A stretch of 64,000 nucleotides of DNA, from assembly GCF_918814575.1 (NCBI RefSeq), contig NZ_CAKKNS010000007.1, forward strand, positions 62,001 to 126,000, written 5' to 3'. This document shows, in pieces, positions 1 through 64,000 of this stretch. Position numbers and translations under genes: made by a program. Under the pieces are notes generated by a model. The model searched no databases. It had not been told where the DNA came from and saw only the letters and a program-made list of their open reading frames with translations. This stretch comes from Periweissella fabaria. GTDB lineage: Bacteria > Bacillota > Bacilli > Lactobacillales > Lactobacillaceae. Positions within the stretch are counted from its first letter, which is position 1. Every line of letters begins with the position of its first letter.

Positions 1-299
1 GCAAAGCAAGTGCTTGGATGATTTCGATTATTGTTATTCGGGAATTAGCAGTAACTGGGCTACGCTTGTTAATTGTTGAAAATAACGGCCAAGTAATGGC
101 TGCTGCTTACCCAGGTAAAATTAAGACAACTACGCAAATGATCGCAATTATCTTATTTTACTTTAATAACGCATTTTTCAATCCAATGGGTGTACCAATG
201 GCGGAAATTATGCTTTGGATTGCCTTATTCTTTACGGTATATTCTGGATTAGATTACTTCATCCAAAACCGTAGTGTTTTTAGCGATGGCTTTAAATAA
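1..299 (+). CDS. pgsA: CDP-diacylglycerol--glycerol-3-phosphate 3-phosphatidyltransferase, C-terminal part
   Basis: This is the C-terminal end of an integral membrane enzyme that makes phosphatidylglycerophosphate, the first committed step of phosphatidylglycerol synthesis. The reading frame is open from the window edge (first full codon at 3) and ends in TAA at 297-299. The remaining residues include the SREFAITGLR-like stretch IRELAVTGLRLL, a KIKTTTQM segment and two hydrophobic helices, as in the last third of PgsA. The catalytic CDP-alcohol motif lies outside the window. It sits just upstream of cinA and recA, a common order in Bacillota. A terminator follows. The identity comes from recognised similarity plus synteny. 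Confidence 0.85.
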   Translation, partial: KASAWMISIIVIRELAVTGLRLLIVENNGQVMAAAYPGKIKTTTQMIAIILFYFNNAFFNPMGVPMAEIMLWIALFFTVYSGLDYFIQNRSVFSDGFK

Positions 300-303
300 T
301 TAA

Positions 304-353
304 ATAAAAAACGTTAGCATCCTTGAATTATTCAATTATGCTAACGTTTTTTT
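304..353 (+). terminator. Rho-independent terminator after pgsA
   Basis: Ten-base arms ACGTTAGCAT (311-320) and ATGCTAACGT (338-347) are flanked by an A run and a T run, so the hairpin ends the pgsA transcript and could also work on the minus strand. Confidence 0.85.
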
Positions 354-373
354 ATGTTTTTAGTTACATTTTT

Positions 374-382
374 TGCTAAAAT
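374..382 (+). promoter_or_regulatory. Extended -10 promoter for cinA
   Basis: TGCTAAAAT (TG at 374-375, TAAAAT at 377-382) matches an extended -10 element. I see no good -35 box. It lies between the pgsA terminator and the cinA ribosome binding site. Confidence 0.45.
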
Positions 383-435
383 TAAGAGCATAATATAGAT
401 GGAATTCGTAGAGTATTCCATGAAGGAGGTCAAAG

Positions 436-1698
436 ATGCAGGCAGAAATAATTGCAGTAGGAACAGAGATTCTATTGGGACAAATTACTGACACTAACAG
501 TCCCCTAGTTGCACGCTTATTGGCAACTTTGGACATTGATACGTATTATCAAACCGTTGTTGGTGACAACCGTGAGCGTTTATTATCCGCATTAGAGATT
601 GCTAGTGAACGGGCTGATTTAATTATTACGATTGGTGGTTTAGGACCAACTCCTGATGATTTAACAAAGCAAACAGTATCAGAGTTTGTTAAGCAAACAT
701 TGATTGAAGATCAACCAGCTTTGGACAAAATCCTGGATTACCATCAACGAACGCAACGGCCAATGTCAATTAATAATCGACTACAAGCATTATATATGGC
801 TGATGGCCAACCGCTGCTCAATGAAACTGGTTTTGCCGTGGGGTGCTTTTATCAAAATCCCAATGGGCCTGATGTCTTGTTATTACCCGGACCTCCTTGG
901 GAATTAGAGCCAATGCTAGTTAAACACGCTTTACCGGTACTTGCAGAAAATTATCAACAATCTGGCGTATTATTCTCTAGAGTGTTACGTTTTTATGGAA
1001 TTGGTGAATCACGTTTAGTAACGCAATTAGCAAATTTAATTGAAAATCAAACGAACCCAACAGTGGCCCCGTATGCCAAAGCACATGAAGTAACCTTACG
1101 GATTACCGCACAAGCTAAAACTACGGATGCAGCTATTAAATTAATCGATGAGATGGAAGCAGACATTATGGCTGAGGTGGGCGACTACTTTTATGGGTAT
1201 GGTGATGATTTTTCATTAGAAGAGTGTGTAGGTGATTTGTTGATTAATAGTAATTTACATATTACTGCAGCAGAAAGTATGACCTCTGGATTGTTTCAAA
1301 GTACGCTTGGAAAAGTTGCCGGTATTTCACAAGTATTTGATGGTGGTTTAGTAACATACTCCCCAGCAACTAAAATAGCTTTACTTGATGTTGACCCAGA
1401 AGTTATTGAAGAACATGGGGTTGTTAGTGAAGCAACAGCTTGTGCAATGGCGGTAGGTGCTCAAAAAAAATTAGGTGCCGATATTGCAATTAGCTTTACT
1501 GGTGTTGCCTCTGGTGAATTAGAAGGCCATGAAGCCGGGACGGTTTGGATTGGTATTGCATTTGAAGATGATCCCGTCCAAGCTTTCTTATACCATTTTG
1601 GAACGGAACGGCAAAAAAATCGTGAACGGGCTGTGATGGCTGGTCTGGATTTAATTCGGCGCACAATTCTAGGTTTACCAAGCGTGGAATATAAATAA
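436..1698 (+). CDS. cinA: CinA family protein (competence/damage-inducible, NMN amidohydrolase type)
   Basis: This 420-residue protein has the two-domain CinA layout: an N-terminal MoCF/COG1058 domain (about 1-170, with TIGGLGPTPDD near residues 64-74 and LLLPGPPWE) and a C-terminal PncC-like domain (about 255-415, with AAESMTSGLFQ and SFTGVASGE). Family members hydrolyse NMN and ADP-ribose and belong to pyridine nucleotide salvage; in streptococci CinA is co-expressed with RecA in competence. The C-terminal motif reads GVASGE where many PncC domains have GIAGP. The start is the ATG after AGGAGGTCAAAG. recA follows after 86 bases with its own promoter. Confidence 0.93.
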   Translation: MQAEIIAVGTEILLGQITDTNSPLVARLLATLDIDTYYQTVVGDNRERLLSALEIASERADLIITIGGLGPTPDDLTKQTVSEFVKQTLIEDQPALDKILDYHQRTQRPMSINNRLQALYMADGQPLLNETGFAVGCFYQNPNGPDVLLLPGPPWELEPMLVKHALPVLAENYQQSGVLFSRVLRFYGIGESRLVTQLANLIENQTNPTVAPYAKAHEVTLRITAQAKTTDAAIKLIDEMEADIMAEVGDYFYGYGDDFSLEECVGDLLINSNLHITAAESMTSGLFQSTLGKVAGISQVFDGGLVTYSPATKIALLDVDPEVIEEHGVVSEATACAMAVGAQKKLGADIAISFTGVASGELEGHEAGTVWIGIAFEDDPVQAFLYHFGTERQKNRERAVMAGLDLIRRTILGLPSVEYK

Positions 1699-1718
1699 AA
1701 ACATTTGTTCGTTTTAAC

Positions 1719-1747
1719 TTGCGTTTTGCCGAACATAACGGTAAGAT
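1719..1747 (+). promoter_or_regulatory. recA promoter
   Basis: TTGCGT (1719-1724), a 17-base spacer and TAAGAT (1742-1747) form a good sigma-A promoter. A CGAAC half-site lies in the spacer (1730-1734) and an inverted TTTGTTCG lies just upstream (1704-1711). This is not the CGAAC-N4-GTTCG arrangement of a Gram-positive LexA box, so SOS control cannot be claimed. Confidence 0.6.
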
Positions 1748-1784
1748 AACTATATTGAAAAAGTAGTGAATGGAGGAACCACTT

Positions 1785-2855
1785 TTGGCTGATGAACGTA
1801 AAGCAGCGCTTGATGCTGCACTTAAGAAAATCGAAAAGAACTTTGGGAAAGGTTCAATTATGCGTTTGGGTGAAAATGCACAAACACAGATTTCTACAGT
1901 ACCATCTGGTTCATTGAAACTTGATATTGCTTTGGGAGTCGGTGGCTATCCAAAGGGGCGAATTATTGAAATATACGGGCCAGAATCATCTGGTAAGACA
2001 ACATTGGCTTTACACGCTGTTGCTGAAATTCAAAAAGCCGGTGGTACAGCAGCATATATTGATGCTGAAAATGCCTTGGATTCAAAGTACGCTGAAAATT
2101 TAGGTGTAAAGATTGATGACTTACTACTATCACAACCAGATACAGGTGAACAAGGGCTTGAAATTGCTGATGCTCTAGTTTCTTCTGGAGCAATTGACAT
2201 TTTAGTTGTCGATTCAGTGGCAGCCTTAGTACCACGTGCCGAAATTGAAGGTGAAATGGGTGACGCACACGTTGGGTTACAAGCACGTTTGATGTCACAA
2301 GCATTGCGGAAACTTTCTGGTTCAATTAACAAAACTGGAACGATTGCGATTTTTATTAATCAAATTCGTGAAAAAGTTGGAGTTATGTTTGGTAATCCAG
2401 AAACGACCCCAGGTGGACGAGCACTTAAATTCTATTCAACGGTTCGTTTAGAAGTTCGTCGTTCTGCTCAAATTAAAGATGGTACAGACATTATTGGGAA
2501 CAACACTAAAATTAAAGTTGTTAAAAATAAAGTTGCGCCACCATTTAAAGTCGCCGAAGTAGACATTATGTATGGAGAAGGGGTATCACAAACAGGTGAA
2601 TTGATTGATTTGGCTGTTGAAAAAGATATCGTGGATAAATCCGGTTCATGGTTTGCTTATAACGGTGAACGAGTTGGTCAAGGACGTGAAAACGTTAAAA
2701 AATATCTTGATGCAGAAGAGCATGCCGCAATGCGTTTAGAAATTTACAATCGTGTCCGTGCAGCGTATGGAATTGGTGATGATGTGGAAGAAACATACAC
2801 AGAAACGCCAGCTGTGGATGATGCAAAAACGGATATTTTAAACGATGAAGATTAA
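1785..2855 (+). CDS. recA: Recombinase A
   Basis: RecA is the DNA-dependent ATPase that forms filaments on single-stranded DNA, drives strand exchange and triggers LexA autocleavage. The Walker A box GPESSGKT is at about residues 65-72; the LVVDS Walker B, the QALRKLSG loop and the [22 protein letters not shown] loop-2 region are present. An acidic tail ends the protein. I place the start at TTG 1785, eight bases after GGAGG (1772-1776); an in-frame ATG at 1770 overlaps that Shine-Dalgarno sequence and would add five residues. From the TTG the protein is 356 aa and begins ADERKAALD, as lactobacillar RecA does. The usual DAEHALDP stretch reads DAENALDS. Confidence 0.97.
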
Positions 2856-2863
2856 TAAATAAA

Positions 2864-2900
2864 GTAAAAAAGTTCATACTAGGATGTATGAACTTTTTTT
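2864..2900 (+). terminator. recA terminator
   Basis: The perfect stem AAAAAGTTCATAC / GTATGAACTTTTT around a short loop, followed by a T run, closes recA. Confidence 0.9.
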
Positions 2901-3023
2901 GTTTAAAAACGGATTTTTGTTCTAAATTTAAGCTAATCAATTTAAAAATTTAATTGAATACCGAATATTTAGGTTATATTCAAGATAAATTATCCAATAT
3001 AGCCGCAATCAATATCCTAAAAA

Positions 3024-3032
3024 TGTTATAAT
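3024..3032 (+). promoter_or_regulatory. Extended -10 promoter of the folD-recN cluster
   Basis: TGTTATAAT is a perfect TGn-TATAAT element at 3024-3032, about 33 bases before the folD start, with no clear -35. It probably drives the folD-xseA-xseB-ispA-tlyA-argR-recN series, since no terminator is visible inside that series. Confidence 0.6.
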
Positions 3033-3064
3033 TAAGCACTATTATTTGTGAAAGGGATTTTAAA

Positions 3065-3919
3065 ATGACGAAACTAATTGACGGAAAACAGGTTGCCAAT
3101 GACCTTAAAGTACAAATTGCTAGTAGTGTAAAAAAATTGATAGCATTAGGCATTACGCCAGGAATTGCAGTAATTCTAGTCGGCGATGATCCAGCCTCAC
3201 AAATCTACGTTCGAAATAAGCAACGCGCCGCTGAAAAGTTAGGAATTGATTCAGAAGTGATTCACTTGCCAGCAACAACAAGTGAAGAAAAGGTACTGGC
3301 AAAAATTGCGGCATTAAATGCTAACCCAGCCATTGATGCGATTTTAGTACAGTCACCAATGCCAGCTCAGATTGATGAAAATCGGATTCAAAGTGCGATT
3401 GTACCAGAAAAAGATGTCGATGGGTTTCACCCACAAAATGTGGGAGCATTATTTAATAATGCCCAGGATTACTACCCAATGGCTAATACACCACGTGGTA
3501 TTATGACATTACTTAATGAATACATGCCTAATTTAGTTGGTAAAAAAGCGCTCGTGATAGGTCGTTCAATTTTAGTTGGTCGGCCAATGATGGCTATGTT
3601 GAATAATGCGGATGCAACCGTTACTTTAGCCCACCGCCATACTACTAATTTAGAACAATTAATTGCCGATGCCGATGTAATTGTGGTGGCTGTTGGTAAA
3701 CCACATTTTCTTAAAATGAGTGATGTTAAAGCGGATGCGGTAGTAATTGATGTGGGTATTAATCGCTTGGCAGACGGGACTTTAGTTGGTGATGTTTTGG
3801 ATGATATGCCGGATTCAGAGCAACTATTAACACCTGTACCCGGTGGTGTTGGTCCGATGACAATTGCAACGTTAATGCAAACGACAGTTGAATTAGCGCG
3901 TCAACACAGTACGATATAA
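3065..3919 (+). CDS. folD: Bifunctional methylenetetrahydrofolate dehydrogenase / methenyltetrahydrofolate cyclohydrolase
   Basis: FolD interconverts 5,10-methylene-, 5,10-methenyl- and 10-formyl-tetrahydrofolate with NADP+, supplying one-carbon units for purines and formyl-methionine. The protein is 284 aa, the usual length. The catalytic YVRNKQRA lysine is near residue 56, followed by EKDVDGFHP, VIGRSILVGRPM (Rossmann nucleotide site) and a C-terminal PGGVGPMTIATLM. The ATG follows GAAAGGGATTTTAAA. It heads a cluster with xseA 16 bases downstream. In many Bacillota folD follows nusB; here it follows recA. Confidence 0.96.
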   Translation: MTKLIDGKQVANDLKVQIASSVKKLIALGITPGIAVILVGDDPASQIYVRNKQRAAEKLGIDSEVIHLPATTSEEKVLAKIAALNANPAIDAILVQSPMPAQIDENRIQSAIVPEKDVDGFHPQNVGALFNNAQDYYPMANTPRGIMTLLNEYMPNLVGKKALVIGRSILVGRPMMAMLNNADATVTLAHRHTTNLEQLIADADVIVVAVGKPHFLKMSDVKADAVVIDVGINRLADGTLVGDVLDDMPDSEQLLTPVPGGVGPMTIATLMQTTVELARQHSTI

Positions 3920-3935
3920 TTAATAGGCGTATATT

Positions 3936-5270
3936 ATGGAAAAACAACAGTATTTATCAATTAGTGCATTAACTAATTATTTAAAACGGAAGTTTGATGC
4001 TGATCCTTATTTGGAAAAGGTATTTTTAACTGGTGAAATTTCAAATTGGCGATTACGACCTACGCACCAATATTTTAGTTTAAAAGATGATAATGCAAAA
4101 ATTAATGCCACGATGTTTCAAGGCAATTTTAAAAAAATAAAATTTCAACCAGAAGAAGGGATGAAAGTCTTAGTTACTGGGCGAATTTCTTTATATGGAC
4201 CATCAGGTTCGTATCAAATAATTGTTGATTCCATGCAACCAGATGGAGTTGGTGCGTTATATCAAGCTTATGAACAACTAAAGAAAAAACTGCAAAGTGA
4301 AGGCTTATTTGATCGTCCTAAACGATCACTACAGCGGTTTCCAAAACGAATTGCCGTTATTACCTCACCAAGTGGGGCGGTAATTAGAGATATTATAACG
4401 ACCACCCAACGCCGCTATCCGATTGCACAATTAGTATTATATCCGGCAGTTGTTCAAGGTGATAATGCTGTCACTAGCTTAGTTACTTGTCTTCAACAGG
4501 TTGCGCAAGGCGATTATGATGCAGTTATTATCGGCCGTGGTGGTGGTTCAATTGAAGATTTATGGCCGTTTAATGAAGAAGCGGTTGCTCGAGCGATTGT
4601 GGCAATGCCCATGCCAGTTGTGAGTTCAGTAGGACATGAAACTGATACGACAATTGCGGATTTGGTCGCTGATGTCCGGGCGGCAACGCCAACAGCTGCT
4701 GCCGAATTAGTGACACCGCGGCTAGATGAAGAATTGATTAACCTACAACAACTTGAAAATCGGTTACAAACGGCAATGCTTAATCGGGTTAAATTTGCGA
4801 AACAACAAGTTGCCCGACAAATGCAATCCGTTGTTTTTAGTAATCCACAACGCCTATATGATGGTTATATGCAACGCGCTGATTTAGCAGCGGAACGGTT
4901 GACTAATGCGATGCAACAGCGCGTGACAAGTGCAAATAACCGTTATCAACTAGCAGCTCGTGGGCTACCATTACTACAATATCGACAACAAGTATTGCAA
5001 CTTGAAAAGCATATCAATGTGACACAACGGCAATTGATGCAAGCAACCTCGCAGATTGTTAAAGATAAACAACAGCAAGTTGCCAAACAAATGCAAGCCT
5101 TGGATTTAGTATCACCATTAAATATCTTGAGCCGGGGATATGCATTAGCGACAAAAGATAACCAGGTTATTAAAAGTATTAGTAATATTAATGTGGATGA
5201 TGAAATTACATTACGGATTAATGATGGAATATTAAGTGCCAAAGTAACAGATATTAGAAAGGAATCTTAA
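3936..5270 (+). CDS. xseA: Exodeoxyribonuclease VII large subunit
   Basis: This is the large subunit of exonuclease VII, which degrades single-stranded DNA in both directions and works with the small subunit XseB encoded one base downstream. It has 444 residues. An N-terminal OB fold (about 10-100, with LTGEISNWR and HQYFSLKD) is followed by the Exonuc_VII_L catalytic core with [32 protein letters not shown] and [17 protein letters not shown], then a glutamine-rich helical region and a C-terminal LSRGYALAT segment. Length and all family motifs are intact. Confidence 0.96.
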
Positions 5271-5271
5271 A

Positions 5272-5505
5272 ATGCCAGCTACTGATAAAAAAACATTTGA
5301 AGAGAATTTAACCGATCTTGAAGCGATTGTGACTCGTTTGGAACGTGGCGATGTACCACTTGAAGAAGCTTTAACTCAATTCCAAGCTGGAGTCGCCTTG
5401 AGTCAAGAACTACAAAAAACATTGAGCGAAGCAGAAAAAACACTAACTAAAATGATTAACAATCAAGGGCAAGAAGTTACCTTTGATGCAAGTAGTGCAC
5501 AGTAA
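5272..5505 (+). CDS. xseB: Exodeoxyribonuclease VII small subunit
   Basis: A 77-residue helical protein with the XseB pattern [26 protein letters not shown], followed by a second helix. Several copies bind the XseA C-terminal helices and keep the nuclease soluble and controlled. The ATG lies one base after the xseA stop, with AAAGGAATC as ribosome binding site inside the end of xseA, so the two are translationally coupled. Confidence 0.94.
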
Positions 5506-5517
5506 GGAATATTGAAG

Positions 5518-6378
5518 ATGCAAAAATATCAAGACTTCTATCAGGAGTATGTACCCCAAATCGAACAAGTCATGGATCAAGCATTATTGGAACTTAATGG
5601 CCCAGCCACGTTGATTGAAGCAATGCGTTATTCTGTTAATGCTGGGGGTAAACGCTTGCGGCCAATTATGACTTTAGTCGTTTATCAGGGTTTTGGTGGC
5701 ATTATTACCGATGATGTTATCCGAGTAGCTTGCGCAATTGAATTAATTCATACGTATTCATTAATTCATGATGACCTACCTGCGATGGACAACGATGATT
5801 TACGCCGCGGCAAACCAACAAGTCATAAAAAATTTGGTGAAGCCCAAGCAATTTTGGCTGGAGATGCGTTATTAACATTAGCCTTTAGCTGGATTGCAGA
5901 TAGTAATATTAACGCAATTAGTAAAGTTGCATTAATTGCAAAATTAGCCCAAAATGCAGGCCCAGTAGGGATGGTTGGTGGTCAAGTTGCTGACATGCTT
6001 GGTAACGAATTAACCTATTCACATGCAGAATTAGTTTCAGTGCATAATTTGAAAACAGGTGCATTACTTAGTTATGCTGCTGCTGCCGGTGGGATTTTAG
6101 CGCAAGTTTCAAACGAGCTTGTGCAAGACTTAAGTGAGTTTGGTTTGAAGTATGGGTTAGCATTCCAGATTGAAGATGATATTTTAGATGTGAACGATAG
6201 TGTCGATATCGAGAAAAATACGTATCCACACTTATTAGGATTAGTAGGTGCAAAACAAGAACTAGCTAGTGTAGTTGATGCTACTCAGGCAAAATTAGCA
6301 GGCATTGCTAGTAAACAAGCATTTGATTTGGAATTAGTGGCAGGATTATTGAGTTATTTTGAAAGGAAAAATGATTAA
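5518..6378 (+). CDS. ispA: Short-chain polyprenyl (farnesyl/geranylgeranyl) diphosphate synthase
   Basis: A trans-prenyltransferase that condenses IPP with DMAPP/GPP to give farnesyl (or geranylgeranyl) diphosphate, the precursor for undecaprenyl phosphate and quinones. Seen: GGKRLRPIM near the N-terminus, the first aspartate-rich motif DDLPAMDNDDLRRGKPT, GGQVADM, a KTGALL stretch and the second motif FQIEDDILD. About 286 aa is typical. I chose ATG 5518, eight bases after AAGGAA; an in-frame TTG at 5512 sits too close to it. Position between xseB and tlyA is the conserved Bacillota order. Product chain length cannot be fixed from sequence alone. Confidence 0.94.
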   Translation: MQKYQDFYQEYVPQIEQVMDQALLELNGPATLIEAMRYSVNAGGKRLRPIMTLVVYQGFGGIITDDVIRVACAIELIHTYSLIHDDLPAMDNDDLRRGKPTSHKKFGEAQAILAGDALLTLAFSWIADSNINAISKVALIAKLAQNAGPVGMVGGQVADMLGNELTYSHAELVSVHNLKTGALLSYAAAAGGILAQVSNELVQDLSEFGLKYGLAFQIEDDILDVNDSVDIEKNTYPHLLGLVGAKQELASVVDATQAKLAGIASKQAFDLELVAGLLSYFERKND

Positions 6379-6380
6379 GG

Positions 6381-7226
6381 ATGGCGGATAAGGAACGCGT
6401 TGATATTTTATTAGTACAACAGGGAGTGTTTCCCACTCGGGAACAAGCTAAACGTGCCATTATGGCGGGACTTGTACTAGGTGAAAATGAAGAACGATTA
6501 GATAAACCCGGTGTTAAAATACCAGTAACGACAGAATTGCACTTAAAAGGAACACCAATGCCTTATGTTTCACGGGGGGGCTTTAAATTAGCCAAAGCCT
6601 TAACAGCATTTGAAATTGATGTTACTGATCGAATTGTGTTAGATATTGGATCATCAACTGGTGGTTTTACTGATGTGGTCCTTCAAAATGGTGCTAATAA
6701 GTCGTATGCCTTAGATGTAGGAACTAATCAATTAGCCTGGAAGTTACGCTCTGACGAACGAGTTATCGTTATGGAAAATACTAATTTCCGCTATTCAAAA
6801 TTAGCTGATTTTACACACGGCCAACCTAATTTTGCCACGATTGATGTTTCATTTATTTCGTTGCATCTAATTTTGCCACCATTACGTGATATTCTCGCTG
6901 AGAATGGTGAAGTTGTTGCGTTGATTAAGCCACAATTTGAAGCTGGGCGTGAAAACGTTGGGAAACATGGTATTGTACGTGATCCAGCCGTGCATAAAGC
7001 AGTCCTAGAAGATATCGTTAAATTTGCGGTTTCGGTAGGCTTTACTGTTGAAAACTTAGACTTTTCACCCATTAAAGGTGGCGAAGGAAATATTGAATTC
7101 TTAGCACACTTAAGAGCAACAGCGACTCCAGAAGTGGCGGCAAATGTCGATGTTGATGCTGTGCAAGCACGTGCTTATGAACAATTAAACCGTAAAGATG
7201 AAAATCCTGAAAAGGGGGCTTCTTAA
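6381..7226 (+). CDS. tlyA: TlyA family 23S/16S rRNA 2'-O-methyltransferase (S4 domain + FtsJ domain)
   Basis: The N-terminal S4 RNA-binding domain (about 1-60, KERVDILLVQQGVFPTREQAKRAI) is joined to an FtsJ-like SAM methyltransferase domain with LDIGSSTGGFTDV as the SAM-binding loop, IDVSFISL and ALIKPQFEAGRE. TlyA proteins methylate cytidine 2'-OH positions in rRNA; some are also reported as haemolysin-like, which is probably indirect. The 281-residue length is normal. The ATG is two bases after the ispA stop and the TAA overlaps the argR ATG by one base, so the genes are coupled. Confidence 0.92.
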   Translation: MADKERVDILLVQQGVFPTREQAKRAIMAGLVLGENEERLDKPGVKIPVTTELHLKGTPMPYVSRGGFKLAKALTAFEIDVTDRIVLDIGSSTGGFTDVVLQNGANKSYALDVGTNQLAWKLRSDERVIVMENTNFRYSKLADFTHGQPNFATIDVSFISLHLILPPLRDILAENGEVVALIKPQFEAGRENVGKHGIVRDPAVHKAVLEDIVKFAVSVGFTVENLDFSPIKGGEGNIEFLAHLRATATPEVAANVDVDAVQARAYEQLNRKDENPEKGAS

Positions 7227-7678
7227 TGAGAAAGCAAGAACGACACGAACTGATTCGACGATTAGTACAATCGCAATCGTTTGAGCGTCAAGATCAATTA
7301 GTTTATGCAATTGAAGAACAAATTGGAAAAAAAGTTACCCAGGCAACAATTAGTCGGGATTTACGGGAGCTTAATTTAATCAAAGTTCGGAATACTAACG
7401 GGAATTTTAATTATCAATTTGCACCGAATGAATTCTCATTAGATCGTAGTCGGTTAGCACGCTTGCTAGGGCGTAATGTTGAAGCTTTGGCAATTCAAGA
7501 TACGATGATTTTATTAAAAGTAATTCCGGGTACTGGTGAAGTTATCGGTAATTTAATTGAAGCAATGGAAATTGATGAAATTTTTGCGGTGATGGTCAAT
7601 GACGCTAAAGTAATGTTATTTATTAAAGATCAATGCAATAGTAAGTTAGTTGCTAATAAAATTCGAGATTTACTATAA
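7226..7678 (+). CDS. argR: Arginine repressor ArgR/AhrC
   Basis: An arginine-responsive regulator of 150 aa: N-terminal winged helix (about 1-70, with KVTQATISRDLRELNLIKV) and C-terminal arginine-binding hexamerisation domain (about 80-150, with VIPGTGEVIGNLIEAM and a GTGE arginine-contact loop). It controls arginine synthesis and catabolism genes; none lie in this window. Its place between tlyA and recN is conserved in Bacillota and probably reflects ancestral operon structure rather than function. AAAGGGGGC precedes the ATG. Confidence 0.95.
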   Translation: MRKQERHELIRRLVQSQSFERQDQLVYAIEEQIGKKVTQATISRDLRELNLIKVRNTNGNFNYQFAPNEFSLDRSRLARLLGRNVEALAIQDTMILLKVIPGTGEVIGNLIEAMEIDEIFAVMVNDAKVMLFIKDQCNSKLVANKIRDLL

Positions 7679-7700
7679 TAAAATGTGAGGAGATGATGGC

Positions 7701-9401
7701 ATGTTACAAGAATTATCAATTGATAATTTTGCGATTATCCCCCATCTGCAAATTGATTTCAACCAAGGTATGACGGTCCTTTCAGGTGAAACGGGTGCCG
7801 GTAAATCAATTATAATTGATGCGGTTGGTTTACTTGCTGGTGGTCGTGGTTCGCAAGAGTTTATTCGTACAGGTAGTCAAAAAGCGGTCTTACAAGCAGC
7901 CTTTATCATTGATACGACAAATCAACATTTTATGACGGTCTTAGCTGATTTAGGAATTGAAGTTACTGATGAGCAGTTAATTATTCAACGGGAAATTCAT
8001 CGTAGTGGGCGTAATGTTATCCGGGTCAATGGGATGTTACTTAACTTAACCACTTTAAAACAAGTTGGGGAGTTTTTAGTTGATATTCATGGTCAAAATG
8101 AACATCAAGAGTTAATGCAACCTGAAAAACATTTAGCAATGCTGGATGAATATATTGGGGATGAATTAATTGAATTAAAGCAACAGTATCAAGCGATGTT
8201 TACACAGTATCGCCAAGTCCAAAAAGCGGTTAAAGAAAAACAACAAAATCAACAAGCATGGGCACAACGCTTTGATATGTTGAAATTTCAAGTTGAAGAG
8301 TTAGAAGATGCAGCTTTACAGATTGATGAAGAGGAACTTCTGCTAGCAGAACGAGGCAGGTTAAATAATTTTCAAAAGATTATGAGTGCCTTAGAGTTAG
8401 TTAGTGTTAAATTAAGCGGTGCTGAAGAACCTGGTGCCGTGGATAGCCTAGGTGAAGCGATGCAAGCAATGCAAAGTATTGAGAGCATTGATGAAAGTTT
8501 TCATGAAATTAGTGAAACCATTGATAGTAGCTTTTATGCTTTGCAAGAAATTGTCAAAGATGTTAGTAATCAAATGGATTTACTGGAATATGATGAAGAA
8601 CGCTTGAATCAAATCGAACAGCGCTTAGATTTAATTCATCAGTTGGAACGTAAATACGGGCCAGATGTAGCAGCCATGCTAACGTATTTAAAAAATATTA
8701 AAATTGAATTTAACCAAATGGAAAGCGTGAGTGCCAATAGTGATCAACTTGAAGAACAGTTAAGTAAGATTACGACACAGCTGACCGACTTGGGAGCAAA
8801 GCTTTCAGCAATACGGCAAACCAATGCGCTGACATTAGCGGAAAAGATTCATCAACAACTACAAGATTTGTATATGGAAAAAGCCCGCTTTAGCGTTAAT
8901 TTTAAGCAACGGGCAACTTATCAATTCGATGGAGTAGATGAGGTTGAATTTTATATTCAAACCAATCCAGGTGAAGCGGCTAAACCACTTGCTAAAATTG
9001 CATCTGGTGGTGAGCTTTCACGGATGATGTTAGCGATGAAGACTATTTTTGCACAAAATCAAGGTGTCACATCGATTGTCTTTGACGAAGTGGATACTGG
9101 TGTTTCTGGCCGAGTCGCTCAAGCGATTGCGGAAAAAATTGCCACAATTGCTGCTCATTCACAAGTGTTAACAATTACGCATTTACCACAAGTAGCAGCA
9201 ATGGCGGATCAACATTACTTGATACAAAAAACGGTTATTAATGACCGTACCGAAACATCAATTCAATTGCTTGATGAACAACAACGGGCGCGTGAGTTAG
9301 CGAGAATGATTAGTGGTACGGAAGTAACTGATTTATCGTTGGCGAATGCCACTGAGTTATTAGGATTAGCTAGCCGTAAGAAAAAGGAGTCCCATGAATA
9401 G
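7701..9401 (+). CDS. recN: DNA repair protein RecN
   Basis: RecN is an SMC-like ATPase recruited early to double-strand breaks. The 566-residue protein begins with LQELSIDNFAII and Walker A GETGAGKS (about 31-38), has a long glutamine- and glutamate-rich coiled coil in the middle with the Q-loop-like DIHGQNEHQEL near residue 130, and ends with LASGGELSRMMLA (ABC signature) and the Walker B segment IVFDEVDTGVSG. The ribosome binding site GAGGAGATGATGGC is strong. The stop overlaps the next ATG by eight bases. Confidence 0.96.
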   Translation: MLQELSIDNFAIIPHLQIDFNQGMTVLSGETGAGKSIIIDAVGLLAGGRGSQEFIRTGSQKAVLQAAFIIDTTNQHFMTVLADLGIEVTDEQLIIQREIHRSGRNVIRVNGMLLNLTTLKQVGEFLVDIHGQNEHQELMQPEKHLAMLDEYIGDELIELKQQYQAMFTQYRQVQKAVKEKQQNQQAWAQRFDMLKFQVEELEDAALQIDEEELLLAERGRLNNFQKIMSALELVSVKLSGAEEPGAVDSLGEAMQAMQSIESIDESFHEISETIDSSFYALQEIVKDVSNQMDLLEYDEERLNQIEQRLDLIHQLERKYGPDVAAMLTYLKNIKIEFNQMESVSANSDQLEEQLSKITTQLTDLGAKLSAIRQTNALTLAEKIHQQLQDLYMEKARFSVNFKQRATYQFDGVDEVEFYIQTNPGEAAKPLAKIASGGELSRMMLAMKTIFAQNQGVTSIVFDEVDTGVSGRVAQAIAEKIATIAAHSQVLTITHLPQVAAMADQHYLIQKTVINDRTETSIQLLDEQQRARELARMISGTEVTDLSLANATELLGLASRKKKESHE

Positions 9402-9789
9402 AATACTTGGAATGTTTCGGTTGGAGCCGCTAGTTAAATTAGATGATTTATGGCGGGCTGCCTACCGTAATGGTTATGATAAACCCCGATTATTACACCG
9501 TCTGGGGATGTATGAGATGTTATGGTTTTTGATTTGGGCCATTTTTACGTATCGGACCATTCACGCTAAAATCGCTTTTTTAGGATTAGTAATGTTAATT
9601 GGCTGGTTATTTTGGATGGCATTTGGCCCGATTGTTTCAATTATTGATGCGGATACGAATCGGATTCGCCGATTAAAACGGGCTGATTATCGCCGTTATC
9701 GGCAACAAATGCGCGGGCAAATACCTTTTCCAGCCCCATCAGAAGTTGGAATTAGTAAAAAAGAACAATTACCGGCTCAAAAAAAGTAA
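9394..9789 (+). CDS. Small membrane protein of unknown function downstream of recN
   Basis: I do not recognise this 131-residue protein. It overlaps the recN end by eight bases and has its own AAAAAGGAG site, so it is translated with recN. Two hydrophobic segments lie at roughly residues 42-58 and 62-85, separated by a short basic turn. The N-terminal about 40 residues are soluble, and the C-terminal about 45 are very basic (RIRRLKRADYRRYRQQM), probably cytoplasmic. No catalytic motif is visible. Coding support: normal codon use, coupling to recN, and a following non-coding leader. Confidence 0.7.
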   Translation: MNRILGMFRLEPLVKLDDLWRAAYRNGYDKPRLLHRLGMYEMLWFLIWAIFTYRTIHAKIAFLGLVMLIGWLFWMAFGPIVSIIDADTNRIRRLKRADYRRYRQQMRGQIPFPAPSEVGISKKEQLPAQKK

Positions 9790-9858
9790 AATCATAGTGT
9801 CGATAATTAAAAAATATGATACAATCAATATTGTTAGTCCAAAACAAGTTATAAATAC

Positions 9859-9887
9859 TTGACTTTGATTTGGACTTACGGTAAGAT
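9859..9887 (+). promoter_or_regulatory. Promoter of the infC operon
   Basis: TTGACT (9859-9864), a 17-base spacer and TAAGAT (9882-9887) give a near-consensus sigma-A promoter, so the leader starts near 9895. A weaker upstream candidate has TACAAT at 9820-9825. Confidence 0.7.
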
Positions 9888-9894
9888 ATATTTT

Positions 9895-10059
9895 GTTGAG
9901 AAAACAGAGTAGGAGCACCCGCTTCTCGCCTCAGTGATAATTACGTTGCTAGGCTAGATATTTTTAAAACCATGATGAATGATTTTATAAGCGGGTTTGC
10001 GTATTTATACGCGAACCCTCTTTTGTTTTCACGCAAAATAAAATTTGGAGGACAAAACC
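9895..10059 (+). promoter_or_regulatory. infC-rpmI-rplT attenuator leader
   Basis: The roughly 160-base leader ends in an intrinsic terminator with arms GGGTTTGCGT (9993-10002) and ACGCGAACCC (10009-10018) followed by TCTTTTGTTTT. An upstream ACCCGCTT (9917-9924) is perfectly complementary to AAGCGGGT (9989-9996), which overlaps the 5' terminator arm, so the two structures exclude each other. In Bacillota this operon is known to be controlled by binding of L20 to such a leader. That L20 is the effector here is inferred from the operon and leader position, not seen. Confidence 0.8.
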
Positions 10060-10584
10060 ATAGCACAAGCTCGACCACAACAAGATTTGATTAATGATAA
10101 AATTCGCGCACGTGAAGTTCGCTTGATTACAGATGCAGGTGACAAGGGAATTATGCCTACGTCAGAAGCTTTGAAACTCGCTGAAGATCAAGATTTGGAC
10201 TTAGTATTAGTACAAGCTAACGCTAAGCCACCGGTCGCTAAAATCATGGATTACGGTAAGTTTAAGTTTGACGCCCAAAAGCGTCAACGTGAAGCTCGTA
10301 AGAATCAAAAAATCGTAACTGTTAAGGAAGTTCGGCTTTCACCAGTTATTGATGAAAATGATTTTAACACCCGTTTGAAAGCAGCGCTTAAGTTCTTGGG
10401 TCAAGGTAACAAAGTTAAAGCGTCAATTCGTTTTAAGGGACGTGCCATTACGCACAAGGAAATTGGACGTGCTGTCTTAGATCGTTTAGCTGAAGCAACT
10501 GCTGAAGTTGCTAAAGTAGAACAACGTGCAAAGATGGACGGTCGTAGCATGTTCTTGGTTCTTGCGCCAAAAGATAGCAAGTAG
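10060..10584 (+). CDS. infC: Translation initiation factor IF-3
   Basis: IF-3 binds the 30S subunit, prevents 50S joining and proofreads start codons. N-domain: [14 protein letters not shown]; the linker is rich in K/R ([15 protein letters not shown]); the C-domain contains [18 protein letters not shown] and [14 protein letters not shown]. The start is unusual. GGAGG at 10047-10051 is followed after eight bases by ATA (10060), which I take as the initiation codon. The only other in-frame candidate, TTG 10045, overlaps the Shine-Dalgarno itself, and there is no ATG until well inside the conserved domain. Non-AUG infC starts are a known autoregulatory feature. The protein is 174 aa. Confidence 0.95.
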
Positions 10585-10642
10585 AGTCGCGTCTACGAGT
10601 TAATAAAAGAAAGCTACTAAATTATTCGGAGGAATTGTAATT

Positions 10643-10840
10643 ATGCCTAAGCAAAAGACACACCGCGCTTCAGCAAAGCGTTTCAAGAAGACTGCCAACG
10701 GTGGTTTGAAGTCAGGTAACGCCTTTACTTCACACCGTTTCCACGGTAAGACTAAGAAGCAACGTCGTCAACTTCGTGGTACTTCAATGATGAACCACAC
10801 TACTTTGAAGACTTACAACAAGCTTCTTTCAACTATCTAA
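10643..10840 (+). CDS. rpmI: 50S ribosomal protein L35
   Basis: A 65-residue, strongly basic protein beginning [20 protein letters not shown], the L35 signature, and ending [14 protein letters not shown]. It is part of the large ribosomal subunit. AGGAGGAATTGTAATT precedes the ATG. Codon use is highly biased (AAG, CGT, AAC), as expected for a ribosomal protein. It lies between infC and rplT in the universal order. Confidence 0.98.
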
Positions 10841-10894
10841 TTTTAAATTTAAACGTAAACATAAAAAAACAAGTATTTTTAGGAGGACTTTCCC

Positions 10895-11254
10895 ATGCGT
10901 GTTAAGGGTGGAACAGTGACGCGTGCTCGTCGCAAGAAAATGATTAAGTTGGCTAAGGGTTACCGTGGTCAACGTCACATCAACTTTAAGGTTGCTAAGC
11001 AATCAGTTATGCAATCTTACTACTACGCATTCCGTGACCGTCGTAAGACTAAGAGCAACTTCCGTAAATTATGGATTGCTCGTATCAATGCGGCTGCTCG
11101 TATCAACGGTTTGTCATACAGCAAGTTTATGCACGGTTTGGCACTTTCAGGTTCAACTTTGAACCGTAAGATGTTAGCTGACATCGCAGTTACTGACGAA
11201 GCATCATTTGCTAAGTTAGCTGAAGCTGCTAAGAAAGCACTTGAAACTAAGTAA
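10895..11254 (+). CDS. rplT: 50S ribosomal protein L20
   Basis: L20 is an early-assembly 23S rRNA-binding protein and in Bacillota the autoregulator of this operon. The 119-residue protein contains [48 protein letters not shown] and [12 protein letters not shown]. The N-terminal basic extension and globular C-terminal half are complete. TAGGAGGACTTTCCC precedes the ATG and a terminator follows. Confidence 0.98.
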
Positions 11255-11256
11255 TT

Positions 11257-11296
11257 AAAAAAGAGTTGTGGGTTGAATTCTCTGCAACTCTTTTTT
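11257..11296 (+). terminator. Terminator of the infC operon
   Basis: AAAAGAGTTG (11259-11268) pairs with CAACTCTTTT (11285-11294), followed by a T run. Confidence 0.85.
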
Positions 11297-11303
11297 GTTT
11301 GCA

Positions 11304-11312
11304 TGCTAAAAT
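11304..11312 (+). promoter_or_regulatory. Extended -10 promoter for the orphan gene at 11347
   Basis: TGCTAAAAT immediately follows the rplT terminator and lies about 35 bases before the next start; no convincing -35. Confidence 0.45.
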
Positions 11313-11346
11313 AGAAGTGAAATGACTTTTATGGAGGCAAATATAA

Positions 11347-11679
11347 ATGAGTAAAGAATCTGTATTTTCAGCATTACAAAGTTTTAGTAGTCGTGATTCG
11401 CGGGTGCGGGCTTTTGGTCAAACAGCGACAAATGAATTTGATTTGAGTATTACATTATTTGTGACGCAAATGTCATTATTTAACAATATAACATGGCTAG
11501 AGTTCTTACCACCGTTTGAGTTAATTGAAACTCGTCTGACAAATGATGCAACGACACCAAGTTTAATAAGATTAAAATTTGATGGAAATATTGAAGTTGC
11601 ATTAGTTGTGGCACCGGTATTTACCAAAGCTAGTTTCTTACTTAGTCCCGAAAATAAAATAATTGCGGATAAAGATTAA
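11347..11679 (+). CDS. Hypothetical protein, 110 aa
   Basis: I do not recognise this protein. It starts at an ATG seven to twelve bases after TGGAGGC, has its own promoter-like element and is not overlapped by any other gene. The sequence is soluble, with alternating hydrophobic segments (FDLSITLFVTQM, NITWLEFLPPFELIETRL, IEVALVVAPVF) suggesting a small alpha/beta or mostly beta fold. There is no signal peptide, no cysteine and no metal motif. It stands alone between the rplT operon and yqeG. Confidence 0.65.
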   Translation: MSKESVFSALQSFSSRDSRVRAFGQTATNEFDLSITLFVTQMSLFNNITWLEFLPPFELIETRLTNDATTPSLIRLKFDGNIEVALVVAPVFTKASFLLSPENKIIADKD

Positions 11680-11772
11680 TGGCCAGCTTGTAAACTAGTT
11701 TTTAGTAGTAAAATACTCTATAATATAGTAATTGCATAAAAACGAAAAGTGATAAATAAAAAGGATAATTGA

Positions 11773-12303
11773 ATGATAAATAAATTTGCACCGACTTGGA
11801 TGGTTGATGTTATTTATAATGTCACGCCAGCACAATTAAAGGCGCAAGGCATTAAAGCTGTGTTAACCGATTTAGATAACACGTTAATTGCATGGAATAA
11901 TCCCGAAGGAACCAACGAATTACGACAATGGTTACGTGATTTGGAGCAAGCTGGAATTCCATTGATTGTGGTTTCAAATAACTCAGAAGAACGAATTAGC
12001 AAAGCAGTAGCCCCATTAGGAGCACAATACGTTTCGCGGGCATTAAAGCCATTAACGCGTGGAATTAAGCAAGCAATTCGGCAACTAGATTTGAAACCAA
12101 GTGAAGTTGTTATGGTAGGTGATCAATTGATGACTGATGTTTGGGCGGCAAATAATGCAGGAGTCCGGAGTATTTTGGTAAAACCACTGATTGAAACTGA
12201 TCAATGGAACACGCGCATTAATCGATTTATTGAAAAACCTGTTAAGCGTTCAATGTTGAAAAAATTTCCGAACTTGAAATGGATGGATAAAATTAATGAC
12301 TGA
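11773..12303 (+). CDS. yqeG: YqeG family HAD-IIIA phosphatase
   Basis: A 176-residue HAD-superfamily phosphatase. Motif I is LTDLDNTLIAWN (about 33-44), motif II VVSNNSEER, motif III lysine near ALKPLTRGI, and motif IV MVGDQLMTDVWAANNAG. Its relatives are annotated as phosphatidylglycerophosphatase-like (PGPase) or of unknown function; the physiological substrate is not settled. It overlaps yqeH by eight bases and opens the conserved yqeG-yqeH-yhbY-nadD-yqeK-rsfS-yqeM cluster, without the aroE found in Bacillus. Confidence 0.9.
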   Translation: MINKFAPTWMVDVIYNVTPAQLKAQGIKAVLTDLDNTLIAWNNPEGTNELRQWLRDLEQAGIPLIVVSNNSEERISKAVAPLGAQYVSRALKPLTRGIKQAIRQLDLKPSEVVMVGDQLMTDVWAANNAGVRSILVKPLIETDQWNTRINRFIEKPVKRSMLKKFPNLKWMDKIND

Positions 12304-13432
12304 TGAAGAATTAAAAGTAGCACTAGTAGAAGGCATCAATTGTGTCGGCTGTGGTGTGCAATTACAAACTGAACATAAAGGTGAGTTAGGGTTTACCCCA
12401 ATGAGTGCCTTGAAAAAAGGCTTAGAAACGGATGAAGTTTATTGTCAACGGTGTTTCCGTTTACGGCACTACAACGAAATTCAACCAGTTTCATTGACTG
12501 ATGATGATTTCCGTCGTTTACTTGGCCAAATTGCAGACACTAAATCATTGATTGTTTACGTAGTAGATATTTTTGATTTTACCGGTTCATTAATTCCTGG
12601 ATTACACCGTTTTGTTGGTGATAATCCGGTTTTATTAGTTGGAAATAAAGCAGATGTGATGCCTAGTTCATTAAAACGGACAAAGTTAACTGACTGGATG
12701 CGTCAACAAGCTAATATCAATGGAATTCGTCCAATTGATGTTGCTTTAGTTTCAGCTGCTAAAAATCATTCAATTGATCAATTATTAGCGAAAATTGATA
12801 AGTACCGTGATGGCCGTGATGTGTACGTTGTTGGGGTGACAAATGTTGGTAAATCAACACTTATCAATGCAATTATTAAACAACAAACAGGTATTCAAGA
12901 CTTGATTACTACGTCACGTTTCCCAGGGACAACATTGGATAAGATTGAAATTCCATTTGATGATAACACTAGTTTGATTGATACCCCAGGAATCATTCAC
13001 CAAGATCAAATGGCACATTACCTTGGTGCTAAGGAATTAAAATATGTATCACCACAAAAGGAATTGAAACCGGTTGTGTTCCAATTGAATGCTGAACAAA
13101 CATTATTCTTTGGTGGCTTAGCTCGATTGGATTTTGTCCAAGGTGAACGGAGTCCTTTTGTAGCCTACTTTGAAAATAATTTAATGATTCACCGTACGAA
13201 ACTAGCAAATGCGGATAACTTTTATGAAAAGCATGCTGGTGAGCTACTTGTACCACCAACGAGCGATGAAATGACTAATTTTCCGGCCTTACAACGCCAT
13301 GAATTTCGGACTAAAGTTAAGTCAGATATCGTGATTAACGGCTTAGGTTGGGTTACTGTACCAGCCAATGTTACTGTTGCAGGGTGGGCACCAAAGGGCG
13401 TTTCAGTCCTTGTACGTGCTGCCATGATTTAA
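12296..13432 (+). CDS. yqeH: Ribosome biogenesis GTPase YqeH
   Basis: A circularly permuted GTPase needed for 30S maturation (16S rRNA processing) in Bacillus. An N-terminal treble-clef zinc finger (CVGCGVQLQTEH and VYCQRCFRLRHYNEI, about 17-62) precedes the permuted G domain: G4 VGNKAD, then G1 GVTNVGKSTL, then G3 LIDTPGI. The C-terminal region (about 250-378) is the RNA-binding part. The 378-residue length is normal. The start ATG lies inside the end of yqeG. Confidence 0.95.
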   Translation: MTDEELKVALVEGINCVGCGVQLQTEHKGELGFTPMSALKKGLETDEVYCQRCFRLRHYNEIQPVSLTDDDFRRLLGQIADTKSLIVYVVDIFDFTGSLIPGLHRFVGDNPVLLVGNKADVMPSSLKRTKLTDWMRQQANINGIRPIDVALVSAAKNHSIDQLLAKIDKYRDGRDVYVVGVTNVGKSTLINAIIKQQTGIQDLITTSRFPGTTLDKIEIPFDDNTSLIDTPGIIHQDQMAHYLGAKELKYVSPQKELKPVVFQLNAEQTLFFGGLARLDFVQGERSPFVAYFENNLMIHRTKLANADNFYEKHAGELLVPPTSDEMTNFPALQRHEFRTKVKSDIVINGLGWVTVPANVTVAGWAPKGVSVLVRAAMI

Positions 13433-13448
13433 GAATAGAGAGATAAAA

Positions 13449-13763
13449 ATGAGTACTTTACGTGGAAAACAAAAGCGTTACCTTCGGGCGCAAGCACATT
13501 CAATGCACCCATTGGTAAATGTTGGCAAAAATGGTCTATCAAAAATCTGGTTAGACCAAGTTGAAGACGCAATTGAAAAACGTGAATTGGTTAAAATTGC
13601 TATCTTGCAAAATGCAGATGTGGATGTAACTGATGTAAAAACATACATCGAGGAAAATTCACGAATCGAAATTGTGCAAACAATTGGCCGGATTCTTGTT
13701 GTTTACAAGCGGTCTGACAATCCTGATAATCGTGATTTTTCAAATGAAGTTGATGCAATCTAA
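13449..13763 (+). CDS. yhbY: YhbY family RNA-binding (CRM domain) protein
   Basis: A 104-residue CRM-domain protein: LRGKQKRYLRAQAHSMHPLVNVGKNGLS (with the GxxG-like GKNG loop) and IGRILVVYKRS near the C-terminus. Homologues bind pre-50S particles. Start at the ATG following AGAGAGATAAAA, 16 bases downstream of yqeH. The stop is close to the nadD ribosome binding site, so it is co-transcribed. Confidence 0.94.
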   Translation: MSTLRGKQKRYLRAQAHSMHPLVNVGKNGLSKIWLDQVEDAIEKRELVKIAILQNADVDVTDVKTYIEENSRIEIVQTIGRILVVYKRSDNPDNRDFSNEVDAI

Positions 13764-13799
13764 TTGATATTTTCTAAATACAATGGTGAGGTAAACGAA

Positions 13800-14441
13800 G
13801 TGGTAATGACGGTTTTTACACCAGACGTAGCGCTGGCACTTGAAAGTGAAACGGTGGAAATTAAGCGCCGCGTTGGAATCATGGGTGGGACTTTTAATCC
13901 GATTCATAATGGGCACTTAATTATGGCTGAACAAGTCCGGTCTCAATTAGGCTTAGATGAAATTTTATTTATTCCTAATAACATTCCACCACATATTGAT
14001 ACTAAAACGGCAATTGATGGTACTACCCGGGCTAAATTAATTGAATTAGCGATTGAAGATAATTCAGATTTTAACTTAGAACGGATTGAGTTAATCAAGG
14101 GTGGTGTTAGTTATTCGATTGATACTATTGCGGAATTAAAACGCCAACATCCAGATACGGAGTATTATTTTATTATTGGGGCTGATGAGGTAGCATATTT
14201 ACCTAAGTGGTACCGAATTGATGAATTAATTACGATGGTGACGTTTGTGGCAATTAAGCGGGTAGGTTTTACACAGACAAGTGAATATCCTGTTATTTGG
14301 ATTGATACGCCGATTGTTGAAATTTCATCAACAGATGTCCGGCAAAGAATTGAGCAACAACGCTCAATTCGCTATCTAGTACCACTAAAGGTTGCTGACT
14401 ATATTGTAAAGAATGGACTATATCAAGATGACAAACATTGA
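13800..14441 (+). CDS. nadD: Nicotinate-nucleotide adenylyltransferase
   Basis: NadD transfers AMP from ATP to nicotinate mononucleotide, giving deamido-NAD. The nucleotidyltransferase motif GGTFNPIHNGHL (near residue 30) and the C-terminal ISSTDVRQRI are intact, with FIIGADEVAYLPKWYR between them. I chose GTG 13800, eight bases after GGTGAGG (13785-13791); ATG 13806 is two codons on with a longer spacer, and the upstream TTG 13764 has no ribosome binding site. The N-terminal extension before the catalytic motif is about 25 residues, longer than in Bacillus. It overlaps yqeK. Confidence 0.94.
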   Translation: MVMTVFTPDVALALESETVEIKRRVGIMGGTFNPIHNGHLIMAEQVRSQLGLDEILFIPNNIPPHIDTKTAIDGTTRAKLIELAIEDNSDFNLERIELIKGGVSYSIDTIAELKRQHPDTEYYFIIGADEVAYLPKWYRIDELITMVTFVAIKRVGFTQTSEYPVIWIDTPIVEISSTDVRQRIEQQRSIRYLVPLKVADYIVKNGLYQDDKH

Positions 14442-15030
14442 TTATCAGAAACATTACTATCCCGGCTCTCGTGACCAGTTGGTGGCAATTTTAGCGGATA
14501 CCTTATCTGATTTCCGCTACCAACATGTTTTACGGGTGGAGGCTAAAGCCTTAGAATTAGCCCAAAATTTTGCGGTTGCTGATTTAGAAAAAGTTTCCGT
14601 TGCGGCGCTAGTTCATGATTATGCTAAAGAACGTTCAGATGCTGATTTTAAAGCAGTTATTAAAGCCAAGCATCTTGATCGTAATTTAATGCAATGGGGC
14701 AATTATGTGTGGCATGGGCTTGTTGGAGCAGAAATGATCCATGATGAATTAGCCATCACAGATGAAGATATTTTAAATGCAGTCCGTTACCATACAACTG
14801 GGGCGGCATATATGACGATATATGATAAATTAATTTTTATGGCTGACTATATTGAGGACGGTCGTGACTTTCCTGGAGTTGATGATTGTCGAACAACAAC
14901 GTTTGCTGATTTGGATGCGGGAGTTGCTTGGCAACTTAAGCACACATTAGGCTATCTTTTAGCTAAACAAACACCCATTCATCCCCAAACAGTATTGACA
15001 TATAACGCATTTGTTGCAAATAACAAATAA
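14428..15030 (+). CDS. yqeK: HD domain protein YqeK (Ap4A hydrolase type)
   Basis: An HD-superfamily phosphohydrolase; family members cleave diadenosine tetraphosphate symmetrically to ADP. Seen: YQHVLRVEAKAL, the metal-binding VHDYAKE, HGLVGAEM, RYHTTGAAYMT and FMADYIEDGRDFPGV. ATG 14428 gives a 14-base overlap with nadD; an in-frame ATG 14413 is also possible, and neither has a strong ribosome binding site, consistent with coupling to nadD. About 200 aa is the family length. Confidence 0.93.
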   Translation: MTNIDYQKHYYPGSRDQLVAILADTLSDFRYQHVLRVEAKALELAQNFAVADLEKVSVAALVHDYAKERSDADFKAVIKAKHLDRNLMQWGNYVWHGLVGAEMIHDELAITDEDILNAVRYHTTGAAYMTIYDKLIFMADYIEDGRDFPGVDDCRTTTFADLDAGVAWQLKHTLGYLLAKQTPIHPQTVLTYNAFVANNK

Positions 15031-15072
15031 ACGCACGGTTAGTCACAACTAACCACAATAAAGAGGTATAAA

Positions 15073-15432
15073 ATGAATTCAGAAAAAATGTTAGAAATTG
15101 CCGTTAAAGCTGCTGATAGCAAGCGCGCCGAAGATATTGTTGCTCTTGATGTTCAATCAGTATCATTACTTGCAGATTACTTTGTAATTATGAATGCAGG
15201 TTCAAAGCGTCAAGTTAAGGCCATCGTTGATGAAATTGAAGATCAATTAAACGAAAATGGTGTCTTTGCTAAACAAATCGAAGGTAAGGCTGAAGGTAGT
15301 TGGGTATTACTTGATTTCACTGATATCATCGTGCACGTCTTTGATGACGAAACACGTTCACACTACAACTTAGAAAAGCTATGGGGAGACGCTCCATACG
15401 TTGACTTGACTGATTACATTGCTGAGGATTAA
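15073..15432 (+). CDS. rsfS: Ribosomal silencing factor RsfS (Iojap family)
   Basis: RsfS binds L14 on the 50S subunit and blocks subunit joining when nutrients are short. The 119-residue protein shows the Iojap pattern: DIVALDVQSVSLLADYFVIMNAGSKRQVKAI, KQIEGKAEGSWVLLDFTDIIVHVF and YNLEKLWGDAPYVDL. AAGAGGTATAAA precedes the ATG. yqeM begins two bases after its stop. Confidence 0.96.
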   Translation: MNSEKMLEIAVKAADSKRAEDIVALDVQSVSLLADYFVIMNAGSKRQVKAIVDEIEDQLNENGVFAKQIEGKAEGSWVLLDFTDIIVHVFDDETRSHYNLEKLWGDAPYVDLTDYIAED

Positions 15433-15434
15433 TT

Positions 15435-16178
15435 ATGGCCAATTATCAAACTTTTGCTCAATTATATGATAATTTGTTTGATGGAGAGTTATATTTACAA
15501 TGGCGTGATTACGTTGCTGCCAATGTGCCAGACAAGAATGGTAAGTTGCTAGATTTAGCTGGTGGAGCGGGCCGCTTAGCTGTTTTATTAGCTCAAGCTG
15601 GTTATCAAGATGTGAGTGTCTTTGATTTATCACCAGAAATGTTATCATTAGCAATGAAGCATGCTGAAGAAGCTAATGTAACGATTCCGTTAATTGAAGG
15701 TGATATGACAGAGTGGTCAGATTTATCAACTCAGTATCAAACAATTACTTCATTTGCAGATTCTTTTAACTATTTAGGTAAAAAGGATCAGTTGAAAGAA
15801 ACCTTCACCCAAGTTTATCAACATTTACTGGCTGATGGGCAGTTCTTATTTGATATGATTACACCATATCAAATAAATGAAGTATATCCAGGTTACATGT
15901 ATAATTGGCATGATGAAGAAACAGCTTTCCTATGGAGTTCATATGAAGGTGAACGTGCTAACTCAGTTGAACATGAGTTAACATTCTTCGTGTATCAAGA
16001 AGAAATTGATGGTTATCAACAACTTCAAGAATTACACTATGAATATGCTTATACGCTAACTGAGATTAAGGCCCTCTTAGCAGAAGTTGGCTTTAAAGAT
16101 ATCGAAGTACATGCTGATTTTGGGCAAGCACCTGTATCTGAAACGACAACTCGATGGTTCTTTAAAGCACATAAATAA
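15435..16178 (+). CDS. yqeM: Class I SAM-dependent methyltransferase (YqeM-like)
   Basis: A 247-residue Rossmann methyltransferase: YDNLFDGELYLQWRDYV at the N-terminus, SAM motif I LLDLAGGAGRLAVLLA (the usual LDLGCGTG has AGGAG here), post-I VFDLSPEMLSLA and EGDMTEW. The substrate is not known. Place at the end of the yqeG-rsfS cluster matches Bacillus yqeM. A terminator follows directly. Confidence 0.9.
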   Translation: MANYQTFAQLYDNLFDGELYLQWRDYVAANVPDKNGKLLDLAGGAGRLAVLLAQAGYQDVSVFDLSPEMLSLAMKHAEEANVTIPLIEGDMTEWSDLSTQYQTITSFADSFNYLGKKDQLKETFTQVYQHLLADGQFLFDMITPYQINEVYPGYMYNWHDEETAFLWSSYEGERANSVEHELTFFVYQEEIDGYQQLQELHYEYAYTLTEIKALLAEVGFKDIEVHADFGQAPVSETTTRWFFKAHK

Positions 16179-16187
16179 TAAAAAAGT

Positions 16188-16227
16188 TTAAAACGGCCTG
16201 TACTTATTAAAGTGCGGCCGTTTTTTT
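16188..16227 (+). terminator. Terminator of the yqeG-yqeM cluster
   Basis: AAACGGCC (16191-16198) pairs with GGCCGTTT (16216-16223) and a T run follows. The tail runs directly into the GAGGGAA ribosome binding site of the next gene. Confidence 0.85.
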
Positions 16228-16238
16228 GAGGGAATTAA

Positions 16239-16775
16239 ATGTTAGATTTTGTTGCATTAGATTTTGAATTTGACTTGCACATGGCAAATCGAATTTCTAT
16301 TGTTGAAATTGGAATGCAAAAAGTAATGGGGGGCAAACTTGTGGATAACTGGCAAACGCTTGTTAATCCTGAATCACAATTGGATGCCTATGCATCTGAT
16401 AATATTCATCATATTTACGCAAGTGATGTTTTATTTGCGCCGACTTTTGCCACAATTTGGCCACAAATTATCGCTTTTGTGGGTGATTTACCGGTTGTGG
16501 TCCATGGCGTTAAAAACGAGCAACAAGCGATAATTACCAATTGTCAGTTTTATGATTTACCCATCCAAGCATTTAAATATATTGATACGTTAACATTAGC
16601 TAAAAAATTATTGCCAGATTTACCCAAATATAATGTGAACTATTTGGCAGATTATTTTAAATTACCAATGACCGCTGATCACGCGGCGTTAGATGATGCA
16701 CAGTTAACAGCTCAAGTATTAGTATCGATGCAAACTAAGTACGGTATTGATGTTATTAATAAAATAATTAAATGA
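16239..16775 (+). CDS. 3'-5' exonuclease, DnaQ/DEDDh type
   Basis: A 178-residue stand-alone exonuclease of the DnaQ fold. Motif I is VALDFEFD (D8 and E10), the region HHIYASD follows where DnaQ proteins carry H-x-I-T, motif II lies around DLPVVVHGVKNEQQ, and motif III is ADHAALDDA with the DEDDh histidine and aspartate. It may proofread or trim DNA or RNA ends; the substrate cannot be told. Its ribosome binding site overlaps the preceding terminator's tail, so it depends on read-through or a promoter inside yqeM. Confidence 0.85.
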   Translation: MLDFVALDFEFDLHMANRISIVEIGMQKVMGGKLVDNWQTLVNPESQLDAYASDNIHHIYASDVLFAPTFATIWPQIIAFVGDLPVVVHGVKNEQQAIITNCQFYDLPIQAFKYIDTLTLAKKLLPDLPKYNVNYLADYFKLPMTADHAALDDAQLTAQVLVSMQTKYGIDVINKIIK

Positions 16776-16835
16776 TAATGAAAAGCTTTAAAAAGATGGT
16801 AAAAGCGAGTACACTTAAGTAGTTAGTGATACTAT

Positions 16836-16919
16836 GCCTATATGGCGGAATTGGCAGACGCGCTGCGTTCAGGTCGCAGTGAGGGCAACCTCGTGCAGGT
16901 TCGACTCCTGTTATAGGCA
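16836..16919 (+). tRNA. tRNA-Leu (anticodon CAG)
   Basis: Acceptor arms GCCTATA (16836-16842) and TATAGGC (16912-16918), discriminator A 16919, anticodon stem CTGCG/CGCAG around loop TTCAGGT with CAG at 16870-16872, a long class II variable arm and a TTCGACT T-loop. The CCA end is not encoded. It reads CUG codons. Confidence 0.96.
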
Positions 16920-16937
16920 GTAAAACGATAATAGTAT

Positions 16938-16980
16938 AAAAAAGGTTCGCACAGCATAATATGCCGTGGGAATCTTTTTT
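16938..16980 (+). terminator. Terminator after tRNA-Leu
   Basis: AAAGGTTCGCAC pairs, with G-U pairs, with GTGGGAATCTTT and an inner GCAT/ATGC stem, followed by a T run. Confidence 0.75.
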
Positions 16981-17021
16981 GTTACAAGAAAGTGGTTGTT
17001 ATTAAGCGCTAATTCAATAAT

Positions 17022-17051
17022 TTGACCCTGATAATTTGATAATGCTATTAT
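17022..17051 (+). promoter_or_regulatory. Promoter of the dehydrogenase pair
   Basis: TTGACC (17022-17027), 18 bases, then TGCTATTAT with an extended -10 (TATTAT 17046-17051). It lies about 43 bases before the first dehydrogenase start. Confidence 0.65.
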
Positions 17052-17093
17052 CATGGCAGTTACTACTTTAGATTCAAGAATAGGAGAATCCAG

Positions 17094-17978
17094 ATGTTTA
17101 AAAATATTTTAATCGCCGGTGGTGGTGTTTTAGGAAGTCAAATTGCCTTACAAAATGCAGTACATGGTAAAGCAGTAACGATTTATGATATTTCAGCCGA
17201 GGCGGTTGCTACGGCTAAAAAGTGGGTCGCTAGTTTTAAAGATTTGCTAGTAGCAGATATTAAAGAAATTAGTGATGAACAAGCGCAAGCCGATATTGCT
17301 AAAATTACGTATACTTCAGATTTAGCAAGTGCGCTTAAAGGAATTGATTTAGTAATTGAAGCCGTCCCAGAAAGTTTAGATATTAAAAAAGATTTCTGGG
17401 AAAAAGCCTCTGATGCAGCCGATAAAGAAACGGTTTTTGCAACTAATTCATCGACATTATTACCAAGTAAGATTGCGACTTTTGTTGATCGACCTGATAA
17501 ATTCATTTCGCTACACTTCGCTAATATTGTGTGGTCACATAATACCGCGGAAATCATGGCCCAACCTAAAACTGAATCAGATTTACCAACTCAAATGGAA
17601 AATTTTGCCCGTGAAATTGGCATGGTGCCGATTTTAGTTAAAAAAGAACAGCCAGGTTATGTGCTAAATACATTGTTGGTCCCATTGTTAAGTGCCGGGA
17701 TGTATCTTTGGTACCATGATATTGCTGATGCCGATACGGTTGATAAAACATGGATGATTGCAACTGGGGCACCTTATGGACCATTTGGAATTATCGATAT
17801 GGTTGGTTTACGAACGGTAAGTAATATCTTACAAGCTGGAACAAATCCTGATGCACAAGGAATGGCTAAAAAATTAAAAACAGAATATGTGGATCAAGGT
17901 AAGTTAGGAACCGAAAGCGGTGAAGGGTTCTACAAGTATCCAGATCCAACATTCAAACAAGCTGACTTTTTGAAATAA
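17094..17978 (+). CDS. 3-hydroxyacyl-CoA dehydrogenase-like NAD(P)-binding protein (copy 1)
   Basis: A 294-residue two-domain dehydrogenase of the 3-hydroxyacyl/3-hydroxybutyryl-CoA family. The N-terminal Rossmann loop is AGGGVLGSQIALQNA (about 7-21), then ADLVIEAVPESLDIKK and the substrate/catalytic region SLHFANIVWSHNTAEIM, where typical members have HFFNP. The C-terminal helical domain contains GPFGIIDMVGLRT. ATG follows AGGAGAATCCAG. The next gene is a clear paralogue. No thiolase, enoyl-CoA hydratase or acyl-CoA dehydrogenase gene is nearby, so a role in beta-oxidation is doubtful; the real substrate, perhaps a free hydroxy acid, is unknown. Confidence 0.85.
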   Translation: MFKNILIAGGGVLGSQIALQNAVHGKAVTIYDISAEAVATAKKWVASFKDLLVADIKEISDEQAQADIAKITYTSDLASALKGIDLVIEAVPESLDIKKDFWEKASDAADKETVFATNSSTLLPSKIATFVDRPDKFISLHFANIVWSHNTAEIMAQPKTESDLPTQMENFAREIGMVPILVKKEQPGYVLNTLLVPLLSAGMYLWYHDIADADTVDKTWMIATGAPYGPFGIIDMVGLRTVSNILQAGTNPDAQGMAKKLKTEYVDQGKLGTESGEGFYKYPDPTFKQADFLK

Positions 17979-18008
17979 AAATACACTATTAATTTGGGGG
18001 AAATTAAA

Positions 18009-18896
18009 ATGTTAGAAAAAGTATTAGTTGCCAGTGGTGGTGTCTTAGGGAGTCAAATTGCGCTCCAAAATGCGGTCCATGGTAAAACGGTTACCATTTA
18101 TGATATTTCAGCCGAGGCCCTTGCTGGTGCTAAAAAGCATATTGCTGCATTCAAAGAGCAATTAATTAAAGATACTGGTAAAGACGCCAATGAAGTCCAA
18201 CAGCAAGTTGACGCTATTAAATATGAAGCTGATTTAGCGGCTGCTGTTAAAGGAGTAGATTTAGTTATTGAAGCGGTTCCGGAAAGCTTTGAAATTAAAA
18301 AAGATATTTGGACGAAACTTTCAGCGGCTGCCGATGCACAAACGATTTTTGTTACGAATACTTCAACGATGCTACCAAGTAAAATTGCGGCAGTTGTTGA
18401 TCGACCAGCTAAATTTATTGCGATGCACTTTGCTAACTTAGTGTGGGCACACAATACAGCTGAAATTATGGCACATGCCGGCACAGATCCTGAACTGCCA
18501 GCCCAAATCCATGATTTTGCTAAAAGTATTGGCCTGGTACCAATTATGATTAAAAAGGAACATGCGTCATACTTGCTTAATAACATGTTTAATCCATTCT
18601 TAACAGATGGTTTAAGTTTATGGTATAACGGCATTGCTGATTACCAAACAATTGATAAAGTATGGATGATTGATTTAGAATCTCAAGCTGGTCCATTTGG
18701 CTTAATTGATATTGTTGGTTTACGAACAATGATCAATGTCTTAAAAGCTACCGGAGCAGAAGAAGATGCCAAAATTGCCGAAAAATTACAAACGGAATTT
18801 GTTGACCAAGGTAAGACCGGTGCCGTTGGTGGTGAAGGCTTCTATAAGTATCCACAACCAGCATTTTTAGATCCTGATTTTTTGAAGGTTGATTAA
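18009..18896 (+). CDS. 3-hydroxyacyl-CoA dehydrogenase-like NAD(P)-binding protein (copy 2)
   Basis: A 295-residue paralogue of the preceding gene with the same domain order: ASGGVLGSQIALQNAVHG, VDLVIEAVPESFEIKK, AMHFANLVWAHNTAEIM and GPFGLIDIVGLRT. The first Gly of the dinucleotide loop is replaced by Ser. ATG 18009 follows GGGGGAAATTAAA; the in-frame TTG at 17994 overlaps this site and is rejected. Thirty bases separate it from copy 1, so they share a transcript. The copies have diverged enough that a division of substrate or a mixed oligomer is possible; that is inference. Confidence 0.85.
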   Translation: MLEKVLVASGGVLGSQIALQNAVHGKTVTIYDISAEALAGAKKHIAAFKEQLIKDTGKDANEVQQQVDAIKYEADLAAAVKGVDLVIEAVPESFEIKKDIWTKLSAAADAQTIFVTNTSTMLPSKIAAVVDRPAKFIAMHFANLVWAHNTAEIMAHAGTDPELPAQIHDFAKSIGLVPIMIKKEHASYLLNNMFNPFLTDGLSLWYNGIADYQTIDKVWMIDLESQAGPFGLIDIVGLRTMINVLKATGAEEDAKIAEKLQTEFVDQGKTGAVGGEGFYKYPQPAFLDPDFLKVD

Positions 18897-18983
18897 GCAT
18901 AAAAAGAGTTGTGATATAAATAAAATTTAGTATTAATTTGATGTTAGAACGTATTTCAAAAGGCAGATACTAGCATCAAATAC

Positions 18984-19024
18984 GAAAACCTCCGACCGAA
19001 TTTTTAAATTCAGTCGGAGGTTTC
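18984..19024. terminator. Strong bidirectional terminator
   Basis: AACCTCCGAC (18987-18996) pairs with GTCGGAGGTT (19013-19022), extended by A/T-rich flanks. It could end the dehydrogenase operon on the + strand and the decayed minus-strand gene just beyond it. Confidence 0.8.
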
Positions 19025-19040
19025 TACTTTAATACCGTAT

Positions 19041-19149
19041 TTAAACGCCTTTTACTACACGCCCGTTTATTTTTGCTAAGCATTCAATACCAGTTAAGTC
19101 GCTTTTTAGGCATCTTATCTGTAATTACAACATCAATTTGTACCAAGTG
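19041..19149 (-). pseudogene. Remnant of a minus-strand gene (C-terminal fragment, frameshifted)
   Basis: Read on the minus strand, one frame gives a protein-like string ending IDVVITDKMPKK, bounded upstream by a stop at 19152-19150. About one base of frameshift later another frame continues as LTGIECLAKINGRVVKGV and stops at 19043-19041. Together they look like the last about 35 residues of a real protein joined by a one-base indel, just before the terminator at 18984-19024. I cannot name the family. The rest of the gene is missing, replaced by the upstream region of the + strand gene at 19187. The alternative is chance. Confidence 0.4.
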
Positions 19150-19186
19150 CTACAATACCTAAGAAATATAATTAGAGGTGAAAGAA

Positions 19187-19654
19187 ATGTTTAACTTAAG
19201 TGACTATATCGGTCCTATTATTATCTTCTTACTTATTGCTTCAAGATTAGTTAAAACGCAACCAGTAAAAGATTCATTTAAAGGTGTAATTATTTTAATT
19301 GTCATTGGAGCAGTGTCAGTCTACCATGCTTTGCCGGATTTAACCCTTAATTTTGCAACCATTGTAATCATCGCATGGTCATGTATTACGGGCTTGGTTT
19401 TTGGAGCCATTCGGGGGACAACTGTTAAAGTCTACTTGGATCGGCAAACTAATACATGGATGCGGAGTGGCTCAATTATGACAATTATTGTCTTTGTGAT
19501 TGGGGTTGCTGTTAATGAAGGGGTGGCCCATTTGTTACTATCCAACGCTAGCTCAATTTCAGGGGTAACAGAAATGTTGCACATGGGTTTATCAATTTTA
19601 GCTGGCCGGATTGTTCACTTGAACAAACGCGCAATCGCCCAAGGTCGCCGCTAA
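19187..19654 (+). CDS. CcdC/DUF1453-like membrane protein
   Basis: A 155-residue protein with about four or five membrane segments (roughly residues 8-22, 33-50, 56-75, 95-115, 130-145). The short conserved-looking loop FGAIRGTTVKVYLDRQTNTW between segments resembles the CcdC/DUF1453 family, whose function in LAB is unknown. ATG 19187 follows AGAGGTG by six bases; the in-frame GTG 19178 overlaps that site. A terminator follows. Family assignment is by eye and moderate. Confidence 0.7.
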   Translation: MFNLSDYIGPIIIFLLIASRLVKTQPVKDSFKGVIILIVIGAVSVYHALPDLTLNFATIVIIAWSCITGLVFGAIRGTTVKVYLDRQTNTWMRSGSIMTIIVFVIGVAVNEGVAHLLLSNASSISGVTEMLHMGLSILAGRIVHLNKRAIAQGRR

Positions 19655-19679
19655 GCGTGTCGCTATCAAATATATCTGG

Positions 19680-19710
19680 AAAAACATCTTAGTTTACTAA
19701 GGTGTTTTTT
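19680..19710 (+). terminator. Terminator before mutS
   Basis: AAAACATCTTAG (19681-19692) and CTAAGGTGTTTT (19697-19708) form a 12-bp stem with a four-base loop and a T run. Confidence 0.9.
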
Positions 19711-19721
19711 ATTGTTTAGAA

Positions 19722-19737
19722 TGTTTCACATGAAACA
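19722..19737. promoter_or_regulatory. parS-like palindrome
   Basis: TGTTTCACATGAAACA differs at one position from TGTTTCACGTGAAACA, which fits the ParB/Spo0J site consensus of Bacillota. It is intergenic, between a terminator and mutS. A second perfect palindrome AAAACATGTTTT (19745-19756) is centred 21 bases downstream. ParB binding is inference. Confidence 0.6.
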
Positions 19738-19791
19738 GTAGCGTAAAACATGTTTTTAGTACGGTCGCTTAATGCCATCACTGCTAAAAAA

Positions 19792-19800
19792 TGCTAAAAT
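19792..19800 (+). promoter_or_regulatory. Extended -10 promoter of the mutS-ruvB cluster
   Basis: TGCTAAAAT (TAAAAT at 19795-19800), about 36 bases before the mutS start; no clear -35. Confidence 0.5.
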
Positions 19801-19835
19801 ATTAAAGACAATAACAATAGAAAAGGGCAAATAGC

Positions 19836-22469
19836 ATGGCAAAAACTGCAAAAGAAACTCCAATGATGCAGCAATATAATGCAATCAAAGAGCAATATCC
19901 AGATGCATTTTTATTTTATCGACTTGGTGACTTTTACGAGTTATTTAATGATGATGCGATTAAAGGTGCCCAAATTTTGGAACTAACCTTAACAACGCGC
20001 AATAAAAATGCAGAAAATCCAATTCCAATGTGTGGCGTACCACATCACGCAGCACAAAATTATATCGATATCCTAGTTGATAAAGGCTACAAGGTAGCTA
20101 TTGTTGAGCAGATGGAAGACCCTAAGCAAGCGGAGGGCATGGTTAAACGTGATGTCGTCCAATTAGTGACACCTGGGACTAAGTTTGGGACCCAAGCAGA
20201 CGCTAAAGAAAATAACTATATTACGGCTTTGACCCAAACACCCCAGTGTTTTGGCTTAGCCTATGCGGATTTATCAACCGGTGAAGAAAAAGTAACCACC
20301 TTGATGGAAAGTGAAGAAGTCTTCAATGAAATCCTTAATTTACAAACTAAAGAAGTCGTTGTTGATTCCAGTGTGGATTCTGAAATTACAGAAAAGTTAG
20401 CTAAGCTAGGGATTTTAATTTCGCATCAAGCAGCAGCTATCACACCTCAGGCTGAGGTGAGTTTTTTAACTCAGACAATCACTGATACGACACAATTACA
20501 AGTCGCTAGTCAGTTAGTTAGTTATTTAACTTTAACGCAAAAGCGTTCATTAGCCCATTTACAAGAATTTGTGGTTTATGAACCAATGCGGTTTTTAAAG
20601 ATGGATCATAATAGCCGCTACAACTTGGAGTTAACCCAAAATATCCGAACGGGTAAAAAGCAAGGAACGCTATTATGGTTATTAGATGAAACCAAAACCG
20701 CTATGGGTGGTCGGATGTTAAAACAATGGCTTGATCGGCCACTTTTAACGCAAAGTAGTATTGTGAAACGCCAAATGATTGTTGCTGGATTGTTGGAAAA
20801 TTACTTTGAACGAACAGCAATCCAAAATGATTTAGTTAAAGTTTATGATTTGGAACGTTTAGTTGGGCGGGTGGCATTCGGGTCTGTAAATGGCCGAGAC
20901 CTAATTCAATTAAAAACGAGTCTCGAACAAGTACCTAAGTTACGGGCCACTTTAAAAACATTACCTGGGGATGTTTTTGGACCATTAGTCGAATTACTTG
21001 ATCCAGTTCATGAAGTTACAGAATTGATTGCAACGGCAATTAATGAGGAACCACCACTTTCAATTACCGAAGGTGGGATCATTGCCGATGGTTATTCTGA
21101 ACAACTTGATCAATATCGTGACGTAATGAAAAACGGGAAACAATGGTTAGCAGAATTGGAAGCCCATGAACGTGAAGTAACAGGGATTAACGGCTTAAAA
21201 ATTGGCTATAACCGTGTCTTTGGTTACTTTATTGAAGTTACGAAGGCTAATATTGCCAAGCTTGATGCCGACCGCTATGAGCGTAAACAAACGTTAACCA
21301 ATGCAGAACGCTTTAGCACACCAGAATTAAAAGAACGTGAAGCACTGATTTTGGAAGCCCAAGATAAGTCCACAGAGCTTGAATACCGCTTATTTGTGGA
21401 AGTGCGTGAAGTTATTAAAACGATGATTAGTCGTTTACAGGCACTAGCTCAAGGAATTGCCGAATTGGACGTTTTACAAAGCTTTGCGGTTGTTGCCGAA
21501 ACGTATCATTTTGTACAACCAACATTTACGACGGACGCTAACTTAGCAATTATTGATGGCCGGCACCCCGTAGTTGAAAAAGTTTTAGGACGCCAAGACT
21601 ATGTTCCTAATGATATTTTGATGAGTCCTGACAATAGTATTATGTTAATCACCGGACCAAATATGTCAGGTAAATCAACATATATGCGGCAATTAGCATT
21701 AATTGTAATATTGGCGCAAGTTGGCTCGTTTGTACCGGCAACTGCAGCAACGTTACCAATTTTTGATCAAATTTTTACCCGGATTGGGGCTGCTGATGAT
21801 TTGATTTCAGGTGATTCAACGTTCATGGTTGAGATGGGTGAAGCTAATAATGCGTTAAAACATGCCACACCGGCTTCATTAATTTTATTTGATGAACTTG
21901 GCCGAGGAACCGCAACATATGATGGGATGGCATTAGCGCAAGCAATTATTGAATATGTGCATCAAAACGTCCATGCAAAGACATTATTTAGTACGCACTA
22001 CCACGAATTAACGGAGTTGGCTGAAGAGCTTCCAGGCTTAAAAAATATGCACGTTGGGGCCATTGAACAAGATGGTGACCTAGTCTTTGTTCACAAGATG
22101 GAAGACGGGCCTGCTGACCAAAGTTATGGGATTAATGTAGCCAAACTTGCCGGCATGCCAGATGCTTTGTTAACACGGGCAGAAGTGATTCTCAAGCACC
22201 TTGAACAACAAGGCTCTGCCACGACGTTGATGCAAGTTACAAACCATGATGAGGTGGTTGTTGAGAAACCGGTTGTTGCAGAATCGATAGCAACGACAGT
22301 GCAACAGCCAGATGATAACGCGACGGATTTACAGCTGGATTTATTTGCTGATACAACGGTTGATCCCAAACAACAAGCCATCATTGATGAGCTAAAAGAA
22401 ATGAATTTAGCGATGATGACCCCTTTGGATGCCTTGAATAAATTATTTGCACTCCAACAAAAACTTTAA
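19836..22469 (+). CDS. mutS: DNA mismatch repair protein MutS
   Basis: MutS finds mismatches and small loops and recruits MutL. The 877-residue protein has the N-terminal mismatch-binding domain with the Phe-x-Glu wedge (LGDFYELF, near residue 36), the connector, lever and clamp domains, and a C-terminal ABC ATPase: Walker [13 protein letters not shown]-loop region, [11 protein letters not shown] signature, Walker [17 protein letters not shown] and the STHYHEL histidine. A tail of about 60 residues ends [16 protein letters not shown], the usual beta-clamp/tetramer region. mutL follows after 15 bases. Confidence 0.98.
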
Positions 22470-22484
22470 CTATTAGGAGGATGT

Positions 22485-24527
22485 ATGGCAAAAGTACATG
22501 AATTATCAGTCAATTTGGCCAACCAAATTGCCGCTGGGGAAGTAATTGAGCGACCTGCATCCGTGGTTAAAGAATTACTTGAAAACGCCCTGGATGCGCA
22601 TGCTACCCAAATTGATATTTTAATTGAAGCTGCCGGGACAAAATTAATTGAAATTGTTGATAATGGCGATGGAATTGATGATGACGATGTTGAGATTGCT
22701 TTTCGACGGCATGCGACATCTAAAATTATTGATCGACAGGATTTATTTAAAGTGCGAACACTTGGTTTTCGGGGTGAAGCATTACCAAGTATTGCGTCAA
22801 TTGCGGATGTTGAATTAACGACAAGTACGGGGCAACAAGCTGGGACAGCAGTCCATATTAAAGGTGGGGATATCTTAGCGAAAAAAGCGGCTAGTGCCCG
22901 CCGTGGAACACGAATTAAAGTCACAGAATTGTTTTTTAATACACCGGCACGTTTAAAGTATTTGAAGTCACAACAAACGGAATTAGCTAAAATAGTTGAT
23001 ATTGTTAATCGTTTGGCATTAAGTTATCCAGCGGTGACGTTTCACTTAGTGCATAACGATAAACAATTATTACGCACAGCGGGTAATGGGGATGTTAAAC
23101 GTGTAATTGCCGAGATATATGGCCCAAGTACCGCCCAAAAGATGCTCCCAGTAACAACCGAAGATAATGATTTTCAAGTGGAAGGCTTTGTTTCATTGCC
23201 AGAATTAACCCGTGCATCACGTGATTATATTTCGGTATTAATTAATGGGCGCTATATTAAAAATTTTCAGATTACTAAAGCGATTATTAAAGGCTATGGT
23301 AGTAAGTTAATGGTGGGACGGTATCCGTTTGCAGTAATTAACATTAAGATGGATCCATTGTTGGTCGACGTCAATGTCCACCCTACCAAACAAGAAGTTC
23401 GTTTGAGTCAAGAGGAGACACTGGTAGCGTTAATTACAACAGCCGTGCAAGATGTCTTTACTCGGGTGAATCTTATTCCGGATGGTTATCAAAATCTAAC
23501 GGGTTCGATTGTTACAACGCTTTCAGAACAAGCAAAGGAACCGGTGACACCAGTCACACCGGGGTCCGATTTCATTAGCCAGTTAAACCAAACATCAATG
23601 AAATACCAGTTAGATAATCCGGTTATAACTGATGAAACACCAGCTGAAGCGGTCAGTGCAACAGATGGTCTTAAAGTACCGGCTAAAATAACACCACCGG
23701 CAATTGTACCGATTAATGTGTTAACGAAAGCTGATCTTTCAAGTCAAGCAGTTCAAACATTTCAGGCTAAGTATGCACCAGAGATGCCAACAGCACCGAC
23801 GCCGAAGGTAACGCAACCAAGCGATTTAAAGCAAAAGGACACGCAAACGTCATTAGAAGTTGACCATGAACAAGTTATCGGAAATGATAATCCAGCAGTA
23901 AGTCCGTGGCCTGAACTACGTTATATGGGCCAAATGTTTGGAACTTTTTTATTTGCTGAGGGGCCTAAAGGGTTATATTTAATTGACCAACACGCTGCTC
24001 AAGAACGAATTAATTATGAATATTATCGGGAAGAAATTGGGAAGGTTGGTACGGCGTGGCAACAATTATTAATTCCACTAGTCTTAGACTATCCGTTAGT
24101 TGATGCCGTTAAAATTAATGATAAATTAGCAATGCTCAATGCAGTCGGTTTAGATTTAGAACCATTTGGTGAGAATAGTTTTATCTTGCATCATCATCCA
24201 AGTTGGTTTGTTACAGAACAAGTTGAAGCAACAACTCGTGAAATGATTGACTGGGTGCTACGTGAAGGCCAAATTACAACGGCTGAGTTTCGTGAAAAAA
24301 CGGCGATTATGATGAGCTGTAAACGGGCAATTAAAGCTAATCAGCACTTAAGTGACCTGGAAGCTAAAGCATTAATAACACGCCTTGGTACCACTAAAAA
24401 TCCGTATAATTGTCCGCATGGGCGACCAGTATTAATTACCTTATCATTAACGGATATGGAAAAAATGTTTAAACGAATTCAAGACGTACATGGCTCTTGG
24501 ATTGATTATGATGGCCATCCTTATTAA
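22485..24527 (+). CDS. mutL: DNA mismatch repair protein MutL
   Basis: A GHKL ATPase that couples MutS to strand removal. N-terminal motifs: VVKELLENALDA, EIVDNGDGID, TLGFRGEALPSI and RGTRIKVTELFFNTPAR. A proline- and threonine-rich linker covers about residues 345-465. The C-terminal dimerisation domain carries the DQHAAQERINYE sequence, which fits the DQHA(X)2E(X)4E endonuclease motif, and CPHGRP near the end, so this is the nicking type expected in a bacterium without MutH. ATG 22485 follows TAGGAGG. Length (680) is within the family range. Confidence 0.97.
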   Translation: MAKVHELSVNLANQIAAGEVIERPASVVKELLENALDAHATQIDILIEAAGTKLIEIVDNGDGIDDDDVEIAFRRHATSKIIDRQDLFKVRTLGFRGEALPSIASIADVELTTSTGQQAGTAVHIKGGDILAKKAASARRGTRIKVTELFFNTPARLKYLKSQQTELAKIVDIVNRLALSYPAVTFHLVHNDKQLLRTAGNGDVKRVIAEIYGPSTAQKMLPVTTEDNDFQVEGFVSLPELTRASRDYISVLINGRYIKNFQITKAIIKGYGSKLMVGRYPFAVINIKMDPLLVDVNVHPTKQEVRLSQEETLVALITTAVQDVFTRVNLIPDGYQNLTGSIVTTLSEQAKEPVTPVTPGSDFISQLNQTSMKYQLDNPVITDETPAEAVSATDGLKVPAKITPPAIVPINVLTKADLSSQAVQTFQAKYAPEMPTAPTPKVTQPSDLKQKDTQTSLEVDHEQVIGNDNPAVSPWPELRYMGQMFGTFLFAEGPKGLYLIDQHAAQERINYEYYREEIGKVGTAWQQLLIPLVLDYPLVDAVKINDKLAMLNAVGLDLEPFGENSFILHHHPSWFVTEQVEATTREMIDWVLREGQITTAEFREKTAIMMSCKRAIKANQHLSDLEAKALITRLGTTKNPYNCPHGRPVLITLSLTDMEKMFKRIQDVHGSWIDYDGHPY

Positions 24528-24561
24528 TTATGGTGCCACAGAAAGAGAATGGTTTTATCAG

Positions 24562-25158
24562 ATGTATGAATATTTAACTGGTAAGGTAACCCTTATTTTA
24601 CCAACTCATGTTGTAGTAGAAGTAGCGGGCATGGGCTATAAGTTATTAACCGCTAATCCATTTATTTACCAAGAAAATCAAACAGTGACAATTTATGTTG
24701 AACAAATTGTGCGTGAAAATGAAATTTCATTATATGGCTTTGCTGATATGACAGCGAAAATGCTATTTAATAAACTTTTGAGCGTTTCAGGGATTGGCCC
24801 TAAATCAGCTTTGGCTATTTTAGCTAATGCTGATCAAAGTGCGTTAATCGGTGCCGTTGAAAGCCAAAATGTAGAATACTTAGTTAAGTTTCCCGGAATT
24901 GGTAAAAAAACGGCGCAACAAATTGTGCTTGATTTAAAAGGCAAACTCGCCGATATTCCAGGTGTGGCATTAGACTTGTTTACTGAACCAGTTGCAGTTG
25001 CAAATGTGAATAAGGAATTAAGTGATGCAATCTTAGCGCTAGAATCATTGGGCTATGGTAAGACGGATATTAAACGCGTTGAAAAACATTTAGCTAAAGC
25101 TGCTACCACGGATACCCAAACTTATTTAAGTTTAGGATTAAAATATTTGATGGGTTAG
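24562..25158 (+). CDS. ruvA: Holliday junction branch migration protein RuvA
   Basis: RuvA binds Holliday junctions as a tetramer and loads RuvB. From ATG 24562 the protein is 198 aa and begins MYEYLTGKVT, the normal N-terminus; the frame stays open upstream into the mutL end but that extension has no family support. Domain I is the OB fold, domain II has the two helix-hairpin-helix motifs (LLSVSGIGPKSALAIL and FPGIGKKTAQQIVLDL), and domain III (about 150-198) contacts RuvB. The ribosome binding site is weak (AAAGAGA), suggesting coupling with mutL. Confidence 0.95.
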   Translation: MYEYLTGKVTLILPTHVVVEVAGMGYKLLTANPFIYQENQTVTIYVEQIVRENEISLYGFADMTAKMLFNKLLSVSGIGPKSALAILANADQSALIGAVESQNVEYLVKFPGIGKKTAQQIVLDLKGKLADIPGVALDLFTEPVAVANVNKELSDAILALESLGYGKTDIKRVEKHLAKAATTDTQTYLSLGLKYLMG

Positions 25159-25188
25159 GAGCACATAACGATATGAAAGGAGGCTATG

Positions 25189-26205
25189 ATGGCAGAATTT
25201 GAAGAGCCACTTTATAATCAAGCTGTCCAAGACGAACAAGAAAATTCACTTGAGAAATCGTTACGGCCACAAAAATTTGCGGAATATATTGGTCAAGAAG
25301 CAGTTAAAAATGAACTACAAGTGTATATTAAAGCTGCCCGTAGTCGAGAAGAAGCATTAGATCATGTGCTTTTGTATGGTCCGCCTGGATTAGGTAAAAC
25401 CACCTTAGCAATGGTAATAGCCAATGAAATGCAAGTTGGCTTGAAGACGACGTCAGGGCCAGCAATTGAAAAAACGGGTGATTTATTAGCACTACTCAAT
25501 GAGCTACAACCAGGTGATATTTTATTTATCGATGAAATTCATCGCTTGCCAACCGCCGTGGAAGAAATGTTATATTCTGCAATGGAAGATTATTTTGTCG
25601 ATATTGTTATTGGCCAAGGGCCGACCGCTCATCCAGTACACTTTCCATTACCGCCATTTACCTTAATTGGAGCTACTACCCGAGCTGGTATGCTATCAGC
25701 ACCATTGCGTGACCGTTTTGGGATTGTTGAGCATATGAGCTATTATAATGTTGCGGAGTTAGAAGAAATTGTCAAGCGGACGGCTGACATCTTTCATAGT
25801 TCAATTGCCGCATCAGGGGCCCATGAAATTGGCCGCCGATCACGAGGGACACCACGGATTGCCAATCGATTATTAAAACGGGTTCGCGATTTTGCTTTGG
25901 TGGCGGGTAAAGAAGCCATTGATGTTGAAATTGTCAATCACGCTTTACAGATTTTAAACGTTGATCAGATGGGATTAGATCAGACGGATGTCAAGTTATT
26001 GACAACGATGATTACACAATACGGTGGTGGACCGGTTGGGATTAGCGCACTGGCTGCAAATATTGGTGAAGAAGTTGATACGTTAGAATCAATGTATGAA
26101 CCTTATTTATTACAAATTGGGTTTGTACAACGAACACCACGTGGACGGGTTGCAACGGTGAAAGCATATGATCATTTAGGCTATATGCGGCCGGCTGAAA
26201 GCTAA
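25189..26205 (+). CDS. ruvB: Holliday junction branch migration ATPase RuvB
   Basis: The hexameric AAA+ motor of RuvAB. Seen: [13 protein letters not shown], Walker [10 protein letters not shown], Walker [10 protein letters not shown], sensor [18 protein letters not shown] and the C-terminal winged helix with [20 protein letters not shown] 25189 is five bases after AAAGGAGG; ATG 25186 is equally in frame. 338 aa. In many Bacillota queA and tgt follow; here yajC follows directly. Confidence 0.97.
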
Positions 26206-26298
26206 TATACTGATTATTGAATGTAAGGTACCAAAGTTTGTTAATTTACGTTACAATAAACTTAATGTTTTCTAAAATAGGATAAAGGAGTATTACAA

Positions 26299-26688
26299 AT
26301 GGGACCAGTTAATATTTTAATTTTAGTTGTGTTAATCGGGGGAATGTTGTTTATGACAACGCGCTCACAAAAGAAGCAACGGGACATGCGTGATGCAATG
26401 ATGTCTAAACTTCAAAAAGGTGCGCATGTGGTAACAATTGGCCGCTTACATGGGGTTGTTGACTCATTAAATGAAGCCGATAAGACAGTTACTTTGGATT
26501 GTGATGGTATTTATTTAGTATTTGATACTGATGCCATTGCTAAAGTTATTGATCAACCAGCAGTTGTCGAAGCTACTCCAGCTGAAACGACAACTCCTTC
26601 TGACGTAACTGCAGAACCTAAGTCAGTTGAAGAATCAACAATTACAGAAGCTACAACAGAAGCTAAAGAAGTAACAACTGATAAATAA
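26299..26688 (+). CDS. yajC: Preprotein translocase accessory subunit YajC
   Basis: YajC associates with SecDF at the Sec translocon. One N-terminal membrane helix (about 4-20, VNILILVVLIGGMLFM) is followed by RSQKKQRDMRDAMMSKLQKGAHVVTIG, the family signature, and a beta domain. The last about 40 residues are a Thr/Glu/Pro-rich acidic tail, longer than in most YajC proteins. A promoter may lie around 26250 but is not clear. A perfect terminator follows. Confidence 0.94.
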   Translation: MGPVNILILVVLIGGMLFMTTRSQKKQRDMRDAMMSKLQKGAHVVTIGRLHGVVDSLNEADKTVTLDCDGIYLVFDTDAIAKVIDQPAVVEATPAETTTPSDVTAEPKSVEESTITEATTEAKEVTTDK

Positions 26689-26714
26689 TCAATGTTGCTA
26701 ATTAAATAACTAAT

Positions 26715-26758
26715 AAAGAAATCCTTATGGTGTTAATGCGCCATAAGGATTTCTTTGT
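26715..26758. terminator. Bidirectional terminator after yajC
   Basis: A perfect 16-bp inverted repeat, 26715-26730 against 26741-26756, with A and T ends. Confidence 0.92.
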
Positions 26759-26800
26759 TAGTATGATATAGGAGCGTTATTTTGTAGTATGGGGGGAATT

Positions 26801-27877
26801 ATGCGAAAAATAATTCATGTTGATATGGATGCTTTTTATGCCCAAGTCGAAATGCGAGATAATCCTGCTTTACGCCATGTTCCATTAATTTTGGCCAAAG
26901 ATCCGGCCAAAACTGGTGGTCATGGAGTAGTCGCAACGGCTAATTATGTTGCTCGTCAATTAGGGGTTCATTCTGCAATGAGTGCGATGGAAGCTAAAAA
27001 ATTAGCTCCTAAAGGCGTCTTTTTAACACCTGATTTTACAAAATATCGAGCAGTTTCGGCGCAAGTTCATGAGATTTTTCATGAATACACCGACATGATT
27101 GAACCAATTGCCTTTGATGAAGCATATTTGGATGTTACGGAAAATAAATTAGATATTTCTGATCCCGTAGTTTTAGCTCACCGAATGCAACAAGAAATAT
27201 GGGAACGTCTACATCTAACTTGTTCAACTGGAATTAGCTATAACAAGTTTATTGCCAAGCTAGCTTCGGAATATAATAAGCCAGTTGGTGTGACTATTGT
27301 TGGACAAGCGGATGCTGTTGATTTTTTAATTCATCAACCAATTGGTGCTTTTCGCGGAATTGGTAAAAAAACATTACCGCAAATGGAGGCTTTAGGGATT
27401 CTAACTGGAGCAGATTTATTTGAACAAACAGAAAGTTTTTTAATACGACATTTTGGAAAGTTAGGCTATGACTTATTTCGACGGGTTCGGGGGATTGATG
27501 ACCGACCAGTACAATGGCAACAAGAACGCAAATCAATTGGTAAGGAATCAACTTATTTACCACCACTAGCATTACCAGTTCAAATTAATAAGGCTTTGAC
27601 CAGTCTAGCAACGGAATTAGTAGCGGCGTTACAACGTAATCAACGGCATGGTCGAACAGTGGTACTAAAAATTCGCTATCGTGATTTTACGACACTAACT
27701 AAACGAGTAACGCAAACTGATTTTTATCCCAATGATGTTGGGACATTTGTGACCACTGCCGAAGAAATTATGGCTAGTTTACCCAATACGACCCAGGAGA
27801 TTCGTTTGCTAGGAATTACGGTCACCAGTTTAGCCCCGCTAACATTTGAAAATATTAATTTACCACTTTTTGAATGA
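26801..27877 (+). CDS. dinB: DNA polymerase IV (Y family)
   Basis: A translesion polymerase. The catalytic metal sites are in [13 protein letters not shown] (N-terminus) and [11 protein letters not shown]; the steric gate Phe and [20 protein letters not shown] helix are present, then the thumb helix-hairpin-helix [13 protein letters not shown] and a complete little-finger domain. It ends close to LPLFE, a possible beta-clamp motif. ATG 26801 follows GGGGGGAATT; ATG 26789 would overlap this site. 358 aa. No LexA-type box is visible upstream. Confidence 0.95.
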
Positions 27878-27967
27878 TTAGTAGGTAAAATAAGGTATAC
27901 TAAAATGTTAGGTAAATTTTAGAGATTAAGTATTATTCAGATAATAAAAAATGAAAAGAGTAGACGC

Positions 27968-28924
27968 ATGACGATTCAAGAGCAAATTATTGCAAAAATT
28001 GAGGAATACGACACGATTATTATTCATCGCCACCAACGGCCTGATCCAGATGCTTTTGGATCACAATCCGGGTTAGCAACTATCATTCGCAATTCGTACC
28101 CAGATAAAAAGGTATATATTGTCGGTAAGACAGTTCCTGGTTTAGCGTGGATTGCTGAAATGGATACAATCGAAGATTCAATTTACGATAATGCTTTAGT
28201 GATTGTGACAGATACTGCCAATGCGCCCCGAATCGATGATCAACGTTACCCAACTGGGAAAGAAATGATTAAAATTGATCATCACCCAAATGATGAGCCA
28301 TATGGTGATTTGCAATGGGTAGTTGCTGATGCTAGTTCAACTTCTAGCTTAATTTACGAACTAGCAGAGCAATCACATGGTAAAATGACCTTGAATGCGG
28401 AAGCAGCTCGTGTATTATATGCCGGAATTGTTGGTGACACGGGACGATTCTTGTATTCGGTAGATAGTGAAACAATGCGAGTTGTTTCGCAGTTGTTTAA
28501 ATTTGATTTTGATATTATTAAGGTTAATCAAAAAATGGATGCAATTAGTCCGGAAGCGGCTAAATTATCCGGCTATGTATTGCAAAACCTAAATATTGTA
28601 GAAGATGGCCTCGCTTACATGGTCTTAAGTAATGAACTAGTAAGTTCATTTGATTTAGGTGAAAGTGGCACGGCATTTGTAGTGCCGTTACCTGGTCGGG
28701 TTGATAGTGTTCGCACTTGGGTGGTCTTTGAAGAACAAGATGACCATAGTTACCGCGTTCGATTACGTTCAAAAGATATGGTAATTAATACTATTGCACG
28801 TAATCATGCTGGTGGTGGTCATCCCTTAGCATCAGGAGCGCGCGCCCGTGATATGGATGAGGTCAATGATATTATTGATGAATTAGCGCGTGCCCGTAAA
28901 AGATATAACGATCGTTTAATATAG
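27968..28924 (+). CDS. nrnA: Bifunctional oligoribonuclease / pAp phosphatase NrnA
   Basis: A DHH/DHHA1 phosphoesterase that degrades short RNA oligonucleotides and dephosphorylates 3'-phosphoadenosine 5'-phosphate. Metal-binding motifs: IIIHRHQRPDPDAFGS, VIVTDTANAPR, IKIDHHPND and GIVGDTGRF. The C-terminal DHHA1 domain has NHAGGGHPLASGA. Length 318 matches the family. It precedes cshB by 14 bases and probably shares its transcript, both acting on RNA. Confidence 0.93.
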   Translation: MTIQEQIIAKIEEYDTIIIHRHQRPDPDAFGSQSGLATIIRNSYPDKKVYIVGKTVPGLAWIAEMDTIEDSIYDNALVIVTDTANAPRIDDQRYPTGKEMIKIDHHPNDEPYGDLQWVVADASSTSSLIYELAEQSHGKMTLNAEAARVLYAGIVGDTGRFLYSVDSETMRVVSQLFKFDFDIIKVNQKMDAISPEAAKLSGYVLQNLNIVEDGLAYMVLSNELVSSFDLGESGTAFVVPLPGRVDSVRTWVVFEEQDDHSYRVRLRSKDMVINTIARNHAGGGHPLASGARARDMDEVNDIIDELARARKRYNDRLI

Positions 28925-28938
28925 AAAGGAATTATTTA

Positions 28939-30306
28939 ATGACGAAACAATTTACTGATTTTAATTTAAAACCAGCAATTATGGCAGCTTTGGCCGAAAT
29001 TAATTTTAATACGCCAACCGCCGTGCAAGAACGTTTAATTCCCACAGTTATTAGTGGGCGTTCAGTAGTCGGGCAATCACAAACTGGATCAGGGAAAACG
29101 CACACATTCTTACTACCAATTTTCCAAAATCTTGATGTCAATTTTAATCAAGTTCAAGCAGTGATTACGACTCCTTCACGGGAATTAGCACAACAAATTT
29201 ATAATGCTGCCAAGCAAATTGCTAAGCACTTTGATACCGAAATTCGAATTGCAAACTACGTTGGTGGAACTGATAAAGAACGACAATTAAAGCAATTAGC
29301 GACTGCGCAACCACATATCGTGATTGGAACACCTGGTCGGATTGCTGACTTATTAAAAACGCAAGCACTTGATGTGCACTTTAGTAAGACATTGGTTGTC
29401 GATGAAGCCGATATGACGCTTGACTTAGGGTTCTTACCTGAAGTTGATGCCGTTGCGGGGGCAATGCCAGAAGATTTACAAATGTTAGTTTTCTCAGCTA
29501 CAATTCCGCAAAAATTACAACCATTCTTGCGTAAATACATGAGTAACCCAGTCGTGGAAGAAATTCCTGTAACAACAGTGATTTCGCCAACGATTGAAAA
29601 CTGGTTAATTTCAACTAAGAGTGCTTCAAAGAATGAAGTTATTTTGAAATTATTGACAATTGGGCAACCATATTTGGCCTTAATCTTTACTAATACTAAA
29701 GAACGAGCTGATGAATTGAGTCACTTTTTACGTGCCCAAAACTTGAAAGTTGCAACAGTTCATGGTGGGATTGCACCGCGTGAACGTAAACGGGTTATGA
29801 AGCAAGTGCAAAATCTTGACTTCCAATATGTGGTTGCGACTGATTTGGCAGCTCGTGGAATTGACATTGAAGGGGTTTCACACGTAATTAATGATGATAT
29901 CCCAACTGATTTAGACTTCTTTATTCACCGGGTTGGTCGGACTGGGCGTAACGGAATGAGTGGAATTGCGATCACGCTTTACACACCTGAAAATGATGAT
30001 CAAGTTGCGGAATTAGAAAACTTAGGTGTTAAATTCCAACCAAAAGCGATTAAAGGTGATGAAATTACGGATACCTTTGACCGTAAGCGCCGTGAAAAAC
30101 GTAATAAAACACAAAAGAAACTTGATCCAACGATGATTGGTTTAATCAAGAAGAAGAAAAAGAAGATTAAGCCTGGTTACAAACACCAAATTAATCAAGC
30201 GATTAAGCGCAAGGCACAGATGGACCGTCGAATTGAACAACGAATGGAACAACGTGCAACGCGTAAAGCTAATAAAGTAGCGGCTGATAAGGCTCGTGGT
30301 AAATAA
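28939..30306 (+). CDS. cshB: DEAD-box RNA helicase CshB-like
   Basis: A 455-residue ATP-dependent RNA helicase. Q motif FNTPTAVQERLIP, motif I SQTGSGKTHT, PSRELAQQ, GTPGRI, motif II VVDEADMTLDLGFL, motif III FSATIP, motif V DLAARGIDIEGVSHV and motif VI HRVGRTGRNG. The C-terminal about 90 residues are extremely basic (KKKKKKIK and many RR/KR pairs), typical of cold-shock helicases that bind rRNA. Assignment to CshB rather than another DEAD protein rests on this tail and the nrnA linkage. Confidence 0.9.
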   Translation: MTKQFTDFNLKPAIMAALAEINFNTPTAVQERLIPTVISGRSVVGQSQTGSGKTHTFLLPIFQNLDVNFNQVQAVITTPSRELAQQIYNAAKQIAKHFDTEIRIANYVGGTDKERQLKQLATAQPHIVIGTPGRIADLLKTQALDVHFSKTLVVDEADMTLDLGFLPEVDAVAGAMPEDLQMLVFSATIPQKLQPFLRKYMSNPVVEEIPVTTVISPTIENWLISTKSASKNEVILKLLTIGQPYLALIFTNTKERADELSHFLRAQNLKVATVHGGIAPRERKRVMKQVQNLDFQYVVATDLAARGIDIEGVSHVINDDIPTDLDFFIHRVGRTGRNGMSGIAITLYTPENDDQVAELENLGVKFQPKAIKGDEITDTFDRKRREKRNKTQKKLDPTMIGLIKKKKKKIKPGYKHQINQAIKRKAQMDRRIEQRMEQRATRKANKVAADKARGK

Positions 30307-30312
30307 TTTTAC

Positions 30313-30341
30313 TTGTAGAATCATATTTTGACTGGTAAAAT
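30313..30341 (+). promoter_or_regulatory. efp promoter
   Basis: TTGTAG (30313-30318), 17 bases, TAAAAT (30336-30341) preceded by TGG, an extended -10. Confidence 0.6.
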
Positions 30342-30376
30342 AGGAAAGAATTACGTATTTTAAGGAGATAATTACA

Positions 30377-30943
30377 ATGGCAATTACACCAAATGATTTA
30401 AAAACTGGTTTGACTATTGAATATAACAACGCTATCTGGCGTGTGCTTGAATTCCAACACGTTAAACCTGGTAAAGGTTCAGCCTTCGTGCGTTCAAAGT
30501 TGAAGAACTTGCGTACTGGTGCAGTTAACGAAATTACTTTCAGTAACACTTCTGAAAAATTAGTTCCTGCTGAAATCTTGACACAAAAAGCTACTTACTT
30601 GTACGCTGAAGGTGACCAACATGTCTTCATGAACGTTGAAACTTACGACCAATTTGCTTTGAACGAAGAAAACATTAAAGATGCTTTGAAATTCATGCTT
30701 GAAGGTATGGAAGTTTCTGTTACTACTTTTGGTAACGAAGTTCTTGGTGTTGAAGTTCCTAAGGTTGTAACACTTGAAGTTACAGAAACTCAACCTGCTA
30801 TCAAGGGTGCTACTGCCAATGGTGGTGGTAAGCCAGCAACTATGGAAACTGGTTTAGTTATCCAAGTGCCTGACTTTATCAATGCTGGTGACAAGCTTGT
30901 TATCAACACTGATGACAACGGTACTTACAAATCACGTGCCTAA
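30377..30943 (+). CDS. efp: Translation elongation factor P
   Basis: EF-P rescues ribosomes stalled at polyproline stretches. The 188-residue protein has the three beta-barrel layout: [18 protein letters not shown], domain I loop [12 protein letters not shown] with the tip lysine/arginine region KPGKG, and C-terminal [23 protein letters not shown]-like end. Codon use is strongly biased toward AAC, AAG and GGT, indicating high expression. AAGGAGATAATTACA precedes the ATG. It is followed by a terminator. Confidence 0.97.
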
Positions 30944-30955
30944 TTTTTAACGATT

Positions 30956-30989
30956 TAAAAAGTCTCTCGTGAAAGCGGGGGGCTTTTTT
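30956..30989 (+). terminator. efp terminator
   Basis: AAAAAGTCTCTC (30957-30968) pairs through several G-U pairs with GGGGGGCTTTTTT (30977-30989). Confidence 0.75.
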
Positions 30990-30997
30990 GATATAAT
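30989..30997 (+). promoter_or_regulatory. Extended -10 promoter of asp23-nusB
   Basis: TGATATAAT, a perfect extended -10 (TATAAT 30992-30997), begins at the end of the efp terminator T run. Confidence 0.6.
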
Positions 30998-31048
30998 TAA
31001 AGCTGTATATCTAGACTAGTTAAACTAGGACCCATGGAGGAGACTGAA

Positions 31049-31483
31049 ATGGCAGAAGAGACAAATATTACACTTGTAAATGACGGCAAGGTATTAGGAC
31101 ACACCGAAGTAAACCCGAGTGTTTTAGAAGTAATTGCCGGCATCGCAGCGAGTGAAATCGACGGTGTTATTAAAATGCAAAGTTCAATTGGTAACCAAGT
31201 ATCTGAATTATTTGGACACGTTGAACATGGTAAAGGCGTTAAAGTAAGCATGAACGATGATGTTATTATCTTTGATGTTTATGTCTATCTTGAATATGGT
31301 GTAAGTGTGCCAAAAGTGAGCTTGAAACTACAAGAACACATTAAATCGCAAATTAGTGCCATGACCGATTTAACAGTAGCAGAAATTAATATCCACGTTG
31401 AAGGGATTGTGCCACAAAAGGCCGACCAACAACTTGATCCCAATAATTTATTTGGGGATGATGAAGAAGAAAAAGGTGAATAA
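31049..31483 (+). CDS. asp23: Asp23/Gls24 family envelope stress protein
   Basis: A 144-residue DUF322 protein: NPSVLEVIAGIAASEIDGVIKM, then YGVSVPKVSLKLQEHIKSQISAMTDL and VAEINIHVEGI, ending in an acidic tail (DDEEEKGE). Family members are membrane-associated through partner AmaP and linked to cell-wall stress. This is the short YqhY-type member that neighbours nusB; in Bacillus YqhY is linked to fatty-acid synthesis control. ATG 31049 follows GGAGGAGACTGAA; ATG 31034 overlaps this site. Confidence 0.9.
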   Translation: MAEETNITLVNDGKVLGHTEVNPSVLEVIAGIAASEIDGVIKMQSSIGNQVSELFGHVEHGKGVKVSMNDDVIIFDVYVYLEYGVSVPKVSLKLQEHIKSQISAMTDLTVAEINIHVEGIVPQKADQQLDPNNLFGDDEEEKGE

Positions 31484-31485
31484 TT

Positions 31486-31905
31486 GTGACTATTAGTCGA
31501 CATCAAATACGTGAAAAAGCATTTCAAACTCTCTTTGCATTAGCTGGTAACCCAGAAGCAGACCTCGATACGCTCTACGATGATGTATTAGAAGATATCG
31601 AGCCAAAACCAGCCGTACCTGCATACTTAAAAGAACTCGTAACTGGTGTTTTAAGTAAGCGTGAAATGCTTGAACAAGATATCACGCCATTTCTTGCTAA
31701 TGGCTGGACATTTGATCGTTTGGCACGTGCTGACCGAATTATTTTAGAATTGGCAATTTTTGAACATAAATATGTTGATGCTGATAACGTGGTCCCAACT
31801 AAAGTTGTCATTGATGAAGCATTAAACTTGGCTAAAACGTTTAGTGATGAACGTTCACGCAAGTTTATTAATGGTGTTTTAGACCATGCTTTTAAGCAAC
31901 AATAA
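31486..31905 (+). CDS. nusB: Transcription antitermination factor NusB
   Basis: NusB with S10 (NusE) binds boxA RNA for rRNA antitermination. The 139-residue all-helical protein has SRHQIREKAFQTLFAL, DRLARADRIILELAIFE, VVPTKVVIDEALNLAKTFSDERSRKFINGVLD. The start is GTG 31486, three bases after the asp23 stop, preceded by AAAAGGTGAA. In most relatives folD follows; here a terminator and xpt follow. Confidence 0.96.
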   Translation: MTISRHQIREKAFQTLFALAGNPEADLDTLYDDVLEDIEPKPAVPAYLKELVTGVLSKREMLEQDITPFLANGWTFDRLARADRIILELAIFEHKYVDADNVVPTKVVIDEALNLAKTFSDERSRKFINGVLDHAFKQQ

Positions 31906-31922
31906 TACAAATAGCTAAACTG

Positions 31923-31959
31923 TAAAAAACGACGTCGCAATTTTGCCCGTCGTTTTTTA
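31923..31959. terminator. nusB terminator
   Basis: AAAAAACGACG (31924-31934) pairs with CGTCGTTTTTT (31948-31958). Confidence 0.88.
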
Positions 31960-31985
31960 GCACATTATAATTTAGGAGAAATGAA

Positions 31986-32558
31986 ATGGAAGCATTGAAA
32001 CATAAAATTTTGGAAGCTGGGCGTGTATTACCAGGGAATGTATTAAAGGTTGATTCGTTTATTAATCAACAAATTGATGTTGAATTGATGACGGCAATTG
32101 GTCAAGAATTTGCCGACCGATTTGCTGATCAACAAATTGACCGGATTTTGACAATTGAATCTTCTGGGATTGCCCCAGCCATTATGGCTGCCCAAGCATT
32201 GAAAGTTCCTTTGGTATTTGCACGTAAGCGTAAATCATTGACGTTATCAGCTGATATTTATGCGACAAAATTATTTTCATATACAACGCAACAATATACG
32301 GATGTAATGGTTGATAAGCGCTTTATTCAGCCTGGTGAAAAAGTATTGGTGATTGATGATTTCTTGGCAAATGGTCAAGCAGTGGAAGGCTTGATTGATA
32401 TTTTAAATCAAGCCCAAGCAACATTAGCAGGTGTTGGTATCGTTATTGAGAAAAGTTTTCAACCTGGTCGACAAGCAATTGAAGCAAAAGGGTTCCGTGT
32501 TGAATCATTAGTAAAAATTGCAAGTCTTGATGATAATCAAGTTCAATTTAGTGAGTAG
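31986..32558 (+). CDS. xpt: Xanthine phosphoribosyltransferase
   Basis: Xpt converts xanthine and PRPP to XMP. The 190-residue protein begins MEALKHKILEAGRVLPGNVLKVDSF and has the PRPP loop VLVIDDFLANGQAVEGL (the Xpt variant of VDDxxxTG), plus IESSGIAPAIMAA. TAGGAGAAATGAA precedes the ATG. In many Bacillota xpt lies behind a purine riboswitch; only 27 bases separate it from the nusB terminator here, so none can be present. Confidence 0.95.
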   Translation: MEALKHKILEAGRVLPGNVLKVDSFINQQIDVELMTAIGQEFADRFADQQIDRILTIESSGIAPAIMAAQALKVPLVFARKRKSLTLSADIYATKLFSYTTQQYTDVMVDKRFIQPGEKVLVIDDFLANGQAVEGLIDILNQAQATLAGVGIVIEKSFQPGRQAIEAKGFRVESLVKIASLDDNQVQFSE

Positions 32559-32610
32559 GCCTTCTTTTTTATAAAAATTACCCAATAATTAGATTTACGT
32601 AAAGGAATCG

Positions 32611-32639
32611 CTTACATTCTAGGGAATCAAGTGTATAAT
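32611..32639 (+). promoter_or_regulatory. Promoter of the UspA gene
   Basis: CTTACA (32611-32616), 17 bases and a consensus TATAAT (32634-32639). Confidence 0.6.
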
Positions 32640-32675
32640 TGAGCTAGATTCAAACTACTCAAGGAGTGTAAGACT

Positions 32676-33113
32676 ATGCAAGAATATAAGAACATTTTAG
32701 CGCCAGTTGATGGATCAAAGATTACCGAAAAAGTTTTGGCAACCGCGATTCAAGTTGCAAAACGGAATAATACCCGATTGGATATTTTGAACGTTTTAGA
32801 AATTAACCAATTTGCCGATGGATATGGCGGTGCCGTTTCTGGTGATGTGGTTTATCGAATGGTTGATGAAGTTGAAAAACGTTTGAAAGTTTACCAACAG
32901 CAAGCCCTTGATGCGGGGGTGAAAGAAGTTGAAATTCACGTCCGTTTCGGTAACCCTAAAGAAGTTCTTGCAAAAGACTTTCCAGCTGATCATGATACTG
33001 GTTTGATTGTCATGGGGACAACTGGGATGAATGCAGTTGAACGGTTGGTAGTCGGTTCAGTAACCAACTTTGTTACACGCACTGCACCTTGTGATGTCAT
33101 CATCGTTAAATAA
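32676..33113 (+). CDS. Universal stress protein UspA family
   Basis: A 145-residue Usp fold: NILAPVDGSKITEKVLATAI at the start (Asp in the ATP site), HVRFGNPKEVL in the middle, and the nucleotide-binding GTTGMNAVERLVVGSVTNFV (G-2x-G-9x-G-S pattern) near the end, so it is of the ATP-binding type. The function is unspecific stress survival in the family. CAAGGAGTGTAAGACT gives a good ribosome binding site. Confidence 0.93.
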   Translation: MQEYKNILAPVDGSKITEKVLATAIQVAKRNNTRLDILNVLEINQFADGYGGAVSGDVVYRMVDEVEKRLKVYQQQALDAGVKEVEIHVRFGNPKEVLAKDFPADHDTGLIVMGTTGMNAVERLVVGSVTNFVTRTAPCDVIIVK

Positions 33114-33146
33114 AACAATTAAATTATTCGGGGGAGATAAACTAAT

Positions 33147-34157
33147 ATGTTTTACTATGTGATGCCTAGTGACGATATTCGTCGTAATTTAGCTACTGAA
33201 GAATATTTGATGTATAATCGTGAATTCGATGAACCATTGGTCCTTTTCTATTATGAAAAACCATCAATTATTGTCGGTCATAACCAAAACACCCAAGAAG
33301 AAGTTAACCAAAAGTATATTGATGACAATAAAATTGTGGTTACACGTCGCCGTAGTGGCGGTGGGGCTGTTTATCATGATTTAGGTAATTTATGTTTTAG
33401 CTTTGTATTAGATACAAAGAGTGCCGAATTTGGAGATTTTAAGACCTTTGTCGCCCCAATTATTACTGCTTTACATGAAATGGGCGCCACAACGGCTGAA
33501 GTTTCTGGGCGTAATGATATGATTGTCGATGGTAAAAAATTCTCGGGAAGCGCGATGTTTAAGCATGGTTCAAAAATCTATGCCCATGGAACTTTAATGT
33601 TAGATGTTGATTTAGACGTTGTTACTAAAGCGTTAAATGTGCCAGCTGATAAGATTGCCTCAAAAGGGATTAAATCAGTACGCTCGCGGGTAACTAATTT
33701 GAAACCATATTTGGCAGCTCAATATCAAAATTTAGATGTTGCAGGCTTCCGCGATGCACTGTTAAAACAGCTCTTTGCAGTTGATGATTTAGCAACAATC
33801 AAAGATAAAGAAGTTAAAATTTCAGCTGAAGAAGAAAAGAAAATTGCAGAAATTTATGATAATGTCTACAATAACTGGGATTGGGTTTATGGAACCTCAC
33901 CTGAATTTACTGTTCAAAAACGCCAACATTTTACGGCAGGGACAATTGATGCCCGTTTGAATGTAAAAGATGGTATCATTGATAAAGTTACTTTTTTTGG
34001 TGACTTCTTTGGGACGAGTGATGTTTCAGAACTTGAAGCCAAGTTTGTTGGTGTTAAGTATAACCGTGAAGAATTAGAAAAAATTCTTGCGAGTGTTGAA
34101 TTGGGAAACTATTTCCTTGGAATTGATCACGCCCAAATTTTAGATTTATTAGCATAG
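33147..34157 (+). CDS. lplA: Lipoate--protein ligase
   Basis: LplA activates lipoate with ATP and attaches it to lipoyl domains of 2-oxoacid dehydrogenases or GcvH. The 336-residue protein has both the large catalytic domain (TRRRSGGGAVYHDLGNLCFSF, NDMIVDGKKFSGSAM with the catalytic lysine) and the C-terminal accessory domain (WDWVYGTSPEF, NVKDGIIDKVTFFGDF). No lipoylated-complex gene is in the window. GGGGGAGATAAACTAAT precedes the ATG. Confidence 0.95.
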   Translation: MFYYVMPSDDIRRNLATEEYLMYNREFDEPLVLFYYEKPSIIVGHNQNTQEEVNQKYIDDNKIVVTRRRSGGGAVYHDLGNLCFSFVLDTKSAEFGDFKTFVAPIITALHEMGATTAEVSGRNDMIVDGKKFSGSAMFKHGSKIYAHGTLMLDVDLDVVTKALNVPADKIASKGIKSVRSRVTNLKPYLAAQYQNLDVAGFRDALLKQLFAVDDLATIKDKEVKISAEEEKKIAEIYDNVYNNWDWVYGTSPEFTVQKRQHFTAGTIDARLNVKDGIIDKVTFFGDFFGTSDVSELEAKFVGVKYNREELEKILASVELGNYFLGIDHAQILDLLA

Positions 34158-34175
34158 TTTAAATTTGAGGTAGAT

Positions 34176-34556
34176 ATGGTAAACAAAGTAAAACAAGTCG
34201 TGGGATATGGTATTTTAAACTTTATTTTATTTGCCATCATTAGTTTAATTTTTTCTGGTAAAGGTACTTCTGAGTGGCATTCAATGGTTATCGTATTGTT
34301 ACTTACGTTGCTAGCATCGGCCTTGTTATATCGTAATCATCCAATGGCCATCTATTTAATGGCTTTAGAAATGTTGTTTGTCGGGATTACGGTAGTAACA
34401 GCAATTATCCAATTAAGTCAGGGCAAGCTAGCGCTGAGTGGGTTGATGTTGGGAGTAAGTTGGGTAATTGTTTTAGTCAATCTTGCTGTTTTTGTTCTTT
34501 GGATTAAAACAGCCATTCAATATCGGCGAGCAGCTGGTGTATATTTTCGGAAATAA
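34176..34556 (+). CDS. Four-helix membrane protein of unknown function
   Basis: Not recognised. 126 residues, with four hydrophobic segments at about 10-28, 36-54, 59-83 and 92-113, short loops, and a basic C-terminus (YRRAAGVYFRK). No catalytic residues stand out. It begins 19 bases after lplA with TTGAGGTAGAT as ribosome binding site, and the next gene starts nine bases after it, so lplA and these two genes are probably one transcript ending at the terminator near 35100. Confidence 0.7.
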   Translation: MVNKVKQVVGYGILNFILFAIISLIFSGKGTSEWHSMVIVLLLTLLASALLYRNHPMAIYLMALEMLFVGITVVTAIIQLSQGKLALSGLMLGVSWVIVLVNLAVFVLWIKTAIQYRRAAGVYFRK

Positions 34557-34564
34557 AGGATTAA

Positions 34565-35068
34565 ATGATGGAAATTTTAGGTAGTGAGTTTTTAGAAATT
34601 GTCAAAAATGAGCAAGTCCTTGAAGCCAAGACGACACTTGCTAATTTTAATGAACTTAATTTTACAGCGGCGTTTGCCATTTTAGATCAAAATATAACCA
34701 AACAAACAGTAACGCGAGTACAAATTGATGTATCCGAGTTAGTTGAAGGGGAACCATTGATATTGAGTCTTGAAACATCAGTGATTAACTTACCATTGCG
34801 GTATACGAATGCGTTAACGAAATTAGTTGATGAAGAAACGATGTATCCGGTTAATGTATATATGATTGTTGAACACCCAATGGTTTCGCAGTCAAGTTTG
34901 TTTATCCAAAAAGCGGCATCAGTCGCAGCATATTTAGATGATCCAACCAGTGTGCAAGAGCGCGTTAAGACGTTTTTTGCTGATCAAGTAGCTTTAATTA
35001 AAGCTGGTGGTTGGGAAAGCTTAGTTGAGCCAACGACTGATGAACCAGTGCAAGAACCAACTGAATAA
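34565..35068 (+). CDS. Hypothetical soluble protein, 167 aa
   Basis: Not recognised. The start is ATG 34565 or the adjacent ATG 34568, after AAAGGATTAA. It is a soluble acidic protein with no membrane segment or cysteine. Hydrophobic beta-like stretches alternate (RVQIDVSELVEGEPLILSLE, YPVNVYMIVEHPM), and the C-terminus has a Glu/Pro/Thr tail (EPTTDEPVQEPTE). It is the last gene before the pyr operon, with a terminator just after. Confidence 0.65.
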   Translation: MMEILGSEFLEIVKNEQVLEAKTTLANFNELNFTAAFAILDQNITKQTVTRVQIDVSELVEGEPLILSLETSVINLPLRYTNALTKLVDEETMYPVNVYMIVEHPMVSQSSLFIQKAASVAAYLDDPTSVQERVKTFFADQVALIKAGGWESLVEPTTDEPVQEPTE

Positions 35069-35073
35069 GTAAT

Positions 35074-35116
35074 AGCAGAAACTACACAGTTCATAGGTGG
35101 GGTTTCTGCTTTTTTT
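35074..35116 (+). terminator. Terminator after the lplA transcript
   Basis: AGCAGAAAC (35074-35082) pairs with GTTTCTGCT (35102-35110), followed by TTTTTT. Confidence 0.88.
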
Positions 35117-35154
35117 ATGTAATATACGTAAATAAAATTAATTTAAAATGATTA

Positions 35155-35183
35155 TTGCAACGCAAAAATAATTCTGATATAAT
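35155..35183 (+). promoter_or_regulatory. Promoter of the pyr operon
   Basis: TTGCAA (35155-35160), 17 bases, consensus TATAAT (35178-35183) with TGA before it, an extended -10. Confidence 0.8.
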
Positions 35184-35200
35184 AATTTCTAATGTAAATG

Positions 35201-35317
35201 TCCTTTAAAGGTCGACCAGAGAGTCACTAAGGTAAGTTAAAAATAGCAGTAGGGATATACTGTAACTTTATTTAAGCTAACCTGTAAACTCTTTGGAAAT
35301 TCCAAAGAGTTTTTTTG
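35201..35317 (+). promoter_or_regulatory. PyrR attenuator 1
   Basis: A PyrR-binding-loop sequence with CCAGAGAG (35216-35223) and downstream AAGG/GTAAG precedes a terminator with arms AAACTCTTTGGA (35286-35297) and TCCAAAGAGTTT (35301-35312) plus T run. CCAGAGAGT (35216-35224) can pair with ACTCTTTGG (35288-35296), the antiterminator. In Bacillus PyrR with UMP holds the binding loop and lets the terminator form. Confidence 0.85.
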
Positions 35318-35354
35318 TATTTACAGTGCACAATTAAAATCACATAACGTCTAT

Positions 35355-35444
35355 TTAAGAAACTCCAGAGAGAGCACAACAGGCAAGCAAATGTTACGAT
35401 AAAAATCGGAAACTGCCCTCTCTTTGGAGAAGGCAGTTTTTTTT
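35355..35444 (+). promoter_or_regulatory. PyrR attenuator 2
   Basis: A second binding loop, CTCCAGAGAGAG (35363-35374) then AGGCAAG (35381-35387), and a second terminator AAACTGCC (35410-35417) / GGCAGTTT (35432-35439) with eight T. The loop strand 35363-35374 can pair over 12 bases with CTCTCTTTGGAG (35418-35429) inside the terminator. pyrB starts 15 bases after the T run. The gap 35318-35354 between the attenuators holds no gene. Confidence 0.87.
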
Positions 35445-35458
35445 GAAAGGAAGCCCAG

Positions 35459-36382
35459 ATGGTACAATTTGCAAATTTCTTAAACATCAATGATCTCTCA
35501 GATAGTGAATTACATGACTTACTGACTAGTGCATATGCATTTCGTGATGGTAAGCAAGTAACGTTGAAGCGGCCTGTTTATACCGCAAATTTATTTTTTG
35601 AAAATAGTACGCGGACTCACAGCTCATTTCAAATGGCTGAGCAACGTTTAGGAGTAAAGTTAATTGATATTAATCCATCAACTAGCTCAGTTACTAAGGG
35701 GGAATCATTAGGAGATACGCTAAAGACCTTACAGGCAATTGGCGTTGACTTTGTTGTGATACGCCACCGCTTGAATAACTGGTATGGTCCAATGGTTGAA
35801 GATCAAAATATTGAATTAGGACTTGTGAATGCTGGTGACGGTAGTGGTCAACACCCATCACAAAGTTTACTTGACTTAATGACGATTCATGATGAATTTA
35901 ATTCATTTGCGGGTTTGAATGTTGGAATCATCGGTGATATTGCACACTCACGAGTAGCCCGTTCAAATGCTGAAATTTTGAATCGCCTCGGTGCTAATGT
36001 TTTCTTCAGTGGTCCTAAAGAATGGTTTAATGAAGATTTTGCAAGCTTTGGGACGTATGTTGAAATCGATGAATTACTTCCTAAATTAGATGTTGTGATG
36101 TTGTTGCGTGTGCAAACTGAACGGCTTCAAAAAGATGACCTAAATGCGTTTACGGCCGTTGAATATCACCAACAATATGGATTAAATAAAGCTCGTTATG
36201 ATAGTTTAAAAGCCAGTGCAATTATTATGCACCCAGCACCAGTTAATCGAGATGTTGAAATTTCATCCGAATTAGTTGAAGCACCAAAATCAAAAATTTT
36301 CACCCAAATGCATAATGGCGTTTTTGCTCGCATGGCAATTTTAAATGCTGTTTTAGCAAGTAAAGGGTTAGTGGAGGAATAA
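35459..36382 (+). CDS. pyrB: Aspartate carbamoyltransferase catalytic subunit
   Basis: PyrB makes N-carbamoyl-aspartate from carbamoyl phosphate and aspartate. The 307-residue protein has the carbamoyl phosphate site FFENSTRTHSSFQMAE, GDGSGQHPSQSLLDLMTI and MLLRVQTER, and the aspartate-domain HPAPVNRDVE. No pyrI regulatory subunit is present, normal for Bacillota. AAAGGAAGCCCAG precedes the ATG. First gene of the seven-gene pyr operon. Confidence 0.97.
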   Translation: MVQFANFLNINDLSDSELHDLLTSAYAFRDGKQVTLKRPVYTANLFFENSTRTHSSFQMAEQRLGVKLIDINPSTSSVTKGESLGDTLKTLQAIGVDFVVIRHRLNNWYGPMVEDQNIELGLVNAGDGSGQHPSQSLLDLMTIHDEFNSFAGLNVGIIGDIAHSRVARSNAEILNRLGANVFFSGPKEWFNEDFASFGTYVEIDELLPKLDVVMLLRVQTERLQKDDLNAFTAVEYHQQYGLNKARYDSLKASAIIMHPAPVNRDVEISSELVEAPKSKIFTQMHNGVFARMAILNAVLASKGLVEE

Positions 36383-36383
36383 C

Positions 36384-37640
36384 ATGCAACACTTAATTAA
36401 AAATGGACGCATCGACGGCCAATTACAAGATATCTTGATTGAAGATGGAAAAGTAATTGCAATCGAAGCTGACATTCAAGCACCTGATAGTGAAATTTTT
36501 GACGCACAAGGTAAGGATGTGCTACCAGGGCTTGTTGATGTGCACGTACATTTTCGGGAACCGGGATTTGAATATAAAGAAACAATTGCATCAGGGAGTA
36601 AAGCGTCAGCACGGGGTGGTTTTACCACAGTAATTGCGATGCCTAACTTGAACCCTGTACCAGATACGGCAGATAAATTTGCGGCGCAAGTTAAGCGCAA
36701 TACTGAAAATTCGGTTATTAAAACTTATCAATTTGCTCCCATTTCAGGTGGTTTAATTGATGATCACGTAACCAACATGGCAGAAATCGCACAGTATCAA
36801 CCAGCTGGTTTTACTAACGATGGTCATGGTGTGCAAACTTCAATGACGATGCTCCAAGCGATGCGACAAGCAAAAAATTTAAACTTACCCATCGTAGCAC
36901 ACATTGAAGATGACAGTTTGGTAAATGGTGGTGCAATGAACGCCGGTGCGGTTGCCGATCGATTAGGCTTACCAGGGATGGAAAGCTTGAGTGAATCAAC
37001 CCAATTAGCACGTGACTTAGTAATGGTTAAGCAAACGGGTGTCCATTATCATGTGGCTCATATTTCAACTAAAGAATCAGTTGAAATGGTTCGCCAAGCT
37101 AAGCGTGAAGGGTTAAATGTAACTGCAGAAGTTTCACCACACCACGTCTTACTAGACGAAACAATGGTTGAGTTTGATAATCCATTTATGAAAATGAATC
37201 CACCATTACGTGCAACTGCCGACCGGTTAGCATGTATTGCTGGTTTAATGGATGGCACGATTGACATGGTTGCGACTGACCATGCACCACATAGTGTTGA
37301 AGAAAAAAGTGGCTCAATGAAAACCGCAGCCTTTGGGATTGTAGGAATTGAAACATCCCTTGCCTTGATGTACACCCACTTTGTTAAGAGTGGCTTAGTT
37401 AATCTAGCAACTTTACTTGAGTGGATGGCAGTTAAACCAGCCCAAGCGTTTAACTTATCAGCGGGTAAGTTAGCAGTCGGGACAGCTGCTGACTTCACAA
37501 TCGTTGATTTTGATGAAGAATATGAAATTAAAGCTGAAGACTTTATTTCAAAAGGTACTAACTCACCATTCCTTGGTGAAAAAGTATTCGGACAAGTATT
37601 AGCAACCTTTGTAGATGGACAAATGGTATATAGCAAATAG
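36384..37640 (+). CDS. pyrC: Dihydroorotase
   Basis: A type I dihydroorotase closing carbamoyl-aspartate to dihydroorotate. Metal ligands are in LVDVHVHFREPGFEYKETI, IVAHIEDDSL, VHYHVAHIST and VATDHAPHS. 418 residues. The ATG is two bases after the pyrB stop with GTGGAGGAATAAC as ribosome binding site. Confidence 0.97.
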   Translation: MQHLIKNGRIDGQLQDILIEDGKVIAIEADIQAPDSEIFDAQGKDVLPGLVDVHVHFREPGFEYKETIASGSKASARGGFTTVIAMPNLNPVPDTADKFAAQVKRNTENSVIKTYQFAPISGGLIDDHVTNMAEIAQYQPAGFTNDGHGVQTSMTMLQAMRQAKNLNLPIVAHIEDDSLVNGGAMNAGAVADRLGLPGMESLSESTQLARDLVMVKQTGVHYHVAHISTKESVEMVRQAKREGLNVTAEVSPHHVLLDETMVEFDNPFMKMNPPLRATADRLACIAGLMDGTIDMVATDHAPHSVEEKSGSMKTAAFGIVGIETSLALMYTHFVKSGLVNLATLLEWMAVKPAQAFNLSAGKLAVGTAADFTIVDFDEEYEIKAEDFISKGTNSPFLGEKVFGQVLATFVDGQMVYSK

Positions 37641-37650
37641 GAGAGAAGAT

Positions 37651-38730
37651 ATGGGATTACGATATTTAGTACTAAAAAATGGTTCAGTTTACCCTGGTGA
37701 AGGATTTGGTTCACCTAAAACTGTGCACGGCGAAATTGTATTTAGCACCGGTATGAGTGGTTACCAAGAAACAATGACAGATGCCAGTTACCTTGGTCAA
37801 ATGATTACATTTACTTATCCAATGATTGGTAACTATGGTATTAACAAGGATGACTTTGAAAGTTTAAAACCAACAGCGGATGCAATTATTACCCACGAAA
37901 TTGCCCGCCGCCCAAGTAACTTCCGTTCACAAATGAGCCTTGCTGAATTTGCTGAAAAAAAGGATTTACCAGGAATTACGGGAATTGATACGCGCGCTTT
38001 GACCAAAGAAATTCGGGACTCAGGTGCCATGGAAGCTGTGATTGTTGATTCATTAGATGAAGCAGTTGTTAAGGCAGCCTTTGAGATGGAACTTGCATCA
38101 ACTCAAGTTGCTGAAGTTTCAACTAAAACGATTTACCAAGCTCCAACTGATGGAATTGGCATTGCGGTGATTGATTTTGGGATTAAAAATTCAATCCTCC
38201 GTGCACTTGCTAAACGTGGGGTAAATGTAACAGTTTTCCCAGCCACAGTTGATGCTGAAACTGTTTTATCTGCTAATCCAGATGGAATTCTCCTTTCAAA
38301 CGGTCCTGGAGATCCTAAAGATGCAGCTTACGCAATTCCAATGATTCAAGAATTGCAAGCGCAATTACCATTAATGGGAATTTGTTTAGGCCACCAATTG
38401 TTCTCATTGGCCAATGGAGCAACAACTTACAAAATGAAATTCGGACACCGTGGTTTTAACCACGCAGTTCGTGACTTACGTAAAGCACATGCTGATTTTA
38501 CATCACAAAACCACGGTTACGCTGTTGATGCCGACTCACTTGTTGGAACTGATTTAGAAGTAACCCACGTTGAAGTAAATGATAAAACAGTTGAAGGGGT
38601 ACGTTTGAAGAGTCGTCCAGCCTTTTCAGTCCAATTCCACCCAGATGCTGCACCTGGTCCACACGATGCTGAATACATCTTTGACGATTTTATTGCTATG
38701 ATTCAAGAAGTTAACAAGGGAGATAAATAA
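37651..38730 (+). CDS. carA: Carbamoyl-phosphate synthase small (glutaminase) chain
   Basis: The class I amidotransferase subunit releases ammonia from glutamine for CarB. ATG 37651 follows AGGAGAGAAGAT; the frame is open farther upstream but overlaps pyrC. From there the protein is 359 aa, beginning [11 protein letters not shown]. The catalytic cysteine lies in [10 protein letters not shown], with the His-Glu pair in [13 protein letters not shown]. Placement in the pyr operon indicates the pyrimidine-linked enzyme. The stop overlaps the carB ATG. Confidence 0.97.
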
Positions 38731-41700
38731 TGCCAAAACGTACTGACATCAAGAAAATTTTAGTTATCGGTTCTGGTCCAATTGTGATTGGACAAGCCGC
38801 TGAGTTTGATTACTCAGGTGCGCAAGCATGTATTTCACTTCGAGAAGAAGGTTATGAAGTTATTTTAATTAACTCTAACCCAGCTACTATTATGACTGAC
38901 GTTGAAATTGCTGATAAGGTTTTCATTGAACCAATTACTTTAGATTTCGTTTCAAAAATTATTCGTCAAGAATTACCAGATGCAATCTTACCAACACTTG
39001 GTGGTCAAACTGGTTTGAACATGGCCAAGCAATTATCTGAATCAGGAATTTTAGCTGAGTTTGACGTTGAATTACTTGGTACTAAGCTTGAAGCGATTGA
39101 AGAAGCTGAAGACCGTGAAGAATTTAAAATGTTGATGGAACGCTTAAATGAACCAGTTCCTGAATCAACGATTGCTGTAACAACTCAAGAAGCACTTGAT
39201 TTTGCTAATGAAATTGGTTATCCAGTTGTTGTCCGTCCTGCTTATACATTAGGTGGTTTTGGTGGTGGATTTGCTAATAATGAACAAGAATTAGCTGAAA
39301 CAGCTGCTAATGGTTTGGAATTATCACCTGTAACCCAAGTCTTGATTGAAAAATCAATTGCTGGTTATAAAGAAATTGAATTTGAAGTTATGCGCGATGC
39401 GGTTGACAATGCTTTAATCGTTGCTTCAATGGAAAACTTCGATCCAGTTGGAGTCCACACTGGGGATTCAATCGTGGTGTCACCTGTACAAACACTTTCA
39501 GATCGTGAATACCAAATGATGCGTGATGTTGCCCTAAAGATTATCCGTGCCTTGAAGATTGAGGGTGGAGTTAATATCCAAATGGCCTTAAATCCACTTA
39601 GCATGCAATACTACATCATCGAAGTTAACCCACGGGTTTCACGTTCATCAGCTTTGGCGTCTAAAGCAACTGGTTACCCAATTGCTAAGATGGCAGCTAA
39701 GATTGCGGTTGGTTTGAACTTAGATGAAATTACTAATCCTGTTACTGGAACAACATTAGCTGAATTTGAACCAGCCTTGGACTACGTTGTTGCTAAAATC
39801 CCACGTTGGCCATTTGATAAATTTACCGCTGCTGATCGTTCACTTGGAACACAAATGAAGGCAACTGGTGAAGTTATGGCAATTGGTCGTAACATGGAAG
39901 AAGCTTTGCTCAAAGCCGTACGTTCGCTTGAAATTGGTGTTATCCACGGTAACGAATTAAAATACGCTGACTTTTCAGACCAAGAACTTAAAGATGCACT
40001 TGTACCAGCCCGTGACGATCGTTTATTCATGCTCTTTGAACTAATTCGTCGGGGAGTAACCATTGAAGAAATTCATGATATTACTAAGATTGATATTTGG
40101 TTCTTGGATAAATTACTTCACATTGTTGAAATTGAAGCCCTTTTAGTAAATGATCAATCAGTTGCTGCTTTGACTTTAGCAAAGAAAAACGGATTCAGTG
40201 ATGAAGCTATTGCTGGTTTCTGGAACAAGACTGCTAAAGAAGTACGTGATATCCGTAAGGCTGAAAAAGTACAACCAGTTTACAAAATGGTGGATACTGT
40301 GGCCGCTGAATTTAAATCAAAGACACCATACTACTATGGTACGTATGAACAAGAAAATGATGTCATTGTTAATGACAAGCCATCAGTACTTGTTCTTGGT
40401 TCAGGCCCAATTCGGATTGGACAAGGGGTTGAATTTGATTATGCGACTGTGCACTCAGTACGTGCAATCCAAGATGCTGGTTACGAAGCCATTATCATGA
40501 ACTCAAACCCAGAAACAGTCTCAACAGACTTCTCAATTTCAGATAAGCTTTACTTCGAACCATTAACAATTGAAGATGTTTTAAATGTGATTGATTTAGA
40601 ACAACCAATTGGAGTGGTTGTACAATTTGGTGGTCAAACAGCGATTAACTTAGCTAAGCCATTAGTTGAAAATGGTGTTAAGGTTCTTGGTACCAGTGTT
40701 GAAGCGCTTGACCGTGCGGAAGACCGGGAACTATTTGATCAAGTTATTAAGAAGCTTGATTTACCACAACCAGTAGGAGCGACCGCAACTACAGTTGAAC
40801 ATGCCGTTGAAGTTGCCCAACAAATTGGTTACCCAGTCTTGGTACGCCCATCATATGTTCTTGGTGGTCGCGCAATGGAAATTGTTGCTTCAGATGATGA
40901 CTTACGCGATTACATGCAACGGGCCGTACAAGTTTCTAATGAACACCCAGTATTGATTGATTCATACTTAGTTGGTTCTGAAGCCGAAGTTGATGTTATC
41001 AGTGATGGTGAGACTGTTGTTATTCCAGGAATTTTGGAACACATTGAACGTGCCGGAGTTCACTCAGGTGACTCAATGGGAGTATACCCACCACAAACAA
41101 TGTCAGCTAACGTGAAAGACCAAATTATTAAGGCATCAATTGCTTTAGCTAAAGAATTACAAACATTTGGTTTGATGAACATTCAGTTTGTTATTCACGA
41201 CGACGTTGCTTATGTGATTGAAGTTAACCCACGTGCCTCACGGACAGTACCATTTATGTCTAAAGTTACTAAAATTCCAATGGCTCAAATTGCATCTAAG
41301 ATTATGTTAGGTACTAAATTAGCTGATCTTGGTTTTGAAACTGGGTTGTACCCAGAAACTGAAGGCGTCCACGTGAAAGCACCAATCTTTAGTTTCAATA
41401 AATTACCAATGGTTGATAGTACTTTAGGACCTGAAATGAAATCAACAGGGGAAGTTATGGGTTCAGACGTCACATTCCCTAAAGCTTTATATAAGGCGTT
41501 CTTAGCTGCGAATGTATCAGTACCAAAACATGGTAACATTATGTTTACAGTTGCTGATGCGGATAAACAAGAAGCAATGGGCTTAGCTAAGCGCTTCCGT
41601 GCTCTTGGCTTCCAAATATATGCAACACAAAATACCGCTAATGTCTTTGAAGACGGTGGTGTTAAGACACGCGTAATGGGTAAGTTAACAGAATCAGATA

Positions 41701-41903
41701 ATAATGCTGTTTCTGCACTTAAAGATCGCAAATTACAAATTGTTGTTAACACAATGGATAACAGTCGCCGGACAACTAATGATGGTGCTGAAATTCGTGA
41801 AGCAGCGATTGAAAATGCTGTTCCATTATTTACTTCGCTTGACACTGTTGCTGCCTTCCTAGATGTATTAGAAGATCAAGCTTTAAGTTTGATTGCGCTT
41901 TAA
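38730..41903 (+). CDS. carB: Carbamoyl-phosphate synthase large chain
   Basis: The 1057-residue synthetase makes carbamoyl phosphate from bicarbonate, ammonia and two ATP. Two homologous ATP-grasp halves are visible: first [51 protein letters not shown]; second [44 protein letters not shown]. The C-terminal allosteric MGS-like domain (about 930-1057) contains [15 protein letters not shown]. It overlaps carA by one base (TAATG). Confidence 0.98.
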
Positions 41904-41932
41904 GAAATAAGTTAAGACGAGGAAAAATATTC

Positions 41933-42646
41933 ATGAAACCGGTTATTGTAGCCCTAGATTTTGATAATAAAGCCGCTGCCTTTGCGTGCGTTGAACAACT
42001 TGCCAATTACGAAAATGTCTTTGTTAAAGTTGGAATGGAAATGTTTTATGCATATGGTCCTGAATTCATAAAGGAATTAAAACAACTTAATGTGAAAATT
42101 TTCCTTGATGTCAAAATGTATGACATTCCAAACACAGTTGAACATGCGGCTTTCCAAATTGGTAAGTTAGGCGTTGATATTGTGACCGTTCACGCAGCTG
42201 GAGGGCCAGCAATGATTGAAGCGGCTAAGCGTGGTTTACAAGCCGGTACTGCTGAAATTGGTAAAGCAACCCCGATGTTACTTGCTATTACGCAATTAAC
42301 ATCATTTTCTGAAGCCGATGTGCAGTATACACAAGGAATTAGTATGTCATTACAAGATTCTGTGATTCACTTAGCACGTCTAGCAGCTGCTTCAGGTGCT
42401 GATGGGGTTGTCGCTTCAGCTTATGAAGCCCAACTTATTCATGATAATGTTAACCCCGAGTTTAAAGTTATTACCCCTGGAATTCGTTTAGCTGGGGATG
42501 ATGCATCTGATCAAAAGCGAGTGGTTACGCCTAAACGTGCCGCTGAATTTAGTAGCGATGGAATCGTAGTTGGTCGTTCAATTACGCAAGCTCACGATAT
42601 GCGTCAAGCCTATCAACAAGTATTAACAGAATTTGAGGAGAAGTAA
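41933..42646 (+). CDS. pyrF: Orotidine 5'-phosphate decarboxylase
   Basis: PyrF decarboxylates OMP to UMP. The 237-residue TIM barrel shows PVIVALDFDNKAAA, FVKVGMEMFYAYG, the catalytic KIFLDVKMYDIPNTV, DIVTVHAAGG, VITPGIRL and the phosphate loop SDGIVVGRSIT. A weak GAGGAAAAATATTC precedes the ATG. Confidence 0.97.
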   Translation: MKPVIVALDFDNKAAAFACVEQLANYENVFVKVGMEMFYAYGPEFIKELKQLNVKIFLDVKMYDIPNTVEHAAFQIGKLGVDIVTVHAAGGPAMIEAAKRGLQAGTAEIGKATPMLLAITQLTSFSEADVQYTQGISMSLQDSVIHLARLAAASGADGVVASAYEAQLIHDNVNPEFKVITPGIRLAGDDASDQKRVVTPKRAAEFSSDGIVVGRSITQAHDMRQAYQQVLTEFEEK

Positions 42647-42647
42647 G

Positions 42648-43286
42648 ATGAGTAATGTTGATTTACATGCAATTGCCACTGAAATTTCAGCTGGCTTATT
42701 AGAAATTGGAGCCGTTAAGTTACAACCAAATGACCCATTTACTTGGGCATCTGGTATTAAGAGTCCCATTTACACTGATAATCGCCAAACAATTGGATAT
42801 CCAAAAGTTCGCTCAATTATTGCTCAAGGACTTGCAACGTTAATTAAAACTAAATTTCCTGATGTTGAAGTAATTGGTGGTGTCGCAACAGCCGGAATTC
42901 CACATGCTGCACTAGTAGCAGATATTTTGGAACTACCAATGATTTATGTTCGGGCCCAACCTAAAGATCACGGTGCTAAAAAGCAACTCGAAGGTTATGA
43001 TGTCACGGGGAAAAAAGTAGTATTAATTGATGATTTAATCTCAACAGGTGGTTCTGTATTGGGTGCTGCTAAGGCGGTTACTGCTGAAGGTGGTCAGATG
43101 CTTGGGGTTGCTGCAATCTTCACATATGAGTTACCTAAAGCAGATCAAAATTTTGCTGCACAAGAGTTAGAATATTTTGCAGTAACAAACTACTCAAACT
43201 TGATTCAGACAGCAGCTAATGAAAATTATGTCTCACATGATGACGTGGAAATGTTAACTAACTGGCGCAACGAATTAGCAAAATAA
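42648..43286 (+). CDS. pyrE: Orotate phosphoribosyltransferase
   Basis: PyrE converts orotate and PRPP to OMP. The PRPP-binding loop is [20 protein letters not shown]; other family stretches are [30 protein letters not shown] and [20 protein letters not shown] 42648 follows TGAGGAGAAGTAAG that overlaps the pyrF end; the protein is 212 aa. Confidence 0.97.
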
Positions 43287-43309
43287 TATTAAAATTGGGA
43301 GATTTAATG

Positions 43310-44242
43310 ATGGCAATTGATTTTAAGACAACGATGGCGAATGCAGAATTTCCAAGTATTTTCTTGAATGCATCTGGAGTTAACTGTATGACAGTTACTG
43401 AGATGGATGAAATGATTAACGCAGCATGTACCGGTGGTGTGGTTACTAAAAGTGCAACCCCACAACAACGTGAGGGGAATCCTCAACCACGGTATTACCA
43501 ATTAGAACATGGTTCAATTAATTCTATGGGCTTACCAAATGAAGGTTTTCCATATTATTTGGATTATGTAACTAAAGAACATGCCAAGCCAACTATTTTA
43601 TCAGTTGCCGGATTAAAAATGTCTGATAATATTGAATTGCTCCACAAAATTCAAGCAAGTGACTATACTGGGTTAACAGAACTTAACTTATCATGCCCTA
43701 ACGTGATTGGTAAGCCACAAGTTGCCTATGATTTTGAAGAAACTGATGCCTTATTAGCTGAAATCTTTAGCTTTTACACAAAGCCATTGGGGGTTAAATT
43801 ACCACCATACTTTGATTTAGTTCACTTTGATCAAATGGCGACAATTCTAAATAAATATCCATTAACCCACATTAATACTGTTAATTCAGTTGGAAATGGT
43901 TTGTGGATTGATATTGATACGGAAAAAGTGGTTATTAAACCTAAACAAGGTTTTGGTGGTTTAGGTGGAACGATGATCTTACCTACTGCGCTTGCTAATG
44001 TGCGCGCATTTCGTCAACGCCTTAACCCAAGTATCAAAATTATTGGTACCGGTGGGGTAACTAGCGGGGCGGACGTATTTATGCATCTCCTATGTGGTGC
44101 AGATATGGTTAGTGTTGGGACAGCTTTACTCCATGAAGGCGTGGGAATCTTCCAACGTTTAACGGATGAATTAACAACTATCATGGCGGAAAAAGGTTAC
44201 ACTTCAATCGAAGACTTCCGTGGTAAAGTACAAGATTTCTAA
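43310..44242 (+). CDS. pyrD: Dihydroorotate dehydrogenase, class 1A
   Basis: A soluble FMN enzyme oxidising dihydroorotate. Class 1A (fumarate-dependent) is suggested by [16 protein letters not shown], the catalytic cysteine in [18 protein letters not shown], and absence of a pyrK electron-transfer subunit gene in the operon. FMN phosphate site: [30 protein letters not shown]. Start ATG 43310 (or 43307) follows TTGGGAGATTTA; about 310 aa. It is last in the pyr operon and is followed by a terminator. Confidence 0.95.
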
Positions 44243-44247
44243 ATAAG

Positions 44248-44280
44248 AAAGCGAGACGGGGTATCCAGTCTCGCTTTTTT
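44248..44280 (+). terminator. pyr operon terminator
   Basis: AAGCGAGAC / GTCTCGCTT around a ten-base loop, with a T run ending at 44280. Confidence 0.92.
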
Positions 44281-44366
44281 GTTGGTTAAATTTAAAGTTA
44301 GTTTTTTTAAAATTAACAAAAGAGCCCACCAAGCGTGGTATTTAGATATATCGCTATCTTAATTTC

Positions 44367-44375
44367 TGTTATAAT
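44367..44375 (+). promoter_or_regulatory. Extended -10 promoter of nrdR-dnaB-dnaI
   Basis: TGTTATAAT, a perfect extended -10 (TATAAT 44370-44375), about 58 bases before nrdR; no clear -35. Confidence 0.55.
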
Positions 44376-44432
44376 TTAGTAAATGTGGCGTTTAAAAGCC
44401 TCAATATTTTCTTAAAAGAAAGGTAATAACGC

Positions 44433-44888
44433 ATGCAATGTCCTAATTGTCATTTTAATGATTCCCGGGTAGTGGATAGTCGACCAGCTGATGAAGGTCG
44501 GGCAATTCGCCGTCGTCGTGAATGTCCAAATTGTGGGACGCGATTTACAACTTTTGAACGCCTCGAAATGACGCGGTTATTTGTAATTAAAAATGATGGT
44601 ACTCGTGAAGAATTTAACGGTGATAAACTTTTACGTGGTTTAATTCGGGCGGCTGAAAAGCGTCCAATTAAGAGTGATCAATTAATGCAAGTTGTTGCAC
44701 AAGTTGAAAAGGATTTACGTAAACTAGGTGAAAGTGAAGTCACAAGCCAAATTATTGGTGAATATGCACTAAAATATTTAAAAGATATTGATAAAGTAGC
44801 GTATATTCGCTTTTCGAGTGTCTATAAACACTTTGATAGTATCGAAGTGTTTTTGCATGAGTTACATGATATTATTGACGAGAAATAA
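44433..44888 (+). CDS. nrdR: Transcriptional repressor NrdR
   Basis: NrdR senses ATP/dATP through its ATP-cone and represses ribonucleotide reductase genes. The N-terminal zinc ribbon MQCPNCHFNDSRVVDSRP...ECPNCGTRFTTFER supplies four cysteines; the ATP-cone (about 48-138) includes VIKNDGTREEFNGDKLLRGLIRA and VAYIRFSSVYKHFDSIEVF. 151 aa. It precedes dnaB and dnaI, the conserved Bacillota order. Confidence 0.97.
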   Translation: MQCPNCHFNDSRVVDSRPADEGRAIRRRRECPNCGTRFTTFERLEMTRLFVIKNDGTREEFNGDKLLRGLIRAAEKRPIKSDQLMQVVAQVEKDLRKLGESEVTSQIIGEYALKYLKDIDKVAYIRFSSVYKHFDSIEVFLHELHDIIDEK

Positions 44889-44905
44889 TGGTTTAAGGAG
44901 TATCA

Positions 44906-46306
44906 ATGACTGATTTAAAACAACAGCTCAATCCGATGAGTGGCTTTATTTTATCTGAAGGTGCTAAGTTGACGGACTATGATCAGTCAATTATTACAGC
45001 CCTTTATCAACCAATTATTGGTCCAGATGCGTTAGTTTTACTAAATACTTTCTGGAACTTAATTGATCAACAGCCGTTAATTTCGGAACGTATTTTACAT
45101 ACTACTTTGATGAATATTGTTAATCTTTCACCGCAAGCGATTGTTGCTTCACGTGGACGCTTAGAAGCAGTTAATTTAATGCAAACATGGCACAATACAG
45201 ATACGCTTGGTGAATATTATGTGTATGAATTACATGCACCATTACAACCGCAGCAGTTTTTTACTGATGAATTGATGAGTGTATTATTATTGAGTGCAGT
45301 TGAAAGTAGTTATTATCAAAAACTACAACAACGGTTTCAACTCCGTCAGTTACGGCAAATTGATGGCGATAATATTTCTCAAAAAATTACAGATGTCTTT
45401 AATGTTAGTTCAGACGCATTTCAAAAAGTCGCCAGTCTAACCCCAAAAAGCTCACAACGGCAAAATAAAGCAACGATTGCATATGATGAAATTGTTGCTG
45501 AAAATGCCGCTGATTTTGATTTTGAGCTATTAGTTGATAGTCTCCAAAATACGGGAATTAATCGGCAAACATTGGAATTAAAACGAAATATGCTATTTGC
45601 GCTACATCAAACAGTCGGGATTAATGAATTAGAATTGAGTAAATATATTCGTAAAACAATGACTTTTGATACTTTTGAAATCAATGATGATTTACTTAAA
45701 CAACAAGTGATTGATGCTTATCGGCCTCGTAATAAGCAAATGGCGCCCAAGGTGGCGGACACATCGGCAACACTAAATACGAAAGTAGCAGATAATGAGG
45801 TGACAACATTACCAGTAGCCGTCCAAACGGTATTACGGAATGCAGCCGAATTAAAGCCCCGCGAATTTTTACAAAGTGTTAAAGAAGAAAAAAATGGTTT
45901 TCCTACTGCTAATGAGGTGAAAACAATTACAGATGTTATTGAAGCGAATGTTTTACCACTAGAAGTTGTAAATATCTTAATTTTTTATGTATTAATTACG
46001 CTAGGGCGTGACAATATTAATCGGGCATATTTTAATAGTATTGCTAATACTTTAAGTCAAAATCATATTAGTGATGCGTTGAATGCGTTAAAGTTTTTAG
46101 GTAAATTTCAGCGTGAACAACAAACTAAGGTGACGAAAAAATATGCAACCGGTCGCTCAAGTAAAAAAGTCGAAACAAAACCAACATATGCCAAAGAGCC
46201 AACCCCAGAAGTATCGGCAAGTGAGTTAGCAGCGACTAAGGCTAGTCTTGAACGTCTTAAACAAAGTCGTTTGCAACAAGATAAAGCGCAAGGAGGGCAA
46301 GCATAA
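44906..46306 (+). CDS. dnaB: Replication initiation and membrane attachment protein DnaB (DnaB/DnaD family)
   Basis: The Gram-positive DnaB helps DnaD and DnaI load the replicative helicase at oriC and at stalled forks; it is not the helicase. The 466-residue protein has an N-terminal winged-helix-like region (YDQSIITALYQPIIGPDALVLLNTFWN) and a C-terminal DnaB_2 domain near residues 325-400 (EANVLPLEVVNILIFYVLITLG, YFNSIANTLSQNHISDALNAL). The linker around 280-310 is variable and the tail is charged. The last codon overlaps the dnaI start. Confidence 0.93.
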   Translation: MTDLKQQLNPMSGFILSEGAKLTDYDQSIITALYQPIIGPDALVLLNTFWNLIDQQPLISERILHTTLMNIVNLSPQAIVASRGRLEAVNLMQTWHNTDTLGEYYVYELHAPLQPQQFFTDELMSVLLLSAVESSYYQKLQQRFQLRQLRQIDGDNISQKITDVFNVSSDAFQKVASLTPKSSQRQNKATIAYDEIVAENAADFDFELLVDSLQNTGINRQTLELKRNMLFALHQTVGINELELSKYIRKTMTFDTFEINDDLLKQQVIDAYRPRNKQMAPKVADTSATLNTKVADNEVTTLPVAVQTVLRNAAELKPREFLQSVKEEKNGFPTANEVKTITDVIEANVLPLEVVNILIFYVLITLGRDNINRAYFNSIANTLSQNHISDALNALKFLGKFQREQQTKVTKKYATGRSSKKVETKPTYAKEPTPEVSASELAATKASLERLKQSRLQQDKAQGGQA

Positions 46307-47241
46307 TGGAAGATTTAGGTGCCAAGATGCGGACCTATTTGGATACGCATAAAGAACATGGAGCGCTGGTCCAAGCTACTTTACAGGAAGCGTTTAATAA
46401 TCCGGAAGTCCAGGCTTTTTTAGCAGCACAAGCAGTTGCATTACCTGATGATTTTTTTGAAAAGTCAGCCGCTAAAATATTTGAATTTGTTAAACAAAAA
46501 AATAATTTAGCCCAAGGAAAACCAACGATTGCGCCCGGATATGTGCCAGAATTACGTTTAGAGCAAGGTTATGCAGCGGTAGTTTATCGGCCAACGCAAC
46601 AAGCAATTATGGCTGAAAAAATGCGGAAACGGCAGGCTCGAATTCGGGCAATTAATATGCCTAAAACAATTCGGGAAGCTAGTTTTGACAATTTAGATTT
46701 GGATGCAACGCGCCAACCAATTGTTGGCCAGCTAATTGCCTGGTTTGATGCGTATGTTACACAGCCTAATGATTATCATCAGGGGATGTACCTTTATGGT
46801 AAGTATGGCATTGGTAAGACATACTTAATGGGGGCTTTGGCTAATGAACTAGCTGATCACGGAATTGCCGTCACAATGGTTCATTTCCCAACATTTGCCG
46901 TTGAGATGCGTAATTCGATTGCCAGTAAGGAAACAAATACCTTAGAGCAGATTCAAACCATTAAAGAGAGCCCAATTTTAATTATTGATGACATTGGTGC
47001 TGAATCAATGAGTTCATGGATTCGAGATGATATCTTAGGGGTTATTTTGGAATATCGGATGCAAAATGAATTAGCTACTTTCTTCACTTCAAATTTTGAC
47101 TTAAAGCAATTAGAACATGAACACTTGGCCGAAACGAAACAAGCGATTGAACCAGTTAAAGCGGCACGTTTAATGCAGCGTATTCGCTTTTTAGCTAAAG
47201 AAGTCTTTATGAATGGCCATAATCGACGGCCAGGGGTTTAA
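46306..47241 (+). CDS. dnaI: Primosomal helicase loader DnaI
   Basis: A 311-residue AAA+ ATPase that loads the replicative helicase. N-terminal helicase-interaction domain (about 1-130; no clear zinc-binding cysteines are seen). ATPase: GKYGIGKTYLMGALANE (Walker A), PILIIDDIGAES (Walker B), FFTSNFDLKQLEHEH (sensor 1), and RLMQRIRFLAKEVF. It is coupled to dnaB by TAATG. thrS usually follows in relatives; here a YibE/F pair does. Confidence 0.94.
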   Translation: MEDLGAKMRTYLDTHKEHGALVQATLQEAFNNPEVQAFLAAQAVALPDDFFEKSAAKIFEFVKQKNNLAQGKPTIAPGYVPELRLEQGYAAVVYRPTQQAIMAEKMRKRQARIRAINMPKTIREASFDNLDLDATRQPIVGQLIAWFDAYVTQPNDYHQGMYLYGKYGIGKTYLMGALANELADHGIAVTMVHFPTFAVEMRNSIASKETNTLEQIQTIKESPILIIDDIGAESMSSWIRDDILGVILEYRMQNELATFFTSNFDLKQLEHEHLAETKQAIEPVKAARLMQRIRFLAKEVFMNGHNRRPGV

Positions 47242-47283
47242 ATATTGTAATATAAGTAAGATGAAGATGGTGGTGTATTAGTT

Positions 47284-47307
47284 GCTATTTTTTAGCGAAA
47301 AAATAGC
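47284..47307. other. Perfect hairpin upstream of the YibE/F pair
   Basis: GCTATTTTTT (47284-47293), loop AGCG, AAAAAATAGC (47298-47307). The + strand has no T run after it, so it is only a partial terminator or an RNA structure in the leader. Confidence 0.5.
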
Positions 47308-47360
47308 AGTAAAAGCTAGGATTAATACAATCATTTTTCTCGATCTATTAAGGGGATCAG

Positions 47361-48488
47361 ATGTTTAAACAGAATTTACGTAATTATTTACGTCCGAAAT
47401 CACTGCGCCAAATTTTGATGTATGTCTTTATTGGTATTATGGGGTTGGGCGTGTTTTTAACACGTTATGATGCACCGCTTTATCAGCAACATATTGTCGG
47501 GGTTGTTGAAAGTGCAAAACAGCAACGACAACAAAAAACAACTGATCAATTCAATAACGTTGACTACTCAATTAATCAGATTTTAGAAATTAAAATTTTG
47601 AATGGTAGTCGGCGTGGTGAAGAAGTTAAGGTGCAAAATAATTATTTTAAAAGTGGTGCTTTAAATCAGGCATATCGTCCAGGTCAACAATTATTTTTAA
47701 ATCATGAAGCAGGAAATGATATTAGTATCATTGGCCAAAAGCGTGATACCTTAGTCGCCTTAATGGCCTGGATTACGGTGACATTACTGTTAGTCTTGAT
47801 GCAGTTACCTGGATTATTAACACTAGTGAGTGTTCTTATTAACATTGGTTTATTATATATTGCAATTAAATTGAATCTAAACGTTACTAATATCAATGTT
47901 GTTTTGTTATTTAGTGGTGTAGGTGTCTTAATGGCCTTTGTAACTTTAAGTCTGGCATTAGGTTGGAATAAAAAAATGGCAATTACTTTAAGTGCGACTT
48001 TACTGAGCAGTATTATTGCACTAATTATAGCCAATGTTGTTATGACTTTAACTCATCAACGTGGTTTGGAATTTGAGTTAATGGATTATATTACACAATT
48101 ACCACAACCAATTTTCTTAGCAGAGGCATTTTTAGCGGCACTAGGGGCGATTATGGATGCTTCAACCGATATTGTGGCGACACAATTTGAAGTTCAAGAA
48201 GCCCACCCTGAAATCTCACGGCGGAAGCTATTTGCTGCTGGCCTAGGAGTTGGCCGCTCTATTATGGGGGCTTTAACGAGTGTTTTATTCTTGATTTTTA
48301 TCTCTGAAACATTTGCAATGAGTTTACTGTATTTGCGCAATGGTAATACATGGGGCTACACAATTGAAATTAATATGGTATTGGGGATGGTCCAAACGAT
48401 AATTGCCGGTATTGGAATTGTATTAGCAGTCCCAATTGCAAGTGGTTTGGCGGCTTGGTTTGCACATAATAAGGAGGTTGCTCAATGA
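47361..48488 (+). CDS. YibE/F family membrane protein (first of pair)
   Basis: A 375-residue membrane protein: one helix at about 17-35, an extracellular beta-type region (about 40-130, with IKILNGSRRGEEVKVQNNY), then about seven helices from 135 on. The family signature region includes AEAFLAALGAIMDASTDIVATQ and GVGRSIMGALTSVLFLIF. The function is unknown; such pairs occur in many LAB. AGGGGATCAG precedes the ATG. It overlaps the next gene by four bases (ATGA). Confidence 0.88.
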   Translation: MFKQNLRNYLRPKSLRQILMYVFIGIMGLGVFLTRYDAPLYQQHIVGVVESAKQQRQQKTTDQFNNVDYSINQILEIKILNGSRRGEEVKVQNNYFKSGALNQAYRPGQQLFLNHEAGNDISIIGQKRDTLVALMAWITVTLLLVLMQLPGLLTLVSVLINIGLLYIAIKLNLNVTNINVVLLFSGVGVLMAFVTLSLALGWNKKMAITLSATLLSSIIALIIANVVMTLTHQRGLEFELMDYITQLPQPIFLAEAFLAALGAIMDASTDIVATQFEVQEAHPEISRRKLFAAGLGVGRSIMGALTSVLFLIFISETFAMSLLYLRNGNTWGYTIEINMVLGMVQTIIAGIGIVLAVPIASGLAAWFAHNKEVAQ

Positions 48489-49255
48489 GTACAATGACAG
48501 CCTTATTTATTATTTTAGCGCTCTTGTTATTAATCGTTGGTGGCAAGATGGGAATTCAAACAATTGTTAGTTTAGTATTTAACTTTTTCTGGTTGTTTTT
48601 AACGATTACATTAATCGCGTGGGGCTTTTCACCATTAATAGTAGTAACGATTACAGGAATTATTATTTTAGCGATGACAATTTTTTTGAGTGATGATAAT
48701 GATCAAGTAACACGGGTGGCGTTTGCAACCGGGGTCGTCATTATGCTCATTTTGATTGCAATAATTGTCCCAGTTGAACATTATGCGGCAGTACAAGGCT
48801 TTGCGAATGAAGATTCGGATGCTCTTGAAGGGTTATCATTAAATATCGGCGTCAATTTTTTACAAATAACGATGGTCGCTACAATTCTTAGTACGTTGGG
48901 TGCTATTGCTGAAGCTGCAATGGCGGTAGCTGCTGGGATGCAAGAATTAATTAGCGATAACCCTGATATTCCAACTAATAAATTATTTGGTCATGGGATG
49001 CATATTGGCCAACAAATTATTTCAACAGCGATTAATACGTTGTTTTTTGGATTTATGGGTAGTTTCCTAGGGTTAAGTATTTGGTTTATTCGTTTGAATT
49101 ATGGCTTTGCTGATATGATTAATGCCAAAATTTTTGTATCAGAATTTCTATTATTGATTTTCTCAATGATTGCGGTCATTTTAGCGGTTCCATGTACAGC
49201 TTGGTTTATGAAATTAGACTTACAGCGCCAAAATAATAGTAACCATTCTGATTAA
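48485..49255 (+). CDS. YibE/F family membrane protein (second of pair)
   Basis: A 256-residue protein with about seven helices, lacking the extracellular domain of its partner. AEAAMAVAAGMQEL and GHGMHIGQQIISTAINTLFFGFMGSFLG align by eye with the partner's conserved core, so the two are paralogues that probably form one complex. Function unknown. The start has AAGGAGGTTGCTC inside the end of the preceding gene. Confidence 0.88.
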   Translation: MSTMTALFIILALLLLIVGGKMGIQTIVSLVFNFFWLFLTITLIAWGFSPLIVVTITGIIILAMTIFLSDDNDQVTRVAFATGVVIMLILIAIIVPVEHYAAVQGFANEDSDALEGLSLNIGVNFLQITMVATILSTLGAIAEAAMAVAAGMQELISDNPDIPTNKLFGHGMHIGQQIISTAINTLFFGFMGSFLGLSIWFIRLNYGFADMINAKIFVSEFLLLIFSMIAVILAVPCTAWFMKLDLQRQNNSNHSD

Positions 49256-49292
49256 TGTCGATATTAGTATTTAAAGCGTGAATATGATAGAG

Positions 49293-49338
49293 TAAAAGGG
49301 TGTTAAACATGCGTGTGACGCAGTTTATGCCCTTTTTT
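49293..49338 (+). terminator. Terminator after the YibE/F pair
   Basis: An imperfect long hairpin: AAAAGGG...TAAAC.TGCGT / ACGCA.GTTTA...CCCTTTT with T run. The gap 49339-49479 to prsA holds only a weak TATTAT element at 49433-49438. Confidence 0.8.
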
Positions 49339-49479
49339 ATTTGTGAATAATGTTGTTAAAAAGGGTGTAAGAAATATTTAATCTTCAATTAATTTTCTTA
49401 TCATAAAATCTAATATCGTGATGGAAATATGGTATTATTAGAACATATTGAATAATTTAGAAAAGGATGTGCTGTCAGA

Positions 49480-50445
49480 ATGAAATTTAAAAAAGCGGTT
49501 TTAGGGGTTGCAGCTGTTGCAACAGCTATGTTACTTGCTGCTTGTGGTGATAAAACTATCGCTACAATCAATGGAGGTCAAAAGATTACTGAGAGTGAAT
49601 ACTACTCAAGTTTGAAGTCAACTACTTCAGGTAAGCAAGTACTCTCAACAATGATTATTAATAATGCGTTGGATGCTCAATTTGGTAAGAAAGTTTCAGC
49701 TAAAGATGTTGACGCTGAATTTAATACTTACAAAAAGCAATATGGTAGTCAATTCTCTCAACAATTAGCAGCGTCTGGTTTGACAGTTGCTTCATTGAAG
49801 GAAAATATCCGGACTCAAAAGTTATTGAACTTGGCAATGCAAGATTACTCACCAGTATCAAAGAGTCAACTTGACAAGCAATTCAAATCTTACCAACCAA
49901 AAGTAACCGTTCGTTACATCTTGTTGAAAAACAACGATGATGGTAAGAAGCAAGCTGCAGATGTTATTAATGATTTGAACGATGCAAAGGGTGATAAGCA
50001 AGATGCATTTATTAAATTAGCTAAGAAGTACTCAACTGATCCATCAACAGCTAATAACGGTGGTTTATACACACCATTTGATAACACAGATACTAATACT
50101 GATCCAGCTTTCAAAGCAGCCGCATTCAAGCTTAAAAAGGGTGAATACACTAAGGAAGCCGTTTACTCAAAACAATTTGGTTACTTTGTCATCTACATGA
50201 AGAGTGCTAATGATAAGCCATCAAAGATTACACCAGCTATCAAGAAAGATTTGGAAAAACAAATTACTACTTCTAACTTGAATGATCAAACTAAGGTTTC
50301 AGCAGTTATCAAGAAAGTTATCCAAAAAGCCGATCCACAAATTAAAGACAACGATTTAAAGAATGTTTTACAAGCATACTTACAACCTAATTCAGCTGCT
50401 GCACAACAACAGCAACAAGCATCTGAAAACCCAGTTGGTAACTAA
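49480..50445 (+). CDS. prsA: Foldase lipoprotein PrsA (peptidyl-prolyl isomerase)
   Basis: A membrane-anchored chaperone that folds exported proteins outside the cell. The signal peptide has a basic N-terminus, hydrophobic core and lipobox LAAC with Cys22 as lipidation site. A helical N-domain (about 35-135) is followed by a parvulin-type rotamase domain (about 140-245, VTVRYILLKN, YSTDPSTANNGGLYTPF, FGYFVIYM) and a glutamine-rich tail. 321 aa. Strong codon bias suggests high expression. AAAAGGATGTGCTGTCAGA precedes the ATG. Confidence 0.95.
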   Translation: MKFKKAVLGVAAVATAMLLAACGDKTIATINGGQKITESEYYSSLKSTTSGKQVLSTMIINNALDAQFGKKVSAKDVDAEFNTYKKQYGSQFSQQLAASGLTVASLKENIRTQKLLNLAMQDYSPVSKSQLDKQFKSYQPKVTVRYILLKNNDDGKKQAADVINDLNDAKGDKQDAFIKLAKKYSTDPSTANNGGLYTPFDNTDTNTDPAFKAAAFKLKKGEYTKEAVYSKQFGYFVIYMKSANDKPSKITPAIKKDLEKQITTSNLNDQTKVSAVIKKVIQKADPQIKDNDLKNVLQAYLQPNSAAAQQQQQASENPVGN

Positions 50446-50449
50446 TAAA

Positions 50450-50481
50450 TAAAAAAACACTGAAAATTCAGTGTTTTTTTT
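50450..50481. terminator. Bidirectional terminator between prsA and the minus-strand pair
   Basis: AAAAAACACTGAA and TTCAGTGTTTTTT with a two-base centre, flanked by A and T runs; it serves both converging transcripts. Confidence 0.92.
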
Positions 50482-50483
50482 AT

Positions 50484-50771
50484 TTATTTTTTTGGTTGAT
50501 ATTTATTAAGCTCTGCTTGGATATGGTCAAGATGTTGTTGAATTCGTTCTAAGCGTGGTTGTGTTTTGAACTCAAATTTAGCAACAGAACGTTCAATGTC
50601 ATCTTGCAAGGATTCTAGTTGTGGTAAGCTTGCTTGAAGCTGACTACTTGACGCTTTAAGGCTTGCAATGGCTTGTTTAAGTTGACTAATTTGATTGATA
50701 AGTTGACGAAAATTTAATTCAATTTGTTTAAAAAAATGTCGCCAATAGGCTGTTAATTGTTTAAACATCAT
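50484..50771 (-). CDS. Small coiled-coil protein linked to hit
   Basis: Not recognised beyond its shape. 95 residues, helical throughout, with heptad-like repeats and many Q, L and S (QLKQAIASLKASSSQLQASLPQLESL), so a coiled coil. No membrane segment or enzyme motif. Two adjacent start codons (50771 and 50768) follow AAAGGAGGTTGG, which lies right after the hit stop, so the pair is one transcript. Small proteins of this kind lie beside hit in several LAB; its role is unknown. Confidence 0.75.
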   Translation of the reverse strand: MMFKQLTAYWRHFFKQIELNFRQLINQISQLKQAIASLKASSSQLQASLPQLESLQDDIERSVAKFEFKTQPRLERIQQHLDHIQAELNKYQPKK

Positions 50772-50781
50772 CCAACCTCCT

Positions 50782-51210
50782 TTATTTAGCTAAGTGGTTA
50801 GTAATTGCCTTTTGAACATCGCTATATTGTTCCGCTGAGTATAAATCAGAATTATCAGCAAACTTAATACTGATATCATCTTCAGAGGTATAACGTGGAA
50901 TTAAATGAATGTGGGAGTGAAATACTGATTGATAAGCGATTTGACCGTTATTGTTAACGATATTAAGGCCTTTAATGTCACTATTGATGGCCTTAATTGC
51001 ACGGGCTAGCTCGGGGAGCTTAGCAAATACTTTAGTTGCTAAGTCAGCGTCATATTCAAAAATATCTGCGACGTGCTTTTTAGGAACTAATAGTGTGTGT
51101 CCAGGGGTAACTTGGGTGATATCAAGAAACGCAAGAACATCATCATCTTCATAGACTTTATAACTTGGAATATCACCGTTGATGATTTTACAAAAAATAC
51201 AATCTTCCAT
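50782..51210 (-). CDS. hit: HIT family nucleotide hydrolase
   Basis: A 142-residue HIT (Hint-type) protein: CIFCKIINGDIPSYKVYEDDDVLAFLD, HTLLVPKKHV, and the catalytic HSHIHLIP (His-x-His-x-His). CIFC resembles the zinc-binding N-terminus of this branch. It probably hydrolyses AMP-linked compounds such as adenosine 5'-phosphoramidate. Transcribed away from ecsA, the common divergent arrangement in Bacillota. AAGGAGTTTTCTA precedes the ATG on the minus strand. Confidence 0.95.
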   Translation of the reverse strand: MEDCIFCKIINGDIPSYKVYEDDDVLAFLDITQVTPGHTLLVPKKHVADIFEYDADLATKVFAKLPELARAIKAINSDIKGLNIVNNNGQIAYQSVFHSHIHLIPRYTSEDDISIKFADNSDLYSAEQYSDVQKAITNHLAK

Positions 51211-51322
51211 TAGAAAACTCCTTCAAATATATTGTTGTTGGTTAATTTAATTCTAGCTCATTTATAAAGCGATTGGTAATACTTTAGCGCATTAATTCTA
51301 ACATATCTTAGATAATTGAGTA

Positions 51323-51331
51323 TGGTATACT
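51323..51331 (+). promoter_or_regulatory. Extended -10 promoter of ecsA-ecsB
   Basis: TGGTATACT (TATACT 51326-51331), about 68 bases before ecsA. Confidence 0.5.
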
Positions 51332-51398
51332 GATTCAATAGGATTATTATAGACAATAGAAATTCAAAATTATTTAAAATGAGAGGCAAGTTACGGTA

Positions 51399-52127
51399 AT
51401 GACATTAACAATTAATCATTTAGTTGGTGGATATTCACAAGTTCCAGTAATTAAAGATGTGAACTTTGAAGTTGCAGATCAAGAATTGGTCGCTTTGATC
51501 GGTCTTAATGGTGCCGGAAAGTCAACCACGATTAATCATATCATTGGCTTACTAACACCCCAACATGGTGATGTCACAATTGATGGAACATCATTAATGG
51601 CTAATCCGGCTTTATATAAGCAAAAAATTGCTTATGTGCCTGAACAGCCAGTGTTATATGATGAGTTAACGCTTAAAGAGCATTTAGAATTAACGATTAT
51701 GGCGTATCAATTAGATGATGCAGTTGCGTGGAATCACGCTAATAAGTTATTGAAAATTTTTCGTTTAGATAATAAGTTAAGTTGGTTTCCGGCTAATTTT
51801 TCTAAGGGAATGAAACAAAAAGTCATGTTGGTTAATGCATTTATGACAGAAGCAGACGTATTTATTATTGATGAACCATTTATTGGATTAGATCCATTAG
51901 CAGTTCATGATTTACTTGGCTTAATTGCGGATGTTAAAGCCCGTGGAGCAGCAGTTTTAATGTCAACTCACGTTCTTGATACCGCAGAAAAAATCGCCGA
52001 TCGCTTCGTACTTTTACACAACGGTGAAGTACGTGCAGATGGTACTTTGGCGCATTTACGGGCCCAATTCCCTGAAGCTGGTGAATCCTTAAATGATATC
52101 TATTTGACACTTGCGAAAGAGGTCTAA
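51399..52127 (+). CDS. ecsA: ABC transporter ATP-binding protein EcsA
   Basis: The ATPase of the Ecs transporter, which in Bacillus affects secretion, sporulation and competence via intramembrane proteolysis. 242 residues; Walker A GLNGAGKST (about 37-45), Q-loop in YVPEQPVLYDELT, signature FSKGMKQKV, Walker B VFIIDEPFIGLDP, and switch histidine STHVLD. GAGAGGCAAGTTACGGTA precedes the ATG. ecsB follows after two bases. Confidence 0.94.
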   Translation: MTLTINHLVGGYSQVPVIKDVNFEVADQELVALIGLNGAGKSTTINHIIGLLTPQHGDVTIDGTSLMANPALYKQKIAYVPEQPVLYDELTLKEHLELTIMAYQLDDAVAWNHANKLLKIFRLDNKLSWFPANFSKGMKQKVMLVNAFMTEADVFIIDEPFIGLDPLAVHDLLGLIADVKARGAAVLMSTHVLDTAEKIADRFVLLHNGEVRADGTLAHLRAQFPEAGESLNDIYLTLAKEV

Positions 52128-52129
52128 AG

Positions 52130-53335
52130 ATGGATAAATTATTTCAACAACGCCGCCAAAAACACATGCAACGCATGTTTCGTTATTTACGGTTAGTATT
52201 TAATGATCAATTTACAATTGCGTTTGTGTTTTTGATTGGTGGGTTAGGATATTGGTATGCAGGGTTTCTGCAAACGTTACAATATGCATGGTGGGAAAAA
52301 TTCATTGCCATGTTTTTAATGATTGGGCTATTACAATTCGGTAATCTGGCGACATTGTTAAAACCAGCGGATAAAGTTTTTTTATTACCACAAGAAATTA
52401 ATATGGAGCGCTATTTAAAGGCAGCTTTACGCCATAGTTTGTGGCTAAGCCTTTTAGTCCAAGTTGTTGGTGTTGTTTGCTTACTTCCATTCATAGAAGT
52501 TGCTTTTCAAGCTAATTTTATTGAAACGCTATGGTTAATTCCAACATTTATTGTGTTTAAAGTTTTGATATTATATGATCAAATGCAAAGCTACTATAGC
52601 CACCATAATTTATTATGGTTACGCTTGGCCTTACCATTACTAACATTTGCGCTGTTTGGGGTACGACTAGATATGGCATGGGCCTTTATTTTTATCTTAA
52701 TTGCTGCTGCAGCACGTTTTGGTGTTCGTGATAAATTTTGGAATGGTATTTTTGACTGGAATGAAGCGATTGCTATTGAAAGTGGTCGGCAGTTGAATAT
52801 GTTACGTTTCTTTAACTTATTCACCGATGTCCCTCAAATTGGTGGGCAAACAAAACGCCGAATATGGTTAAATTTCTGGTTTGAGCGGCTACCCAAAGAT
52901 TCTCAACATGTGTATACTAATTTATACTGGCGGGGACTATTACGGAGTAGTGAATATTTTGGCTTAATTGTCCGCTTAACGGCGATAGGGGCCTTGATTG
53001 CCTATTTTGTGCATAATGAAATTGTGACCCCAGTCATTTTAGCGCTAATATTATATTTAATTGGTATTCAGTTGTTGCCACTTTATCATAAATATGATGA
53101 AATAGTATTTACGCACTTGTACCCAATTGATCCAAAAATTAGGCAAAACAACTTTAAACAAGTTATGGTTAAAGTGTTAAGTGTGATTGGTATTATCTTA
53201 CTCCTAGCTAATTTAGTAGGTAGTGCACCATGGTCGACATTTTTTATTAGCTTAGGAATTATTATTGTTGAAATTGTGCTTTTTAGTTATTGGTTAGTAC
53301 CAAAACGGATTGCACGTAAAGAATTATTGAAATAA
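52130..53335 (+). CDS. ecsB: ABC transporter permease EcsB
   Basis: The 401-residue membrane partner of EcsA. The N-terminus is basic (QQRRQKHMQRMFRYLRLV), then about six to eight hydrophobic segments, with a large central cytoplasmic region around residues 200-280 containing the NLFTDVPQIGGQTKRR stretch seen in EcsB proteins. It lies between ecsA and trmB as in other LAB. The transported substrate is unknown. Confidence 0.92.
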   Translation: MDKLFQQRRQKHMQRMFRYLRLVFNDQFTIAFVFLIGGLGYWYAGFLQTLQYAWWEKFIAMFLMIGLLQFGNLATLLKPADKVFLLPQEINMERYLKAALRHSLWLSLLVQVVGVVCLLPFIEVAFQANFIETLWLIPTFIVFKVLILYDQMQSYYSHHNLLWLRLALPLLTFALFGVRLDMAWAFIFILIAAAARFGVRDKFWNGIFDWNEAIAIESGRQLNMLRFFNLFTDVPQIGGQTKRRIWLNFWFERLPKDSQHVYTNLYWRGLLRSSEYFGLIVRLTAIGALIAYFVHNEIVTPVILALILYLIGIQLLPLYHKYDEIVFTHLYPIDPKIRQNNFKQVMVKVLSVIGIILLLANLVGSAPWSTFFISLGIIIVEIVLFSYWLVPKRIARKELLK

Positions 53336-53351
53336 GAATTGAGGAACTCAG

Positions 53352-54014
53352 ATGCGTTTACGTCGAAAACCTTGGGCAGTACAATGGCTTGCTGACCATG
53401 CCGATTTAGTGATTACACAAGCTAAGGCAGAAACATTAAAAAATAACTGGCAAAGTATCTTCCCAAAAGAACAACCAATTATGATTGAAGTTGGAACTGG
53501 GAAAGGTCAATTTATCATTGGAATGGCCAAAAAATACCCCGAGATAAACTTCATTGGGATGGAAATTCAAGAAGGTGCCGTGGCTGTTGCTGGCCGGAAA
53601 GCATATGAAGATGCTGATGAATTACCAAACTTGCGCTTTGTTTACGGTGATGGAGCTGGAGTAGACACTTATTTTGCTAAGGGTGAAGTTGCAAAAGTAT
53701 TCTTAAACTTCTCTGATCCATGGCCTAAATCAGGACATGAAAAGCGGCGTTTAACATACAAATCATTCTTGCAAAGTTACGAAAACATTTTACCAGTAAA
53801 TGGTGAAGTTGAATTTAAGACTGATAATCGTGGGTTGTTTGAATATTCTTTAGGTAGTTTTGCTAACTATGGAATGACTTTTGATAAAGTATGGCTTGAT
53901 ATGCACAACGAAGATGCAGCCAACTTAGAACAAAACGTTGAAACTGAGTATGAACAAAAATTCAAAGTTAAAGGTCCAATTTATAAATATTTAGGCCACT
54001 TTACAACAAAGTAA
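53352..54014 (+). CDS. trmB: tRNA (guanine-N7)-methyltransferase
   Basis: TrmB methylates G46 of tRNA using SAM. 220 residues: RLRRKPWAVQWL at the start, SAM motif EVGTGKGQFI, FIGMEIQEGAV, and the family-defining FLNFSDPWPKSGHEKRRLTYKSFL. TTGAGGAACTCAG precedes the ATG. A terminator follows. Confidence 0.96.
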   Translation: MRLRRKPWAVQWLADHADLVITQAKAETLKNNWQSIFPKEQPIMIEVGTGKGQFIIGMAKKYPEINFIGMEIQEGAVAVAGRKAYEDADELPNLRFVYGDGAGVDTYFAKGEVAKVFLNFSDPWPKSGHEKRRLTYKSFLQSYENILPVNGEVEFKTDNRGLFEYSLGSFANYGMTFDKVWLDMHNEDAANLEQNVETEYEQKFKVKGPIYKYLGHFTTK

Positions 54015-54027
54015 ATTAATATATATG

Positions 54028-54063
54028 AAAGGTAGATTCTATTATTGGAATCTACCTTTTTTT
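54028..54063 (+). terminator. trmB terminator
   Basis: AAAGGTAGATTC (54028-54039) pairs with GAATCTACCTTT (54048-54059), then a T run. Confidence 0.92.
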
Positions 54064-54139
54064 AGCTTGTAATCGGTTAATTATGATAAAATTGGACTAA
54101 TAGTTTTTAAGTATTTAATTCTAGTTGGAGATATTTAAG

Positions 54140-55435
54140 ATGGTAAATAACGACGAGTATTTAAAAATAACCAAACAATTAGATAAAGGGTGGCGTGTGA
54201 TTGACGAAAACCGCGTCCCGTTTTTACGTAAGGTGTTAGGATGGCTAGGTAATCCAGATCAAAAATATAAAATAATTCACGTGGCGGGTACAAATGGTAA
54301 AGGCTCAACCGGTGAAATGTTGAATCAAATTTTGCAAGCCAGTGGGTATCGGGTAGGGAAGTTCTCAAGTCCTGGTTTATACACATATCGTGAACAAGTG
54401 ATGATTAATAGCACGTACATTACACCGTCTGAATTTGTCCGTGAATTTAATAAAATTTTGGCAGTTCTTAAAGCCCATGATTTAGATATGCAAACGTTAT
54501 CCTTTTTTGAATGGTGGACGGTGATTTCATTAAGTTACTTTGGAAGCCAACAATTAGATATTGCCATTATTGAAGTTGGGGTCGGTGGCGATTTAGATGC
54601 AACCAATGCGATTACAACATCATTGCTAAATATTTTTACCAAGATTACGTATGACCATCAAGATATTTTGGGGGATGATTTAGTAACCATTGCCACTGCT
54701 AAATGTGGTATTTTACGCCCTGGGGCCCATGTGATTAGTTATAGTGGTCAAGATGCGGAAGTTCAAGCCGTTATTAATGAGCGTGCTCAAGCGATAGGGG
54801 CTAAATTATATGATGGTCCAAGACCAATTATAACGACGTATAAAGTATCACCGGCAGGGACCAATGTTAAAATTAATGATCGTCTCGAGGTGTTTTTGAG
54901 TTTGAGTGGTCATTTTCAGTTATTAAACTTAAATACCGTTTTACAAGCTGTTAATGTCTTGCGCCAGTTAGATTACCAAATCTCAGATGCGGCCATTAAA
55001 GATGGCTTAGGCCAAGCTAATTTACCAGGGCGGATGGAATATGATGCCAAAAATAATATCATTCGGGATGCTGCTCATAATCCAGATGGAATTGAAGCGC
55101 TAGTGGCATCGTTAAAATCGTGGCGATTGCCATTTAAACCAACCGTAATTTTAGGGATATTACGTGATAAAAATTATATGACAATGCTGGAAGAGTTATT
55201 ACCATACGTGGCCCGGATTATTGCGATTACACCTGCTAATCCAAGCCGTTCATTAACAGCAGATGAATTAGCAGCGCAAATTTTAGAGATGGATGATAAT
55301 GTTGAAGTTTCAATTGCGGATGATCCGACAGCAGCGATTACGGTTGCTCGTCAAGTACGAGAGTCAAGTGATGCAATGATTGTTATTACAGGTTCTTTTT
55401 ATACTTTACGGGCAGTTAAAGGAATTAAATTTTAG
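54140..55435 (+). CDS. folC: Bifunctional folylpolyglutamate synthase / dihydrofolate synthase
   Basis: FolC adds glutamate to dihydropteroate and to folates. The Mur-ligase-like 431-residue protein has IIHVAGTNGKGSTGEML (P-loop), VGKFSSPGLYTYREQ, IIEVGVGGDLDATNAI, the TYDHQDILGD histidine region and DAAHNPDGIEAL. Start ATG 54140 follows TTGGAG by nine bases; the longer frame from TTG 54125 would use that same TTGGAG. murE follows after 24 bases, an unusual neighbour. Confidence 0.93.
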   Translation: MVNNDEYLKITKQLDKGWRVIDENRVPFLRKVLGWLGNPDQKYKIIHVAGTNGKGSTGEMLNQILQASGYRVGKFSSPGLYTYREQVMINSTYITPSEFVREFNKILAVLKAHDLDMQTLSFFEWWTVISLSYFGSQQLDIAIIEVGVGGDLDATNAITTSLLNIFTKITYDHQDILGDDLVTIATAKCGILRPGAHVISYSGQDAEVQAVINERAQAIGAKLYDGPRPIITTYKVSPAGTNVKINDRLEVFLSLSGHFQLLNLNTVLQAVNVLRQLDYQISDAAIKDGLGQANLPGRMEYDAKNNIIRDAAHNPDGIEALVASLKSWRLPFKPTVILGILRDKNYMTMLEELLPYVARIIAITPANPSRSLTADELAAQILEMDDNVEVSIADDPTAAITVARQVRESSDAMIVITGSFYTLRAVKGIKF

Positions 55436-55459
55436 AAATACGGAAAGAAGAGAAAGCAT

Positions 55460-56998
55460 ATGGCCCTTAGTTGGCAAGATAGTATTGATATTTTAAAAGC
55501 ACACGATTTATTAATTAGTGCATCAGCGGTAGCACCCAGTGAATTTACGGCAATTGCATATGATTCACGTAAAGTAGTTGCCAACACGATGTTTTTTGTA
55601 AAGGGAAATTTCAAACCGGAATTTTTAACAAGTGCAATTAGTAATGGAGCCCAAGCATATGTAGCGGAACAAGCTTATCCAGAAGGGGATGGCTTAGCTT
55701 GTTTAATTGTTACCGATGTTCAAAAAGCCATGTCCGTATTGAGTGCCGCTTTTTATGATTATCCTCAAAATGAATTGTTTATAATTGCGTATACGGGGAC
55801 TAAAGGAAAGACGACAGCTGCATATTTTACTCACGAAATTTTACAAAATAGCACCCATGGTAAAACAGCGCTATTTTCAACAATTGATCGTATTTTAGGC
55901 CCTAATGAACAATTCAAATCTGAGTTATCAACGCCAGAATCCTTGGATTTATTTCATGATATGCGCCAAGTGGTTAACAACGGTATGACTCATTTGGTCA
56001 TGGAAGTATCTTCTCAAGCATATAAGAAAAGCCGAGTCTATGATTTACGCTTTAATGTGGGAATTTTCTTGAATATTTCACCTGATCACATCGGTCCGCT
56101 TGAACACCCAACATTTGCCGATTATTTAGCGCATAAACTGATGTTACTTGATAATAGTGATCAAGTAATTGTTAATGCCGAAAGTGATCATTTTGATCAA
56201 ATTTTTGGCCGTGCCCAAGCAGGTCATGCACCTGAAGATATTTTTGTATATGGACATGCAGGGTGTCATCCAGTTGTAGATGTGCAACCAGATGTGACTT
56301 TTTCTGGCCATGCTGATTTGACACAAAGTCAGCTTTTAATTACAGCACAATCACCCAAAGCTGAGGTGCTTGATATAGCAGGAACATACAATTTAAATGT
56401 TCCCGGTGATTATAATGAAAGTAATGCTTCAAGTGTCTTAATTGCTGCCGGTTTAGCCAACGCTGACCACCAAAGTATGGTGATTGGTTTAAACGAAGTG
56501 ACTGTTCCCGGACGTATGGAATCATTTATGACTAATACACATGGGATGGTGTATGTTGATTATGCACATAACTATATTTCCGTTAAAGCATTACTTAGTT
56601 TTTTACATCAACAACATCCAGTTGGTAAAGTAATTGTTGTTTTAGGCGCTCCAGGTAACAAAGGGGAATCACGGCGAGAAGGATTCGGTAAAGCAGTCAC
56701 TGAAGAAAAAGCAGATGTTGTATGGTTGACTTCAGATGATCCACAATACGAAGATCCAAGAGCAATTGCATCAGAAATTGCGGCAGCCACTGATGAATCA
56801 GTCGTTGAACTACGTTATGAAATGGATCGACCAACTGCAATTAAGCAAGCCTTGATGATGAGTACAGCAAATGATGTGGTGGCGATTGTTGGTAAAGGGT
56901 TAGATCCATATCAAAAAATTAATGGTATTGATACACCGTACCCAGGTGATATGCAAGTTGCAAAAGATGTTGTTAATGAAATCGAAAACGACCGCTAA
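55460..56998 (+). CDS. murE: UDP-N-acetylmuramyl-tripeptide synthetase, probably L-lysine-adding
   Basis: MurE adds the third amino acid to UDP-MurNAc-L-Ala-D-Glu. 512 residues: N-terminal UDP-binding domain, P-loop YTGTKGKTTAAYF, ATP/Mg region EVSSQAYKKSRV and SPDHIGPL, and C-terminal VVLGAPGNKGESRREGFG and VGKGLDPYQKINGI. The lysine carbamate site is in that region. GTKGKTT (not GTNGKTT) and DDPQYEDP in place of the DNPR motif of diaminopimelate enzymes point to lysine. GAAAGAAGAGAAAGCAT precedes the ATG. Confidence 0.93.
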   Translation: MALSWQDSIDILKAHDLLISASAVAPSEFTAIAYDSRKVVANTMFFVKGNFKPEFLTSAISNGAQAYVAEQAYPEGDGLACLIVTDVQKAMSVLSAAFYDYPQNELFIIAYTGTKGKTTAAYFTHEILQNSTHGKTALFSTIDRILGPNEQFKSELSTPESLDLFHDMRQVVNNGMTHLVMEVSSQAYKKSRVYDLRFNVGIFLNISPDHIGPLEHPTFADYLAHKLMLLDNSDQVIVNAESDHFDQIFGRAQAGHAPEDIFVYGHAGCHPVVDVQPDVTFSGHADLTQSQLLITAQSPKAEVLDIAGTYNLNVPGDYNESNASSVLIAAGLANADHQSMVIGLNEVTVPGRMESFMTNTHGMVYVDYAHNYISVKALLSFLHQQHPVGKVIVVLGAPGNKGESRREGFGKAVTEEKADVVWLTSDDPQYEDPRAIASEIAAATDESVVELRYEMDRPTAIKQALMMSTANDVVAIVGKGLDPYQKINGIDTPYPGDMQVAKDVVNEIENDR

Positions 56999-57059
56999 AT
57001 TATGCTTGCCTATTTAAAATAAACGTGCTTTAATTAAAGCATAAATTAAAGATCAAGAT

Positions 57060-57290
57060 ACCTTCGTTAGGGAATTCTATTTTTAGAGAACGCAAAGCAT
57101 GGCTGAAACTTTGCGAATAGAGGACTAACGTTGACTACTTGTGAAATGGCATAGCCAACTATGTTCGGGTTGTTTCCGTTATAAAACAGCTGAGGTTTTA
57201 GTCGTAAGGACTAGAACGAATTTAGGTGGTACCACGTTTGTATATAACGTCCTTCATGACATAATTTTTTATGTCGTGGGGGACTTTTTT
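57060..57290 (+). promoter_or_regulatory. T-box leader of thrS
   Basis: The T-box core AGGTGGTACCACG is at 57224-57236, followed by a terminator whose long arms 57249-57264 and 57270-57284 precede a T run. Upstream a Stem I region is bounded by CGTTAG (57065-57070) and CTAACG (57125-57130), with an inner GCAAAG/CTTTGC helix. ACT at 57124-57126, followed by A, is a plausible threonine specifier codon. Uncharged tRNA-Thr would stabilise the antiterminator. This covers nearly all of the murE-thrS gap. Confidence 0.9.
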
Positions 57291-57316
57291 ATTAAAAAAA
57301 TTTGAGGAGTAGGTAG

Positions 57317-59266
57317 ATGTCAGAAATTAAAATCACATTCCCAGATGGTTCTGTAAAACCATTTGAAAGTGGAATCTCAACACTTGAAATTGCTAAGAGT
57401 ATTTCAACTTCATTGGCAAAAAAATCAATTGCCGGTAAATTTGAAGGTAAGTATGTTGGCATTAACGATGCGTTAGTTGCCGATGGTTCATTAGAAATTA
57501 TTACAAAGGATGCGGAAGAATCATTAGAAATTCTTCGCCACTCAGCAGCGCACTTATTAGCTCAAGCTATTAAGCGTTTGCACCCAGATACGCACTTTGG
57601 AGTTGGTCCAGCAATTGCTAACGGTTTTTACTATGATACTGACCGTCCAGCTGGTCAAATTTCTGTAGATGAATTCCCAGAAATTGAAGCTGAAATGAAA
57701 AAGATTGTTAAAGAAGACTTGCCAATCGAAGGGCGTGAAATTTCACGCGCCGATGCGTTGGAATTATTCAAAAACGATCCATACAAAGTTGAATTAATTA
57801 ACGATTTACCTGAAGATGAAAAAATTACAGTATATTCACAAGGTGAGTTTACTGACCTTTGCCGTGGCGGCCACGTTGCTTCAACTGGTTTGATTAAGAA
57901 CTTTAAGCTTACTTCAGTGGCTGGTGCCTACTGGCGTGGTAAGTCATCAAACCCAATGATGCAACGGATTTATGGTACGGCTTTTTGGAAAGCTGCGGAT
58001 GTTGATGCTGAACTCGCTCGTCGAGAAGAAGCTAAAGAACGTGACCACCGTAAGATTGGTAAAGATTTAGACTTGTTCTTCACTTCACCAGAAGTTGGTG
58101 CAGGATTACCAGTTTGGATGCCAAATGGGGCAACAATCCGTCGGACATTGGAACGTTACATTGTTGATAAGGAATTACAACACGGTTACGAACACGTTTA
58201 TACACCAATCATGTCTAACTTGAACTTGTACAAACAATCAGGTCACTGGGATCACTACCATGATGACATGTTCCCACCAATGGATATGGGCGATGGTGAA
58301 TTCCTTGAATTACGACCAATGAACTGTCCTTCACACATTCAAGTGTATAACCACCATGTGCACTCATACCGTGAATTGCCAATTCGAATTGCTGAAATTG
58401 GAATGATGCACCGTTACGAAAAATCAGGTGCCTTGACTGGTTTATCACGCGTACGTGAAATGTCATTAAACGATGGTCACACTTTTGTAATGCTTGACCA
58501 AGTGGAAGAAGAATTCAAGTCAATCTTGAAGTTAATGGTTGAAGTATATGCTGACTTTAACATTACAGACTACCGTTTCCGTCTTTCATACCGTGATCCT
58601 GAAAATACTGAAAAGTACTTTGATGATGACAACATGTGGATTAAGAGCCAAAAGATGTTGAAAACAGCCATGGACGATATGGGCCTTGACTACTTTGAAG
58701 CTGAAGGTGAAGCAGCCTTTTACGGTCCAAAACTTGATGTACAAATTAAGACGGCCCTTGGTGGTGAAGAAACGCTTTCAACAATCCAATTGGACTTCTT
58801 ATTACCAGAACGTTTTGATTTAACTTATGTTGGTGAAGATGGTCAAAATACGCACCGTCCGGTAATGATTCACCGTGGTTTGATTTCAACGATGGAACGT
58901 TTCACGGCTTACTTGACTGAATTGTACAAGGGTGCCTTTCCAACTTGGTTAGCACCTAAGCAAGCAGTAATTATTCCAGTTAACCAAGAAGCACACGGTG
59001 CTTACGCAGATGAAATTATGCGTAAGTTACAAGTTATGAATGTGCGTGCAACGGTTGATAATCGTAATGAAAAAATGGGTTACTTAATCCGTGATGCGCA
59101 AACAAGCAAAGTTCCATACACCATCGTTGTGGGAGATCAAGAAAAAGACAACGGTACGGTGACAGTTCGTCGTTACGGAGAAGAAAAAACAACGCCAATG
59201 GATGCTAGTGAATTCTATGATGTTATCTTAAGTGATATCGCTAATTATTCACGTGAATCTAAATAA
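57317..59266 (+). CDS. thrS: Threonyl-tRNA synthetase
   Basis: 649 residues with the full domain set: TGS (about 1-62), editing/second additional domain ([26 protein letters not shown] with the HxxxH pair, and CRGGH), class II core with the zinc ligands in [28 protein letters not shown] and the later VMIHRG, and the C-terminal anticodon domain. Class II motif 2 is [29 protein letters not shown] precedes the ATG. Under T-box control. Confidence 0.98.
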
Positions 59267-59340
59267 TTGACTTTCATAGCATCTTTAGCCAATATGGAAG
59301 TTAAATTAAATAGTTTTTCAGATGTATGCGAATGGTACAT

Positions 59341-59371
59341 GAAAAGGATACGCCCAAGCGTATCCTTTTTT
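59341..59371 (+). terminator. thrS terminator
   Basis: AAAAGGATACGC (59342-59353), loop CCAA, GCGTATCCTTTT (59358-59369). Confidence 0.92.
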
Positions 59372-59379
59372 GTTTAATT

Positions 59380-59408
59380 TTGACAAGAATGATAAATACG
59401 AGTACACT
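59380..59408 (+). promoter_or_regulatory. Promoter of the Fe-S protein/msrB pair
   Basis: Consensus TTGACA (59380-59385), 17 bases, TACACT (59403-59408). A perfect 14-base palindrome AATTACTAGTAATT lies at 59430-59443 in the leader and could be an operator. Confidence 0.75.
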
Positions 59409-59514
59409 TACGATAAATAGTTACTAACTAATTACTAGTAATTTTAATGTTCACTTAATTAAGCCATCATATGATACATCGTAGGGGTGGTTGTTTATTG
59501 AAAGGAAGGTCATA

Positions 59515-59877
59515 ATGTATAGTTTAGAGGTTTCTGGGAAAATTGCTGATCGATTAAATGAGTTTGTTAATGCAGGGGCAAAAATTTTACTTGATTTGGA
59601 TGATGGGACCGGTCAATTTTCTAATGGGGCGGTAGCTTGTTCTATGGATACAGCTTTTCAGTTAATTATTGTTGACCAAGCAGTTGAGACGCCAGATTAT
59701 CAACTTGAAATTAAATCAAATGTTGGGCCAGTGTATGCTAAGAAACATTCCAAAGATATATTAGAACCACAAATGACGCTTGCTTACCAAGCGCCATTTA
59801 ACCAATTAACATTGAACGGCCAAGGGGAAGTTCTTGATCCCAATGTCCAAATAAAAAATTTATTTGATAAAGCCTAG
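59515..59877 (+). CDS. Fe-S biosynthesis (HesB/IscA-fold) domain protein
   Basis: 120 residues beginning [17 protein letters not shown], with [31 protein letters not shown] and [16 protein letters not shown], as in the LAB iron-sulfur-biosynthesis-like family related to YqkB. Only one cysteine is seen and the C-terminal CGC motif of true IscA proteins is missing, so a cluster-carrier role is uncertain. ATG 59515 follows AAAGGAAGGT; the longer TTG-started frame at 59491 is not needed. msrB follows ten bases after its stop. Confidence 0.85.
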
Positions 59878-59887
59878 GAGAATGGCG

Positions 59888-60325
59888 ATGATTAAAAATA
59901 AAGAAGAACTAGTAAAACAGCTCGACAAGGAAAGTTACCATGTAACCCAAGAAAAAGGGACTGAAGCCCCTTTTATGAACAAGTACGATAACTTTTTTGA
60001 ACCTGGAATCTATGTTGATATTGTTGGCGGACAACCATTATTCTCATCAGCAGCCAAGTATGATTCGGGGTGTGGCTGGCCAGCATTTTCAAAACCAATT
60101 GATCGGAGTGTCGTTAAAGAACATCGTGATCGATCATTTGGTATGGAACGTGTTGAAGTTACCAGTGGTCAAGCAGATAGTCATTTAGGCCATGTCTTTA
60201 ATGATGGTCCGCTAGAATTAGGCGGTGTCCGATATTGTATTAACTCAGCATCGCTAAAATTCATTCCAAAAGATGAAATGGTGGCCCAAGGTTACGGTGA
60301 GTACCTTGACTTGGTCGAAGACTGA
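59888..60325 (+). CDS. msrB: Peptide-methionine (R)-S-oxide reductase
   Basis: MsrB reduces methionine-R-sulfoxide. 145 residues: [26 protein letters not shown] and the active-site block GHVFNDGP...[15 protein letters not shown] with the catalytic cysteine in RYCINSA. The zinc-binding CxxC pairs of many MsrB proteins are absent, as is common in LAB. ATG 59888 is seven bases after AGGAG; ATG 59882 lies too close. No msrA is fused or adjacent. Confidence 0.94.
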
Positions 60326-60340
60326 TTAATTTAGATAGAA

Positions 60341-60379
60341 AATAGACTAACGAAAATTCATTTTCGTTAGTCTATTTTA
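60341..60379. terminator. Bidirectional terminator between msrB and a minus-strand gene
   Basis: A perfect 17-bp inverted repeat, 60341-60357 against 60360-60376, with A/T ends, serving converging genes. Confidence 0.92.
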
Positions 60380-60411
60380 TTTACTAGATAGTTATCTGGA
60401 GGTGTCACTAA

Positions 60412-60744
60412 TTAGTCGTTAAAGGTAATATGGCGAATTGACTTAGGCCAAACAATCGTTGTAACTTTAAGGTTATCACTATGCAAAAGTAATTGACCAT
60501 TTTCTGACATTGTTAAATAGCCTGAAAGTTGATATACGTTTTCAGTGTAAAAAGAAACATTACATTGTATGGTTATATTTAGTCGTGAATCAAGCGCAGC
60601 TTCCAGCCTAATAATAAGCTCGTTTGCTGTCATTTGGCGGGCTCGGATTATTTTGGTATGCTTAGGCTTAGGTTTAAAAAAGTTAAACATGCTAGTAGCT
60701 TGTGGTTCGACAGTATTACTAATGAAATTGAATGGTATTTGCAT
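60412..60744 (-). CDS. Hypothetical protein, 110 aa (possibly YolD-like)
   Basis: Not firmly recognised. A basic stretch FFKPKPKHTKIIRARQM is followed by helical and beta-like segments and ends VTTIVWPKSIRHITFND; the tail recalls YolD-like proteins, but the match is weak. The ribosome binding site CTGGAGGTGCCATA on the minus strand is strong. It is divergent from the patatin-like gene (start 92 bases away), so the two share a promoter region. Confidence 0.65.
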   Translation of the reverse strand: MQIPFNFISNTVEPQATSMFNFFKPKPKHTKIIRARQMTANELIIRLEAALDSRLNITIQCNVSFYTENVYQLSGYLTMSENGQLLLHSDNLKVTTIVWPKSIRHITFND

Positions 60745-60835
60745 TATGGCACCTCCAGGTACGGTTGGTTTTACTTTTAACTCATTATACGAACAAATGT
60801 TCTGGAATGCAAACTAAAAATCGAGGTAAGTTATT

Positions 60836-62431
60836 TTGAAAGTCTTTCAATCAAATCAAAATATTAAGCAATTAACTGATTTTACCCAGTTAGTAGCTTT
60901 TAATTTGGATAATGAAGTGGCTCGGTTTAAATATAAACAGCAACCACTTAATCAGCGCTATCAACAATATATTGTTGTTGAACAGCGAAAAATTGTGGCG
61001 TTATTAATTGTTGATACTAAGCAATCATTGCGGGTTATTCGACATGGCCTAATAAGAATTGGTACCGATAAACCGATGGTGTTTAATGCTTTAAGTACCC
61101 ACTTTCAAAGTCTGCGTTGGTATGGTGTTGAGTATCAATTAATAAGTAATTGGGATGAACATTACTTATTGCAACGAGGATTTGACGCGCATGGGACTTG
61201 TTTTACAAAAATCTATACGTATCCTAAATATTTCATTTTTGGTGGTGGTGGTGCCCATGGTGCATTTCAAACAGGAGCATTTGATGTCCTAAAGGCTGCT
61301 GGAATCGTTCCGGATGTGATTATTGGGGTATCGGTTGGTGCAATTACTGGGATGTCGCTTATGCATCTCGATAGTACAACTGCTCATGAAGTATGGGATT
61401 ATTTAACGACTGAACATGTTTATGGGGTTTCGGAAATTGGGGTTACTCGGGAAAAATTTACACGGACAATGGTTAATCAGTTACTGTCGCGTGACTTTAA
61501 GTCTAAACGAGCACTTTATGATTTATTTTTACCAGTGGCAACGCGTGAATTAGAGCATCCAAGTGTTAAGTTTATGCTGGTTACCACTAATGCTAAGACG
61601 TTAACCCAAAAAATTGTAGCAGTAAATGATCAGATGACGCCTAGTGAATTAGCAAGTTGGGTCGTTGCATCAAGTGCGTTTTATCCAGTCGTAGCTCCTA
61701 TGGAAATTGCGGGCGAAATGTATATTGACGGGGGCTATTCTAATGATGTGCCGATTAATGAGGCAATCAAGCTAGGAGCAAAAGATATTTACGTGATTGA
61801 TATTCAAGGGATGGGCCGTTCACAAAAGTATCAAGTACCCAAGGATGTTAAAATTCACTGGATTAAAACGAAGTGGGATTTGGGACCAATGCTGGATTTT
61901 AATCCGCAAAAATCACAAGATAACCTAAAATTAGGTAACTTGGAAGCACAAAAGTTTCTTGGTAAACTCAGTGGAGGACGTTACTTTTTCACGACACGGC
62001 CTAATTTTAATGCTTTTAACTGGAGTAACTTAGCGATTTGTTTTGAACAAACGCCTTTCACTCGAAAATTTGTACCGTTATTAAATAATCCAATGGTTGA
62101 GTATTTATTACGGACAAAAATTGGTAAATTTATGGGCCAAAAAGTAGCAGTAGAACGTTTATCAGGGCAAATGTTAGTTGAATATTGTGCGTTTTTGCTT
62201 GATGTACAGCCAACAACCACTTATACGTACGAAACTTTTGTAGCAGCTATTAAGCGTCATGGAACATATGAACAATTAGTGACAAAGTTTAATTTGCCAA
62301 GCGGTGAATGGAGTATGACATATGTATATCAACATCCGGAAGTGATTTTGATAGCGGTTGTATATTTACTTGATAAATGGCAAAAAAATGAGAAAAATAC
62401 TAAGGTTAGCCACAAAAATAGCGCAAAATAG
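60836..62431 (+). CDS. Patatin-like phospholipase with extra N-terminal domain
   Basis: A 531-residue serine hydrolase. The patatin domain begins near residue 137 with the oxyanion loop FGGGGAHGAFQTGAF, followed by the nucleophile elbow IGVSVGAITGM and the catalytic aspartate in YIDGGYSNDVP. The about 130 residues before it form a separate domain with a GNAT-like ending (YLLQRGFDAHGTCF); no clear acetyl-CoA loop is seen. About 130 residues at the C-terminus are helical. It probably cleaves lipid acyl esters; substrate unknown. I chose TTG 60836 after TCGAGGTAAG; no better start is nearby. Confidence 0.85.
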   Translation: MKVFQSNQNIKQLTDFTQLVAFNLDNEVARFKYKQQPLNQRYQQYIVVEQRKIVALLIVDTKQSLRVIRHGLIRIGTDKPMVFNALSTHFQSLRWYGVEYQLISNWDEHYLLQRGFDAHGTCFTKIYTYPKYFIFGGGGAHGAFQTGAFDVLKAAGIVPDVIIGVSVGAITGMSLMHLDSTTAHEVWDYLTTEHVYGVSEIGVTREKFTRTMVNQLLSRDFKSKRALYDLFLPVATRELEHPSVKFMLVTTNAKTLTQKIVAVNDQMTPSELASWVVASSAFYPVVAPMEIAGEMYIDGGYSNDVPINEAIKLGAKDIYVIDIQGMGRSQKYQVPKDVKIHWIKTKWDLGPMLDFNPQKSQDNLKLGNLEAQKFLGKLSGGRYFFTTRPNFNAFNWSNLAICFEQTPFTRKFVPLLNNPMVEYLLRTKIGKFMGQKVAVERLSGQMLVEYCAFLLDVQPTTTYTYETFVAAIKRHGTYEQLVTKFNLPSGEWSMTYVYQHPEVILIAVVYLLDKWQKNEKNTKVSHKNSAK

Positions 62432-62503
62432 TAGCTTTTTTTTCTAATAAAAGTCATTTTTTTATTGAATTCATGCAAGTGGGTATCAATTCTTAGAGAA
62501 AAA

Positions 62504-62512
62504 TGTTAAAAT
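62504..62512 (+). promoter_or_regulatory. Extended -10 promoter of the two-component system
   Basis: TGTTAAAAT, about 37 bases before the response regulator start. Confidence 0.5.
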
Positions 62513-62548
62513 TAGAGAGCTTAAAATAGATAGAACGAGGGGTTGCCG

Positions 62549-63244
62549 ATGAGTAAAATTTTGGTCATTGAAGACGAAAAAAATTTAGCCCACTTTGTGG
62601 AATTAGAATTACAACATGAAAATTATCAAACTGACGTCCGTGATAATGGGCGTACAGGATTGGAAGCCGCAATTACTAATGATTATGATGTGATTTTGTT
62701 AGACTTGATGTTACCTGAGTTGAGTGGCTTAGAAGTTGCTCGCCGGTTACGTGAAGTTAAAAACACACCAATTATTATGATGACTGCTCGGGATTCTGTA
62801 ATTGATCGTGTTTCAGGATTAGATTATGGTGCTGATGATTATGTGGTGAAACCATTTGCGATTGAAGAATTATTGGCACGTGTCCGGGCATTATTACGTC
62901 GCATTGATATTGAGACAGAAGCCCATGCACCACACCAATCAACGGTTAAGTTTAAAGACTTAGTTATTGAAAAAGAAAATCGGATTGTTCGCCGTGGTGA
63001 TGAAGTAATTAATTTGACTAAACGTGAATATGAATTACTACTTACATTGATGGAAAATGTCAATGTAGTACAAGCGCGTGATGATTTATTGAAGCGGGTT
63101 TGGGGTTACGAATCTGAAGTTGAAACGAATGTTGTCGACGTGTATGTTCGATACTTACGTAATAAAATTGATGATCCAGAAAGCGCACGTTCATATATTC
63201 AAACGATTCGTGGAACTGGTTACGTAATGCGTAGCTCAAATTAA
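62549..63244 (+). CDS. OmpR/PhoB family response regulator
   Basis: 231 residues. Receiver domain: ILVIEDEKNLAHFV with the acidic pair, phospho-acceptor Asp in DVILLDLMLPELSG (about residue 51), MMTARDS and the lysine in DDYVVKPFA. C-terminal winged helix from about 135: NLTKREYELLLTLMEN, TNVVDVYVRYLRNKID and TIRGTGYVMR. This resembles CsrR/LisR-type regulators of LAB envelope stress. ATG 62549 follows GAGGGGTT by six bases. The partner kinase gene is 49 bases on, after a hairpin. Confidence 0.93.
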   Translation: MSKILVIEDEKNLAHFVELELQHENYQTDVRDNGRTGLEAAITNDYDVILLDLMLPELSGLEVARRLREVKNTPIIMMTARDSVIDRVSGLDYGADDYVVKPFAIEELLARVRALLRRIDIETEAHAPHQSTVKFKDLVIEKENRIVRRGDEVINLTKREYELLLTLMENVNVVQARDDLLKRVWGYESEVETNVVDVYVRYLRNKIDDPESARSYIQTIRGTGYVMRSSN

Positions 63245-63251
63245 TTAGGAT

Positions 63252-63282
63252 AAAGGGTTGGACATTTGTCGAGCCCTTTTTT
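63252..63282 (+). terminator. Hairpin with T run between regulator and kinase genes
   Basis: AAAGGG and CCCTTT arms (63252-63257, 63274-63279) with an inner GAC/GTC stem and six T. It could attenuate the kinase gene. Confidence 0.65.
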
Positions 63283-63293
63283 GGTATATTGTA

Positions 63294-64000
63294 ATGATAC
63301 AAGAAAAAGTTTATCGTCGTTTTTCTGTCAAATGGAAATGGGCATTAGGGACAACAGTCGGCGTATTTGTTGTCTTTCTAGTGTTTAGCTTGTTGATGTT
63401 TCGGGCATTTACACAAAATGCTCTCAATGCGCAACATCAAGAAATCGATAGTGCCCTCAGTGCAGTTAGTCAGCGATTTACGTCGGTGAATACGCGTAAT
63501 CTAACACTGGACGTTATTGAGCCTTCGCTACAACCGGGTAATGATCATGTTCGAACAATTTTAAATGATGAGTTAATTGCAAACGTGGCTAGCAAGAATT
63601 TAACGCTAACGATTTTTGATCGTGATGGGGTGCAATTATTTACAAGTCATACAAACGTAGTACCGATGGAACATGCGGAACGTTTTGTAGGGCAACGATT
63701 GATTAGAAAAAATGGCCACCAAGTTTTGGTTGGACGTGTTCCGGTATATGCCCGGAATTCTAATCGTGTCGTTGGATACGTTCAAATGATTGATAGTCTT
63801 GAACAATACCACCGGATGTATGTTAAGTTGGTTAAAATTTTGGTTGTTTTGATGTTGCTAGGCTTGATGGCAATTGCGCTATGGGGTTATTTATTAGCCG
63901 ATTGGTTACTTCGACCGGTTGAACATATTGCAAAAACAATTGCTGAGGTTGAGCATGATCCAAAAACAAGCGAACGAGTGCCTGATTTACTACGTAATGA
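63294..64000 (+). CDS. Sensor histidine kinase, N-terminal part
   Basis: The frame is open to the window end. After a basic N-terminus (QEKVYRRFSVKWKWALG) comes a first membrane helix (about 19-36), an extracellular region of about 135 residues with a PDC/CHASE-like feel (NLTLTIFDRDGVQLFTSHT), a second helix (about 180-203) and a HAMP start (LADWLLRPVEHIAKTIAEVE). The kinase core is outside the window. ATG 63294 has no clear ribosome binding site; an in-frame TTG at 63258, seven bases after AGGA, would add 12 residues but lies in the hairpin. Confidence 0.85.
   Translation, partial: MIQEKVYRRFSVKWKWALGTTVGVFVVFLVFSLLMFRAFTQNALNAQHQEIDSALSAVSQRFTSVNTRNLTLDVIEPSLQPGNDHVRTILNDELIANVASKNLTLTIFDRDGVQLFTSHTNVVPMEHAERFVGQRLIRKNGHQVLVGRVPVYARNSNRVVGYVQMIDSLEQYHRMYVKLVKILVVLMLLGLMAIALWGYLLADWLLRPVEHIAKTIAEVEHDPKTSERVPDLLRN

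Follow-up and report, generated by a model that had tools for sequence, protein, structure and literature searches.

In the pyr operon of Bacillus subtilis, attenuation regions precede pyrR, pyrP and pyrB, according to PMC7430163, which agrees with the first-pass annotation of the DNA analysed here, where successive Bacillus attenuators were said to be separated by pyrR or pyrP. The same source describes a binding hairpin, an antiterminator, a terminator, UMP-dependent PyrR and several attenuators per operon, and gives the consensus core of the PyrR site, located in a hairpin loop, as ARUCCAGAGAGGYU. The pyr operon leader of Periweissella fabaria resembles this system in all these respects as far as they can be predicted, but whereas each B. 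subtilis attenuation region lies before its own gene, here two lie before one gene and pyrR is found at another locus. PyrR-dependent attenuation before pyr genes has also been studied by mutation in Streptococcus pneumoniae, where the pyrR RNA element is a further likeness; the word “tandem” is absent from the main text of that paper, and no pair appears among 12 of the 30 places listed (PMC6296669). Among the literature matches listed, as judged by titles and the starts of abstracts, we found no description of a tandem PyrR attenuator pair. Glycine riboswitch elements are ligand-binding RNAs with one common expression platform. Tandem glycine riboswitches likewise combine two sensing elements in one leader, for which a cooperative response has been suggested (PMC3766115). 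Unlike these, the leader described here would contain two protein-dependent elements, each with its own terminator.

The window, meaning the whole analysed stretch of 64,000 nt, contains between the end of the upstream ORF at 35068 and pyrB at 35459 a promoter-like site, two attenuators and a likely ribosome-binding site (Table 1). Two complete PyrR attenuators in tandem, with no gene between them, had been claimed from the sequence; we confirmed this layout upstream of pyrB at 35202–35316 (unit 1) and 35349–35444 (unit 2) and located in both units all three elements assigned to them, the CCAGAGAG binding loop, the antiterminator and the terminator. Two points were refined. The spacer, given as about 40 bases, is indeed short and gene-free, and measures 32 nt from the unit 1 T-run to the unit 2 stem (35317–35348). 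The antiterminator complement described for both units also stood, with the refinement that the strand of the binding loop serves as the antiterminator strand. pyrB starts 14 nt past the unit 2 T-run, hence the units have the position before pyrimidine genes that is expected of PyrR attenuators. No ORF of at least 20 amino acids was found on the + strand in 35180–35458; all four such overlapping ORFs lie on the − strand. The promoter scan that yielded the site in Table 1 returned 4 promoter-like sites vs 1.6 expected in shuffles. Within the likely operon, carA, carB, pyrE and pyrD were named from their translations alone. PyrB shares 96% identity with its P. ghanensis and P. fabalis counterparts, which places the window in Periweissella.

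Table 1 Features of the pyrB leader and the operon downstream, in window coordinates.
Feature	Position	Strand	Basis or detail
Promoter-like site of the pyr operon, TTGCAA-17-TATAAT, TG before the −10	35155–35183	+	Consensus match only
Unit 1 PyrR-binding (anti-antiterminator) hairpin, predicted	35202–35232	+	Core CCAGAGAG at 35216–35223; lower stem CCUU/AAGG
Unit 1 antiterminator	35216–35296	+	35216–35224 paired with 35288–35296, middle hairpin between; truncated-transcript folds
Unit 1 terminator, 12-bp stem, and T-run	35286–35316	+	Terminator scan and folds
Unit 2 PyrR-binding hairpin, predicted	35349–35384	+	Core CCAGAGAG at 35365–35372; lower stem GUCU/AGGC
Unit 2 antiterminator	35363–35429	+	CUCCAGAGAGAG at 35363–35374 paired with CUCUCUUUGGAG at 35418–35429; folds
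Unit 2 terminator, stem with one C·A mismatch, and T-run	35410–35444	+	One-mismatch scan and constrained fold
pyrB, encoding aspartate carbamoyltransferase, at the head of the controlled operon	35459–36382	+	
Rest of the likely operon: pyrC, pyrF, carA, carB, pyrE-like, pyrD-like	36384–44242	+	pyrC, pyrF: NCBIfam

In a permissive run, both units matched the full Rfam model of the PyrR binding site (RF00515), unit 1 at 35198–35319 with 45.2 bits and unit 2 at 35347–35444 with 29.0 bits, corresponding to whole-genome E-values of 3.9e-5 and 0.0424. Both scores are under 54, the gathering score of RF00515, and neither unit appears in the default run. This score is a database cut-off and not a biological feature, and applying it can miss likely PyrR attenuators, as in this leader. 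Each unit folds better than its own shuffles (z = −2.64 for unit 1 and −2.33 for unit 2). The CCAGAGAG loop is closed by a 3-pair stem in both units, matching the conserved core expected of a PyrR attenuator, and deviates from the consensus in the outer letters, with GACC..UCAC in unit 1 and CUCC..AGCA in unit 2; the expected lower stem below an internal bulge is likewise present in both (Table 1). A terminator scan of 35000–35500 returned the unit 1 terminator on the + strand. The unit 2 hairpin was scored on the − strand only, because the stem on the + strand has one C·A mismatch (35418 vs 35431); it was recovered on the + strand, at −48 to −20, by a scan tolerating one mismatch, and also forms in a constrained fold.

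Alternative structures were found by in silico folding. When the unit 1 transcript is cut before the 3′ arm of the terminator, CCAGAGAGU (35216–35224) pairs with ACUCUUUGG (35288–35296) at −28.3 kcal/mol, and this pairing closes a long antiterminator over the middle hairpin. At full length and unconstrained, unit 1 of the window's genome (G000) prefers the 12-bp terminator (−31.1), while full-length unit 2 prefers the CUCCAGAGAGAG/CUCUCUUUGGAG pairing (−25.5) and changes to the terminator when the binding hairpin is forced (−22.2). For both units of genomes G000, G056, G114 and G019, and likewise for G087 unit 2, truncation led to the antiterminator and forcing of the binding hairpin to the terminator. 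These folds are consistent with the mutually exclusive antiterminator and intrinsic terminator predicted for PyrR attenuators. By free energy alone and without PyrR, unit 1 would lean towards “stop” and unit 2 towards “go”, with the same leanings in G056, G114 and G019 (unit 1 terminator, unit 2 antiterminator), although such default states are only weakly indicated because RNA folds during transcription. In G087, the full sequence of unit 2 already preferred the terminator; the boundaries chosen for its unit 1 took in too much sequence to indicate a default state. Over the tandem leaders of the family survey described below, the loop-to-terminator pairing beat shuffles at the 0.05 level in only 9 of the 32 cases for unit 1 and 13 of the 28 for unit 2. 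With so few pairings above shuffles, some genera must use another antiterminator.

The pyrR gene had been reported as missing from the window, and the window indeed lacks it: the best match in the genome lies on another contig (G000:C1:59338–59835; the window is in C7). It encodes the one close PyrR of this genome, which is 60% identical to the B. subtilis protein and scores above two NCBIfam PyrR cut-offs (278.4 vs 218 and 236.7 vs 138). The absence of any PyrR gene from the genome, which the first-pass annotation had named as a refuting observation, is thereby contradicted. The gene order at this locus is rluD together with an lspA-like ORF (both names were taken from the translations), then pyrR, then a second carA (L009, 1492–3115), in addition to the one in the window's pyr operon. 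By analogy, this second carA suggests two carbamoyl phosphate synthases in this Periweissella, such as occur in Lactobacillus plantarum. The CCNGNGAG core is absent from the 1491 bases upstream of pyrR; therefore, this gene is probably not under an attenuator of its own. A tree built from 92 PyrR proteins and the B. subtilis one places the five Periweissella PyrRs in one group (99/81) among the carA-linked PyrRs and apart from those encoded between two attenuators, with the reservations that support for the deepest split is weak (41/86) and that 5 of the 45 carA-linked proteins lie across it. Further candidate PyrR sites of this genome score 50.2 bits before an NCS2-family permease and 36.7 bits before an NCS1-like one, both below gathering.

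Turning to relatives, we sampled 201 genomes of the Lactobacillaceae, detected pyrB in 166 and read 150 of these 166 leaders, sorting them by the CCNGNGAG core and nearby genes. A leader was called tandem if it had two cores within 420 nt of pyrB and no pyrR in up to 1400 nt of upstream sequence. By this core motif, a tandem pair was present in 33 of the 150 leaders, distributed over 14 genera, and the arrangement attenuator-pyrR-attenuator-pyrB in 25 leaders of 7 genera; the remaining leaders had one core (42), a uraA-like gene before pyrB (33) or another layout (17). Extra cores at −57 in L123 (single) and −69 in L166 (tandem) were set aside by hand, and G133, whose contig stops 191 nt upstream, was for that reason counted as single. 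All five Periweissella leaders are tandem in this comparison with relatives, which the first-pass annotation had proposed. Among the other genera, the tandem share was 6/6 in g23, 5/5 in g20, 4/5 in g14, 3/7 in g6, 2/6 in g22, 1/7 in g26, 1/6 each in g5 and g33 and 1/2 in g32, while g4, g11, g36 and g40 were represented by one leader each, all tandem. A terminator was recognised in both units of 27 of the 33 tandem leaders and was missing in one unit of the other six; in Periweissella the scan missed one, in unit 1 of G087.

PyrR was detected at E ≤ 1e-25 in 193 of the 201 genomes, including all 33 with a tandem leader; at this threshold it was not found in seven genomes of g29 and one of g18. 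Genus g29 served as a negative control, lacking the core in 5/5 leaders read and a detectable PyrR in 7/7 genomes. These g29 leaders (L076, L081, L093, L097 and L119) have kept a terminator just before pyrB. This control is countered by g24, in which five leaders (L096, L114, L117, L121 and L130) have no CCNGNGAG core before pyrB despite the presence of PyrR; they carry a strong terminator no more than 80 nt from pyrB, and their binding loop has possibly diverged.

Loss of a gene and duplication of the attenuator had been offered as alternative origins of the pair. To compare them, we took the attenuator-pyrR-attenuator-pyrB layout and trained position profiles on its 25 first and its 25 second attenuators, which in leave-one-genus-out classification assigned 25/25 first and 25/25 second attenuators correctly. 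Unit 1 of the tandem leaders was of the first, pyrR-leader type in 31/33 cases (exceptions G019, with −4.0 on the wrong side of the profile, and G023) and unit 2 of the second, pyrB-leader type in 28/33 (exceptions G179, G198, G005, G067 and G040). In 31/33 genomes, all except G067 and G040, unit 1 had the higher rank of the two, and genera g32 and g40 are contrary to this order; the window scored +2.6 for unit 1 and −8.3 for unit 2. If the two units were copies of one another made in place, they should be more alike within than between genomes. Outside the 8-base core, they are not: their identity in the 33 tandem genomes was 0.527 within a genome vs 0.529 between genera, below that of same-position units of different genera (0.600 when both are unit 1 and 0.559 when both are unit 2), and in most genomes the two fall into different profile classes. 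Both layouts also occur inside g6 and inside g22. Profile classes, identities and mixed genera together favour a pair of unlike attenuators that lost the pyrR gene between them, which by sequence comparison appears to be the best general origin across the family; that pyrR was lost, and not gained, is a direction taken by analogy from Bacillus. Duplication in place draws on the CCAGAGAG loop and the CUCUUUGG terminator arm common to both units of G000, on the single g4 leader (G043), whose within-genome identity of 0.69 may reflect a true duplication, and on unit 2 of G000, which by raw identity is slightly nearer to the unit 1 (0.542) than to the unit 2 (0.522) of other genera. Set against the family-wide identities and classes, we regard it as unlikely. 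For Periweissella itself, the ancestry signal appears weak and partly contrary: unit 1 of G019 is on the wrong side of the profile, the G000 units are 0.56 identical to each other and unit 1 is 0.561 identical to other unit 1s, and the genus means are 0.58 to the first and 0.57 to the second type for unit 1 and 0.54 and 0.55 for unit 2, a difference of 0.01. Recent duplication is disfavoured and loss favoured across the family, and we infer that Periweissella acquired its own pair by the same loss of pyrR.

A pair left by loss of pyrR could still contain one working unit only, the other being a relic, most likely unit 2 with its weaker Rfam match of 29 bits. Its terminator mismatch points in the same direction, as do the 42/150 leaders with one core only and the folds of the isolated G000 binding hairpins, which were no better than shuffles, with unit 2 at −2.5 kcal/mol, and which we do not count in favour of the attenuators. 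However, the unit 2 core is intact in 5/5 Periweissella, among which PyrB identity to the window goes down to 63%, and its predicted switch from antiterminator to terminator once the binding hairpin is forced recurs in G000, G056, G114 and G019. Moreover, its lower stem covaries across 14 genera: the pairing scored 11.46 with its own partner and 8.63 with partners swapped between genera, and 0 of 20,000 permutations were as high, in a test that ignores kinship between genera. This covariation argues that unit 2 has been maintained, and a relic seems improbable. The swap between genera was used here instead of per-sequence shuffling of the lower stem, which is uninformative for single units, and MAFFT hairpin alignments, out of register at the unit 2 lower stem, were left out of the pair counts. 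No covariation was seen in the nearly invariant lower stem of unit 1 (4219/20,000 permutations as high) or in the second attenuators of the pyrR-containing layout alone (1594/20,000; 7 genera). If both units are kept, they might yet answer different signals, for instance PyrR at unit 1 and another factor at unit 2, as their different sequence classes and predicted default states could indicate. Yet the CCNGNGAG core is kept in both, it is absent from the g29 leaders read, where PyrR is undetected, and in the pyrB leader all other Rfam families stay below their gathering scores, which makes separate signals very improbable.

We therefore consider it likely that the leader holds two PyrR attenuators in series, supplied with PyrR from a separate locus, and that the pair is the scar of an attenuator-pyrR-attenuator-pyrB operon after loss of pyrR. 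The pyr operon transcript would begin with the two attenuators. Under a shortage of uridine nucleotides, each unit would pair its binding-loop strand with the 5′ arm of its terminator, letting RNA polymerase read on. With plentiful UMP/UTP, PyrR, encoded beside rluD and the second carA, would hold the binding hairpin, the terminator would form and the transcript would end. Both attenuators would have been kept when pyrR left the operon. In-cell PyrR binding and termination at both predicted units is what we infer from this model. Since polymerase must pass both units, the expected read-through is that of one unit multiplied by that of the other, and it is plausible, as the first-pass annotation had proposed, that two units in series multiply repression and sharpen the response to UMP. 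The mechanism would be the same as in Bacillus PyrR attenuation, an ordinary one in an unusual, conserved and recurrent layout.

To look beyond the family, we scanned 398 Bacilli genomes with three paired patterns, CCAGAGAG-N-CCAGAGAG and two consensus patterns. The former matched in 9/398 genomes and, by tblastn, lay beside pyr genes only in G000 and G428; the other seven matches were not beside pyr genes and look like chance. The two consensus patterns matched 3 and 8 of the 398 genomes. G435, G314, G376, G458 and G382 were dropped, having no match to the five query proteins. These counts are lower limits because the exact patterns miss most Lactobacillaceae pairs. G428 and G489, belonging to other Bacilli families, both have the order rluD-pyrR-core-core-pyrB; by eye, each core is followed by a hairpin and T-run, and G428 has a further core before pyrR. 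The two cores thus lie between pyrR and pyrB, where B. subtilis has pyrP (PMC7430163).

More tentatively, recurrent loss of the gene between PyrR attenuators, pyrR in Lactobacillaceae and pyrP in other Bacilli, might leave an unlike pair that is then selected as a two-stage lock. A pyrR-leader-type stage, with the terminator as default, would be followed by a pyrB-leader-type stage, open by default, and the lock would replace the feedback lost with pyrR; we regard this as a possibility that is at present rather doubtful. The leaders form a natural series: switches of the same kinds occur with a gene between them, next to each other or with only one left. This series makes it testable whether stacked protein-controlled terminators multiply repression and how pyrimidine control proceeds after the regulator gene has left the operon.

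In three genomes matched by the consensus patterns (L261 in G489, L266 in G387 and L267 in G414), a transporter-like gene, MFS-type by its translation, lies downstream of a PyrR attenuator-like element and then a second PyrR-like loop with no visible terminator. In G489, this second loop directly abuts the Shine-Dalgarno-like GGAAGGAG, as if this site worked on translation; the second-loop folds are not clearly better than shuffles, of which 88 and 27 of 200 were as good. Elsewhere in the window, positions 9901–10030 match the Rfam L20 leader (RF00558) with 62.4 bits, above its gathering score.
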